Origin: a virus
Length of the DNA: 40,626 nt
Virus record (IMG/VR): IMGVR_UViG_3300017786_000035
Coordinates: 1-40,626 of that record
Direction: 5' to 3' (one strand)
This document shows, one piece after another, positions 1-40,626 of this stretch. How positions within the stretch are numbered: position 1 is the first letter of the stretch; every line of letters begins with the position of its first letter. Below the pieces are notes generated by a model. That model saw nothing but the letters and a program-made list of their open reading frames with translations, made no database searches and had not been told where the DNA came from. The position numbers and the translations under genes are program-made.

Positions 1-123
1 GTCGTCTTCATCTTCGACGATAAGTAGAATGTTTAAATCGGACGGAAGTGAGTAAGAGTAACTAAACTTCTTAAACTCAGTACTTCCAGATACACCTGTT
101 AGCGTAGAACGCTTGGTGTTATA
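1..123. repeat. Direct terminal repeat, left copy (circular overlap)
   Basis: These 123 bases are identical to 40504-40626. The repeat lies inside a coding sequence whose frame is preserved when the ends are joined. I infer that the window is a circularised assembly (or a permuted genome) cut at an arbitrary point. It is unlikely to be a biological terminal repeat, because those usually lie between genes in T7-like phages. The unit length would be 40,503 bp. Confidence 0.95.
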
Positions 124-285
124 GTTAAATATATTGTCGCCAAACAGTTCAGTAACAGCTTGTTCATAAGCTCTGTTGGCAATCTCGTATGTAGTACTAG
201 TTGTATCACTAGCCTCAATATGATAGCTGCCCACCATACGAAGGGCAGAATTTATTATCTTAAGCTTGGTCGCTTCTGTAGACAT
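1..285 (-). CDS. Tail tubular protein A, N-terminal part (continues across the window ends)
   Basis: The gene starts at ATG 285 and reads MSTEATKLKIINSALRMVG, then stays open to base 1. Because bases 1-123 repeat at 40504-40626, it continues in frame at 40503 down to the stop at 40177. The joined protein is 203 aa, close to T7 gp11 (196 aa), and it sits between the major capsid gene and tail tubular protein B exactly as gp11 does. The known role of the family is a ring between the portal and the nozzle (tubular B) of the short tail. A stem-loop at 293-324 lies directly upstream, and no Shine-Dalgarno motif is visible (leader ...CTCCCTTT-ATG). The family call rests on position, length and the opening pattern 'A..L..IG...', not on a search. 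Confidence 0.8.
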   Translation of the reverse strand, partial: MSTEATKLKIINSALRMVGSYHIEASDTTSTTYEIANRAYEQAVTELFGDNIFNYNTKRSTLTGVSGSTEFKKFSYSYSLPSDLNILLIVEDEDD

Positions 286-292
286 AAAGGGA

Positions 293-324
293 GTAGCCTC
301 CCCCGAATACGCAGGGGAGGCTAC
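293..324 (-). terminator. Stem-loop between major capsid gene and tail tubular A
   Basis: An 11-bp perfect stem (GTAGCCTCCCC at 293-303 pairing with GGGGAGGCTAC at 314-324) closes a 10-base loop. It lies 9 bases after the capsid stop and 8 bases before the next start codon on the minus strand. Only a short T stretch (CCCTTT) follows on the minus strand. It may be a partial terminator, like the one after gene 10 of T7, or an RNA-processing or stability hairpin. Confidence 0.7.
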
Positions 325-332
325 GGTTAAGA

Positions 333-1373
333 TTAACTTTCGTTACAACGGATTTCGCCAGAAACCTCACCCCACATACGAGATGCTTCAGCGCAAAGCT
401 TGAAGTAAACGTAAGGGATGTTCTTCTTAGCAGGAACGCGCCATACATCACCCTTGAGGGCAGTACCCATCGAGAGCTTAAGAGCTTTCGATGTAGAGAT
501 GATACAACGACGCTCATCTGCATCACTACCGTTAGACATTGGGAGACGCTCAGTGTGAATGAAGCGGAAGCCCATGAATGTAGTTACACTACCTTCAGCG
601 AGTGACTTGCGAACTGCGAAGTCAGAGCTAACAACCTCAGTAATGCCGAGTAGGTCATCAAGCTGCTTTGCGGAAACAAAGCAATTAACAATCTCATCTT
701 GATCAATAGCGTGCAGCTTTAGCATAGTGCGACGAGCTGCGCGAAGTTTAGCAAGAGTAAGACCAGAACTAGCAGTACCGAAGTCGCCACCAACACAGAA
801 ACCTTCAGTTTCTCCAGTGGCTTTTTCAAAGTCACCTGCAGTGTCAATATCTCCAGCAGACTTGTTGCCCACTATGATCTTAGATTGATTTTCGAGAGCT
901 TGACCAGCTACGAAGGTACGAGTAGTACCACCAGACTTACCAACGTAAGCTTCACCGAAGAACTTGTCGATGATGATGTCGTCAATCTTACGCTTACCAG
1001 ATGCGAGAAGTGCTTGAGTGTAAGCATTCATTGGATCTGTAAGTACGCGTTTTAGATCTTTCTCATCAACATACTTGCCAAGCTCATAGTCTTTAAGACC
1101 AATGCGACGGCGGTCGTGAGTAATTTCACTGTTAGGATTGTCACCATAACGAGTAGCATCTTCAGTCATCGCTTCGGCTACGCCGACACGATCAAAATAT
1201 TGAAACTCTTCGTTTTGGGACTCTTGTTCGAAATAAGGCTGTAGTTTAGACTCGCTTTGCTGGAACGCTTGTTCGAAACCAGCTTTGTAAGCCTGTACAT
1301 AAGCATCATTGATAGTGATACCACCAGCAGGTGTACCAGTTTGTGCCATATAGGCAGGATCAGAATATGCCAT
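333..1373 (-). CDS. Major capsid protein (T7 gp10-like)
   Basis: This 346-aa protein (start MAYSDPAYMAQTG) is predicted to form the icosahedral shell. It is the length of T7 gp10A and lies directly after the scaffold gene and before tail tubular A, the canonical order. The sequence carries the usual pattern of a podovirus capsid protein: an acidic/Gln-rich N-arm (FEQAFQQSESKLQPYF), a central region with RRIGLKDYELGKYVDEKD, and a C-terminal stretch ending SGEIRCNES. The frame is open upstream to 1472, but the extra 33 residues are Lys/Arg/Ser-rich and overlap a leader. ATG 1373, preceded by TTATTATTTATT, is the better start. It has its own leader after a terminator at 1489-1521, so it may be transcribed separately and at high level. 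Confidence 0.85.
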   Translation of the reverse strand: MAYSDPAYMAQTGTPAGGITINDAYVQAYKAGFEQAFQQSESKLQPYFEQESQNEEFQYFDRVGVAEAMTEDATRYGDNPNSEITHDRRRIGLKDYELGKYVDEKDLKRVLTDPMNAYTQALLASGKRKIDDIIIDKFFGEAYVGKSGGTTRTFVAGQALENQSKIIVGNKSAGDIDTAGDFEKATGETEGFCVGGDFGTASSGLTLAKLRAARRTMLKLHAIDQDEIVNCFVSAKQLDDLLGITEVVSSDFAVRKSLAEGSVTTFMGFRFIHTERLPMSNGSDADERRCIISTSKALKLSMGTALKGDVWRVPAKKNIPYVYFKLCAEASRMWGEVSGEIRCNES

Positions 1374-1488
1374 AATAAATAATAAATAAGGATTAAGTTT
1401 AAGTAGAAGTTTGCTTTTCGACGAGCTACCCTTTCGGACTCTTCTAGTTTTACGAAACCAACGGCTTTCCAAAGCTGTATTCGGACCT

Positions 1489-1521
1489 AAAAAAGGCTAC
1501 CCCAATATCACTGGAATAGCC
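1489..1521 (-). terminator. Rho-independent-type terminator after the scaffold gene
   Basis: On the minus strand a 10-bp stem (GGCTATTCCA / TGGGGTAGCC, two G-U pairs) with a 7-base loop is followed by six T residues (plus-strand A run 1489-1494). It lies 27 bases after the scaffold stop and about 115 bases before the capsid start. It could limit read-through from scaffold to capsid unless a capsid-proximal promoter exists, or it could act as a processing site. Confidence 0.75.
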
Positions 1522-1547
1522 TTGTTTAGAGAAGTTGTCAAGTTAAA

Positions 1548-2441
1548 TTACACGGTTGGATATAACTTGTTGTACAAATTAGCTCGTTTATCTAACAATT
1601 CTTGACGCTTAGAGCGATCTTTCATGTTCAGACTTGATGGATCTGCCATAATCAACGAAGCATGACCTTCGTCGATCTCAGAAATCTGAGCCTTAATACC
1701 ATGAGTATTTTCGTTAGCAAAGCCACTAGCTGGATTATTATCAGCCATAGGTAATGTATCACCTGATACCTCAGCTAGTCGATGGAATAGCTTCAGTACT
1801 GCTGGATGATTGGCAACGATTGGATCAGACTCAACTAATTCTTTGATCTCGGGAATCTCCGTAGACATTGCCTCATATGCTTGGTTAGCTAAGGCTAGAT
1901 TAGTATTGTACTGATCGCCCCACTCTAATTGCACTGCCTGACGTAGATCACTCACTTTAGTCTGGTACTGCTCATTGGTTTGAGTCTCACCATCTACAGT
2001 TAGGTTTACGTAGCGATTATACAAGATATCAAACTGTTTCTGGGACAGTCCCATCTCTGCTGCGAAATCAACAAGCTCTTGGGCTTGCTCATCAGGCATT
2101 TGATACGCTTCGCCATCCTCTGAGCCTAACTCGGGGATTGAGTACTCATCATCTTCTGGACGAAGCTGATCGAAGAAACCATTCCACTCCTCATCACCCC
2201 AATCTTCCTGCGGTGCTTGAAGTCGTTTAGTTCCTAGTGCACTCTGTGCGTTAACTAATTGATTCGCTAAGGATGTTAGATCCTTGGTATTTTTAATAGT
2301 ATCGTTACCCTTGAGTTCATCTGGTAATGACTCGTAGAATTGCTGATACGTATTATCTTCCACAGGCTGTTCGGTAGCTGGTTCTTCAACTCCGCCACCC
2401 AGACCGCCTGTAGGTTCTTCGATTACTTCTTCTTCAGACAT
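1548..2441 (-). CDS. Scaffolding / capsid assembly protein
   Basis: This 297-aa protein is strongly acidic at its N-terminus (MSEEEVIEEPTGGLGGGVEEP) and has a Lys/Arg-rich helical C-terminus (KDRSKRQELLDKRANLYNKL). That is the charge layout of phage scaffolds, whose basic C-terminal helix docks on capsid protein. The middle is helical with a MSTEIPEIKELVESDPIVANHPAVLKLFHRLAE stretch (here described at residues ~192-224) common in podovirus scaffolds. It lies between the Bbp19-like gene (8-nt overlap) and the capsid gene. It is expected to be internal to the prohead and lost on maturation. Confidence 0.8.
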   Translation of the reverse strand: MSEEEVIEEPTGGLGGGVEEPATEQPVEDNTYQQFYESLPDELKGNDTIKNTKDLTSLANQLVNAQSALGTKRLQAPQEDWGDEEWNGFFDQLRPEDDEYSIPELGSEDGEAYQMPDEQAQELVDFAAEMGLSQKQFDILYNRYVNLTVDGETQTNEQYQTKVSDLRQAVQLEWGDQYNTNLALANQAYEAMSTEIPEIKELVESDPIVANHPAVLKLFHRLAEVSGDTLPMADNNPASGFANENTHGIKAQISEIDEGHASLIMADPSSLNMKDRSKRQELLDKRANLYNKLYPTV

Positions 2442-2709
2442 TTTTCTTTTGCTCCAACTCTAGTTTGTTGATTAATTGCTGAGGGTCGTCTTGACCAATC
2501 AGCGTGAGAAAACTCATAGCTAAACGTCTGCGTCCTTCGCACTCGCGAAGTTTAGACTCCTCTGCGTGGAAGACTGGCTTGGTGACGTGGCACTCACGCA
2601 ACAACACCTTAAAGAACCTCGCGCCTTGGGGAGTCTCTAATATATTGATAAGATCATTACGAAGCTGCGACTTTTCTCGCAACCTCTGCACGGAATCTAA
2701 TAAACTCAT
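2434..2709 (-). CDS. Bbp19-like small phage protein
   Basis: This 91-aa protein has the pattern 'TPQGARFFKVLLRECHV...F.......ECEGRRRLAMSFLTLI', which resembles the Bbp19-type family found beside portal and scaffold genes in podoviruses. Its biochemical role is not established. It starts one base after the portal stop and overlaps the scaffold start by 8 nt, so it is probably translationally coupled to both. The family assignment is from memory of the GRR/TP.G pattern. Confidence 0.6.
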   Translation of the reverse strand: MSLLDSVQRLREKSQLRNDLINILETPQGARFFKVLLRECHVTKPVFHAEESKLRECEGRRRLAMSFLTLIGQDDPQQLINKLELEQKKNV

Positions 2710-2710
2710 A

Positions 2711-4330
2711 TTATATGTTCAACAGCTGACCCACACCTTCGGGATCAATCTGTTTAGCCTCAGCAACATCTTTAAGTGCCCCAGTAATTTGAGGAGCTGC
2801 TTGAGCTTGCATCATTTGTTGTTTTTGTTCGTTAGCTTGGTTAATTTGTGCTTGAACCTCCTCAGCCGATTTGACCACCGCTGGGTCAAGATTGCGATAT
2901 TTAGCGTAGCTCGCAAGTAACGTCTGTTCGTCAATAGCACCCATAATCTCAGGTTTAACCTGAGCAAGAGGAGCGATATCTCGCATAAAGGAACTAATAT
3001 CTGATAGACGTGTCGCATATTGGGATTGGGAAGCTGGGCTAGAAAAAGTAATTTCTAACATACCACCATTCAACGACTCTGGTCTCTCAGGTAACTGACC
3101 TTGACGTTCAAGTAGCTCAAAGGTTGCTTCGATTGCTGGAGCTAGATATTCAGTCTCCATACGATTTAGCAACGGTGCTAGTTGGTTCAACATCTGACCA
3201 CGCACGTCTTGGATCTCGGTAACACTCTGACGTTCCTTCTTTTCTTGACGTATGATTTGATCGACAAAGAATGAACGGTTGATGCTATCACGATACATCC
3301 GAATCATTTCCATTACATACTGTGGCTGATTACCTGCCAAGATCGGCGAAGGTTTCTCAGAGCCAGCTTCATGGAACATAATCTGACGTGACCCGTACTT
3401 CATCGGAAGCATGATGCTGTCTTCTTCTGCAGTAAGGGTTGGGAAGTTTAAATACTCAGCAGAGATCAAGGCTTCCTTGACCATCTTGTTGAGCGCACGG
3501 ATCTGAGACAAGCATGAGAATGCTGGTCCACGTCCGTATACCTCGTCTGCTAACTTAGACCAACGAGGTACTAGGAAAGTAAAGTAACTAGATCCGCTCT
3601 CTTCAATGACATCTTTTAGAGATGGACTCCAGTAAGTAACCTTGTATGGGCGACCTTTGCCAACACGTCCGCCCTTCTTAGCAGCTGGATCGTTGTTCGG
3701 CTCGATTGTATATACAAGTTCAAGTTTGTTGTGAACGGACATCTCCTTGTTGAATCCGTCCATGTCCGCAATCTGCGGAAAGGCTTGAAGCATCTGACGT
3801 GCTGTCTTATAGCAGCGGTAATGTACTGTGTCTACATTACCAAACTGATCTGTATCAAAAAATACATCAGCAAGAGGACGAGCGCGAAAGTTAACCACTC
3901 CATCGACTTCAGTAATCTGAACAGGAGCAGTACCATAAGCCCCAATATCAAGGAAACACTCGTGGCTTGTACTATAAAACTGTGATTTAGGTAGACTAAA
4001 TTCATGAAGAATTCTGTCTGAGACTTGCTGAAGATAGGCAAGTTCATCGCTACTGAGTTGTCCTGATGGTTTGTCTGTTACTTTTAAATAAAACCAGCGA
4101 TCTGATTTAGGTACTAGATTTGAGCTAAGACCGTTCGCAAACATCTGATTACACCACACCGCAGTGTCATCGTAGATCTCACGAGAGCCATCATCTTGGA
4201 AAGGGGTATGCCCGTGATCAAACTTGTTGGAGTTTGGACGGACATACTTTTGCGCATCAAGAAACATGTTATCAAGGTGAGACCTCAATAACTTTAATTC
4301 TTCATAACGCTGACGTAATGTTTTAACCAT
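2711..4330 (-). CDS. Portal (head-to-tail connector) protein
   Basis: This 539-aa protein forms the dodecameric DNA channel at the unique capsid vertex. The sequence has the hallmarks of T7-like connectors: an N-terminal helical start (MVKTLRQRYEELKLLRSHL), then 'DDTAVWCNQMFANGLSSNLVP..RWFYL', a mid-region 'YGRGPAFSCLSQIRALNKMVKEALISAE', and a Gln/Ala-rich C-terminal tail (QINQANEQKQQMMQAQAAPQ). Length matches T7 gp8 (536 aa). An upstream GTG at 4348 would add six residues, but ATG 4330 overlaps the stop of the Pro-rich gene (ATGGTTAA) and is preferred. It lies downstream of the terminase and upstream of scaffold, in the usual order. Confidence 0.9.
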   Translation of the reverse strand: MVKTLRQRYEELKLLRSHLDNMFLDAQKYVRPNSNKFDHGHTPFQDDGSREIYDDTAVWCNQMFANGLSSNLVPKSDRWFYLKVTDKPSGQLSSDELAYLQQVSDRILHEFSLPKSQFYSTSHECFLDIGAYGTAPVQITEVDGVVNFRARPLADVFFDTDQFGNVDTVHYRCYKTARQMLQAFPQIADMDGFNKEMSVHNKLELVYTIEPNNDPAAKKGGRVGKGRPYKVTYWSPSLKDVIEESGSSYFTFLVPRWSKLADEVYGRGPAFSCLSQIRALNKMVKEALISAEYLNFPTLTAEEDSIMLPMKYGSRQIMFHEAGSEKPSPILAGNQPQYVMEMIRMYRDSINRSFFVDQIIRQEKKERQSVTEIQDVRGQMLNQLAPLLNRMETEYLAPAIEATFELLERQGQLPERPESLNGGMLEITFSSPASQSQYATRLSDISSFMRDIAPLAQVKPEIMGAIDEQTLLASYAKYRNLDPAVVKSAEEVQAQINQANEQKQQMMQAQAAPQITGALKDVAEAKQIDPEGVGQLLNI

Positions 4331-4553
4331 ACAAGTTACCACCGCCACCTAGAGGTGAGCGACCTTGCGTCTTATTGTTCTGCTGATTAGCACGACGTGG
4401 CAATACGCTACCCATACCAAACAACGATCCAGTTGTCAGTCTCCGAGTCGGCGTCTTCGCTTTTGCGATTGGCTGACGTGCCACAGGTGCTGGCGGAGGA
4501 GGCGGAGCTGGAGGTGCTGGAGGCGGAGGTGGTGGCTTAGGTCTGCTGCCCAT
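4323..4553 (-). CDS. Small proline-rich protein
   Basis: This 76-aa protein has residues ~5-24 almost entirely proline and alanine, followed by a basic, Gly-rich tail (RRLTTGSLFGMGSVLPRR). Small Pro-rich proteins next to the portal gene are common in podoviruses, but their role is unknown; a structural linker is plausible. It overlaps the preceding gene by 17 nt and its stop overlaps the portal ATG. The conserved position and tight coupling support it being real despite its low complexity. Confidence 0.65.
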   Translation of the reverse strand: MGSRPKPPPPPPAPPAPPPPPAPVARQPIAKAKTPTRRLTTGSLFGMGSVLPRRANQQNNKTQGRSPLGGGGNLYG

Positions 4554-4932
4554 ATTTAGATATACGTTTAAAAGTTTCCCATTTATAAAATTTAAATGGA
4601 GAGTCGGTGTTCATCTTGTGATATCTGCAAAATTCTATCCTGTCAAGCGGAAAAGGTGCAAGTTCTAAGAACTTAGTTACAGTATACTCTGGATTCCTGT
4701 GGGCTGCATAACACACATGCCAGTATAGCCCCTCCTCATCTTCCTTGACCATACCAAGCAAAAGATAATCGGGACCCCCGAAAAAATATTTTTGTTCGCC
4801 GTTAGGGGAATCCACTATCTCCTTGAACAATGCTCCGAAGTCCTGACCCTGAGTATTGTACAGGACACAGGCTTCATCATACATTGACAGTCTGTGATAC
4901 TCACCAATTGAGAGATTTGACTTGGTACTCAT
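4537..4932 (-). CDS. Small GNAT-like / T7 gp13-like protein
   Basis: This 131-aa protein contains 'GPDYLLLGMVKEDEEGLYWHVCYAA...PEYTVTKFLELAPFP..RIEFCRYHKM...PFKFYKWETFKRI'. This resembles the acetyltransferase-like fold of T7 internal protein gp13 and related podovirus proteins; the aromatic-rich C-terminal 'FYKWETFKRI' is typical. Catalytic activity cannot be judged. It overlaps the terminase large-subunit gene by 32 nt and the Pro-rich gene by 17 nt, so it belongs to the packaging/portal transcript. An alternative is an unrelated hypothetical protein. Confidence 0.45.
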   Translation of the reverse strand: MSTKSNLSIGEYHRLSMYDEACVLYNTQGQDFGALFKEIVDSPNGEQKYFFGGPDYLLLGMVKEDEEGLYWHVCYAAHRNPEYTVTKFLELAPFPLDRIEFCRYHKMNTDSPFKFYKWETFKRISKYGQQT

Positions 4933-6214
4933 TCGTATTCTTGCGCTTCTCGAAGTTGGGCTGCTTTAATCCTACCGCTAATGTACGGAAGGCGTCAGCC
5001 CCGTGCGAGTTCTTGTCGTGAACTGGTGTCTTGCGGAACACACCACGTGAACTGTCAAAGTCTTTATGGTATCCCTTGAGAGCCTCAAGTCCTGCGTAGC
5101 ATTCATTCTTAGAAAACCAGCATCGGTTTAGCATGTTACGCACGGCTTCGATGCCATCTATAATCGACAGCTTCTTAACTGTCGTAAACTTGAGCCCCAG
5201 ACTTCTGGCGGTCTCAAGTCGTGACTTACCTGTGCCCAGCTCGCGCACCTTAATATCGTGCGGTGCGTAGTGCTTGCCGTAGGTCACGTCCTTCTGGTTC
5301 GACCATGTATGCAAGTACCTTGCGTAGTGTGGTAGACCTTCGCCACTGTTCTCATAGTAGTGCACCACGCGGATCTCACTCTTGAACAGTTGCACAAACC
5401 AAATGGTTGTGGCGTCATCCATGCCCAAGTCCCACGCTGTGTGCACTGGGAGTAGCGGATCTACCGCAATCGTTTCCACAACGCGCTTATCTTTATAAGC
5501 CTTGTTGATCTGCGATCCGTAGTACGCCCCTTCGACTGGCGTCTTGAATGAACACATGTACTCCGACTGGAATCGGGCTTCGTTGTTCAGTTCGCTGCGT
5601 GCCTTACGAATCTCATCGGCAGGTATCGCCTTTGTTTCCTTGACCGACAGGTGGCTGCTGAACCAGCTGCCCTCCGACTGAGCTCGCAGTAGTAGCTTGT
5701 AGAAATGATTCTCACCACGAGGCGTTCCGTTGAACAATGCCCAGCCTCCGTTCTCCGCTAGGATGGGGTTAATCAACTGCCACGCTGCTGGGTCGGAGAT
5801 ACTGTACTCCGAGAAAACTACACCGACGGGGTTCGCCCCCACCATTTTATCTGGGTCGTCAGACCCCATTAGTTGAATGACTGAGCCGTTCTTCAGGTGA
5901 ATGCGCATCTCCTGCTCGCTCTTCTTCTCAACTATCTCCTTGGGAAAGTAGTCAATGAACTTCTTACCCTCACCTGTCATACCATTCCAAACAATACGTC
6001 TGGCTTGGTTCGCGTATGGCAGAACATACCAATACGTCCCTACACGCTGTAGAGCTTTGATCGCAGTGATATTGACACACGTCAAATCCTTTCCAGCACG
6101 TCTGTGCCATGCGACGACCGCACGAAGCGACCGTTTCTGTTGAGACATATATTTCAGTAGGCTGAGCTGATATGGTCTCGGCTCCCACCCCTGTGCAGGT
6201 ATTCTAACACTCAT
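4901..6214 (-). CDS. terL: Terminase large subunit
   Basis: This 437-aa protein is the DNA-packaging motor ATPase and headful/cos nuclease. Residues 36-43 (WHRRAGKD) form the deviant Walker A typical of phage terminases. Residues 132-138 (VVFSEYS) are the Walker B region, with Glu136 as the likely catalytic glutamate and Ser where Asp is usual. FNGTPRG at 161-167 fits the coupling motif III region. The C-terminal nuclease shows Asp262 (AWDLGMDD) and the terminal HDKNSHGADAFR (Asp400, Asp407) metal ligands. It overlaps the upstream 87-aa gene by 11 nt and is followed by the gp13-like gene. Confidence 0.95.
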   Translation of the reverse strand: MSVRIPAQGWEPRPYQLSLLKYMSQQKRSLRAVVAWHRRAGKDLTCVNITAIKALQRVGTYWYVLPYANQARRIVWNGMTGEGKKFIDYFPKEIVEKKSEQEMRIHLKNGSVIQLMGSDDPDKMVGANPVGVVFSEYSISDPAAWQLINPILAENGGWALFNGTPRGENHFYKLLLRAQSEGSWFSSHLSVKETKAIPADEIRKARSELNNEARFQSEYMCSFKTPVEGAYYGSQINKAYKDKRVVETIAVDPLLPVHTAWDLGMDDATTIWFVQLFKSEIRVVHYYENSGEGLPHYARYLHTWSNQKDVTYGKHYAPHDIKVRELGTGKSRLETARSLGLKFTTVKKLSIIDGIEAVRNMLNRCWFSKNECYAGLEALKGYHKDFDSSRGVFRKTPVHDKNSHGADAFRTLAVGLKQPNFEKRKNTNEYQVKSLNW

Positions 6215-6467
6215 TCACTTCGTCGTCATCATCATCCACCGCTTCTTCCCACTCCCACTCATCTTCGTTGTTAATAGGGTTAGCACCACCTGAGACGTAG
6301 ACGTCATGGTAGCTCACCGCATTCTTCAAGAGAGACTGAGCTGCGTAGGGGTCGCTGAATCTTAGATCATATGACATTGGGTCTTCTTCCATAGACGCGA
6401 TTATTACATAGTTTCGGCAGTGTTCGCCGAGTATTGCTTTTGCGTCATCTATGGGGCTGTTATTCAT
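6204..6467 (-). CDS. Hypothetical acidic protein before terL
   Basis: This is an 87-aa protein if started at ATG 6467 (MNNSPIDDAKAILGEHCRNYV). The frame is open to 6515, but that extension overlaps the upstream gene. 'YVIIASMEEDPMSYDLRFSDPYAAQSLLKNA' looks like a conserved small phage protein often found next to terminase. The C-terminus is very acidic (EWEWEEAVDDDDDEVNE). It overlaps the preceding gene only in the spacer (ATG two bases after its stop) and overlaps terL by 11 nt. The function is unknown, and an accessory packaging role is only an inference from position. Confidence 0.65.
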   Translation of the reverse strand: MNNSPIDDAKAILGEHCRNYVIIASMEEDPMSYDLRFSDPYAAQSLLKNAVSYHDVYVSGGANPINNEDEWEWEEAVDDDDDEVNEC

Positions 6468-7005
6468 TTTTATCCTCGTCACTAATAAACTCATCATATT
6501 CCTCGTCGTTGTCAATCACCTCTGCGTCCACAATATCTTTCAGCTGACTCTTCGTCACTGCGCTGTAGTCCACAGTCATGATCTTCATCTCGCCAGTTAT
6601 ATTCTGCTGGACGTCCACACTCTTAAGTTTTGGCTGCGTGTAACTCGCCAACTCCTTCCAAATTGCAATCCTCTCCTTCACGGGAACTTCCTCATCTGCT
6701 GTGAAGTTCATCAGCTCCTCGATGGGGTTGATCCCTCTCTCTGCAAACATAGCCAAAAGTGCCTTACGCTGCTGAGCTGGAGTAGGGGCTTTGCTCATCA
6801 TATCAAGAAACTGCTCCTTGAGCGTCAGCTCCTTCTCAACTTTTACCAGCTCTTTCTGAGCGACCTTCATGTCTTCTTCTGCTTTCATACGCTTACGATG
6901 ACATCGAGATCTCTTCGCTGCCTGTTGCTTGATTACCTGCTTCGGCTTCTTGCCAGAAGCATACGTTCGTTTATCTGTGACCTTAACGGTGCTTTCGTCC
7001 ACCAT
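6460..7005 (-). CDS. Putative terminase small subunit
   Basis: This is the first gene of the leftward structural block: 181 aa, with a Lys/Arg-rich N-terminus (residues ~20-45, rich in K/R) and a predicted coiled coil at 42-70. A helical segment 'TPAQQRKALLAMFAERGINPIEELM....EVPVKERIAIWKELASYTQPKLKSVDV' follows. The 'A..L..Y..PKLKSV' pattern is like that of many small terminases, which recognise DNA and load TerL, and the position just upstream of terL agrees. The C-terminus is acidic. A TTGACA box lies 27-32 bases upstream, so translation may begin close to the transcript's 5' end. Without a search the name is tentative. Confidence 0.55.
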   Translation of the reverse strand: MVDESTVKVTDKRTYASGKKPKQVIKQQAAKRSRCHRKRMKAEEDMKVAQKELVKVEKELTLKEQFLDMMSKAPTPAQQRKALLAMFAERGINPIEELMNFTADEEVPVKERIAIWKELASYTQPKLKSVDVQQNITGEMKIMTVDYSAVTKSQLKDIVDAEVIDNDEEYDEFISDEDKNE

Positions 7006-7006
7006 T

Positions 7007-7037
7007 TACATATGAATCTTTGCATACGCCGTGTCAA
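7007..7037 (-). promoter_or_regulatory. Candidate sigma-70 promoter for the leftward structural block
   Basis: On the minus strand TTGACA (7037-7032) is followed after 16-17 bases by TCATAT/CATATG (about 7015-7009), a weak -10. The predicted start would fall at or next to ATG 7005, giving a very short leader. Two near-matches of the local GTGTACC repeat (GGAACAC at 7061-7067 and 7072-7078) and one exact copy lie just upstream, as would suit an activator or repressor site. Confidence 0.35.
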
Positions 7038-7051
7038 GTACAAAAACACGT

Positions 7052-7298
7052 GGTACACTTGGAACACCTATGGAACACTTTTTTTGGGTGGGTGTACCCA
7101 ATTCTATTATATGAATATTAAGGACTTACAGAATCTGGTACACAAAGTACACTTTTTTCTGGGGAAAATTATTTTTAGTTTATGTCTCTTGAAAAAGTGT
7201 ACCTTCTGTTCCAAATTACGTAAGTCGTTGATAAAGCTACAGACTTATGAAACTGAAAAGTGTACCACAAAGTGTACCCTAGGTGTACCAAGTGTACC
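7052..7298. repeat. GTGTACC / GGTACAC repeat cluster
   Basis: Eight exact copies of GTGTACC or its complement are visible, at 7052-7058, 7092-7098, 7137-7143, 7197-7203, 7260-7266, 7272-7278, 7283-7289 and 7292-7298. AGTACAC (7146) and GGAACAC (7061, 7072) are near-copies. The last four are spaced 12, 11 and 9 bases apart, about one helical turn. A/T-rich DNA (AAAATTATTTTTAG) lies within the cluster. The layout suits an operator array for divergent transcription or an iteron-type replication origin; sequence alone does not decide. Confidence 0.75.
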
Positions 7299-7299
7299 A

Positions 7300-7629
7300 C
7301 AATTGCCTAATACCTAGGGGCTATACCTCATTAATTCCTCAAAAATCGAAAATTGGATACGCAGGTAGGGACTCCTCGTGTGTCTCCGATGCAGTCCCCC
7401 CATGTGCCCCCCGATCCAAAGTGCCGTGCACCTCGGGTCGGAGCACCTGCAGTACACGATTCGCGGAACAAAGCTACATGCACCACCAGTCCACCGACCC
7501 TACGCAACACCGACCTCGGCGGGATAACGTGTTGGTGCTCAGTATCTTACATCCGATTCGCCATCGCAACGCAGGAAGTTGCCCACTTCAAGACCCTATC
7601 GGCGACACAAACCAAAAAACCAGCCCTCC
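7300..7629. other. C-rich stretch without a supported gene
   Basis: About 330 bases between the repeat cluster and the decayed gene copy. The plus strand is rich in C and poor in T and in TA steps, which leaves two overlapping plus-strand frames open (7283-7729 and 7353-7775). Their translations are Pro/Ser/Thr/Arg-rich, resemble no protein and run antisense through the decayed copy. On the minus strand no long frame exists. It may be further decayed DNA or a structured untranslated RNA; I see no decisive signal. Confidence 0.4.
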
Positions 7630-7975
7630 AAAAAGATCCGAGGACTGTTGCCAACCCTCCACCTCATGGCTTATCCGACGATGGACGATTCGCTGTCCGT
7701 TCACACCCATCCGAGTATCTCGGCTCTGACCGACCGCCATCCTTGAATCCGCGCACACCCCACGCCATGCAGTAAATCGCCATCCACGCCACGAGGACTA
7801 GCGAGCCTCAACGGGCTGGTTGCCGGCAGTTCAAACAGTATGCTGTCGGTCGCTCTGAGTCACGAATGTTTCATTGGACATTTGCTCATGTTACTATTTT
7901 GCTGGAACCTTGGTTTTTTTGATCAACGTGCTCTATAAATCCTGTAAAGGTAGAATTTTCTGAGAAGCGGTGAAT
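7630..7975 (-). repeat. Left arm of a large inverted duplication
   Basis: Read on the minus strand, this stretch aligns with 8045-8403 on the plus strand over its whole length. It includes the upstream operator (GATCAACGTGCTC at 7921-7933, compare GAGCACGTTGCTC at 8082-8094), the promoter-side block (AAATCCTGT), a decayed gene copy and a shared downstream terminator block (GTTGGCAACAG then CCTCGG then a T run). Both arms share a midpoint near 8010, separated by about 70 bases. Confidence 0.8.
7671..7889 (-). pseudogene. Decayed inverted copy of the 76-aa early gene at 8130-8360
   Basis: On the minus strand from ATG 7889 the DNA keeps recognisable blocks of the intact gene in the same order: GCAAATGT near the start, CAACCAGCC, CGCTAGTCCT, TTCAAG, AACGG then ACAGCGA, and TCGGATAAGC at the end. 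In-frame stops and indels break the reading frame (MSKCPMKHS then stop; later a short CRQPA match followed by a stop). It is 219 nt against 231 nt. The surrounding DNA is clearly C-rich on the plus strand, unlike the rest of the genome. I infer a duplicated early gene that lost its coding function, or one retained only as RNA. Confidence 0.7.
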
Positions 7976-8028
7976 AAAGCTAATCGTTGTCTTGTGACGT
8001 ATGTCCAGTAACGTAGCCACCCTTCAGT

Positions 8029-8045
8029 GAATCGTATTACGATTC
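8029..8045. promoter_or_regulatory. 17-bp perfect inverted repeat at the centre of the control region
   Basis: GAATCGTA-T-TACGATTC is an 8-bp perfect inverted repeat around a single base, near the symmetry centre of the inverted duplication and about 85 bases before the first early start codon. It is a candidate operator for a dimeric DNA-binding protein or a small RNA hairpin. Confidence 0.5.
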
Positions 8046-8062
8046 GTGGGAAAATCTCCACC

Positions 8063-8094
8063 TTGACAGGATTTCCTTAACGAGCACGTTGCTC
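8063..8094 (+). promoter_or_regulatory. Conserved early promoter/operator block
   Basis: TTGACA at 8063-8068 begins a block that ends in GAGCACGTTGCTC (8082-8094), an inverted repeat with 5-bp half-sites GAGCA/TGCTC. The same order (TTTACA, then GATCAACGTGCTC read in reverse) is kept upstream of the decayed copy on the minus strand. Conservation after the coding part decayed supports a regulatory role. No good -10 hexamer is seen at the usual distance, so the start site is unclear. Confidence 0.45.
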
Positions 8095-8129
8095 AAAAAG
8101 AACCAAGAACCACAGTAAAATAACGTAAC

Positions 8130-8360
8130 ATGGCAAATGTAACCAAAGAAAAATCCGCACCTCAGATCAACTCGTCAGCATGGACTGTTATGTCCTGCCG
8201 TCAACCAGCCGCTGTTGAGGACTACGCGCTAGTCCTTCGCAGCGAGTCTGGCGAATACTGCAAGTTGTGGGATGCACACGCCTTCAAGCGTGGCGCAACG
8301 GTCACAGTCGAGACAATCGTTTGGGAGAACGGTTACAGCGACTCGTTCATCATCGGATAA
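8130..8360 (+). CDS. Early hypothetical protein (76 aa)
   Basis: First plus-strand gene after the control region. The 76-aa product is MANVTKEKSAPQINSSAWTV... with CRQPAAVEDYALVL, a 'FKRGATVTVETIVWENGYSDSF' beta-rich half, and no membrane segment. I do not recognise a family. It is followed at once by a strong terminator (8368-8403), so it is probably a monocistronic, highly expressed immediate-early gene. Such genes are often host-takeover proteins, but that is inference. A decayed inverted copy lies at 7671-7889. Leader TAACGTAAC-ATG has no Shine-Dalgarno motif. Confidence 0.75.
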   Translation: MANVTKEKSAPQINSSAWTVMSCRQPAAVEDYALVLRSESGEYCKLWDAHAFKRGATVTVETIVWENGYSDSFIIG

Positions 8361-8367
8361 GCTCATC

Positions 8368-8403
8368 GAGCTGGGGGTTGGCAACAGCCCTCGGCTCTTT
8401 TTT
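8368..8403 (+). terminator. Rho-independent terminator after the first early gene
   Basis: A 10-bp stem (GAGCTGGGGG / CCCTCGGCTC with two G-U pairs) and a 10-base loop (TTGGCAACAG) are followed by six T. A degenerate version of the same element lies inverted at 7630-7660 after the decayed gene copy. Confidence 0.85.
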
Positions 8404-8445
8404 CCGCTAATAAATAAAAAACAAAACAAATCAATATATACTACT

Positions 8446-8634
8446 ATGCAAAACAACACATATCCTTACATAATCAGCTACCAAGTAAAAGATAATCCAG
8501 ACTATGACTACGAAGAAGAATTCGACACTATTAAACTGGCTATGAAACGAGCAATGTTTATTCAGAACATGTTCGACGTAGACGGTATAGTAACTGTATC
8601 GGATAAGACTGGCGCGTTAGTTGAAGTTGGGTAA
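8446..8634 (+). CDS. Early hypothetical protein (62 aa)
   Basis: A 62-aa acidic protein starting MQNNTYPYIISYQVKDNPDYDYEEEF, with an amphipathic helix (IKLAMKRAMFIQNMF) and a C-terminal beta-like end (GIVTVSDKTGALVEVG). No family recognised. The frame is open further upstream, but that part overlaps the terminator. ATG 8446 sits just after a CAATATATACTACT leader, the pattern seen before other early genes. It precedes a small membrane-protein gene by 18 bases. Confidence 0.65.
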   Translation: MQNNTYPYIISYQVKDNPDYDYEEEFDTIKLAMKRAMFIQNMFDVDGIVTVSDKTGALVEVG

Positions 8635-8652
8635 CCCAAACCAAAACATACT

Positions 8653-8826
8653 ATGAATCCAGAAATCATAACGTATATCATTCTCGGACCAGTCGTCACA
8701 GTCTATCTAGGATTGTTTGTATATCTCTTTGTTAAACTATACCACACAACCAACAAATCCAAGTACACTAGCAAGTACGTGGATGAGGGTCGTGATCTTG
8801 ATCAACACTGGTCGAAACTAAAATAA
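8653..8826 (+). CDS. Small single-span membrane protein (57 aa)
   Basis: The 57-aa product is MNPEIITYIILGPVVTVYLG then LFVYLFVKLY (one hydrophobic helix, residues ~5-29), followed by a charged tail (SKYTSKYVDEGRDLDQHWSKLK). The topology suggests an inner-membrane protein with a cytoplasmic C-terminus. It lies in the immediate-early cluster, where small membrane proteins that alter the host envelope or exclude superinfection are common, but no specific role is visible. Leader ACATACT-ATG. Confidence 0.6.
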   Translation: MNPEIITYIILGPVVTVYLGLFVYLFVKLYHTTNKSKYTSKYVDEGRDLDQHWSKLK

Positions 8827-8835
8827 TCAATTTAT

Positions 8836-8884
8836 ACCCGTATCAGTACGAGCTCGCTTGGGTGTAGCTCGTACTGTTACGGGT
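8836..8884 (+). terminator. Long stem-loop upstream of the 316-aa gene
   Basis: A 19-bp stem with one mismatch (8836-8854 against 8866-8884; ACCCGTA/TACGGGT outer, CAGTACGAGCT/AGCTCGTACTG inner) encloses an 11-base loop. No T run follows on the plus strand, so it may act as an RNA-processing or stability element in the leader of the next gene. CAATTTATAC lies immediately before it (8828-8837). Confidence 0.7.
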
Positions 8885-8912
8885 TACAAATTCACATCAA
8901 CACAAAACACAT

Positions 8913-9863
8913 ATGTACAATAAAGAATATATATCCTCACTAGTAACTGATATCCACAATACCGAACGGTATTCTGTTGAAAACAAAATGCTCTGGCGCA
9001 ATCTGTACTCATCGGCTCGTCAACACGCTCGTCACCTGCAACGCGACACTGCAGATACCGTGTTCGAGCGTGAGCCCGACGACACAATGGTTCAGATAAT
9101 CGTTGATCAATGGCTTGCTGACAATGAATCCAGCTACCAAGCTCATTCCAATCCCAAAGATGATCGCCAAGTTGGTGACATGTCGTGTGTACAAGCTATG
9201 GAAAGCAAAGCCAAGCAAGATGCCATCGACGCCATCCAAGAGATATTCGGCAAGACCAGCTTCAACAACGCACTACGCATTGCAGTTCGTGAGCAACTTT
9301 ATGATCAAATCGCTGGCTCATCCCCACGACTTGCTGAGTTTCTGTGTCACGCATCTGACCAATGGCTTTCTGATAACGCAACTGAAATAGTAGACAAATC
9401 AATCAAGTACACCAGTTGCGATATCACGACATACACACAGTTCGGAGAATCACATGAGCGTAACAACCTCACGTTCCTCGAACACGAATCACTGAACGAT
9501 GCGGACCAACAAGCTATGCAACGTGAGTACGATGAATCGTTCTATCAATCACCTGAGTGTGATCCTGATGATGCACGTTTCCTCGGCACACCACCCAAAT
9601 CAGACAGCTGGGAAGACAAAATGAAATCCGACTACCAAGATCGCGGACGTGGATCAGGCGGTGTTCTCGGTGGTCTCTACACAGAGTCTCGTCCAGAACC
9701 AACCTATCGCACACCTGATCAAAAGCGTACACTGCGCAAAACATTGTTCAGTAGCGACAACGAAGCGGATGCGTTGCTTGGCGTTTATGTGACCGTCGGC
9801 AGTAACGCTGACGCACGTAACCGTCTCAAACAACGTATCAAACAAAAGTTCAACGCAAACTAA
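8913..9863 (+). CDS. Early hypothetical protein (316 aa)
   Basis: A 316-aa soluble protein, no family recognised. Two similar helical segments are visible, MVQIIVDQWLADNESSYQ (residues ~59-76) and LAEFLCHASDQWLSDNATEI (~138-157), which may be an internal repeat. The C-terminal half is rich in charged and Gly residues (QDRGRGSGGVLGGL) and ends with a basic helix (NRLKQRIKQKFNAN), suggesting nucleic-acid or partner binding. It is preceded by the 8836-8884 stem-loop and followed one base later by a membrane-protein gene. Confidence 0.7.
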   Translation: MYNKEYISSLVTDIHNTERYSVENKMLWRNLYSSARQHARHLQRDTADTVFEREPDDTMVQIIVDQWLADNESSYQAHSNPKDDRQVGDMSCVQAMESKAKQDAIDAIQEIFGKTSFNNALRIAVREQLYDQIAGSSPRLAEFLCHASDQWLSDNATEIVDKSIKYTSCDITTYTQFGESHERNNLTFLEHESLNDADQQAMQREYDESFYQSPECDPDDARFLGTPPKSDSWEDKMKSDYQDRGRGSGGVLGGLYTESRPEPTYRTPDQKRTLRKTLFSSDNEADALLGVYVTVGSNADARNRLKQRIKQKFNAN

Positions 9864-9864
9864 A

Positions 9865-10200
9865 ATGGAATTCGTCTTATTCTCATTCTTCTCAGCAGTC
9901 GGCATTGTCCTTGTGTTCACACGCACAATCGGACTCCGCCGAACGCTCAAGATACGCAAACCACTAGATGTGGTATCAACCTTCGGACTACCCATACTAT
10001 TTATGGGTACGTTCGCAGGGATGATTACTGCGTTCTTTACTGGACTTTGGATTACACTAATTACCAGTGTACTCCAACTGTTCGCATGCACACCGAAATG
10101 GGCTCGTAGAATCTATCATGATGAAGAAACGAGCAATACAGACAATGCTAGTGGCTATTGTCCCTCTCGCCCTAGACGTAATAAAGTGCGCCCTCACTAG
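9865..10200 (+). CDS. Membrane protein (111 aa)
   Basis: A 111-aa protein with hydrophobic segments at about residues 3-20 (VLFSFFSAVGIVLVF) and 38-75 (VVSTFGLPILFMGTFAGMIT then AFFTGLWITLITSVLQLFAC). It is probably three-span, with a polar Arg-rich C-terminus. The gene starts one base after the preceding stop, so the two are probably translated together. Function unknown. Confidence 0.65.
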   Translation: MEFVLFSFFSAVGIVLVFTRTIGLRRTLKIRKPLDVVSTFGLPILFMGTFAGMITAFFTGLWITLITSVLQLFACTPKWARRIYHDEETSNTDNASGYCPSRPRRNKVRPH

Positions 10201-10256
10201 ATATACGTATAAGGTTCTAAGAGATGTTGAACGTCGGCGACAACCCTAGCAACAAC

Positions 10257-10287
10257 GTGCCCCTGTTCCCAGCTGGAGCAGGGGCAC
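10257..10287 (+). terminator. Stem-loop before the sigma-region-4 gene
   Basis: A perfect 9-bp GC-rich stem (GTGCCCCTG 10257-10265 / CAGGGGCAC 10279-10287) with a 13-base loop. It is followed directly by CAATTTATACT and the start codon at 10300, with no T run. Candidate processing or 5'-stability hairpin, possibly an attenuator. Confidence 0.7.
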
Positions 10288-10299
10288 ACAATTTATACT

Positions 10300-10599
10300 A
10301 TGGATCTAAATCTACAAGGAGCACTTGACCAACTTACGCCAATCGAGCGTAACATTCTATACCTGCGGTATGGTCTTGACAACGGTAATCCTACTACTCT
10401 CGAAGAGATCGGTGAGGAGTACGGTATTACTCGTGAGCGTATACGTCAGATAGAAGCAAAAGCATTACGTAAGCTTCGCCACCCTGACATGGTACGTATC
10501 ATTATCAAAGAAAAACAGCCCCCTCACAAAAGCAAGGGGGCTGTACACAACAACAAGAATACGAATAACAATAAACAACACCGAGTGGATGGGTTGTAG
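10300..10599 (+). CDS. Stand-alone sigma-70 region 4 protein
   Basis: This 99-aa protein has residues 10-62 that read like region 4 of a primary sigma factor: [18 protein letters not shown], then [20 protein letters not shown] and [10 protein letters not shown], the helix-turn-helix that contacts the -35 element. Regions 1-3 are absent. The C-terminal 30 residues are polar, Asn/Lys-rich and probably disordered. A sigma-4 fragment alone could bind the RNA polymerase beta-flap and displace or mimic host sigma region 4, redirecting transcription. That matters here because no phage RNA polymerase gene is seen. A 9-bp GC-rich hairpin (10516-10543) lies in the 3' end of the gene. Confidence 0.85.
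10516..10543 (+). terminator. Stem-loop within the 3' end of the sigma-4 gene
   Basis: A perfect 9-bp stem CAGCCCCCT / AGGGGGCTG with a 10-base A-rich loop. No T run follows. It lies inside the coding sequence for the disordered tail and may be a processing or transcription-attenuation element ahead of the ubiquitin-like gene. Confidence 0.6.
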
Positions 10600-10642
10600 C
10601 GTTAATATGTTCTTCAAAATGATTTCTGTCAAACACTTTCTC

Positions 10643-10654
10643 GCTCATATGAGC
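10643..10654. promoter_or_regulatory. 12-bp perfect palindrome upstream of the ubiquitin-like gene
   Basis: GCTCATATGAGC lies 28 bases before the Ubl start codon in an otherwise A/C-rich leader. A dimeric regulator site is plausible; no clear promoter hexamers accompany it. Confidence 0.4.
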
Positions 10655-10682
10655 ACAACACAACAACAAACCCAAATATACA

Positions 10683-10907
10683 ATGGCTAATGTAACAATC
10701 CGCTACGGTCTTACAAACTCTGTAACTCGTAGCTTCGACGAAGGCGTCACTGTCGGTGACGTACTCTCGGATCGCTCGATCCGCATGGCACTCTCAGCTC
10801 CAGAAGCTGTAGTTGCTGTATCCAACGGTGAGACACTCTCATCGACCAGCATGATTGAGAACTACGACTCAATCACACTTGAGCAACAAGCCTCAAGCAA
10901 AGCGTAA
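10683..10907 (+). CDS. Ubiquitin-like beta-grasp protein (Prok_Ub / PRTRC-C type)
   Basis: This 74-aa protein has the strand-turn-strand-helix-strand order of a beta-grasp fold: MANVTIRYG then SVTRSFDEG, helix VGDVLSDRSIRMAL, strands AVVAVSNGE and SITLEQQ. I assign it to the prokaryotic ubiquitin-like family found with E1, E2 and JAB genes (PRTRC protein C, Prok_Ub). The genes that follow encode exactly those partners, which is the strongest support. It ends EQQASSKA with no di-glycine, so activation would need trimming or a different C-terminal chemistry. A hairpin terminator (10958-10985) separates it from the enzyme genes, so it is likely made in excess over them. Confidence 0.75.
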   Translation: MANVTIRYGLTNSVTRSFDEGVTVGDVLSDRSIRMALSAPEAVVAVSNGETLSSTSMIENYDSITLEQQASSKA

Positions 10908-10957
10908 CTTTCTACGTATACCGTAGAGGTTAGTAGTTAGTATATATCATATGTGTT

Positions 10958-10993
10958 ACCTGTCACCTCATACGAGGTGGCAGGTTTTCCTTT
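10958..10993 (+). terminator. Terminator between the Ubl gene and the E2-like gene
   Basis: A 12-bp stem (ACCTGTCACCTC 10958-10969 / GAGGTGGCAGGT 10974-10985, one G-U) with a 4-base loop ATAC is followed by TTTTCCTTT. The next start codon is only 15 bases beyond the stem. Partial termination here would lower expression of the E2, E1 and JAMM genes relative to the modifier. Confidence 0.8.
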
Positions 10994-10999
10994 ATTATT

Positions 11000-11794
11000 A
11001 TGTCCGATCCAATCACACAAGAAATCATACTGCAGCCAGACGGCAACTTCTACAAACGTACAGTTGTCACTACGCTGCTCAAATCACAGGCTGATGCTGT
11101 ACAACGTGTAAAGTCAAAACCTGCTTTCCATGTTACAGACATACCTGTTGCGCCTAATACACTCATCGCATCGTTCACTGGCAGTGACAAACATTATCTG
11201 TTCAGAGAAGTACAGTTCTTCCCGTTTCGTGGTGCTTTGCTACGACCAAACGACGAAGGCAGTTATCGCATGAGTATTACTGGCACACCGTTTAGTAGAC
11301 ACGACGACAACGAAATCCAAACTCAAACCTTCAACGAAGGCAAAGGCTTACGTTGGGAACCTTACGCAGCTGGTGGATTTAGAATGTTTTACATGTTTAC
11401 ACACAAATACCACAAAGGCTTTGTCCAAAATTTTGGTAATCCTTATGTATTCCTGTACCATCCAAACCTAAAACATTCGTACATACCCAATCTGCCCAAT
11501 GTATACGACAGAGGTCAAATCTGTACAGGTGATGACTTCACAGCCGAAGAAACAACGCTACACAAGCTATTAGCAACCAACGAAGTCGAACTCAACAATA
11601 GTTATTGCAACAATGACTTGCGTATGAGTACTGACGCAGAAGCTCATTTCATTAAATACAATAGCAATGGTGGTACTGAAACAATCGCTGATGAGTACAT
11701 GCCAAAGGATGGTAAAGGTAATTTCTTCTTTATACCACCAAACCTTGAACCAATCTTAGAATTTACATCATGGCTGAACAACACGAAACGCTAA
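11000..11794 (+). CDS. E2-like conjugating protein (PRTRC-B / prokaryotic E2 family D type)
   Basis: A 264-aa protein. Residues 147-178 read NPYVFLYHPNL, then NLPNVYDRGQICTGDD. The HPN at 154-156 followed by an acidic/Gly turn and Cys175 in 'GQICTG' parallels the HPN...GxICLD active site of E2 enzymes. The N-terminal half (TLIASFTGSDKHYLFREVQFF, here residues 54-74) fits the PRTRC system protein B pattern. The predicted role is to accept the Ubl from the E1-like enzyme on Cys175 and pass it to a target. It lies between the Ubl gene and the E1 gene; its end overlaps the next gene by 25 nt. Confidence 0.75.
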   Translation: MSDPITQEIILQPDGNFYKRTVVTTLLKSQADAVQRVKSKPAFHVTDIPVAPNTLIASFTGSDKHYLFREVQFFPFRGALLRPNDEGSYRMSITGTPFSRHDDNEIQTQTFNEGKGLRWEPYAAGGFRMFYMFTHKYHKGFVQNFGNPYVFLYHPNLKHSYIPNLPNVYDRGQICTGDDFTAEETTLHKLLATNEVELNNSYCNNDLRMSTDAEAHFIKYNSNGGTETIADEYMPKDGKGNFFFIPPNLEPILEFTSWLNNTKR

Positions 11795-12108
11795 CTGAAG
11801 TACTAGATACGTGCCCACCTGTTCTCTCTAATGCACACCATTATGCATCAAATCTAAACAGAGAAGGACGACGTAGTATTCTTCAGTACTGCGACTCAAT
11901 CAAAGGCGAAGAAAGTCACCAACTAGATACGTACGAGATTCATCACGGGCTCAGCCCAAAAGAACTGCGCACGCTACTCAAGATTGTTGCCAAGGATTTT
12001 CCAGATTGTGGTCGTAAGCGTGGTGCAATCCTGCGCTACATCAAAGCGTTTATGCCTGAAGAAAATACTGACAACCGTAAACTATACAATATTCTCAATG
12101 AAACCTAA
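11770..12108 (+). CDS. Uncharacterised protein of the ubiquitin-like operon (112 aa)
   Basis: A 112-aa mostly helical protein with no family recognised. Features are NAHHYASNLNREGRRSILQY and, at residues ~53-93, DTYEIHHGLSPKELRTLLKI then VAKDFPDCGRKRGAILRYIKAF. It overlaps the E2-like gene by 25 nt, and its stop overlaps the E1 start (ATGAAACCTAA), so it is embedded in the conjugation operon and translationally coupled to both neighbours. It could be an adaptor, target-recognition (E3-like) factor or target, but nothing in the sequence shows a RING or other known E3 fold. Confidence 0.7.
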   Translation: MAEQHETLTEVLDTCPPVLSNAHHYASNLNREGRRSILQYCDSIKGEESHQLDTYEIHHGLSPKELRTLLKIVAKDFPDCGRKRGAILRYIKAFMPEENTDNRKLYNILNET

Positions 12109-12811
12109 ACTAAATGCAATCATTATCGGTGCTGGTGGTGTTACATCATACATGCTACCTGCACTCAAGAACAGTTTCGACTTGAAGCTCACACTGTTCG
12201 ACGGCGACAGATTGGAAACACACAATCTTGACCGCCAGTTGTTTCGCAACAACCAAGTAGGCGAGTACAAAGCTCGTGCACTCATGAAGCTGTACAACTT
12301 CCGCAAAGGCGAAGGCACTGCGGTATCAGATTACTTCGTACCCGAGATACTTGACACTGAGTACAAGTTCTTCTTCGGTGACTGCGACATCATCATCTGT
12401 TGTGTAGACAATCACCCAGCACGCAAAGCGTCTATCGACGCTGCGATTCAATACAACAAACCAATCCTTGTATGTGCTAACGAGTACCACACAAGTCAGG
12501 CATTCTACTATGATCCCAAACTTGTGCGTGACTTTCCACACATGCATCCGTACGCACGCTACCCAGAGATTGCAACTGACCAATCAGGCAGTCCTCTTAA
12601 CTGTCAAGGCATGGCACTTGAATCTGATCCACAGCTTGCTATTGCAAATCAAGTAGCTGGCTCACTTGGTAACTATTTGATCTGGCTCTGGCACGGCATG
12701 GAACGCGACGAACACGTCGAGTATATGCCTTGTGAGTTTCAATCAACCTTCTCACGGTTGCAAACTATTACAGTTGGCGACCTATCAAAGTTAGAAAGTA
12801 AATCAGCGTAA
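12098..12811 (+). CDS. ThiF/E1-like Ubl-activating enzyme (PRTRC ThiF type)
   Basis: A 237-aa protein expected to adenylate the Ubl C-terminus. Residues 7-20 (AIIIGAGGVTSYML) are the nucleotide-binding Gly loop (GAGG 11-14). LFDGDRLETHNLDRQLF at 33-49 carries the conserved acidic residues, Asn43 and Arg46-Gln47. Lys58 and the CCVDNHPAR segment (101-109) match E1 active-site elements. Cys169 in SPLNCQG is the likely catalytic cysteine, followed by an IANQVAG helix as in PRTRC ThiF proteins. No zinc CxxC pairs are present, unlike MoeB. The frame is open upstream to 11984, but ATG 12098 begins the recognisable domain and overlaps the previous stop. Confidence 0.88.
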   Translation: MKPKLNAIIIGAGGVTSYMLPALKNSFDLKLTLFDGDRLETHNLDRQLFRNNQVGEYKARALMKLYNFRKGEGTAVSDYFVPEILDTEYKFFFGDCDIIICCVDNHPARKASIDAAIQYNKPILVCANEYHTSQAFYYDPKLVRDFPHMHPYARYPEIATDQSGSPLNCQGMALESDPQLAIANQVAGSLGNYLIWLWHGMERDEHVEYMPCEFQSTFSRLQTITVGDLSKLESKSA

Positions 12812-13947
12812 TGGTTATTCACGACAACAAAGTATACGAACAAGTAACCACTGACTTGTTCACGGTGTTCAAAGAAGTTGAAACACCAGCAACAAACAAC
12901 ATTGTACCTGAGTTTCACGGCAAGCCAATACCAATGCGTATGTGGCATGACATCATGCACTGCATGAAGCAGACTCAGGATGAGTTCAACTCCGAAGCAC
13001 TTGTGTTCTTGTTCTACAATGCAGACAGTAATCAACCTTGGTCGTGGTGGCTACCACCGCAACAAACCAACGGCATGACTGTCAAGTCGTTACCTAACGA
13101 CCCTGAGTACAAGAAGCAACGTGCAGAGTACCCAGACCTTATGCTCGGTACAGTGCACCATCACTGTACAAGCTCAGCGTTTCAATCAGGCACTGACGAA
13201 GCTGACGAAGTAAACCGTGAGGGTCTACACTTTACCATCGGTCATCTTGACAAAGATAAAGTTGACGTACACTTCCGCATGTCACTCGGTGGTCAATGTG
13301 TTGATATGGATGCACATACGTACATTGAGAAAGTACCATCACCGTTCAAGAAGAACGCTAAAGTATCTGATCAAATATACAACGCAGTTGTTAACCGTAT
13401 GACTCAAGACGCAATGGTTGTGCACAGTCCAGAAAACAAAGACTACTCACATCTATTTGATAACATTCACAAGCCCACAATAGGTTACAAGAATAACAAA
13501 GTTACAGGACTAGGTGCTGTAGCTTGGGATGACCGTGACGACTGGTGGGACAAGCAATACTACAAACCCACAACCAAACGTAAAAAAAACTCGCACGAAG
13601 AGGTCGCTGATGACCTACTGACTGCATTCCTTACAGATTATGAATATGAAGACTGCCTTATCAACTATTACAGCTATCTCGGTGATAACTCATCTAGTCA
13701 AAGACTTACAACCTCAAACTTGGACGAAGAAGTCATTAAAGAAGATATCCTCAAAATGCTCGTCGATGACCACTTCCAAGCCACTACTGAGGGTAAACAA
13801 ATGCTTAAAATCATTGAAGCATTTTGCGAAGAACAAAAACAATTCGGTGTTGACACAACCATTGCAGACATCCAGCATGGACTCTCAATACTCAGCATTG
13901 AAGACGGAAGCACAGTTCAATACATGGATCAGGAAGCAGTTCTATGA
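12811..13947 (+). CDS. JAMM/MPN+ metallopeptidase, deubiquitinase-like (PRTRC-A-like)
   Basis: A 378-aa protein. Residues 116-129 (HHHCTSSAFQSGTD) match the JAMM zinc signature H-x-H-x7-S-x2-D exactly (His116, His118, Ser126, Asp129). Glu62 in SEALVFLFYN is the probable catalytic glutamate, and FYNADSNQPWSWWLPPQQ matches the MPN core of PRTRC protein A. Such enzymes cleave Ubl tails or Ubl-target isopeptide bonds. Here it could trim the non-GG Ubl tail and/or recycle conjugates. The C-terminal ~190 residues are unassigned, acidic and helical. The start overlaps the E1 stop by one base (TAATG). Confidence 0.88.
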   Translation: MVIHDNKVYEQVTTDLFTVFKEVETPATNNIVPEFHGKPIPMRMWHDIMHCMKQTQDEFNSEALVFLFYNADSNQPWSWWLPPQQTNGMTVKSLPNDPEYKKQRAEYPDLMLGTVHHHCTSSAFQSGTDEADEVNREGLHFTIGHLDKDKVDVHFRMSLGGQCVDMDAHTYIEKVPSPFKKNAKVSDQIYNAVVNRMTQDAMVVHSPENKDYSHLFDNIHKPTIGYKNNKVTGLGAVAWDDRDDWWDKQYYKPTTKRKKNSHEEVADDLLTAFLTDYEYEDCLINYYSYLGDNSSSQRLTTSNLDEEVIKEDILKMLVDDHFQATTEGKQMLKIIEAFCEEQKQFGVDTTIADIQHGLSILSIEDGSTVQYMDQEAVL

Positions 13948-14296
13948 GCATACGAATGGAAAAGTTGTTATACAGCGTATCGAAAATACTACGTCTAACG
14001 GAGTACCTGATATCTTGGTTATCTTGCAAGATCGAATATTGCTTATTGAGAGCAAGTTTGAAGTTGGAAAAATACGTCCTGAACAGTCAGCGTTCCAGAT
14101 CAAATGCAACGAAGTCATCAAGAACAGCATCAACAAATGCATCACGCTCACAGCCTACCCGAAGACCAACAGATTTGTAATGAGGAGGTTTGATGCGTCC
14201 TGTATTAATGACAGCGGTGTCGAAGACCCATGCCCAGTAACCTTTGGCATGACAAAAGAAGGTTTCAACGACTTTTACAAATACATTTCACAATAA
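13877..14296 (+). CDS. PD-(D/E)XK nuclease, VRR-NUC-like
   Basis: A 139-aa protein with EAQFNTWIRKQF, then GVPDILV (residues 42-48, Asp45) and LLIESKF (Glu58-x-Lys60). This is the PD...ExK catalytic core of small restriction-like/VRR-NUC nucleases, and RPEQSAFQ follows as in that family. Likely roles are resolution of branched replication DNA or host DNA breakdown. The start ATG 13877 lies 71 nt inside the JAMM gene in another frame; no later Met preserves the core, so the overlap seems real. The longer upstream frame is a shadow of the JAMM gene. Confidence 0.75.
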   Translation: MDSQYSALKTEAQFNTWIRKQFYEHTNGKVVIQRIENTTSNGVPDILVILQDRILLIESKFEVGKIRPEQSAFQIKCNEVIKNSINKCITLTAYPKTNRFVMRRFDASCINDSGVEDPCPVTFGMTKEGFNDFYKYISQ

Positions 14297-14466
14297 CTTT
14301 GAGCACACAGGTAGGCACGCTCGATCTGCGGTTTCTAACCAACATGATCCGCAAGACCTCCCTTTTCCTCAGCTAGCGACTCTGTACGGCTAGTTCCCAC
14401 TGTACAGACTGGACGACGACTTGGATCCCATCAGGTAGGTTGCATCATATAGTCCATTCCAGATAA
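14297..14466 (+). ncRNA. Intergenic stretch, possible structured RNA
   Basis: About 170 bases (to the hairpin at 14467) with no reading frame of note and with several short complementary segments: TGCGG/CCGCA (about 14329-14358), CTAGC/GCTAG and CTGTAC/GTACAG. It is visibly richer in G/C than flanking coding DNA. It could be a leader RNA with regulatory structure for the lysis/polymerase genes or a remnant of a lost gene. Evidence is weak and rests on pairing by eye. Confidence 0.25.
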
Positions 14467-14494
14467 CTGGTTAGCCCCTTCGGGGGCGACCCAG
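14467..14494 (+). terminator. UUCG-capped stem-loop before the 106-aa gene
   Basis: CTGGTTAGCCCC pairs with GGGGCGACCCAG (two mismatches) around a UUCG tetraloop, an exceptionally stable hairpin. It is followed directly by CAATTTATAATT and the ATG at 14508, the same hairpin-box-ATG layout as at 10257-10302. No T run follows, so a processing or 5'-protection role is as likely as termination. Confidence 0.7.
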
Positions 14495-14507
14495 CCAATT
14501 TATAATT

Positions 14508-14828
14508 ATGTCCAACACAAGTAAATCATCATCATACAAACAATACATAGGTATAGACCCAACATACCAAATAGGTCACAGATCTTCTAGCAAAGAACTG
14601 TACGACATGATAGATCGTAGAGCTAAAGAAATACTCGATGCTGATGTATGTCAGGAATACAAAGAGATTGTCAAAGAAGGTGAAGACAATGGCTTAATAA
14701 GAAACTACGATGCTCGTGACATTGAACTGCGAATGCAGTCAAAAGAGTGGAAACAAGTAAACAAAACAATACGAGAAAATGAAGCTAGAAACAATATGGC
14801 AACTGATAGCAATCTTAATTCAGATTGA
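14508..14828 (+). CDS. Hypothetical protein (106 aa)
   Basis: A 106-aa polar, mostly helical protein (MSNTSKSSSYKQYIGIDPTY..., then IDRRAKEILDADVCQEYKEI and a long charged helix to the end). No family recognised. It opens a new plus-strand unit after a stable hairpin, and its 3' end overlaps the endolysin start by 50 nt. No membrane segment, so it is not an obvious holin. Confidence 0.65.
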   Translation: MSNTSKSSSYKQYIGIDPTYQIGHRSSSKELYDMIDRRAKEILDADVCQEYKEIVKEGEDNGLIRNYDARDIELRMQSKEWKQVNKTIRENEARNNMATDSNLNSD

Positions 14829-15141
14829 GAGTGGAGGTAATGACTTAGCTGTTGGTGACGACGGCAAAGCACTTGGCTGTCTCCAGATCCATGAAGCTTA
14901 TGTCAAAGACGTAAACAAAATCTGGGGCACAGATTACAAACATACTGATGCTTTTGATAGAAACTTAGCTACAGAAATGTTTATTTTTTACACTAGCTGG
15001 TACGCAATCAAGATGGAAGATAAGACTGGTCGCAAAACAACCTTTGAAGATCTTGCCCGTATCCACAACGGTGGACCCAACGGTTGGCAAAAAGAATCTA
15101 CCAAACCATACTGGAATAAAGTTAAACAATATTTAAAATAA
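14779..15141 (+). CDS. Endolysin, lysozyme/transglycosylase-like
   Basis: A 120-aa protein with a hydrophobic N-terminus (IWQLIAILI) and then the lytic-transglycosylase signature IESGGNDLAVGDDGKALGCLQI (residues 16-37), with Glu17 as the likely catalytic acid. It is followed by a helical lobe and an HNGGPNGWQ loop. It is predicted to cleave peptidoglycan at lysis. The hydrophobic start is too short to be sure of a signal-arrest anchor. It sits among replication genes, far from the holin-like proteins at 26.1-26.8 kb. The DNA polymerase start codon follows its stop directly. Confidence 0.8.
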   Translation: MKLETIWQLIAILIQIESGGNDLAVGDDGKALGCLQIHEAYVKDVNKIWGTDYKHTDAFDRNLATEMFIFYTSWYAIKMEDKTGRKTTFEDLARIHNGGPNGWQKESTKPYWNKVKQYLK

Positions 15142-16971
15142 ATGCTACAACCACCCCTCTTCGCACCTGAATCAAACTGGCGTCCACCTGCTGTACTGCC
15201 TCAGTTTGGTAAAGTCATTGCAGTTGACTTAGAAACCTGCGACCCTGACCTCAAGCTATACGGACCATCATACAAGCGTGGAGCTGGTAAAGTAGTTGGT
15301 ATTGCTATAGCAGATGAGCATCAAGAAATATATTTACCTATCGACCATTTCGGTGGTGATAACCTAGATAGAAACATTGTATTAGCATACGTGAAGCGAG
15401 TACTTACAAACAGTGCTGAAGTTCTGTTTGCTAATGCTGCATATGATCTCGGCTGGCTTGAGACCTTAGGGGTAGGTGTCTCTTGTCCAGTCCGAGACAT
15501 ACAGATTGCAGAAGCTCTGATTGATGAGGAGCAGTTCTCATACAGTCTAAACAATCTGTCAAAGAAATACTTGGACAGAACTAAGTTTGAAGATGAACTC
15601 AAAAACGCTGCACAAGCATACAACATCGACCCCAAAGCTGAGATGTGGAAACTACCTGCACGATATGTAGGCGAGTATGCAGAGATTGATGCACGTAACA
15701 CTTGGGACATCTACCAATACCAAAAGCCCGTACTGCGTGAGCAGGGATTGTGGGACGTGTGGGAGCTTGAATGCAAGCTTACACCTGTACTTGTACACAT
15801 GACAATGAAAGGTGTGCCTGTAGACTTAGACAAAGCAGAACAACTAAACAACCAACTTATACTCAAGGAACAAGAACTAAAGAAACATTTTCAACATATA
15901 GATATATGGTCAGGTGCTCAGCTTGCTAAGCACATAGAAGGTCTTGGTCTTGTTGTACCTAAGACTGAGAAAGGTAACCCATCCATATCAAAAGACTTCT
16001 TAGTTAACTGCGACCACCCAGAAGTTAAGTTGATACACGAAGCACGAAGTATCAACCGACTCAGGAAAGTGTTCATTGAAGACACCATACTAAAACAAAA
16101 CTATAAAGGACGAATACATGCCGACTTCAAACAAACTGCATCAGACTCTGGTGGCACTCGCTCAGGGCGGTTATCTTCAGCGAACCCAAACATGCAACAA
16201 GTACCTAAGCGAAGTGATATCGGTAAAGCTATCCGAAGTCTCTACCTCGCAGAGCCCGACAAACTCTGGTGTAAAGCAGATTACTCTTCCCAAGAACCAC
16301 GTCTCCAAGTCCACTATGCGCTTATTGGCGAGTTCAATCGACCACTCCCAAAAGCTCAGGAAGCTCTAGAAGCCTTTGAGCGTGGTGAAAAGTTATACAC
16401 ATTCTTTGAAAAAACAACTGGATTACCCTATGACACCTGTAAGATGTTATGCCTAGGTATTAGTTATGGTATGGGTATGAAGAAGATGGCTAAGACATTG
16501 GGCATATCCGAAGAAATGTGCCAAACAACCATGCGTAAATTTAATTCAGAAGCCCCGTTCCTCAAGATTCTGTACGACAACGTAATGAACCTTGCAAGCT
16601 CACGAGGCTACATCAAAACAATTATGGGACGTCGTGCTCGCTTTGACTTCTGGGTCAAAGAGTTCGGTGACTCACCAATCAAAACTTTAGAAAAAGCAAA
16701 ACAAAAGCATCCTAACTCCGCACTCTTCCGTGCATTTACCAGCAAAGCATTGAACAGACTCATCCAAGGCTCAGCAGCAGACCAAGCAAAAAAGGCTATG
16801 GTAGATGCTTATGACGCTGGATTTGACATGCGGTTACCAGTGCACGATGAAATTAACTGCATGGTTAATTCTGAAAAGGAGAGTTTGGACTTGAAATTGA
16901 TCATGGAGAATGCTATACAGCTCAAAGTACCAGTTATTGCAGATATTGATTTAGGCAAGACTTGGTGCTAA
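15142..16971 (+). CDS. Family A DNA polymerase with 3'-5' exonuclease
   Basis: The 609-aa replicative polymerase. Exonuclease motifs: Asp29/Glu31 (VDLET), Asp102 (ANAAYDL) and Tyr179/Asp183 (YAEIDARNT). Polymerase motifs: A at Asp380 (ADYSSQEPR), B around Lys434-Tyr442 (CKMLCLGISYG) and C at His568-Asp569-Glu570 (PVHDE). The residue aligned with E. coli Phe762 is Leu438, a variant reported to be common in virioplankton and linked to slower, more accurate synthesis. The position aligned with Arg754 appears to be Tyr430, which is unusual. The start directly follows the endolysin stop (TAA-ATG). The 5'-3' exonuclease domain is absent, as in T7. Confidence 0.95.
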   Translation: MLQPPLFAPESNWRPPAVLPQFGKVIAVDLETCDPDLKLYGPSYKRGAGKVVGIAIADEHQEIYLPIDHFGGDNLDRNIVLAYVKRVLTNSAEVLFANAAYDLGWLETLGVGVSCPVRDIQIAEALIDEEQFSYSLNNLSKKYLDRTKFEDELKNAAQAYNIDPKAEMWKLPARYVGEYAEIDARNTWDIYQYQKPVLREQGLWDVWELECKLTPVLVHMTMKGVPVDLDKAEQLNNQLILKEQELKKHFQHIDIWSGAQLAKHIEGLGLVVPKTEKGNPSISKDFLVNCDHPEVKLIHEARSINRLRKVFIEDTILKQNYKGRIHADFKQTASDSGGTRSGRLSSANPNMQQVPKRSDIGKAIRSLYLAEPDKLWCKADYSSQEPRLQVHYALIGEFNRPLPKAQEALEAFERGEKLYTFFEKTTGLPYDTCKMLCLGISYGMGMKKMAKTLGISEEMCQTTMRKFNSEAPFLKILYDNVMNLASSRGYIKTIMGRRARFDFWVKEFGDSPIKTLEKAKQKHPNSALFRAFTSKALNRLIQGSAADQAKKAMVDAYDAGFDMRLPVHDEINCMVNSEKESLDLKLIMENAIQLKVPVIADIDLGKTWC

Positions 16972-16978
16972 CAACAAT

Positions 16979-17236
16979 ATGGAAGAACAAGACATACTAG
17001 AAGAAGCCTTGACTATTACTCAAGGTGATCGACAAGAAGATTACGGAGACTGCAAAGTAGAAATGGATAGAGTAGCTACCTTGTGGTCAGTAATCTTTGA
17101 CACTGAGGTTGACGCCAACCAAGTAGCACTAGCTATGGTAGCGTTAAAAATAACAAGACAACTAAACAAATCCAAACGAGACAACTGGGTGGATATAGCT
17201 GGTTATGCTCGTGTTGGGCATTTAGCAACAAGATAA
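16979..17236 (+). CDS. Small conserved phage protein (DUF6378-like)
   Basis: An 85-aa protein with 'TQGDRQEDYGDCKVEMDRVA.LWSVIF' and 'VALAMVALKITRQLNKSKRDNWVDIAGYA'. This is the pattern of a widespread small phage family that often sits among replication and nucleotide genes. The helical, acidic character recalls MazG-type nucleotide pyrophosphatases, but the metal-binding ExxE pairs are not clear, so I name only the family resemblance. It is 7 bases downstream of the polymerase and 2 bases upstream of the next gene. Confidence 0.65.
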   Translation: MEEQDILEEALTITQGDRQEDYGDCKVEMDRVATLWSVIFDTEVDANQVALAMVALKITRQLNKSKRDNWVDIAGYARVGHLATR

Positions 17237-17238
17237 CA

Positions 17239-17820
17239 ATGACAGACAAAATATTAGAAGAAAGCAATGTAATACCCATTGCAGAAATAGACGGTATTGA
17301 TACTAGCGGAGTCGAAGCAGATGACTTGGCTACTCTCAAGGAGTTAGGAGTTACTCTTAACGACTTAGATCAAAGTATAATGGGAGCTGAAGTAGCAATA
17401 AGTGACCTCAAAGCTAGACGTAAACAAGTAACTGAGGAACTTATACCCGACCTTATGAATAAGGTTGGTCTTAAACTTGTACAGCTTGAAGACGGAACTA
17501 AGATCAAAGTGGATGAGTTTGTTGATGCTCGTATCAAAGACGCAAACACTGCGTTCGACTGGTTACGTGCAACCAACAACGAGTCTATCATCAAGAATCA
17601 AATCTCAGTATCACTGGGACGAGGTGATGATGCTAAGGCTCAAGAAATACTTGGACTTTTAAAAGATAAGGATGTGGACGCTGATCTTAAGATTACCGTG
17701 CACAACCAAACTCTCAAAGCTTTCTGTCGTGACGCACTGGATAACCCAGAGCTGGCAGAATCGTTACCTCGTGAAGCCTTTGGTATCTACCAAGGTAAGC
17801 GAGCGAAAATAACCCACTAA
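17239..17820 (+). CDS. Hypothetical coiled-coil protein of the replication block (193 aa)
   Basis: A 193-aa acidic protein. Residues ~36-75 form a predicted coiled coil (LNDLDQSIMGAEVAISDLKA then RRKQVTEELIPDLMNKVGL), followed by a small globular half ending in EAFGIYQGKRAKITH. The arrangement recalls Gam-like or SSB-accessory proteins, but I cannot assign a family. It lies 2 bases after the DUF6378-like gene and 16 bases before the putative ssDNA-binding protein, suggesting the two act together on replication intermediates. Confidence 0.65.
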   Translation: MTDKILEESNVIPIAEIDGIDTSGVEADDLATLKELGVTLNDLDQSIMGAEVAISDLKARRKQVTEELIPDLMNKVGLKLVQLEDGTKIKVDEFVDARIKDANTAFDWLRATNNESIIKNQISVSLGRGDDAKAQEILGLLKDKDVDADLKITVHNQTLKAFCRDALDNPELAESLPREAFGIYQGKRAKITH

Positions 17821-17836
17821 AAAGAAAGAAAGAATC

Positions 17837-18568
17837 ATGGCATTCGATATCACAACAGTAGCAGGACAAGGCACAGAGAACCTAGACTCAGGTAGCTCAG
17901 CTTTGCCCTTTATCCGCATCCTACAAGACCTCAGCCCTCAGCTGAAGAAACAAAAAGAAGAGTATGTAGAGGGCGCAGAGTCTGGCGATCTATTCTTTGC
18001 TAAATCGCAAAGCGTAATCGACCAACCTGCGGAGATTATCCCTTGTTACACTAAGTCCATCTACACCGAATGGGTTCCCCGTTCTAAGGGTGGCGGTTTC
18101 AAAGGTAATCATCCACTGACCATCGTAAGTCATCCCGACTACGAAAAGGGACGTGAGCGTCAATACGACGAATGGCTGGGTGAGAACGAACTTAAGTTCA
18201 CAACTTATTGGTTCGTCCTCGTCAAAATAAATGACACTTGGGAACAAGCTGTTATCCCATTCACCTCATCACAATTACGTGTTTCACGTAAACTAACGAG
18301 CGATATCAATCGTTTCCGTTATGATGGGATGGATGTGCAACCACCGCTATATGCTCAAGCTTGGCAACTCAAGTCAGTGCTCGAGACTAGCAAGAATGGT
18401 GATGACTACTTCAACTTCGAGTTCGTAGAGCCCCGTGTTCTCGACTTCGAAGCTGATGAAGATATCCTCACCATTGCGTCTGATACATACAAGAATGCAT
18501 CAGACACTCCGTTATTGCAGACAGAAGATACACCTAAACTTGTAGCTTCCGAAGCTCTGCCATACTAG
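17837..18568 (+). CDS. Putative ssDNA-binding protein
   Basis: A 243-aa acidic protein with a conserved-looking core 'LPFIRILQDLSPQLKKQKEEYVEGAESGDLFF' (start at residue ~23), then 'EIIPCYTKSIYTEWVPRSKGGGFKG' and 'TTYWFVLVKINDTWEQAVIPFTSSQLRVSRKL', and an acidic C-terminus (LLQTEDTPKLVASEALPY). Proteins of this type lie beside polA and primase genes in several podoviruses, and the layout (beta-rich core with acidic tail) suits a T7 gp2.5-like role. No OB fold is proven. The A/G-rich leader AAAGAAAGAAAGAATC precedes ATG, and a strong terminator follows. Confidence 0.5.
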   Translation: MAFDITTVAGQGTENLDSGSSALPFIRILQDLSPQLKKQKEEYVEGAESGDLFFAKSQSVIDQPAEIIPCYTKSIYTEWVPRSKGGGFKGNHPLTIVSHPDYEKGRERQYDEWLGENELKFTTYWFVLVKINDTWEQAVIPFTSSQLRVSRKLTSDINRFRYDGMDVQPPLYAQAWQLKSVLETSKNGDDYFNFEFVEPRVLDFEADEDILTIASDTYKNASDTPLLQTEDTPKLVASEALPY

Positions 18569-18583
18569 TTATTATCTGGTTTA

Positions 18584-18617
18584 CCCTAGCCTCTCATTGA
18601 GGGGCTAGGGTTTTTTT
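18584..18617 (+). terminator. Rho-independent terminator before the primase gene
   Basis: A 12-bp stem (18584-18595 / 18599-18610, one G-U) with loop ATT is followed by seven T (18611-18617). It is the strongest terminator in the plus-strand block. The primase ATG lies only 6 bases beyond the T run, so downstream genes depend on read-through or processing. Confidence 0.9.
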
Positions 18618-18623
18618 GCCCTT

Positions 18624-20165
18624 ATGATCCCAATCGCAGATTTAGCTTTCCGTTTCAACGATCTATTCGTATGTAACCCAGATGTGCACGGTCAAACGTC
18701 ACTGACTGGCAAGACACGTGACCGTGACGGCAAAGCAGACTCCAAGTCTTTCCTAGTCAAAGCTCCGCTTACTACTGACATATGGGAACAACACCTCAAA
18801 GGTGAGAAGATTATTGGATGTACACCGCTTATCAACGAAGACCGTGTTCGTTGGGGCGTGCTTGACGTAGATGTATATCAAGAATCAAACACAATTGAAG
18901 ATATACTCACCAGCGTCAAAGAACATAACTTACCGTTTGTCGTCTGCCGTTCCAAATCAGGCGGTGCTCATGTATACTTGTTCTTCTCAGAAGAAGTATC
19001 CGCAGCAAATGTAATCGACAAACTAAAATCATTTTCAGCTTTCTTTGGTCAAGGTGCTTGTGAGATATACCCCAAGCAACCAAAGATCGGCAACCGCAAG
19101 GACGACAGTAAGTACGGTAACTGGATTAACATGCCGTACTCTGGCAATCCCACACTACAATACGCATTTGATACTGACGGCAATGCACTCAACCCACAAG
19201 AGTTCTTAGAGTACGTACAGACCAAGACCCTGTCTATAGACAAGTTTAAAGAGCTAAGCGTCCCTACACTGGACGTTGAGGAGTTACCCGATGGTCCACC
19301 CTGCCTCAACTACATTTTCCAGAATAGGACGCAACACAGCGAATCTCGTAACATCACATTAGCTAACGTAGCTGTCTATCTCAAGAAAGCACAGCCAACT
19401 GATTGGAAGCACCTACTACCAAAGTTCAATCGTAAGTTTGCTGAGCCACTAGAAGACAGAGAGGTTGAAGCTATCATCAACTCCTACGGCAAGAAAGACT
19501 ACAAATACCAATGCTCCAATCAACCACTCTGTAAATACTGCGACGCAAGCTTGTGTGGACAACGTAAGTACGGGATTGGACAAGAAGAGTTCTTACCCAA
19601 CAATCGTTCACTTATGCAACTCAAGAGTGACCCACCCTTGTGGTTCTTGACGCTCGACAATGCAGAGATACAACTTACCACTGAGCAGTTCGATAACTTC
19701 AATCAGTTTAACCAAAAGGTTATGGAGAAGTTACTGTTCAAGTACCCACCAATCAAGCAAGACGACTGGGTCAAGCAACAAAACTTACTACTGAAGAATT
19801 GTACACAGATTGACATACCGTTCGAGATGACCCCTGTTGGTCAGTTCGTGGAGTATGTGTCTATGTTCTGTGCTAGTGCAAGTGACAATTCAAATGCAAT
19901 CAAGAATGGACCAATCAAAGTTAACGGCAACTTTCTGTTCCGTATGATTGACCTCAAAGATTACTTGAGCCAGCAACGATTCAAAGAATTACCAGACAAC
20001 AAAATACTATCATCTTTGAAACAAGTCCTCAAAGCTGACGCAACAATGCACACAATAAAAGAACCGATACGGCTAAAGGTACGCTGTTGGCGTGTACGTG
20101 AGGAGAACTTACGTATTGACCCATCGTCACCCATGCCCGACCTAGATGAGCAATCCGCATACTAA
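18624..20165 (+). CDS. Archaeo-eukaryotic-type primase (AEP superfamily)
   Basis: A 513-aa protein. The AEP active site is visible as Asp81-x-Asp83 (GVLDVDVY), then SKSGGAHVYLFF (Ser112, His116) and KIGNRKDDSKYGNWINMPYSG-type residues (156-174) of the TOTE/PrimPol-like primases. A four-Cys cluster (Cys297, Cys303, Cys306, Cys311) forms a probable zinc knuckle. The C-terminal ~190 residues are a helical domain without a helicase motif. It replaces the T7 gp4-type primase-helicase; helicase activity must come from the downstream SF1 and SNF2-like proteins. It overlaps the helicase gene by 20 nt. Confidence 0.8.
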   Translation: MIPIADLAFRFNDLFVCNPDVHGQTSLTGKTRDRDGKADSKSFLVKAPLTTDIWEQHLKGEKIIGCTPLINEDRVRWGVLDVDVYQESNTIEDILTSVKEHNLPFVVCRSKSGGAHVYLFFSEEVSAANVIDKLKSFSAFFGQGACEIYPKQPKIGNRKDDSKYGNWINMPYSGNPTLQYAFDTDGNALNPQEFLEYVQTKTLSIDKFKELSVPTLDVEELPDGPPCLNYIFQNRTQHSESRNITLANVAVYLKKAQPTDWKHLLPKFNRKFAEPLEDREVEAIINSYGKKDYKYQCSNQPLCKYCDASLCGQRKYGIGQEEFLPNNRSLMQLKSDPPLWFLTLDNAEIQLTTEQFDNFNQFNQKVMEKLLFKYPPIKQDDWVKQQNLLLKNCTQIDIPFEMTPVGQFVEYVSMFCASASDNSNAIKNGPIKVNGNFLFRMIDLKDYLSQQRFKELPDNKILSSLKQVLKADATMHTIKEPIRLKVRCWRVREENLRIDPSSPMPDLDEQSAY

Positions 20166-21672
20166 TGAAACAATATTCGTAGCCAGTGCAGGTACTGGTA
20201 AGACATCCACTCTTATGGATCTACTTACCCAAGTACTAGACAAAGAAACATCTCCCAAAGATATTTGTTTTACCACGTTCTCAAAGACTGGTGCACAAGA
20301 AGCTATTGACCGTGCCCTAGTCAAGAATCCAGATTATCATATATCTGATTTCACTGGGTTCAGCACGCTCCACGCTTTGTGCTACAGGCGTATACCTCGT
20401 AAACAAATGCTTAGCTACCAAGATTACAAGCTGTTGGGTGAGCTATCTAGCTATCCAATCTCAGGCAGTGTAGCATACTCAAACAAAGATGGTATGTCGT
20501 ACAACAACAATGCTGGTGACATCATTCTAACCTACGACAGTCTCAAACGTAACCTTAAAGCCAGCAGCGAAGATATACTCAGCTCACAGCTCAACGCTCG
20601 TGTTACACCCGAAGAGCTTGACCAGTTTACTGAATTCTACAGGCAGTTCCGTGAGCAGAAAAACAAGTATGACTTCACAGACCAACTTGAACAATATCTT
20701 GCCCAAGGCATACGTCCATACTTTGAATATGTATTTGTTGACGAAGCTCAAGACTTATCACCCTTGCAATGGGACGTCATTGACTTCATCAGCAAAGATG
20801 CCAAAGAAGTTTTTGTAGCTGGTGATGACAAACAAAGTATCTTCAAGTTTGCTGGCGGTGATCCATCATCGCTCATCAACAGACAAGGTAATCGTGTAGT
20901 CCTTGATACATCCTACCGACTGCCACAACCTGTACTTAATTACGCAGAACGTGTAGCTGAGCAGATAGAAGAGAAACAAGCCTACACAGTACACAGCCGT
21001 AAAGAACAAGGAAGTGTGCAGAAGATACACAGCATTGACGATGTAGACTTTAACAAAGGTACTTGGTTCTTACTCTGCCGTAACAAAGCTATGATTGAGA
21101 TACTTGAGTGCGAGCTCATGCGTATTAAACAACTATTTGTATCCAACAGTCCTAACTCCTTGTTCAGTGAGAAACAAATTGAGAACATACTTATGTGGGA
21201 AGAACTACGCAAAGGTTACAAGTTCAAAGCACACAAGCTCAAAGTACTGTACAATGACTTTTTACCTACTGGCACTGCTGTTGCTCGTGGTTCCAAGAAA
21301 CTTATTAACTCTATGCCCGATGCAGAACTATTTGACAAAGATGATCTGAAGAATAGTTTCGGACTTCGCACAACAGATAAGTGGGATAAGGTGTTTAAGC
21401 TCCCCGACCTAACAAGAGAAGTATTGCTCAAGGCAGAAGCTGAAGGCAAACTAGACAAAAGCAAAAATATTGAGATTAGTACAATACACGCTACCAAGGG
21501 TCGTGAGGCTGATAATGTAATTATCCTACCCGACATGACGTACACAACTTACAAAGGTATGCTTAAAGACCCAGACAACGAACATCGTGTATTCTATGTT
21601 GCGTGTACTCGTGCCAAACAAAACCTTTACATTCACACACCTGTAACTGACAAGTTCTATCAATTACCATGA
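20146..21672 (+). CDS. UvrD/Rep-like SF1 helicase
   Basis: A 508-aa DNA helicase. Walker A AGTGKT is at residues 15-20, motif II VDEAQD at 198-203, motif III GDDKQSIFKFAGG at 226-238 and motif IV-type LDTSYRLP just after. Motif V is ISTIHATKGREADNVIIL and motif VI is VFYVACTRAKQNLYIH near the C-terminus. It is shorter than UvrD (about 720 aa), with reduced 1B/2B insertions. It probably unwinds the replication fork together with the AEP primase. The start overlaps the primase gene (20 nt), and the stop overlaps the next ATG (ATGA). Confidence 0.9.
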   Translation: MSNPHTNETIFVASAGTGKTSTLMDLLTQVLDKETSPKDICFTTFSKTGAQEAIDRALVKNPDYHISDFTGFSTLHALCYRRIPRKQMLSYQDYKLLGELSSYPISGSVAYSNKDGMSYNNNAGDIILTYDSLKRNLKASSEDILSSQLNARVTPEELDQFTEFYRQFREQKNKYDFTDQLEQYLAQGIRPYFEYVFVDEAQDLSPLQWDVIDFISKDAKEVFVAGDDKQSIFKFAGGDPSSLINRQGNRVVLDTSYRLPQPVLNYAERVAEQIEEKQAYTVHSRKEQGSVQKIHSIDDVDFNKGTWFLLCRNKAMIEILECELMRIKQLFVSNSPNSLFSEKQIENILMWEELRKGYKFKAHKLKVLYNDFLPTGTAVARGSKKLINSMPDAELFDKDDLKNSFGLRTTDKWDKVFKLPDLTREVLLKAEAEGKLDKSKNIEISTIHATKGREADNVIILPDMTYTTYKGMLKDPDNEHRVFYVACTRAKQNLYIHTPVTDKFYQLP

Positions 21673-21881
21673 AAATTACAATACAAAATTACGATGAGAC
21701 AGCGTCACTTGAAGTGCCAGACGGTGCTTCTATAGATGACTTCAGAGATAACTTACTTAAAATCCTGCGCGTTATGTGGCTACCAGCAGAGGCTGCCGAG
21801 ATCATGCGAGTCCATGACTGGGGTGAAGGTTACGCAGCTGGTCTTGCAAAAGGTAAGGTAGGAGACGAAGAATACTTATGA
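21669..21881 (+). CDS. Small protein between the two helicase genes (70 aa)
   Basis: A 70-aa acidic protein. 'MKITIQNYDETASLEVPDGA' followed by a helix (IDDFRDNLLKILRVMW) looks like the first half of a beta-grasp or a short alpha/beta domain; the C-terminal half ends in a 'GYAAGLAKG' segment. Not recognised. Overlapping ATGA junctions at both ends place it in a tightly coupled four-gene string (20146-23499), which suggests a helicase accessory role, as inference only. Confidence 0.65.
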   Translation: MKITIQNYDETASLEVPDGASIDDFRDNLLKILRVMWLPAEAAEIMRVHDWGEGYAAGLAKGKVGDEEYL

Positions 21882-23299
21882 TTTACAAAACCAAACCGCT
21901 AAAGCATCAGCAAGATGCAGTCGAACGATTCCATGACCAAGATTACGGTGCTCTGTTCTGTGAAATGGGTACAGGTAAGACCAAGATTGTCCTTGACATC
22001 TTACGTAACTCTACCGACCTGTTCGAGGCTGTAGTCATTGCACCCAATGGACTGCACCATAACTGGGCAATCAACGAGATACCTAAACACGTTGGCAGTT
22101 CAGACCTTGACCCTGTAGAAGTGTACTGCTGGAAAGGACCAATCAAGACTAAGAAAGGTAAACAAGAGTTTGGTAGATTTCTAAAGCCCGAGTCTTCTCG
22201 TATCTTTCTAATCAATGTCGAAGCCCTCCGTACTTCGTCGGGCTTCGAAACTACGTCTGCGTTCCTTGAGACCTGTGTTGGTCTTAAGCATATGATAATT
22301 GATGAATCTACTTGCATCAAAAATCCCAAAGCTTTGCAGACAAAACGTGTGCTTGACCTGTCAGCCTGTGTTGACCGTAGATGGGTGCTCAACGGTACAC
22401 CAATTACCCAGAGCCCGTTGGACTTGTTTACACAATGTCGATTCCTAAGCAAGAACGCTATACCTTTCAACACCTACACGGCATTCAAACACTCATTTGC
22501 TATTGAGACAGTAGTCACAATGGGCAGTCGAGCGTTCCGTAAGGTAATTGGATACCAGAACCTAGAACAACTTACCAAGTTACTAGAACCATTCACACTA
22601 AGAATTGAGAAAAAAGATTGTCTCGATCTCCCCAACAAAACCTTCATGCAGCACGCTATTGAACTTACTCCCAAGCAACAGCGTGTATACGATAGCATGA
22701 AGAACGATTGTCTAGCACTGCTGGACAGTGGAGAACTCGTCACCTCCACCTTAGCCTTGACTAAGATTGTAAAGTTACACCAGATACTTACTGGCTTCGT
22801 GACTGACGACGACGGTACAGAACACGCCATTGAAAACAACAGAATAGCTGCACTCATGCAAATTGCTGAGACTACCCAGCCTCTGGTTGTGTTCTGTGCC
22901 TATAAATTTAACATCAAACAGATCAAAGAAGAGCTGACTAAGCGATTCCCAGAGAAAACCATTGCAGAGTATCACGGTGACGTATCTGACCGTGTACGTA
23001 ATCAATCTGTACAGGACTTTCAAAATGGTAACGCTGACTTCTTCCTAGCCACTTCAGCTGGTGCTAAGGGGTTGACATTACACCGTGCATCCACAATGGT
23101 ATATTACTCAAACAACTACAGTCTTGAAACACGATTACAGAGTCAAGACCGCATCCACCGTATCGGTCAAGAAAAGAAATGCACGTATATTGATCTCGTT
23201 GTGCCTCAAACAGTTGACGATGCCATTCTTAAACGTCTTGAGGAAAAGAAAGAACTTTCTAGCATGGTGCTAGACGACTTAATTCAAATTATTAAATGA
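21878..23299 (+). CDS. SNF2-like SF2 ATPase/helicase
   Basis: A 473-aa protein with Walker A GTGKT at 31-35, motif Ib 'IAPNGLHHNWAINEI', motif II IDESTCIKNP (DEST at 142-145) and motif III LNGTPI. It ends with motif VI QDRIHRIGQ (~422-430), the signature of SNF2 translocases. The compact size, without chromatin domains, is usual in phages. It may remodel DNA-protein complexes or drive branch migration during replication. It is coupled by ATGA overlaps to both neighbours. Confidence 0.88.
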   Translation: MIYKTKPLKHQQDAVERFHDQDYGALFCEMGTGKTKIVLDILRNSTDLFEAVVIAPNGLHHNWAINEIPKHVGSSDLDPVEVYCWKGPIKTKKGKQEFGRFLKPESSRIFLINVEALRTSSGFETTSAFLETCVGLKHMIIDESTCIKNPKALQTKRVLDLSACVDRRWVLNGTPITQSPLDLFTQCRFLSKNAIPFNTYTAFKHSFAIETVVTMGSRAFRKVIGYQNLEQLTKLLEPFTLRIEKKDCLDLPNKTFMQHAIELTPKQQRVYDSMKNDCLALLDSGELVTSTLALTKIVKLHQILTGFVTDDDGTEHAIENNRIAALMQIAETTQPLVVFCAYKFNIKQIKEELTKRFPEKTIAEYHGDVSDRVRNQSVQDFQNGNADFFLATSAGAKGLTLHRASTMVYYSNNYSLETRLQSQDRIHRIGQEKKCTYIDLVVPQTVDDAILKRLEEKKELSSMVLDDLIQIIK

Positions 23300-23499
23300 A
23301 TAAAATACCTGCAACAAACCGTTCCATGTTCGACCAATCTGAACACAAGATTCTTGAGCGTGGATTACATACAATGACCGTAGCTTGTGACGCACTAAGC
23401 GATCAAGTAGACTTACTTAAAAAAGAAATTCAACAACTTATAGCTGATAACTCTCAACTTAAACACGAACTAGCACGACATAAGGAACTTATATCATGA
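23296..23499 (+). CDS. Small coiled-coil protein (67 aa)
   Basis: A 67-aa protein whose second half is a heptad-rich coiled coil (LSDQVDLLKKEIQQLIADNS then QLKHELARHKELI). It overlaps the SNF2-like gene and the phosphoesterase gene by 4 nt each, so it is probably a stoichiometric partner of one of them. No family assigned. Confidence 0.65.
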   Translation: MNKIPATNRSMFDQSEHKILERGLHTMTVACDALSDQVDLLKKEIQQLIADNSQLKHELARHKELIS

Positions 23500-24461
23500 A
23501 AAAAGTAGACGTAGTTAAAAATTATATAGAAAAGTATCCCGAGCATGGCAATATGACTATTGCTAAGCTAATTGTAAAAGAACATCCCAATCTATACCCA
23601 ACTTTAGAATCAGCAAGAAGTGGTGTACGTTATGCACGTGGCAATCACGGCAATACTAAACGTAGTCAAGCATCTCACCCACGACCTAATGGTAAGGCTG
23701 GTGAATACAAGATACCAAAGTCTCTAGTACCCAAGAAACGCATTGTACACATCCCAGACGGCAAGACACTGTTGTTATCGGACATACACCTACCATACCA
23801 CGACATAGACGCTCTAGAGTGTGCTCTGGCTCACGGAGAAGGTGCTGACAATGTTATACTAAACGGTGATACTGTAGACTTCTACGCTACCAGTCGTTGG
23901 GAAACTGACCCTGACAATCGTGACCTAGCTGGTGAACTGCAAGCAAGTCGTCAGTTTCTTATGCATCTACGGGAACGATTCCCCGATGCCAATATATACT
24001 TCAAGATTGGCAACCACGAAGAACGCTGGGAGAAGTTCCTGTGGCGTAAAGCTCCCGAACTGTGCGGTGTACCTGACTTCAAACTTGAAAAACTACTACG
24101 CTTTGATGACCTTGACATCCAAGAGATCGGTGGTCGGCAACTTACAAAAGCTGGTGGTCTATGGATTATACACGGACACGAGTTCTTCAATACCTTTGAC
24201 CCTGTAAACTTTGCACGTACTCTACAAGTCAAGACTGGTGTCTGCACTATTGCAGGACACAAACACAAAACAAGCCAGCACTCTGTCAAATCTATGGACA
24301 GTAATACTGTAGCTTGTTGGTCAGTCGGTTGCCTGTGTGACCTTGAGCCTGACTACATGCCAGTCAACCAATGGAACTTAGGCTTTGCTGAGATTACCCA
24401 CAAGGGTAAGAAGTTTGAGGTAAATAACTACCGTATCATTGACGGAGTAGCTTATCGCTAA
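23496..24461 (+). CDS. Calcineurin-like metallophosphoesterase
   Basis: A 321-aa protein. The N-terminal ~55 residues form a helical domain like those of phage DNA-binding phosphoesterases (IAKLIVKEHPNLYPTLESAR). The catalytic core then shows all metal motifs in order: SDIHLPYHD (Asp96, His98), NGDTVDF (Asp125), GNHEE (Asn173, His174), IHGHE (226-228) and GHKH (254-257). A nuclease role on DNA ends, SbcD/Mre11-like, is plausible from its place in the replication block; phosphatase activity on other substrates is possible. It is the last plus-strand gene and its stop overlaps the convergent adhesin gene by 4 nt. Confidence 0.85.
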   Translation: MKKVDVVKNYIEKYPEHGNMTIAKLIVKEHPNLYPTLESARSGVRYARGNHGNTKRSQASHPRPNGKAGEYKIPKSLVPKKRIVHIPDGKTLLLSDIHLPYHDIDALECALAHGEGADNVILNGDTVDFYATSRWETDPDNRDLAGELQASRQFLMHLRERFPDANIYFKIGNHEERWEKFLWRKAPELCGVPDFKLEKLLRFDDLDIQEIGGRQLTKAGGLWIIHGHEFFNTFDPVNFARTLQVKTGVCTIAGHKHKTSQHSVKSMDSNTVACWSVGCLCDLEPDYMPVNQWNLGFAEITHKGKKFEVNNYRIIDGVAYR

Positions 24462-25111
24462 CCAATCTTCAAAATACTTAGCGAAACATTTTGATAGTTA
24501 ACTGAAGTAGCTGGTTCCTCATCCGCAAATATATCTACTGTTTGAGAAGATCCACTGGTTATAACAGTTGTATGTGATACACTAACATACTGAGTAAGAC
24601 TACCTGTTTCATTTACTATAGAGGATGCTATAGCTGACCCATTGTGACGTAAACTAATAGTGTAATAATCAGCAGCACTACCATCCTCCTCAGCAAAAGA
24701 ACCGCTAAAAGCTACCAAATACGTACCTGCGCCCAACGTAACCGTACCACTACTTACAGACCCAATATTACTTGAGTCAAGAGCTTCGGTAACGGGTATA
24801 ACAGTGTCAGCAGCTGTACTCCCAGAAGCTTTTGTATAAGAAGCAACCTTAACTCCTGAAGCAGTAACAGCAGCATTTACAGCTGCACTAGTAGGAATAC
24901 TGGTATCATTGTCTGTAGCAGCAATGCCAGTACTTTCAACGGTTACGGTTTTGCCAGCTAAGTCGCCAAGCTGTGTACCAACGTAGTCAAAAACACCGTC
25001 ACTAGTAACCATGTTTGCTGATCCATTAGTCGGTGTGGTATCAGCACCCACAACAGCCTGTATGGCTGTATCTACTTGAGACGCTGTATTTGTTAGATTA
25101 AATGTACTCAT
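24458..25111 (-). CDS. Tail adhesin with TNF/C1q-like C-terminal domain
   Basis: A 217-aa Ser/Thr/Ala-rich protein. Residues ~1-90 look like a trimeric fibre shaft (MSTFNLTNTASQVDTAIQAV then VTSDGVFDYVGTQLG). Residues ~90-217 show alternating beta strands with GTVTLGAGTYLVAFSGSFAE and YYTISLRHNGSAI, typical of TNF/C1q-like jelly rolls that bind receptors. It is the last gene of the leftward block. With the LamG-like protein it is one of two receptor-binding candidates. No terminator is visible at its end. Confidence 0.6.
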   Translation of the reverse strand: MSTFNLTNTASQVDTAIQAVVGADTTPTNGSANMVTSDGVFDYVGTQLGDLAGKTVTVESTGIAATDNDTSIPTSAAVNAAVTASGVKVASYTKASGSTAADTVIPVTEALDSSNIGSVSSGTVTLGAGTYLVAFSGSFAEEDGSAADYYTISLRHNGSAIASSIVNETGSLTQYVSVSHTTVITSGSSQTVDIFADEEPATSVNYQNVSLSILKIG

Positions 25112-25120
25112 AATTCTGTA

Positions 25121-25360
25121 TTAACATTTCCACTTGCGTAATGCAAGTGCTTTTCGGGTAGGACGACCTTTGCTGTCTTTCATCGGACCCTTGACTCCGC
25201 CCATACGAGCACAGAACGACTTGCGTCGTCCAGCAGCCTTAGACCCACGTTTAACCTTACCAGTTACAGGAGCCTTTAGGTTGGCTCCTTCTTTGGCTTT
25301 AAAGTAGCGACGACCAGCGGCTGTTAAGCCGCCAGTCTTACTCTTGTGTTCTTTTCTCAT
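25121..25360 (-). CDS. Small basic protein (DUF6321-like)
   Basis: A 79-aa protein, very rich in Lys/Arg: 'GLTAAGRRYFKAKEGANLKAPV' then 'GRRKSFCARMGGVKGPMKDS' and 'GRPTRKALALRKWKC'. This pattern recurs in marine phages and large viruses and resembles DUF6321. Biochemical role unknown. The charge suggests DNA or peptidoglycan/membrane binding or virion DNA condensation. It overlaps the upstream basic gene by 4 nt. Confidence 0.65.
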   Translation of the reverse strand: MRKEHKSKTGGLTAAGRRYFKAKEGANLKAPVTGKVKRGSKAAGRRKSFCARMGGVKGPMKDSKGRPTRKALALRKWKC

Positions 25361-25629
25361 TTACCTTTGTTAAGTTTTTTCATTAACTTATTAGCTGATT
25401 CTGGATCAGGTTTTTTTCTTGCAAAAGGTAAGGTAGCTTGTTTTTTAATAAACTTCTTACCTGCTTCTGTAGTCTTTCCAATCTTTTTTCCTTTTGGATC
25501 TTTATCATGAGCTTTAGTCCCACGAGGATCTGTAGCTCGCTTTACAAGAGCTTTAAATTTCTTTAAAGGCTTCTTTTTCTTAGATGGGCGACCTACTTGG
25601 CTACCGTATGTTCCTTTTCCTTCTGGCAT
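25357..25629 (-). CDS. Small lysine-rich protein (90 aa)
   Basis: A 90-aa protein with about one third Lys/Arg (GRPSKKKKPLKKFKALVKRA). 'TEAGKKFIKKQATLPFARKK' may relate to the neighbouring basic families. It begins after a TAATATTATT leader and overlaps the next gene by 4 nt. Possible histone-like or DNA-condensing role is inference from charge. Confidence 0.6.
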   Translation of the reverse strand: MPEGKGTYGSQVGRPSKKKKPLKKFKALVKRATDPRGTKAHDKDPKGKKIGKTTEAGKKFIKKQATLPFARKKPDPESANKLMKKLNKGK

Positions 25630-25662
25630 AATAATATTGGGTTTGATTTATTTGAGTTTGAT

Positions 25663-25935
25663 TTATTTACGTTTAATAGCTTTAACACGTCTAGGTGCTC
25701 CAGATGGTTGACCTAAACGTTTCTTCTGTGAAATTCTACTCCGCTTTTGTGCGGTTGTAAGTTCTGATGCAGTAGCAGGGGTTTTTGAGCTTACACGCTT
25801 GGATGGTCTGCAATAGGGTGTGCCTCTTTTTTCGCCCCCTTGTCGTCCGCAGGGCTTCCCCGATCGGACATCTACCCATTTTTCCTTGAACCATCTTTTC
25901 AGGTTCATTCCTGACTGTGTCTTCCTTACCGCCAT
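25663..25935 (-). CDS. Small basic protein (DUF5872-like)
   Basis: A 90-aa protein: 'MNLKRWFKEKWVDVRSGKPCG' then 'GTPYCRPSKRVSSKTPATAS' and a basic tail. The 'W.DVRSGKPCGR' and 'YCRP' blocks are shared by a family I recall as DUF5872. Two Cys could bind a metal. ATG 25935 follows the previous stop directly (TGA-ATG). A frame 25736-25939 over the same DNA is a shadow. Confidence 0.65.
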   Translation of the reverse strand: MAVRKTQSGMNLKRWFKEKWVDVRSGKPCGRQGGEKRGTPYCRPSKRVSSKTPATASELTTAQKRSRISQKKRLGQPSGAPRRVKAIKRK

Positions 25936-26085
25936 TCACTTCCTCCTTGCTTTCATCTTCTTACCTCCAGTGCCGTAGTTAGCAGCACCTTTCTTACGAC
26001 ACTTAGCAATAGCTCCGCTTGCATAGGCAGAGGGGAATACACGGTAACGTGCTTTTACTTTATAATAACATGCGTCTTTAGGCAT
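25936..26085 (-). CDS. Small basic protein (49 aa)
   Basis: A 49-aa protein, MPKDACYYKVKARYRVFPSA then YASGAIAKCRKKGAANYG, ending GGKKMKARRK. The 'KVKARY.VFPSAYASGAIAKCRK' block is a recurrent marine-phage motif related to the DUF5872 neighbourhood. The start overlaps the preceding stop (TAATG) and the stop abuts the next ATG, so it is coupled on both sides. Confidence 0.65.
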   Translation of the reverse strand: MPKDACYYKVKARYRVFPSAYASGAIAKCRKKGAANYGTGGKKMKARRK

Positions 26086-26240
26086 TACTTCTTTCTTTTG
26101 TTATGGAAGTCAAAGAGAACTTTAACCTTCTCAGTCAGGCTTTCAATATTGTAGTGCATCTTTGCAAGCACAATAACTAAGCCAATAAAACCAATAAACA
26201 CAGGCGTCAGCGTAGATATAACTTGCATAAGATCGCTCAT
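26085..26240 (-). CDS. Small membrane protein with charged tail (51 aa)
   Basis: A 51-aa protein with one hydrophobic span (LTPVFIGFIGLVIVLAKM, residues ~11-28) and a basic C-terminal helix (LTEKVKVLFDFHNKRKK). It is coupled by ATGA/TAATG overlaps to its neighbours. Topology fits a holin-associated or inner-membrane spanin-like protein, but no lipobox or partner is evident. Confidence 0.55.
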   Translation of the reverse strand: MSDLMQVISTLTPVFIGFIGLVIVLAKMHYNIESLTEKVKVLFDFHNKRKK

Positions 26241-26641
26241 TTAACTTGAGATGATCCAAAATAGAAGCCGACAATAGCTAGTGCTGTCTGCCGTACTTCT
26301 GGTAAAATTACGTAACCCGTTACAGTTTCCCACTTAGCTCCCTTGAACAAACCGAACAAGAAACTAGTATCTTTCTGTACACTGACTCCAAAGTCTGTAA
26401 ATGCCAACACGAATGGTGCTGCAATAACTGCAAACATTGTACTAACTACAATAAAACGTCTTATCCACGCTCCACTCTCACCGCCACGCTTATTAGCAGC
26501 ATCCGCAGATGCATCGGCAACCTGTTGTTTCTTAATCGTCTGTTCAAACAAACGAGCTTGGTTTTGTGCTTGAGCAGCCATAAACTTCATAATGAAGCCA
26601 CTGACTCCTCCGCCCAACATTGCTATAAGTTCTGGTGTCAT
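26237..26641 (-). CDS. Holin-like membrane protein (134 aa)
   Basis: A 134-aa protein with an N-terminal hydrophobic segment (IAMLGGGVSGFIMKFMAAQA) and a polar helical linker (KKQQVADASADAANKRGG). It has a strong span (FIVVSTMFAVIAAPFVLAFT, residues ~64-83) and a C-terminal amphipathic/hydrophobic segment. This matches a three-span phage membrane protein often annotated as holin. The endolysin is in the other transcription block, so the lysis genes are split. The start overlaps the previous stop (ATGA). Confidence 0.6.
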   Translation of the reverse strand: MTPELIAMLGGGVSGFIMKFMAAQAQNQARLFEQTIKKQQVADASADAANKRGGESGAWIRRFIVVSTMFAVIAAPFVLAFTDFGVSVQKDTSFLFGLFKGAKWETVTGYVILPEVRQTALAIVGFYFGSSQVK

Positions 26642-26802
26642 TTGTTTAGTAGTTCCTTAATTACTTTTATCGCTGAAGATGCCATGTAAACAAAGGTAGC
26701 TACACCAACAGCAAAACCAAGTACCTCATTCACAGGTGTAAGCTCAATAGTAGCAAAGAAGCCAAACATTCCGATAAAAGACCTGTAAATTATATCATCC
26801 AT
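26638..26802 (-). CDS. Small two-span membrane protein (54 aa)
   Basis: A 54-aa protein (MDDIIYRSFIGMFGFFATIE..., then VLGFAVGVATFVYMASSAIK) with two hydrophobic stretches and a Lys-rich end. It is coupled to both neighbours (TAATG upstream, ATGA downstream). It could be a holin, an antiholin or a tail-associated membrane peptide; context favours the lysis group. Confidence 0.6.
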   Translation of the reverse strand: MDDIIYRSFIGMFGFFATIELTPVNEVLGFAVGVATFVYMASSAIKVIKELLNK

Positions 26803-27044
26803 TATACTTCTAGGGTTGGGAATGTTACTGAGTTAACAATAGCTCCTTGTTCTTCTTCTGTAAGTGTGTAATCAGATACCTCTAATGCGTACTTAGCTGA
26901 ACCAACTAAAGGTTTTTTAGCAATCTTTGGATAAGTTATATACTTAGTGCCAGAACCAAAGCGATAAAAGGCTAGGTTTTGTGCCTGTCCTTCTGCCTCT
27001 GCTCTAGCAATTGCTTCTTCTTCTGTGGTATATAGTAAATACAT
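26802..27044 (-). CDS. Hypothetical protein after the LamG-like fibre (80 aa)
   Basis: An 80-aa protein beginning MYLLYTTEEEAIARAEAEGQ, with 'YRFGSGTKYITYPKIAKKPL' and 'YALEVSDYTLTEEEQGAIVN'. Small proteins of this pattern (short strand, E/A-rich helix, then 'Y.L.V..YtLteeE') commonly follow phage fibre genes and may be fibre chaperones or structural additions. Coupled to neighbours by one-base overlaps. Confidence 0.6.
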   Translation of the reverse strand: MYLLYTTEEEAIARAEAEGQAQNLAFYRFGSGTKYITYPKIAKKPLVGSAKYALEVSDYTLTEEEQGAIVNSVTFPTLEV

Positions 27045-28378
27045 TATGAAATGTCGTAGTACGTTTTGATGTTATTGTTTATGTCGGAAACGGATGCGGT
27101 TTGATCAGAAGCATAAACAATAATTTCTGATATGTTACCTCCCCAGTTACTCCCACCATTGTGACTTCCAATCCCACCTGCTGTTTGTGATGCATATAAG
27201 TCAACAGATGATACACTCACCTTCTCAACTCCATCAAGATATCCCTTTGCAGTTGAGCTACCCGCAACACCAGAAAACAAATGTTGTGCTTCATCGGTAT
27301 CAGCCGCACTTGCAAGCCTATTGGATGATGGTGCAAAATTTGCTCCATAACTAAAATACCAACCATTAGTAGTTCGTGTAGGTAGATACCAACGTCTATT
27401 ACCACCGCTTAACTTTGATAGGGCTAATCCAATTTGAGTACCTGATGAATAACCAATATTTTGAGAGACATTAAAAGAACTTGCACTATTGAGACTAGTT
27501 ACTACATCTGGTAAATCTAAATCATCATTTGATCCATCAAAAGAAATTGTAGTTCTTCCGTTTGGATCAACAAGTATGCTGCCACCAACAGCAATTCTTG
27601 GTTGCTCGCTTTGTGTGGGTTGGCTTGCATCGTTTCCGCTACCGCTTTGGTCGTACCAAGTAACGACATGAAGATCTGGGCTAGATGCTTCAGAAATAAA
27701 TGTACCAAGTGTTGTAGCAGCGGTGTCGCCTACGGATTTAGTTCCAGAAACTCCGTATTGTAACTGAAAACTTTCTGATCCAGAAGAGTTCTCAATAACA
27801 AAGGATACCGCATCAGCATTCAAAAGAAAGCTACCATTGAAAGAACCTGAGCTAGTTAAACTCAAGGGCGAACCACCAGTTGCAATGGAGTTGTCTGATT
27901 GTGCTGGGTACACACGCCAGTTACTTCCACTTACAAAATTTATATATCCAGCAAAAGCAACAGTAGTGCCAGAAGCAACTGTTTCTCCCATAGATATTTT
28001 AACTCTGTATGGGGTTCCGTATGTGCCGCCAATATTTAAACTACCTGCTGGGCTTAATGTTTCTGTACCAGCACTACCAGTAATTTTAGTCCAGCCAGTT
28101 CCTAAAGTTAATGCAGATGCAGGTTCATCATTTACATTCGTAATAGGTGAGCTATTGCTGATTGTGTTGTTAGAATCAAAAGCAACTTTGACCTCAACAC
28201 CATCTGTGCTTCTACGCACACGAACAGTGTGTTCTGGTGCATCCTTACTTAGTTTGCGTAATGAGTACGCAGCCGAAGCTCCAGTAAACGTGTCAAGAAG
28301 ACCTGTGAATCCAGCTCCTCCAGCCTTGGAAAAACGTCTGTCAAATCGGTGACTGAACGACTGTATTAATCCAGCCAT
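27044..28378 (-). CDS. Tail fibre / receptor-binding protein with LamG-like domain
   Basis: A 444-aa protein rich in Ser, Gly and Thr. The N-terminus carries 'TGASAAYSLRKLSKDAPEHT' and 'VRVRRSTDGVEV', a frequent virion-attachment opening. A middle beta-rich part follows. 'HVVTWYDQSGSGNDASQPTQ' and 'TISFDGSNDDLDLP' begin a concanavalin/LamG-like lectin fold, which ends with 'ISEIIVYASDQTASVSDINN', typical of that fold's last strands. It is predicted to bind host surface glycans. It starts one base inside the preceding stop. Confidence 0.75.
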   Translation of the reverse strand: MAGLIQSFSHRFDRRFSKAGGAGFTGLLDTFTGASAAYSLRKLSKDAPEHTVRVRRSTDGVEVKVAFDSNNTISNSSPITNVNDEPASALTLGTGWTKITGSAGTETLSPAGSLNIGGTYGTPYRVKISMGETVASGTTVAFAGYINFVSGSNWRVYPAQSDNSIATGGSPLSLTSSGSFNGSFLLNADAVSFVIENSSGSESFQLQYGVSGTKSVGDTAATTLGTFISEASSPDLHVVTWYDQSGSGNDASQPTQSEQPRIAVGGSILVDPNGRTTISFDGSNDDLDLPDVVTSLNSASSFNVSQNIGYSSGTQIGLALSKLSGGNRRWYLPTRTTNGWYFSYGANFAPSSNRLASAADTDEAQHLFSGVAGSSTAKGYLDGVEKVSVSSVDLYASQTAGGIGSHNGGSNWGGNISEIIVYASDQTASVSDINNNIKTYYDIS

Positions 28379-28677
28379 TAAGCATATCCATTTAACTGTG
28401 TAAGTGCAACAACAGAAGTTCCTCCGTTACCTAGCATCTTAGCAGTCTTAAACATACCTGCATATAACAGATAGTCACGATCTTTCTTTAGGATGTGTCC
28501 AACGCTTGCTGATGGAGTTGATCCATCAAATGTAATGTACAAGTCATTATCCTGTACATCAATAAACACAAGGTTTGTGTTGGTGTTAATACTAGGAGCA
28601 TCTACTACAGATCCTGTAGTAACGCTCAAGTTAGACATAGAGCCAACGACTCCAATATTTTTTGGTGTAGTGCTCAT
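28378..28677 (-). CDS. Hypothetical virion-associated protein (99 aa)
   Basis: A 99-aa protein, MSTTPKNIGVVGSMSNLSVT..., with a beta-rich core (LVFIDVQDNDLYITFDGSTP) and 'GHILKKDRDYLLYAGMFKTA'. The 'DLYITFDGSTPSASVGHIL' type sequence is common in small phage proteins located before fibre genes and may form a small beta-barrel adaptor. Function not established. Confidence 0.65.
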   Translation of the reverse strand: MSTTPKNIGVVGSMSNLSVTTGSVVDAPSINTNTNLVFIDVQDNDLYITFDGSTPSASVGHILKKDRDYLLYAGMFKTAKMLGNGGTSVVALTQLNGYA

Positions 28678-28679
28678 GT

Positions 28680-28781
28680 TTATGCGCTAGGATATTCAGC
28701 TGCAGTTTGACTTGCAGTCTGACTGTTGCTACCTGTATACTCTTTAGTGGTTTGAGATGTAGTTTGGGATGTGTTTGCCAT
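28680..28781 (-). CDS. Tiny tandem-repeat peptide (33 aa)
   Basis: A 33-aa frame starting at ATG 28781 (leader ACTTATT-ATG) and ending 3 bases before the next gene. Residues 5-15 (SQTTSQTTKEY) and 20-30 (SQTASQTAAEY) are two copies of an 11-residue repeat, composed only of small polar residues with a Tyr. No family known. The clean spacing to both neighbours and the start context support translation; a structural spacer peptide is a guess. Confidence 0.45.
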   Translation of the reverse strand: MANTSQTTSQTTKEYTGSNSQTASQTAAEYPSA

Positions 28782-28820
28782 AATAAGTCTTATATATAAG
28801 GGTTAATGTTTTGAGTCAAG

Positions 28821-31800
28821 CTATTCTGCTGCCATTTGCATAGCTCTACGCACTTCAGGACTAAGATCTTGTACCCGTTCGAGCTCATCGCCAGCAATAT
28901 TGTTAAGTGTCTCACTAGCAACAAACGATACCTTCTTCATTAATGGTCCAATAAGTGGGTAGTTTGTGCCTAGAAACGGGTCTACAGCCTGTTTAATGTC
29001 CCCTGATAGTACATCCTTACCTGTGCCCACAAGCGGAGCAAAAGCAGCATCTGCACCAAATCTCTGGGCATTAAGCGGTAGTTCAAGAACCCCAAGCACA
29101 CCTGACTGGCTGAGCAATCGCAACATGTCATTCTCAGACATATCCAGTGGGCTAATTGGTTCTTTCAGTCGAGATAAATCCTTGAACACTGTAGTAATGT
29201 ACGCAAATGCAAGGGCTGTGCCTAAGTAAGCAATCAAGTGGGAGTTACGTAACGCCTGTTGCTTCTTGTCACCTGTGTAGCCATTCATAAATCTACGATA
29301 GACCACACGGGACATACCAAGCATAAAGCTTGAATACTGGAACGCTACACGGGCTGTCTCCCCTGCAAATGTACCAGCTTGTAAGCCAAGACGTGATATT
29401 GCCTGTGCTCCAGCATCTGGCTCAATAACAGCCTCCTTCATGTACTGGCTGTAGAATCCACTGAGCTTACGCTGTAACGGTGTATTGTCTCCGATGGTCG
29501 ATGGTCCAATGCGGTACACGCCATCAGGAGTCTTCTCAACGTACTTGGCAAGTGACATTACCTCGTCAGGCGTAAAGCCAAACTCAGTCATGCGAGCCAT
29601 TGTCAAATCATTTATCTTACCAGCACGTAGCTGCTTAGCTAAGCCAGCTGACAGGAAGTCAATAAATATTTGTTGGTGAGCTGCAGTAAATCTGTTAAGT
29701 CCGTTTATCTCAAACAGTGCATTATTACCAGCATCAATCCAACCTATACCTTTGCCGTCTTCAGTAACAACACGGCTTGCGTAAGTTCTCATCACAAGAT
29801 CAAAGCCAGCACCCTGTGCACGATACCAAGCTTGCATCTTCTTGTTGTCACCTTTGAAGTGCGTAGCTAGTGCAGCTTTGTATGATTCTACAAATCCTGT
29901 AAACCCACGACCGTCCATGCCTAAGAAACTAAGCGTGGCAAGGCTCAAAGGCACATCAGACAATGTAGATAGCCCCGAGCCAGCAAGATATGCTAAGTTA
30001 GATACAGAGCGTACCTTCTTAAATATTGTCGACAGTTGAACGTCTGCAGGGTTGTCAAGTACGCCAGTAATCTGATCTACAGTTGCTTCAAACGTCCTGT
30101 AGCCCAATGAGCCATCATCAAGTCCATTCTGCTTAGCAACTCTCTTAATAACACCATTTGCATCGTGACCTAAGTGTTTGACTAAAGATATGCGTTCAGA
30201 ACGACCACGAATCTGCTCAAGCATCAAACGCCCAAGGCTCTTGTAGTTACCAAACTCAATACGTGCTTCAATCTCGTACTGTGGCTTGAACGCAATCTTC
30301 ATAGACTTACGGAACGAACCTACAGCAGATGGGTTAGCCACATCGGGATCTAGCTCAAACTTACCATTTACAATTTCATTGTACATAGTAGAAAGCATCG
30401 CCCTGTGATCGAACTTCACATATGCACCTTTCTTAACGCCCTTTGCTTTATCTTCAGCCAAGGTCGGTGGCTCCATAAGCCCACCGTGCAGTCTAAAAGT
30501 CCCACCAAGATCAAGCATCCGCATCATCTTAGATACAAATTCTTTCTCGGTCATAGACGCTACAACAGCTCGGTCATAACGCATCGAGTAACCTGAAAAG
30601 CCTTCACGCTGACGCATGTTAACACCGAGGTAATTAATCTCAGCCATCTGACCCTTGTTGGTCTTGCGGATAACATCAATTAACCCCTCCCAGACTGGAA
30701 TACCTTCCCAACGCTTGGGCATCTTACCAGTCGTCATTGCTGTCATAATGTCAATGTGCATCTGCTTAGACGCAGCTCTTACATCATTACCATATGTCTT
30801 TATTAGTGCTGGATTATCAAAAGCAGCTTTCTTGTACGAACTCATATAATGAGACGTATCTTCGCCTAAAAATAAAACTTCCAAATCATGCTGCGTTAGA
30901 TAATCCAACAGTGGTAGTTGGTCTTTACGAATCTGAGTTTCAACTTGACGTTGGATAGATGGTCCTAAATCAACACCAGCCCGACGGCTACCATCCATAA
31001 TAGTCTTGAGCTGAGCAAGCTTAGCCTTTGCTGTTCGTTTGCCAGACAAAGCTTCCTGCAACTTACCCTTAACGGATGCGTCGTGCATAGTACGAAGTAT
31101 CATTGCATGATCTTCTTCAACTAAGTACTTACGAACATCGGCTAACTTTTCAATAGGAGACTTGTTCTCCTGCAGTAACAGGAAACCAAGACGCTGTGCA
31201 GGTTCAAGCGGTAGACCCTTGTCCTTCAATACAGCTAACTGAGCTAAGATCTTATCGGGATCATTAAGCTTAGCTATCTTGTATATCAACCTAGAACGTT
31301 TCATCGAAGCGTCTAGATTAATTATCATATTGTTTACATCTGCAGTAGTAAGCGGAATGTTTAACTCAAAAGGACCTTCAACAAGCTCAGCAATTGCTTT
31401 CTGACGCTTAGCTTTCTCCTTTATCTTAGCTATCTCCAGAATCTTAGGTAGTAATGTATCATCCTGTGCAAGACGAGCAATAGTATCTTCAAGGTACTTC
31501 TTAGGATCAGCAGAGTACTTATCCATCTCGTTAGCACGATTATTAAAGTTATTATTTTCGTAGGTTTTTGATAATGCAGCTGGTTGAGACTGTATTGAAT
31601 CATATACGTTTACAGTTGTTATATCAGACGCTGATGGATTCTCATCATAAGCCTTCTTCAGCTTCCCAGCCAAAGACGCATCCTTCTGAAGTTCAGACAT
31701 TATCTTACCTACTTCATAAGCTACATCTTCTGGATCTAATCGTTTATCAAAAACAATCTCATCTTTACCGAGATAGCGTGCAATGTTATTTGCAATGCTG

Positions 31801-33743
31801 TTTATAAAATCAATCAGCTGACGATACAAAGACTTGTCTCCGTCATGCAATGCTCTCCAGTAGCTCTGCTGTCCCATAGCCCACTCTAACAGTAGGGCTG
31901 GTCGTTCTTGCGCAAGAGTTTTGATATCCACATCAAAGTCACCTGTCATGTACCCCTGCTCAACCAAGAACCTATTCAACCCTTCAGCAATTAACGGACT
32001 ATCTGCATAATCAGTAAGTCTAGTCAACACATCAGGCGCAAACTCTTGGAGCACGTGAATAGACTCGTGCATCATTGTTGAGTACATATCAGCAAACAAT
32101 GCATTATTAACATTGTTTCGAGTCAGCGGATCACCAAACTGAAATGGAGCTACTCTAGCAGTATCAAATACTCTATGTGGTACTTCAACTCGTATCTTAG
32201 GATCGCCTTGAAACACAGCACCTCTAGTCAAATACCCCTGTTGAATATCTTCTAAAGCTGTTAGGACTCGTCTGCCTTTCTCTATCTGCTTGCCTTTAAC
32301 TTTCAAGTTAAAGGTCTCATTAACCATATCTATGGCTTGTTGTTCAATTCGATCAAAGTAATCACCATACTTATCGTAATAGTCTGTAAGAGCCTTTTGC
32401 AGCTCAGTCTGCTTCTTGGTTACATTATCTATTACTTCTTGAGTGACAGGACGTCGATTACCATTCTCGTCAAAGATTGCATCTGCTAATTCACGCTCTA
32501 ACTTATTAACATCTGCAGTCTCTCTTAATATCTCATTAGACAAAGCATGCTCCATTTCTGGATGATTAGATGGTACACTCCTAGACTGAGATCTGTGAAC
32601 AACCTTACCTGTGTCATCTAACTCAATGTCGTACTTTTTCAATAGAGCTAAGTCATCGTCTGTAAGCTCCTTAGTCACCCTACCGCTTAACACCGCTTCA
32701 ACAATCCGACCCATTTTGTCAGTCATTGCTTTTCGGTTTTCGATCATAGGTTTATTCTGATACTCTGGATCATTCAACAGCCTACGAGAAACATCTTGTT
32801 GTATAGCAGTAAGCTTTCTATGATTCGTGTAAGAATCCAAAGCCATAAGTGCTAAGCCTAAATCATCAGGTGTTAGATTAACTCCATCTTTGTCCTTACC
32901 AGATATAAAGTCTCGTAAGCGTGGGTTGCTCATTACTGCTTCTTTAATGTTCGGATTATCATCAATAGCAGTTTGTAATGGTGTTGCAAAATCGTCTGCT
33001 TCCATTAACCCGTTAAATCTTTCAAGCTCTCTGCGTACATTACGAACCTTAGCAGCCTTACGCCCTGCAACATATCCGTGGACACCTCCGAACAATCCGC
33101 CCAGTGCTAAGTTCATACCTACAGACATTTTTAGGTGGTCTTCAGTATACTTCTCAACACCAATGTCATTTGTAGCTAGAGCATATGGTAACTCAAATGC
33201 AGCATTAACAGCTAACACATTTTTAAATGTAAGCTTGCCTTGATGGTACGCAGCTGCAAAACGATTACCTGCGGAGCTATGCATTGCAACAGCTGCTCGA
33301 CCTGCTTTAGCTGGCAACGCAAATGGAATCAAGTTAGCTATTGGGTCAGCCATACCACCAGCAAAGCTAGACACAAAGTTAGAAATCATACGATCCTCAC
33401 CCTGAATCATTTCATTCTGGCGTGCAAAGCGAGCAGCTTGTTGAATACGGAACTCAAGCTGTGCTCTATTTTCATCCCTGTACTCAAGCCCCAGTATATT
33501 ACCGTATGAGTTATCAAAGTCTTCTCTTGTGACTTTGGGACTATCTTCTCTGCCAAGTGCTTTTGTCTTAACCCAATTAGCAGCAGTCATTGTAATATTA
33601 CGGTCAAACGCAGCCTGTGCAGACTGCGCCATTCCTACAACTCTACCGTAATCAGTAGCACTATAGCCAGCTGCTTGTGACCGTTCACGAAACGTCGGTC
33701 TTTTGAACTCCGCTTCAGTATGTACTTGCCGTAATGATTGCAT
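28821..33743 (-). CDS. Large internal virion (ejection) protein with HExxH motif
   Basis: A 1640-aa protein in the position of T7 gp16 (1318 aa), which forms the periplasm-spanning ejection channel. It is largely helical, with hydrophobic stretches near residues 126-145 and 205-225 and again in the last 250 residues (SHLIAYLGTALAFAYITTVF). Residues 557-563 read MMHESIH: His559-Glu560-x-x-His563 is a zinc-peptidase signature, with Glu587 (AEGLNRF) a possible third ligand. T7's N-terminal transglycosylase signature is not evident. The start overlaps the previous stop by one base. It is probably packed in the capsid core and injected into the host. Confidence 0.8.
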   Translation of the reverse strand: MQSLRQVHTEAEFKRPTFRERSQAAGYSATDYGRVVGMAQSAQAAFDRNITMTAANWVKTKALGREDSPKVTREDFDNSYGNILGLEYRDENRAQLEFRIQQAARFARQNEMIQGEDRMISNFVSSFAGGMADPIANLIPFALPAKAGRAAVAMHSSAGNRFAAAYHQGKLTFKNVLAVNAAFELPYALATNDIGVEKYTEDHLKMSVGMNLALGGLFGGVHGYVAGRKAAKVRNVRRELERFNGLMEADDFATPLQTAIDDNPNIKEAVMSNPRLRDFISGKDKDGVNLTPDDLGLALMALDSYTNHRKLTAIQQDVSRRLLNDPEYQNKPMIENRKAMTDKMGRIVEAVLSGRVTKELTDDDLALLKKYDIELDDTGKVVHRSQSRSVPSNHPEMEHALSNEILRETADVNKLERELADAIFDENGNRRPVTQEVIDNVTKKQTELQKALTDYYDKYGDYFDRIEQQAIDMVNETFNLKVKGKQIEKGRRVLTALEDIQQGYLTRGAVFQGDPKIRVEVPHRVFDTARVAPFQFGDPLTRNNVNNALFADMYSTMMHESIHVLQEFAPDVLTRLTDYADSPLIAEGLNRFLVEQGYMTGDFDVDIKTLAQERPALLLEWAMGQQSYWRALHDGDKSLYRQLIDFINSIANNIARYLGKDEIVFDKRLDPEDVAYEVGKIMSELQKDASLAGKLKKAYDENPSASDITTVNVYDSIQSQPAALSKTYENNNFNNRANEMDKYSADPKKYLEDTIARLAQDDTLLPKILEIAKIKEKAKRQKAIAELVEGPFELNIPLTTADVNNMIINLDASMKRSRLIYKIAKLNDPDKILAQLAVLKDKGLPLEPAQRLGFLLLQENKSPIEKLADVRKYLVEEDHAMILRTMHDASVKGKLQEALSGKRTAKAKLAQLKTIMDGSRRAGVDLGPSIQRQVETQIRKDQLPLLDYLTQHDLEVLFLGEDTSHYMSSYKKAAFDNPALIKTYGNDVRAASKQMHIDIMTAMTTGKMPKRWEGIPVWEGLIDVIRKTNKGQMAEINYLGVNMRQREGFSGYSMRYDRAVVASMTEKEFVSKMMRMLDLGGTFRLHGGLMEPPTLAEDKAKGVKKGAYVKFDHRAMLSTMYNEIVNGKFELDPDVANPSAVGSFRKSMKIAFKPQYEIEARIEFGNYKSLGRLMLEQIRGRSERISLVKHLGHDANGVIKRVAKQNGLDDGSLGYRTFEATVDQITGVLDNPADVQLSTIFKKVRSVSNLAYLAGSGLSTLSDVPLSLATLSFLGMDGRGFTGFVESYKAALATHFKGDNKKMQAWYRAQGAGFDLVMRTYASRVVTEDGKGIGWIDAGNNALFEINGLNRFTAAHQQIFIDFLSAGLAKQLRAGKINDLTMARMTEFGFTPDEVMSLAKYVEKTPDGVYRIGPSTIGDNTPLQRKLSGFYSQYMKEAVIEPDAGAQAISRLGLQAGTFAGETARVAFQYSSFMLGMSRVVYRRFMNGYTGDKKQQALRNSHLIAYLGTALAFAYITTVFKDLSRLKEPISPLDMSENDMLRLLSQSGVLGVLELPLNAQRFGADAAFAPLVGTGKDVLSGDIKQAVDPFLGTNYPLIGPLMKKVSFVASETLNNIAGDELERVQDLSPEVRRAMQMAAE

Positions 33744-36616
33744 TATTTATTTTCACGGAGTTCTTTAAGTCGCTCACGCTCTTCTTTTTGTTCAGGCATC
33801 ATCCCAAACAGCTCAACGTACTTTTCAGTGCGAGATGGTTTACCTCTATAGATAATATCGTGTTGTTCTGTGGACTTATTTATTAAGTTATTTTGGTCAA
33901 AGCCCAAAGCGTTATCAACATAATAAATAAACCCTGACATTAAGCTTGTATCTGGATTTCCAAAGTTTGCAAAGACATCTGTAAGCTGAGGCATTACTCT
34001 ATCGACTACTCTGGTTGCTTTATTTACAGAGAATGAGATAGGAGTTTTGTCTGTTTCACTCGCAGGGACTTTTACATAATCATTGTTATTAGTCAACACT
34101 AATAAATATGATCTACGTTCGCTTGTGCCATCGGGATTACGGACAGATACAGGAGCACTAAATCTAGCAAGAGGTCTGCCGTTTTCATCTACGTTGTTCA
34201 ACATACCGTCAACCCAAGCCTTTTGATCCATTTCAAGTTGAGCTTCAGGTGAAGATACTCCTGCCCCTGTTGTTCCGAGACTGTAGAACATCTGAGGACC
34301 AACTAAAGTCTTTACATTGGGAACTCTTTCTTCCAAGTCTTCATAAAACTTTCTTAAGTTAACCGCAGTCCCGTATTGGTCATGTATTTGATTTAGACCT
34401 GCAGTTGCATATATGACGGACACATTCTTTAAACTTTCCTTATTGCCAATCTTTCGGTCAATCAAACCGAGTGTAGCTCTAGTAAGTGGGTTGCCACGCT
34501 CTCCCATCTTCTCACTAATATGTCCGCTCAACTCTATTGGCAGTTCAACTGAAAATCCTGAAGGAGTATGACCTATCTTTGGGATCAGCAAGTTTTGCTC
34601 ACGCATCTCTTTTCTGATATGCTCATACTGATCATCCTTGTCCATGTCTCTAAGCAGAACAATGTCTTTCTTAATAAAGCCCTTGAATATAGTCTCTAGT
34701 TGAGACACACGACTATTTTCGCCCAGATTCTCCAATGAGTCTATTTGCGTTTGCAGTGGTAATGATTGTTCAAAGTCACCAAAGTCATAGCTACTAGACT
34801 TAATACGCATCTCTGCGAGAATTTTATTTACTTCTGCAGAAGTCTCAGTTCCAGACTTATAATACGAAAACAATGTTTCAATTTGAGCTTGAGTTGAATC
34901 TACCATTGCTTCTTTCTGAGCCATAGTAGTTGCTCTCTCCATTCTTACTAGACTGTTTGCAGCCATCTTCTGAGCTGTGAAGTTTAACAACTCCATGCCC
35001 GAAAGATTACCTTTAGCTAGTTGAGATTCAGCATGGTCGAGTACATTTTGAGGATCATTTAATACAAGATTCTTTTTAACAATTGTTACTGCGTTCTCAA
35101 CTGAACCTATAGATCCTGTTGGAAATGGTTCAGCTTCCACATAAAATACACTTGGAGCTCCCTTGATGTTTGGATTCTTTATAAACTTCTGATACTCGAG
35201 TTGTGCTCGCTTATATGCGGTAGCTGCAACTTGAGGGTCTTGAGATTTTGTTTTTTCAATCAACTCTGCATGCTGAGGTGAGTAGAACTTTAAATTTTCA
35301 GGGTTTTCGCCTACTGCATTCAGACGCTTAATATTTTCAGACATCCAATCTGATAGCTTCGACTGCTCAGTAGACTGTAGGTTAAAAGCATTTAACTCAG
35401 AGCCAGATATTTCTTTTACTACATCGGCAAATGACTTACGCTCAGCATTTGGTTGGTTAGCTAGGTGTTGTAAGATCTGATAAGCTAACGCAGTAGGTTG
35501 CTCTTTTGAGCGTGCAAAGAATGCAGCCATACCCATAAGAGACTGTTTTTGAACTCTCTGGGGTCCTGTTAAATACTTATCATCTATCTTTTGTAGCTTT
35601 CGAGCAAAAGATAAACTTTCAGCGTTTGTTACGCTAGATTGTTCCATTAACAAAGCTGAATCCGAAACTAAGGCTGTCAGAGTATTCTTAGCTAGTTCTT
35701 TTTGACCATCAACATCTGTAACTTCACCAAGCTTGTCTTGGTATAGCTTATTAAAGGTTGCTAACTGGTCAGCACCAAAACCAAGCTGTTGACCATAATC
35801 GCTAAATATCTGCAAACCTGCTTGTCGTCTTTCCTCAAGTTGATCTTCTGTGATCGGTGTACCTTCAGCAAACTGATGCTCAAGAAACATCAACACTTCT
35901 GCTTGAACTTCTGTGTCAAAGTTTTCTTTATTTGTAGCACCGTTACGTGCAGCAGCTAAGACTTCATCGTTAACTATACTGTCAACAAATTCAATCATTC
36001 CAGCCCCAGTGTTACCCTCGGGATTTTCTAGATTGTTAGCGAGTACTCTGTTTTCAAGTGAATTTAAAGAATCAAGTTGTCCCTTGATTACATCCTTCTG
36101 AGCTATCTGTATCTCACTTTTATTTAACAAGCTTTGATACCGAGTATTTAAACCAATAACCGCTTTCTGTATCTTAGCTTCATCTGTTATTTCAGTAGCT
36201 GTCCCTTGAGCTCTATAGTCATTTAGATTTAAATTCTTAGGATCTAACTTCTTAAGATCATCTGTAGTCTGCCTAATACCTTCAACATCTCCAGCAGTAA
36301 TCGCTGCTTCAAGTCGATCGTATCTTTGATTAATCTGAACTTCTAATCCACTAGATGCACCAAATATAGCTAAGTCCTGAGCAGCGTTTTGTTTTTTCTC
36401 TAGCTCACGTTTAGCTTCTGCAGCTGTACGTTCTGCCTCTACCTTTGCGCGTTCTGCCTCTACCTCTGCACGTTGTTTAATACGAGCCTGCCCAGCACCA
36501 ACTTGTTGTAGTGCTTGTCCTACTTGAGTAAGTCCGCTTTGAAAGCCCGACGATTTATCAAAAGCACTGAACGGTGCTTTCTGTTGTTGGGGTGTTCCTG
36601 AAAGTCTGATAGCCAT
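33743..36616 (-). CDS. Internal virion protein (T7 gp15-like position)
   Basis: A 957-aa helical protein. Residues ~45-80 are an E/A/K coiled coil (AEVEAERAKVEAERTAAEAK). Later parts are Gln/Asn- and Leu-rich without membrane spans. It lies between the small internal protein (gp14-like) and the giant ejection protein, as gp15 does in T7 (747 aa), and is thus likely to form part of the ejection tube. It starts 3 bases after the previous stop region with leader AAATCATAATT-ATG. Confidence 0.75.
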   Translation of the reverse strand: MAIRLSGTPQQQKAPFSAFDKSSGFQSGLTQVGQALQQVGAGQARIKQRAEVEAERAKVEAERTAAEAKRELEKKQNAAQDLAIFGASSGLEVQINQRYDRLEAAITAGDVEGIRQTTDDLKKLDPKNLNLNDYRAQGTATEITDEAKIQKAVIGLNTRYQSLLNKSEIQIAQKDVIKGQLDSLNSLENRVLANNLENPEGNTGAGMIEFVDSIVNDEVLAAARNGATNKENFDTEVQAEVLMFLEHQFAEGTPITEDQLEERRQAGLQIFSDYGQQLGFGADQLATFNKLYQDKLGEVTDVDGQKELAKNTLTALVSDSALLMEQSSVTNAESLSFARKLQKIDDKYLTGPQRVQKQSLMGMAAFFARSKEQPTALAYQILQHLANQPNAERKSFADVVKEISGSELNAFNLQSTEQSKLSDWMSENIKRLNAVGENPENLKFYSPQHAELIEKTKSQDPQVAATAYKRAQLEYQKFIKNPNIKGAPSVFYVEAEPFPTGSIGSVENAVTIVKKNLVLNDPQNVLDHAESQLAKGNLSGMELLNFTAQKMAANSLVRMERATTMAQKEAMVDSTQAQIETLFSYYKSGTETSAEVNKILAEMRIKSSSYDFGDFEQSLPLQTQIDSLENLGENSRVSQLETIFKGFIKKDIVLLRDMDKDDQYEHIRKEMREQNLLIPKIGHTPSGFSVELPIELSGHISEKMGERGNPLTRATLGLIDRKIGNKESLKNVSVIYATAGLNQIHDQYGTAVNLRKFYEDLEERVPNVKTLVGPQMFYSLGTTGAGVSSPEAQLEMDQKAWVDGMLNNVDENGRPLARFSAPVSVRNPDGTSERRSYLLVLTNNNDYVKVPASETDKTPISFSVNKATRVVDRVMPQLTDVFANFGNPDTSLMSGFIYYVDNALGFDQNNLINKSTEQHDIIYRGKPSRTEKYVELFGMMPEQKEERERLKELRENK

Positions 36617-36618
36617 AA

Positions 36619-37230
36619 TTATGATTTAAAGATAGATGAGGGACCGCCCTTGAAGTTATTAGTTGATTCAGCTGCTTGACCAAGACCACTAATACCTGTA
36701 GCAACTGCACCAATTCTTTGTTGATACGCTTCAGATCTAAACTTGTACGCTTGATTAGCTGCCGATGCTAAAGTTAAATCACGATCTGCCATACCAAGAG
36801 AATATGCAAGACCCATCTGTCTGCCCATGTCTTGGTACTGCTTAAATCCTTCATAAGTCTTTTGCGATGCAGCAAAGTCAAACTCAGCAAGTTGAGTGTT
36901 AGCCTCAGTCTCAGCTGCTTTAAATACATCACTAAACGATCCACCGAACGTAGGACGGTTACGGACTTTTGCTAACTCACCTGTAAGTTTTTGAGATAAA
37001 GCTTTACGGGCAACAGCTGACTGTTGCATACCAACATTCTTCTCTAACTCAGTAGCCGATTGTTGGAACGCAATATCATTCTGCTTGCCGACCATGTTGT
37101 TAACAGCCACCTGAGCATTGTACTTGCCCTGTGCCTCTGCTGCGCGTGCAGCGTCATCAGCAGCTTTAGCTGCATCAAGCTGTCCCTTCACGGAAACAGC
37201 TGTTCCTACTAGTGCGATTGCGGTAGCCAT
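36619..37230 (-). CDS. Internal virion protein (T7 gp14-like position)
   Basis: A 203-aa protein, Ala/Gln-rich and helical. Its N-terminus is MATAIALVGTAVSVKGQLDA, weakly hydrophobic, then 'AADDAARAAEAQGKYNAQVA' and a central 'SFSDVFKAAETEANTQLAEF'. T7 gp14 is 196 aa with similar composition and forms the outer-membrane part of the ejection channel. It is directly downstream of tail tubular B with a one-base overlap (TAATG). Confidence 0.7.
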   Translation of the reverse strand: MATAIALVGTAVSVKGQLDAAKAADDAARAAEAQGKYNAQVAVNNMVGKQNDIAFQQSATELEKNVGMQQSAVARKALSQKLTGELAKVRNRPTFGGSFSDVFKAAETEANTQLAEFDFAASQKTYEGFKQYQDMGRQMGLAYSLGMADRDLTLASAANQAYKFRSEAYQQRIGAVATGISGLGQAAESTNNFKGGPSSIFKS

Positions 37231-40190
37231 TAGTTTAAGTCTGTTTTAGTAACGATTGATGCGATTGTCAGTGGATACGGCTCAGTGTGTTTAATAGTCG
37301 GTACGTTATCTACACCGAATGTAGACCCAGACACTGGACGTTCTTTGTCGAAGCCAGTAAATCCAGTTGAACCGTAAGAAGTAGATACTTGGTTAGTAGC
37401 TAACGAATCTTTAACCCCTAGTGAGTAGCTCCATGAATTGATTAAGAATGGTTTAAGTGAAATAATACGTGCGTTATCAGAACCGTAGGCTGGCTTATTT
37501 CTTCCGTCCCACGTTGGGAACATCATCTTAAGCTCACCTTCATACTTAGTCCCAACAACTAGATCTTGTGTAGTTGAGCGATTTGAAATTGTAATAACCC
37601 CGCCGGCAACTACCTGCTCACCTATGTATTGACCATCCTGTATAACTGATACAGTTGTGCCATTACTGAAACGTGAGCTTACAGTTACGCTGATATCTGA
37701 GCCATCTGTTGGCTTAGTCATTGTAAGGTGACTATCAAGGAATGGGTACACAGTTGTCTGCAGTGGATCTGTTTGAGATAATGCTTCGGTATAGACTGAT
37801 GATCCACGTCTGACTATCACCCATAGTTGATCGAGTTCGGATTGTGCCCCTCTGTGTAGTACAGAAATATCATATATGTTATCTGAGCCACTGATTGTGT
37901 GCTCAGACCAAGCATAAAACTCTTCTTGCCTGTGATATGACAAGCAGAATAGTCTATTGCCATTTGTTCTTACCCACAAACGAGGTTGTGGTGTGTGCTG
38001 ATACGCAATCTGCTTAATTGGATCTTGTAGGAATGTTGGGTAGATTAACTTAGACACATCGTTAGACGATGAGTTAGCTAAATTAGCATCATACTTGTAT
38101 TCCATCAATCTAGTGCCAGATTGGTCAGGATAGAAAATAGATGAGCCTACAACTTCAGCTTGCTGATTACATGGCTCTTCTTCAGTTAGCTCAATACGAA
38201 TAGTCTTTGGACTAATGCCGTACTGGTACTGGTTGGGTACAATTCGGTAGATACCGCCCGTAGTTCCAATTACTAAATCACGAGAAGCCACAAGCCAACG
38301 AACGCCAGCTGTTGAGTTATCTAGTTCATAAGTAATACCGCTGGTGTCTAAGACTTGACCATCATTTTCAGCAGTCTTGAAACTTTCCTCTACACCAGCT
38401 GCGCTGAAGAACAGGTTATTAGCATTTTTATATGTGCCACCAAATATCCGACGCTGTTCAAACTTAGCAACAGTTCGTGGGTAGTTACCCACATACCAAG
38501 CACCTTTATTAAATTCTGTGAACTCACCAGCATTCTCATAGCCTAGAGTTCTGGTATCTTTAGGAACTGGTGACAGCAACTCAGCTCTGACTTGTGTAGC
38601 TGAGTTTACAGCAACAATCTTCATGAACACAAGACCAGATGGAAGTCTGCCTCGGCAGTGACGTCCAATATCGTCAGTTGTAAACTCGGATGTCTGAGCA
38701 TTTAGCAAGACATCATTAGCTACTGCTGTAATAGTAAGTGTTCCTGTTGGGATAACTAACTTATCACCGCTTTCAATGTGTGGCGTAGTCTCACACTCGA
38801 CAACATCCAATTGTTTTGCGGTAGTAAGATTGCCAAATAAATCTTTAACATTTCCAGCATACTCTGTAGCTGCATTTCCAGCTGTACCCAGATACGTATT
38901 GTGAGAGAAAGCTCTATTACCTGTATCTAACAATATTGCAGTGGTCACATCCACATTACCGTCTACATCTGGACCTTTCATGTGCAACGGTGTGGTAACT
39001 AACTTACCATACGCCTTGTATACAGACCCAGCTGTATAATCGTCATCAGAGTAAGTTCCTCGGTAGAACTCCACAGGGTGGTCTTCAGTTCCACGATGCT
39101 TTTTAATCTTTACCCAACGAGTCGTAGTTCTAGTATTTCCAACAACTACATCATCATTACGTCGATCACTGCCAACGCGGATGAAAGAACCTTCAAGTCC
39201 TTTATTAAATACTGCCGTATCACAACGTAAGTGAATCTCATCTCTCGGAACTCCTTCTAAGGCAAGTGCCCTGTCCTGCTCAGCACCAGTAAGTGGTGAT
39301 GCAGATGCATCCGATTCGTCTACTTCGTTAGAGTCAAGTAAGTACAGCTGAGCAACTGGGTCTTGGATATCAACAACGGATTCAACGGGCTCTACATACA
39401 CAACTGTGTTTGTAGGGTCTGCTGTAGTGTAACTGCCACCTAATGCAGCATCTAACACCTTACCCAAAAACTTCTCGCCTTCTACTTCATACTCTACATA
39501 GTAGTTCTCCCAGTTACCGTCACCAGCAGATACAATAGATGAAAAGTCCGAGGCTGTGCTCTCAAGTTTAACAATGCGTGTGTTACTTGTTATACTAAAA
39601 GATTTAGTCTCAGCTTCGGGCTTGAGTATTGGCTCAAAGTCAAAGTCAAGATCTGACAATGTCCAAGATGTATCACCCTGCACTTCGAGCCCCGATGTTA
39701 TCGTAAGACCGTCAGAAGACACAAGCGTTTTGTTAACGCCACTATCAGTAGCTGTTAAAGTCTTAGCGATCGTAATTAAGTCAGCTGTAAATTTAGCTGG
39801 CTTATGTAATCCATGAGTAATATACAACGCATCAGTCTCAGAACTAAAACGTAAGTCTGGTATATCTGAGGACGAATACGCAGAGGCTACCGAATCTTTT
39901 AGTGTACCATCGGCATCGTATACTTTAATCAATGATGGTTCAAATACAATACGGTATGGTACATCTGTAGCTAAAGTAACATCAATGCTTCTAAACTTAT
40001 CGCCAGTAGATCCAAGATAATTTACATGCTTGAAGCCAGATCTAAAGATAGCTGGTCCTTGTAGGCTTGGAAAGAAGTTCTTAAATACGCGAGCTGAGTT
40101 AGCTACACGTTTAATATCTAAACGTCCAAGGATGTAGTCACTAATGAGACCACCTGAAAAATCTGACTGTACGTTGCTATACCTTGCCAT
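37230..40190 (-). CDS. Tail tubular protein B (nozzle)
   Basis: A 986-aa protein starting MARYSNVQSDFSGGLISDYI. The opening 'FSGGLI(S)...GR.D...', 'KNFFPSLQGPAIFRSGFKHV' and the later 'AKFEQRRIFGGTYKNANNLFFSAAG' and 'NGQVLDTSGITYELDNSTAGVRWL' are typical of nozzle proteins. It is longer than T7 gp12 (794 aa). It forms the distal tail tube under tubular A. An ATG at 40205 would add five residues; ATG 40190 is preferred because it starts the conserved N-terminus. Both overlap the tubular A gene. Confidence 0.88.
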   Translation of the reverse strand: MARYSNVQSDFSGGLISDYILGRLDIKRVANSARVFKNFFPSLQGPAIFRSGFKHVNYLGSTGDKFRSIDVTLATDVPYRIVFEPSLIKVYDADGTLKDSVASAYSSSDIPDLRFSSETDALYITHGLHKPAKFTADLITIAKTLTATDSGVNKTLVSSDGLTITSGLEVQGDTSWTLSDLDFDFEPILKPEAETKSFSITSNTRIVKLESTASDFSSIVSAGDGNWENYYVEYEVEGEKFLGKVLDAALGGSYTTADPTNTVVYVEPVESVVDIQDPVAQLYLLDSNEVDESDASASPLTGAEQDRALALEGVPRDEIHLRCDTAVFNKGLEGSFIRVGSDRRNDDVVVGNTRTTTRWVKIKKHRGTEDHPVEFYRGTYSDDDYTAGSVYKAYGKLVTTPLHMKGPDVDGNVDVTTAILLDTGNRAFSHNTYLGTAGNAATEYAGNVKDLFGNLTTAKQLDVVECETTPHIESGDKLVIPTGTLTITAVANDVLLNAQTSEFTTDDIGRHCRGRLPSGLVFMKIVAVNSATQVRAELLSPVPKDTRTLGYENAGEFTEFNKGAWYVGNYPRTVAKFEQRRIFGGTYKNANNLFFSAAGVEESFKTAENDGQVLDTSGITYELDNSTAGVRWLVASRDLVIGTTGGIYRIVPNQYQYGISPKTIRIELTEEEPCNQQAEVVGSSIFYPDQSGTRLMEYKYDANLANSSSNDVSKLIYPTFLQDPIKQIAYQHTPQPRLWVRTNGNRLFCLSYHRQEEFYAWSEHTISGSDNIYDISVLHRGAQSELDQLWVIVRRGSSVYTEALSQTDPLQTTVYPFLDSHLTMTKPTDGSDISVTVSSRFSNGTTVSVIQDGQYIGEQVVAGGVITISNRSTTQDLVVGTKYEGELKMMFPTWDGRNKPAYGSDNARIISLKPFLINSWSYSLGVKDSLATNQVSTSYGSTGFTGFDKERPVSGSTFGVDNVPTIKHTEPYPLTIASIVTKTDLN

Positions 40191-40626
40191 AGTTCTGATG
40201 CCCACCTAAGAACTGTGAGTTCTCCTCATTAATATATGTTTGAGCTGGTCCTTGACGACCCTCCAATACTCGTGCTCTTTTTAGAGCCTTCTGATATTGT
40301 ACATATAATATCTCGTGGCGGTTTTCAGAGCCTGACAACTCGATTGCCATGTTCTGTGCCATGTGCAATGTAAGCACACGAGTCAGAAACTCAGGCAACG
40401 CAGTTGCAGATGAGAGGTCAGGAACATACGTATAAGTTACCTTTAATGATGTTTTATCTGCATACAGTAGACCATTTGCATATCTGTAGTCACCGCAGAG
40501 ATAGTCGTCTTCATCTTCGACGATAAGTAGAATGTTTAAATCGGACGGAAGTGAGTAAGAGTAACTAAACTTCTTAAACTCAGTACTTCCAGATACACCT
40601 GTTAGCGTAGAACGCTTGGTGTTATA
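40177..40626 (-). CDS. Tail tubular protein A, C-terminal part (continues from the window start)
   Basis: In-frame continuation of the gene that begins at 285. The visible C-terminal part reads CGDYRYANGLLYADK, then ATALPEFLTRVLTLHMAQNM and NRHEILYVQYQKALKRARVLEG, ending GGHQNYGKV. 'LP..F...L...LA..MA..L.G......L...Y..AL..AR..' is the classical C-terminal pattern of gp11-type proteins. A TTG inside (40398) is not a start. The 40504-40626 part is the second copy of the repeat. Confidence 0.85.
   Translation of the reverse strand, partial: YNTKRSTLTGVSGSTEFKKFSYSYSLPSDLNILLIVEDEDDYLCGDYRYANGLLYADKTSLKVTYTYVPDLSSATALPEFLTRVLTLHMAQNMAIELSGSENRHEILYVQYQKALKRARVLEGRQGPAQTYINEENSQFLGGHQNYGKV
40504..40626. 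repeat. Direct terminal repeat, right copy (circular overlap)
   Basis: Exact copy of 1-123. See the left copy: joining the two restores one uninterrupted 203-codon gene. Confidence 0.95.

Follow-up and report, generated by a model that had tools for sequence, protein, structure and literature searches.

Bacterial ubiquitin-like (Ubl) systems have so far been of interest mainly as anti-phage defences. The Bil system (BilA-D), for example, has four separate parts, namely a Ubl, an E2, an E1 and a JAB-type DUB, and it defends bacteria against phages, whereas the cassette described here is itself carried by a phage. The PRTRC genes (NCBIfam TIGR03735, TIGR03736, TIGR03738 and others), which are found on large plasmids, share with this cassette a small stand-alone Ubl. 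Operon type 6d of Iyer, Burroughs and Aravind (2006, PMC1779556) likewise has a separate Ubl, E1 and E2, the latter without the His of HPN, together with a JAB that carries an N-terminal domain and one further protein. Type II CBASS (Cap2/Cap3) shares the bacterial E1/E2/JAB chemistry, but its Cap2 joins E1 and E2 in one protein and conjugates a cGAS-like enzyme (PMC10097602), whereas in the phage the enzymes are separate and the Ubl is a true beta-grasp protein. In searchable published work, such pathways were previously known from bacteria and plasmids and not from phages, and no phage-encoded Ubl-E2-E1-JAB set was found in this literature, which excludes most subscription papers and preprints.

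The window, that is, the whole stretch of 40,626 nucleotides that was analysed, contains such a set at positions 10683-13947, in the order Ubl, E2-like protein, p112 (112 aa), ThiF/E1 and JAMM/JAB peptidase, within the DNA-replication module of a marine podovirus. All ORF coordinates of the first-pass annotation, which had been made from the letters, were correct, and the GAGG at 11-14, Cys169, the GQIC with Cys175 and the exact HxH-x7-S-x2-D signature that it reported are all present. The gene for p112, between those for E2 and E1, is a fifth gene that it did not include. The features of the region are:

10300..10599, + strand: stand-alone sigma-70 region 4 protein (Pfam Sigma70_r4, 2.9e-22)
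10683..10907, + strand: Ubl, 74 aa, with a C-terminal QASSKA tail (AlphaFold2, Foldseek)
10958..10985, + strand: terminator-like hairpin of 12 bp, then a T tract, between Ubl and E2
11000..11794, + strand: E2-like protein, 264 aa (LPN at 11492-11500; catalytic Cys175 at 11522-11524)
11770..12108, + strand: p112, at the same position in relatives
12098..12811, + strand: E1/ThiF-like protein, 237 aa from MKPKL (GAGG 11-14; NLDRQ; Cys169 at 12602-12604)
12811..13947, + strand: JAMM/JAB peptidase, 378 aa (Glu62, His116, His118, Ser126, Asp129)
13877..14296, + strand: VRR-NUC-like nuclease (VRR_NUC 3.6e-4, below the model cut-off), overlapping the end of JAB
15142..16971, + strand: family A DNA polymerase (DNA_pol_A 4.3e-53), shortly downstream, giving the replication-module context

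The features of a ubiquitin-like pathway are present at this locus: a beta-grasp Ubl, an E1 with ATP motifs and Cys, and the JAMM signature. The fold proposed for the protein encoded at 10683 was borne out by structure prediction, as the AlphaFold2 model (pLDDT 91.9) is ubiquitin-like with a TM of about 0.7. Foldseek matched it to ubiquitins with prob 1.00 and TM 0.66-0.75 for most matches listed, the best being an archaeal ubiquitin that was solved with its Rpn11 homolog. The assignment of the same protein to Prok_Ub/PRTRC_C had to be given up: hhalign gave 0.33%, the phage Ubl is not alignable to PRTRC_C by profile, and the window protein is without a Pfam or NCBIfam match. By eye, the A-x-S-K-A tail of the phage Ubl does resemble the A-G-x-K-G of several PRTRC_C proteins.

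The tail ends in Lys-Ala and not in Gly-Gly: among 65 distinct viral Ubls, 63 have K-A and one has K-G. Extra residues beyond the Lys-Ala position occur in 18 of them, and three phages have head-to-tail double Ubls with the junction at this position, similar to ubiquitin precursors. The 6d Ubl, in contrast, ends in a conserved Gly (PMC1779556), and the tandem Ubls of some phages and the terminator between Ubl and E2 are further differences from 6d. Jenson et al. (2023) reported that bacterial Cap2 conjugation uses a C-terminal Gly or Ala, and that a Gly-to-Ala mutant keeps the thioester and conjugation, at a lower level (PMC10097602).

The terminator-like hairpin in the Ubl-E2 gap is found in 25 of 31 loci, where shuffled sequences would lead one to expect 3.85; its sequence differs between groups, and its position is equivalent. 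Because a terminator follows the Ubl gene, the Ubl may be made in excess of the enzymes. Bacteroidetes-type promoters showed no clear excess (6 vs 3.8 expected).

In the E2-like protein, HPN at 154-156 had been put forward as an active-site motif. It is present in the window, yet relatives have SPE, NPE, NPQ or NNE/NDE in its place, and because it is not conserved it is coincidental. The conserved E2 motif is LPN165-167 with Cys175, following the pattern PN-x4-G-x-[ILV]-C spaced as in eukaryotic UBC, with the Asn-to-Cys spacing of UBE2D2, UBE2I and UBE2N, and N167, C175 and G177 are invariant across 34 E2 sequences. Comparison with PRTRC_B by hhalign gave 96.65% (4.7e-10), and Prok-E2_D was matched by 14 of the 34 family members (best 9.9e-5), the window protein itself reaching just 0.16. 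The structure model is confident (pLDDT 90.7), and a Foldseek search of the full-length model against the PDB returned no E2 and nothing significant, as did a PDB sequence search with the E2 family profile. The claim of an E2-like fold around Cys175 is therefore carried by the sequence profiles and the motif, which agree with each other and with the spacing, but not by a PDB E2 match of the full-length model. Against viral models, the full-length model found two uncharacterised proteins at E<0.001, one of them named just as an uncultured Caudovirales phage protein. Where 6d E2s have a conserved downstream His (PMC1779556), the phage E2 has N-x-D-L instead, and two cyanobacterial members that were compared are likewise without this His.

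The E1 is matched by Pfam ThiF (1.8e-15) and, below the curated cut-off, by PRTRC_ThiF (TIGR03736, 3.2e-11); hhalign against PRTRC ThiF gave 99.9% (1.1e-32), the family profile found PDB E1s at 2e-11, and Cys169 is invariant in 27 sequences. The preceding p112, which has the conserved core CGRKRGAILRYIK in the podovirus group, is possibly an adaptor.

A ThiF-like E1, together with individual Ubl family members that match SAMP2 (9.6e-4) and ThiS (1.5e-3), would also suit a sulfur-carrier pathway, in which the Ubl acts like ThiS, MoaD or Urm1, the E1 leads to a thiocarboxylate that modifies a nucleotide, a tRNA or a phage DNA base, and the JAB has no task but to mature the Ubl. In a related podovirus that lacks the cassette, a pyrimidine hydroxymethylase gene and further nucleotide genes lie upstream of polA, which fits such chemistry. 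We nevertheless regard this as unlikely, since every spanning contig has a linked E2-like protein with an invariant Cys, the tail is Ala as opposed to the Gly-Gly of classical ThiS and MoaD, and no rhodanese, cysteine desulfurase or thiolase was seen among the cassette ORFs scanned.

The JAB protein has an N-terminal extension and a C-terminal extension of ~190 aa, and its residues 2-166 align with model positions 30-191 of 192 of PRTRC_A (TIGR03735) at 1.5e-8, below the cut-off (hhalign, 97.5%). Glu62, His116, His118, Ser126 and Asp129 are invariant in 25 sequences, and so is W45 in the N-terminal part; in 6d, the N-terminal domain of the JAB holds a conserved Arg and Trp (PMC1779556). A PDB sequence search with the JAB profile gave nothing significant. 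Phages were already known to combine a Ubl domain and a JAB in the tail proteins I (Ubl) and K (JAB) of lambda and T1, and such pairs in tail assembly (PMC1779556) raise the thought that the Ubl, the E2-like and the JAB-like proteins have a non-catalytic or structural role as binding partners, such as during assembly of the virion. This is very improbable, as I and K belong to the tail assembly genes and come without E1 or E2, whereas the present cassette lies in the replication module, away from tail genes, and has both enzymes with invariant catalytic residues.

The match to PRTRC proposed in the first-pass annotation holds in part. By their sequences, E1, E2 and JAB are distantly related to PRTRC/6d proteins (of ThiF, B and A in PRTRC), whereas the Ubl and the gene order are not; besides its carrier, the phage, the locus differs from PRTRC by the long C-terminal extension of JAB. 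The PRTRC order, ParB-E-C-F-B-A-ThiF as against Ubl-E2-p112-E1-JAB, was rejected because ParB, E and F had no match among the neighbouring ORFs scanned.

The claim of a complete and conserved Ubl-E2-E1-JAB set on a phage gained support from a wider survey. Among the distinct viral contigs, 60 span the locus, and each of these has the four genes in identical order; the remaining 28 viral contigs are incomplete, each being cut by the contig end. The contigs with the cassette include phages with unrelated backbones, many of the relatives being uncultured, and even the most divergent E2, E1 and JAB sequences, with 13-28% identity to the window protein, keep their catalytic residues invariant. All four genes are under purifying selection, with nearly all omega estimates at 0.05-0.4. 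Because of these invariant residues, the order in 60 of 60 and the selection, the cassette is more than a chance assembly. Relatives are almost absent from the annotated records of phages and plasmids: in those of phages there were no E2 relatives and one distant JAB relative, on a gut scaffold also bearing ThiF and a clamp gene, and ThiF matches in other annotated phages span at most 62% of the query. A profile search of genome contigs with a close JAB alignment gave nothing, and one with a wider alignment gave 10 MAG contigs.

E2 and p112 are the fastest-changing genes of the cassette, as would be expected of a host-facing part, and its enzyme classes are common to host anti-phage systems. 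Both would agree with counter-defence against host Ubl immunity (Bil, type II CBASS), by a JAB that deconjugates host tags or a phage Ubl that diverts the host E1/E2. The Ubl and E1, however, are well conserved, simple deconjugation would not require the phage to bring its own E1 and E2, whose catalytic residues are conserved, and PADLOC matched none of the proteins but E1 (with the Bil models, a marginal BilD at 0.001 and nothing for the other cassette proteins), which makes this explanation a decidedly doubtful one.

We consider it probable that the cassette is a self-contained phage pathway for Ubl conjugation and deconjugation that is made early in infection within the replication module; covalent conjugation by it is likely. 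The E1 would adenylate the C-terminal Ala of the Ubl and then hold the Ubl as a thioester on Cys169, from which it would move to Cys175 of E2. In the E2, Asn167 takes the place of the Asn of HPN; with possible help from p112, this enzyme would join the Ubl to lysines of the targets, which may be DNA-replication or host proteins encountered early in infection. The JAB would strip the Ubl from these targets. Where relatives have an extended tail or tandem Ubl-Ubl genes, it would also mature the Ubl by a cut after Lys-Ala. Tagging of RNA polymerase or of defence factors, or protection of phage proteins, as suggested in the first-pass annotation, would be conceivable uses, and none of the computed results points to a particular target. 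Among the points that speak against the pathway are that the Ubl is without the C-terminal Gly of classical modifiers, that no E3 was identified with the cassette, that the E2 model had no significant PDB match and that N-x-D-L replaces the downstream His of 6d E2s.

The presence of the full set, under purifying selection, in numerous marine podoviruses as well as in other phages suggests a use of Ubl chemistry by the viruses themselves. With somewhat less assurance, we favour the view that phages of several unrelated backbones own a complete tagging pathway, with which they tag proteins of the host or of the phage while replication is under way. This pathway would comprise a modifier ending in Lys-Ala, encoded in some phages as a double precursor, enzymes for its transfer and removal, and an attenuated operon. 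If true, this would turn round the familiar view of such systems as means of bacteria against phages. It would also offer a compact model in which Ubl conjugation is encoded entirely by a phage and the tail is not Gly-Gly, and would open PRTRC-type systems, for which no function was found reported in the searchable literature, to direct tests of their roles.

The surroundings of the cassette vary. The sigma fragment noted beside it is a real region 4, but among the first relatives it was confined to the closest group of the window, being next to the cassette in close relatives and absent in the group L011-L014; it is a neighbour and not a universal part. That the phage is lytic, as had been proposed, is plausible only, because this rests on no integrase or repressor having been seen among the ORFs scanned. 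Bacterial and plasmid relatives are often close to sliding-clamp or clamp-loader genes; the phage loci showed no sliding clamp, and therefore this link may not hold for phages. The cassette adjoins PolA in the podovirus group; other phages have genes for Rad52/Mgm101, a helicase or DnaB close to it. In the podovirus group, JAB is followed by the VRR-NUC-like gene, whose start is likely at 13877, since homolog alignments begin there and an ATG is found at this position.

All of the ORFs named in the first-pass annotation, which had claimed a complete ubiquitin-like (Ubl) conjugation and deconjugation pathway in the window, were recovered with unchanged coordinates. Direct family support was obtained for the E1 (ThiF, 1.8e-15, Pfam; PRTRC_ThiF, 3.2e-11, NCBIfam) and, via PRTRC_A, for residues 2–166 of the JAB peptidase (1.5e-8, NCBIfam). 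As a single sequence, the E2 matched Prok-E2_D only weakly (0.16, Pfam), and the Ubl had no match in Pfam or NCBIfam. The cassette and its hairpin are laid out as follows:

10683–10907 (+), Ubl
10958–10985, terminator-like hairpin in the Ubl–E2 gap
11000–11794 (+), E2-like protein
11770–12108 (+), p112
12098–12811 (+), E1/ThiF
12811–13947 (+), JAB

The beta-grasp fold proposed for the Ubl was borne out by structure prediction, the model (pLDDT 91.9) matching ubiquitins with a probability of 1.00 and a TM of ~0.7; its top structural match was an archaeal ubiquitin complexed with an Rpn11 homolog. The tail reads Lys-Ala in 63 of 65 distinct viral Ubls; 47 viral Ubls end exactly at this dipeptide, 18 continue for 1–30 residues beyond it with no shared pattern, and in three cases one gene carries two Ubls fused after Lys-Ala. 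As read from the sequences, these variants are the pattern that a modifier cut from precursors would leave. A C-terminal Ala is workable: Cap2 systems conjugate through a C-terminal Gly or Ala, and when the Gly was changed to Ala the thioester still formed, with conjugation at a reduced level (PMC10097602).

The HPN at E2 residues 154–156, listed in the first-pass annotation, was not conserved: relatives read SPE, NPE, NPQ or NNE/NDE there. The invariant Asn is residue 167, within LPN and 8 residues N-terminal to Cys175, which is the spacing of UBE2D2, UBE2I and UBE2N. In author-selected alignments, which record conservation and are no measure of activity, Asn167, Cys175 and Gly177 are invariant across 34 divergent E2 sequences, Cys169 across 27 of E1, and Glu62, His116, His118, Ser126 and Asp129 across 25 of JAB; the E1 also retains GxGG, the N..RQ motif and the D-N of the ATP site. 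Profile comparison related the E2 to PRTRC_B (96.65%, 4.7e-10), and 14 of the 34 family members individually matched Prok-E2_D. The confidently predicted structure (pLDDT 90.7) has a core of a short helix, four strands, the Cys loop and helices; a Foldseek search of the PDB with this model found no E2, so the E2 fold is a putative one drawn from sequence profiles and the motif.

The cassette was compared feature by feature with PRTRC and with operon type 6d (Iyer, Burroughs and Aravind 2006, PMC1779556). It is PRTRC-like and not a PRTRC member, because a relationship is seen for its enzymes and not for its Ubl profile, gene order or accessory genes.

Searching viral contigs with the E2, E1, JAB and Ubl as queries yielded relatives on 88 distinct contigs. 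Ubl, E2, E1 and JAB are all present and in that order on 60 of these, and on the remaining 28 the absent genes fall past the contig end. Assembly errors may be present in metagenome contigs: in one locus (L061) the E2 and JAB frames are each split into two ORFs, through broken genes or sequencing errors. Many of the contigs share the window backbone (TerL, portal and PolA matches), and L084 and L106 are its remote kin (TerL 53% and 47%). The backbone had no match in the examined parts of the 35–97 kb contigs L082, L083, L085–L099, L107 and L108, many of which have a terminase match; four of these matches are strong, and those on most of the 45–58 kb contigs are weak. In other phages (L082–L099 excluding the unread L086, L094 and L097; L106–L108), one or more extra genes, mostly of ~180–300 aa, lie between E1 and JAB; the two scanned had no Pfam match. 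Relatives were also found on ten MAG contigs, mostly of Verrucomicrobia, one of which (L126) is plainly a phage contig from the window's group. Among 50,697 phage records (tblastn), the E2 and the JABs of L089 and L083 had no relative and the window JAB had a single distant match, on a gut scaffold. The 72,556 plasmid records held a single distant match to the window JAB, none to the L089 JAB and 29 to the E1, each of these 29 below 60% identity and several within PRTRC cassettes.

The E2, p112, E1 and JAB genes abut or overlap, and the Ubl–E2 gap sets the Ubl apart. Of the 31 loci tested, 25 have a hairpin of at least 9 pairs with a T-rich tail in this gap, where dinucleotide shuffles predict 3.85; the hairpin sequences are unrelated between groups. 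Its support is the conserved position, since a general scan of the region gave no excess of terminators (7 vs 6.8 expected). The arrangement likely means that the Ubl would be made in greater amount than the enzymes. In every one of the five genes, nearly all pairwise omega estimates fell between 0.05 and 0.4; the few exceptions were zero, slightly over 0.4, or undefined because of saturated synonymous change. Divergence is faster in E2 and p112 than in Ubl and E1: identity to the related locus L024 is 95% for Ubl, 78% for E1, 72% for JAB, 47% for E2 and 46% for p112. Synonymous change in this pair is 2.0 in E2 vs 0.25 in Ubl, an excess that suggests recombining E2 alleles.

The cassette is placed within the replication module: its neighbour in the podovirus group is PolA, and in other phages it has Rad52/Mgm101, helicase or DnaB genes nearby. 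Sliding-clamp or clamp-loader genes often lie near the bacterial and plasmid relatives (L017, L020, L021, L022, L128, L141, L143 and L147, a raw tally), and the stretches read of L018, L144, L145 and L146 hold none. L128 lies on a 125-kb Limisphaerales contig, one of the MAG contigs:

L128, 2842–4314 and 12049–13305, sliding-clamp homolog and JetD (Wadjet) homolog, near the cassette

This clamp homolog was matched by phmmer (3.6e-7) and by nothing in Pfam at 0.01. The phage loci yielded no sliding clamp, and a replication or host protein as the Ubl target is therefore a lead and not a result.

Outside the cassette, a capsid protein, PolA, a primase-like protein, helicases and the following gene were recognised:

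2711–4348, head-tail connector, 545 aa (family match 3.5e-88)

No integrase or repressor was found among the window ORFs scanned. By TerL, the closest annotated relative is the podovirus MW202510 (41.7 kb), which has an identical backbone order and lacks the cassette. The ORF at 10300–10599 encodes sigma-70 region 4 as a separate small protein whose tail is basic; in other phages such pieces can redirect the host RNA polymerase. Shine-Dalgarno sequences are scarce (a 4- or 5-mer at 5 of 37 gene starts, a 3-mer at 11), and the 37 starts are A-rich at positions -3, -6 and -9. A stretch of ~1.1 kb (7005–8130), with minus-strand late genes on one side and plus-strand early genes on the other, holds no recognised gene, and the surrounding 6900–9000 contains several long, imperfect inverted repeats, e.g., 7050–7081 with 7269–7300 and 7630–7657 with 8375–8402.
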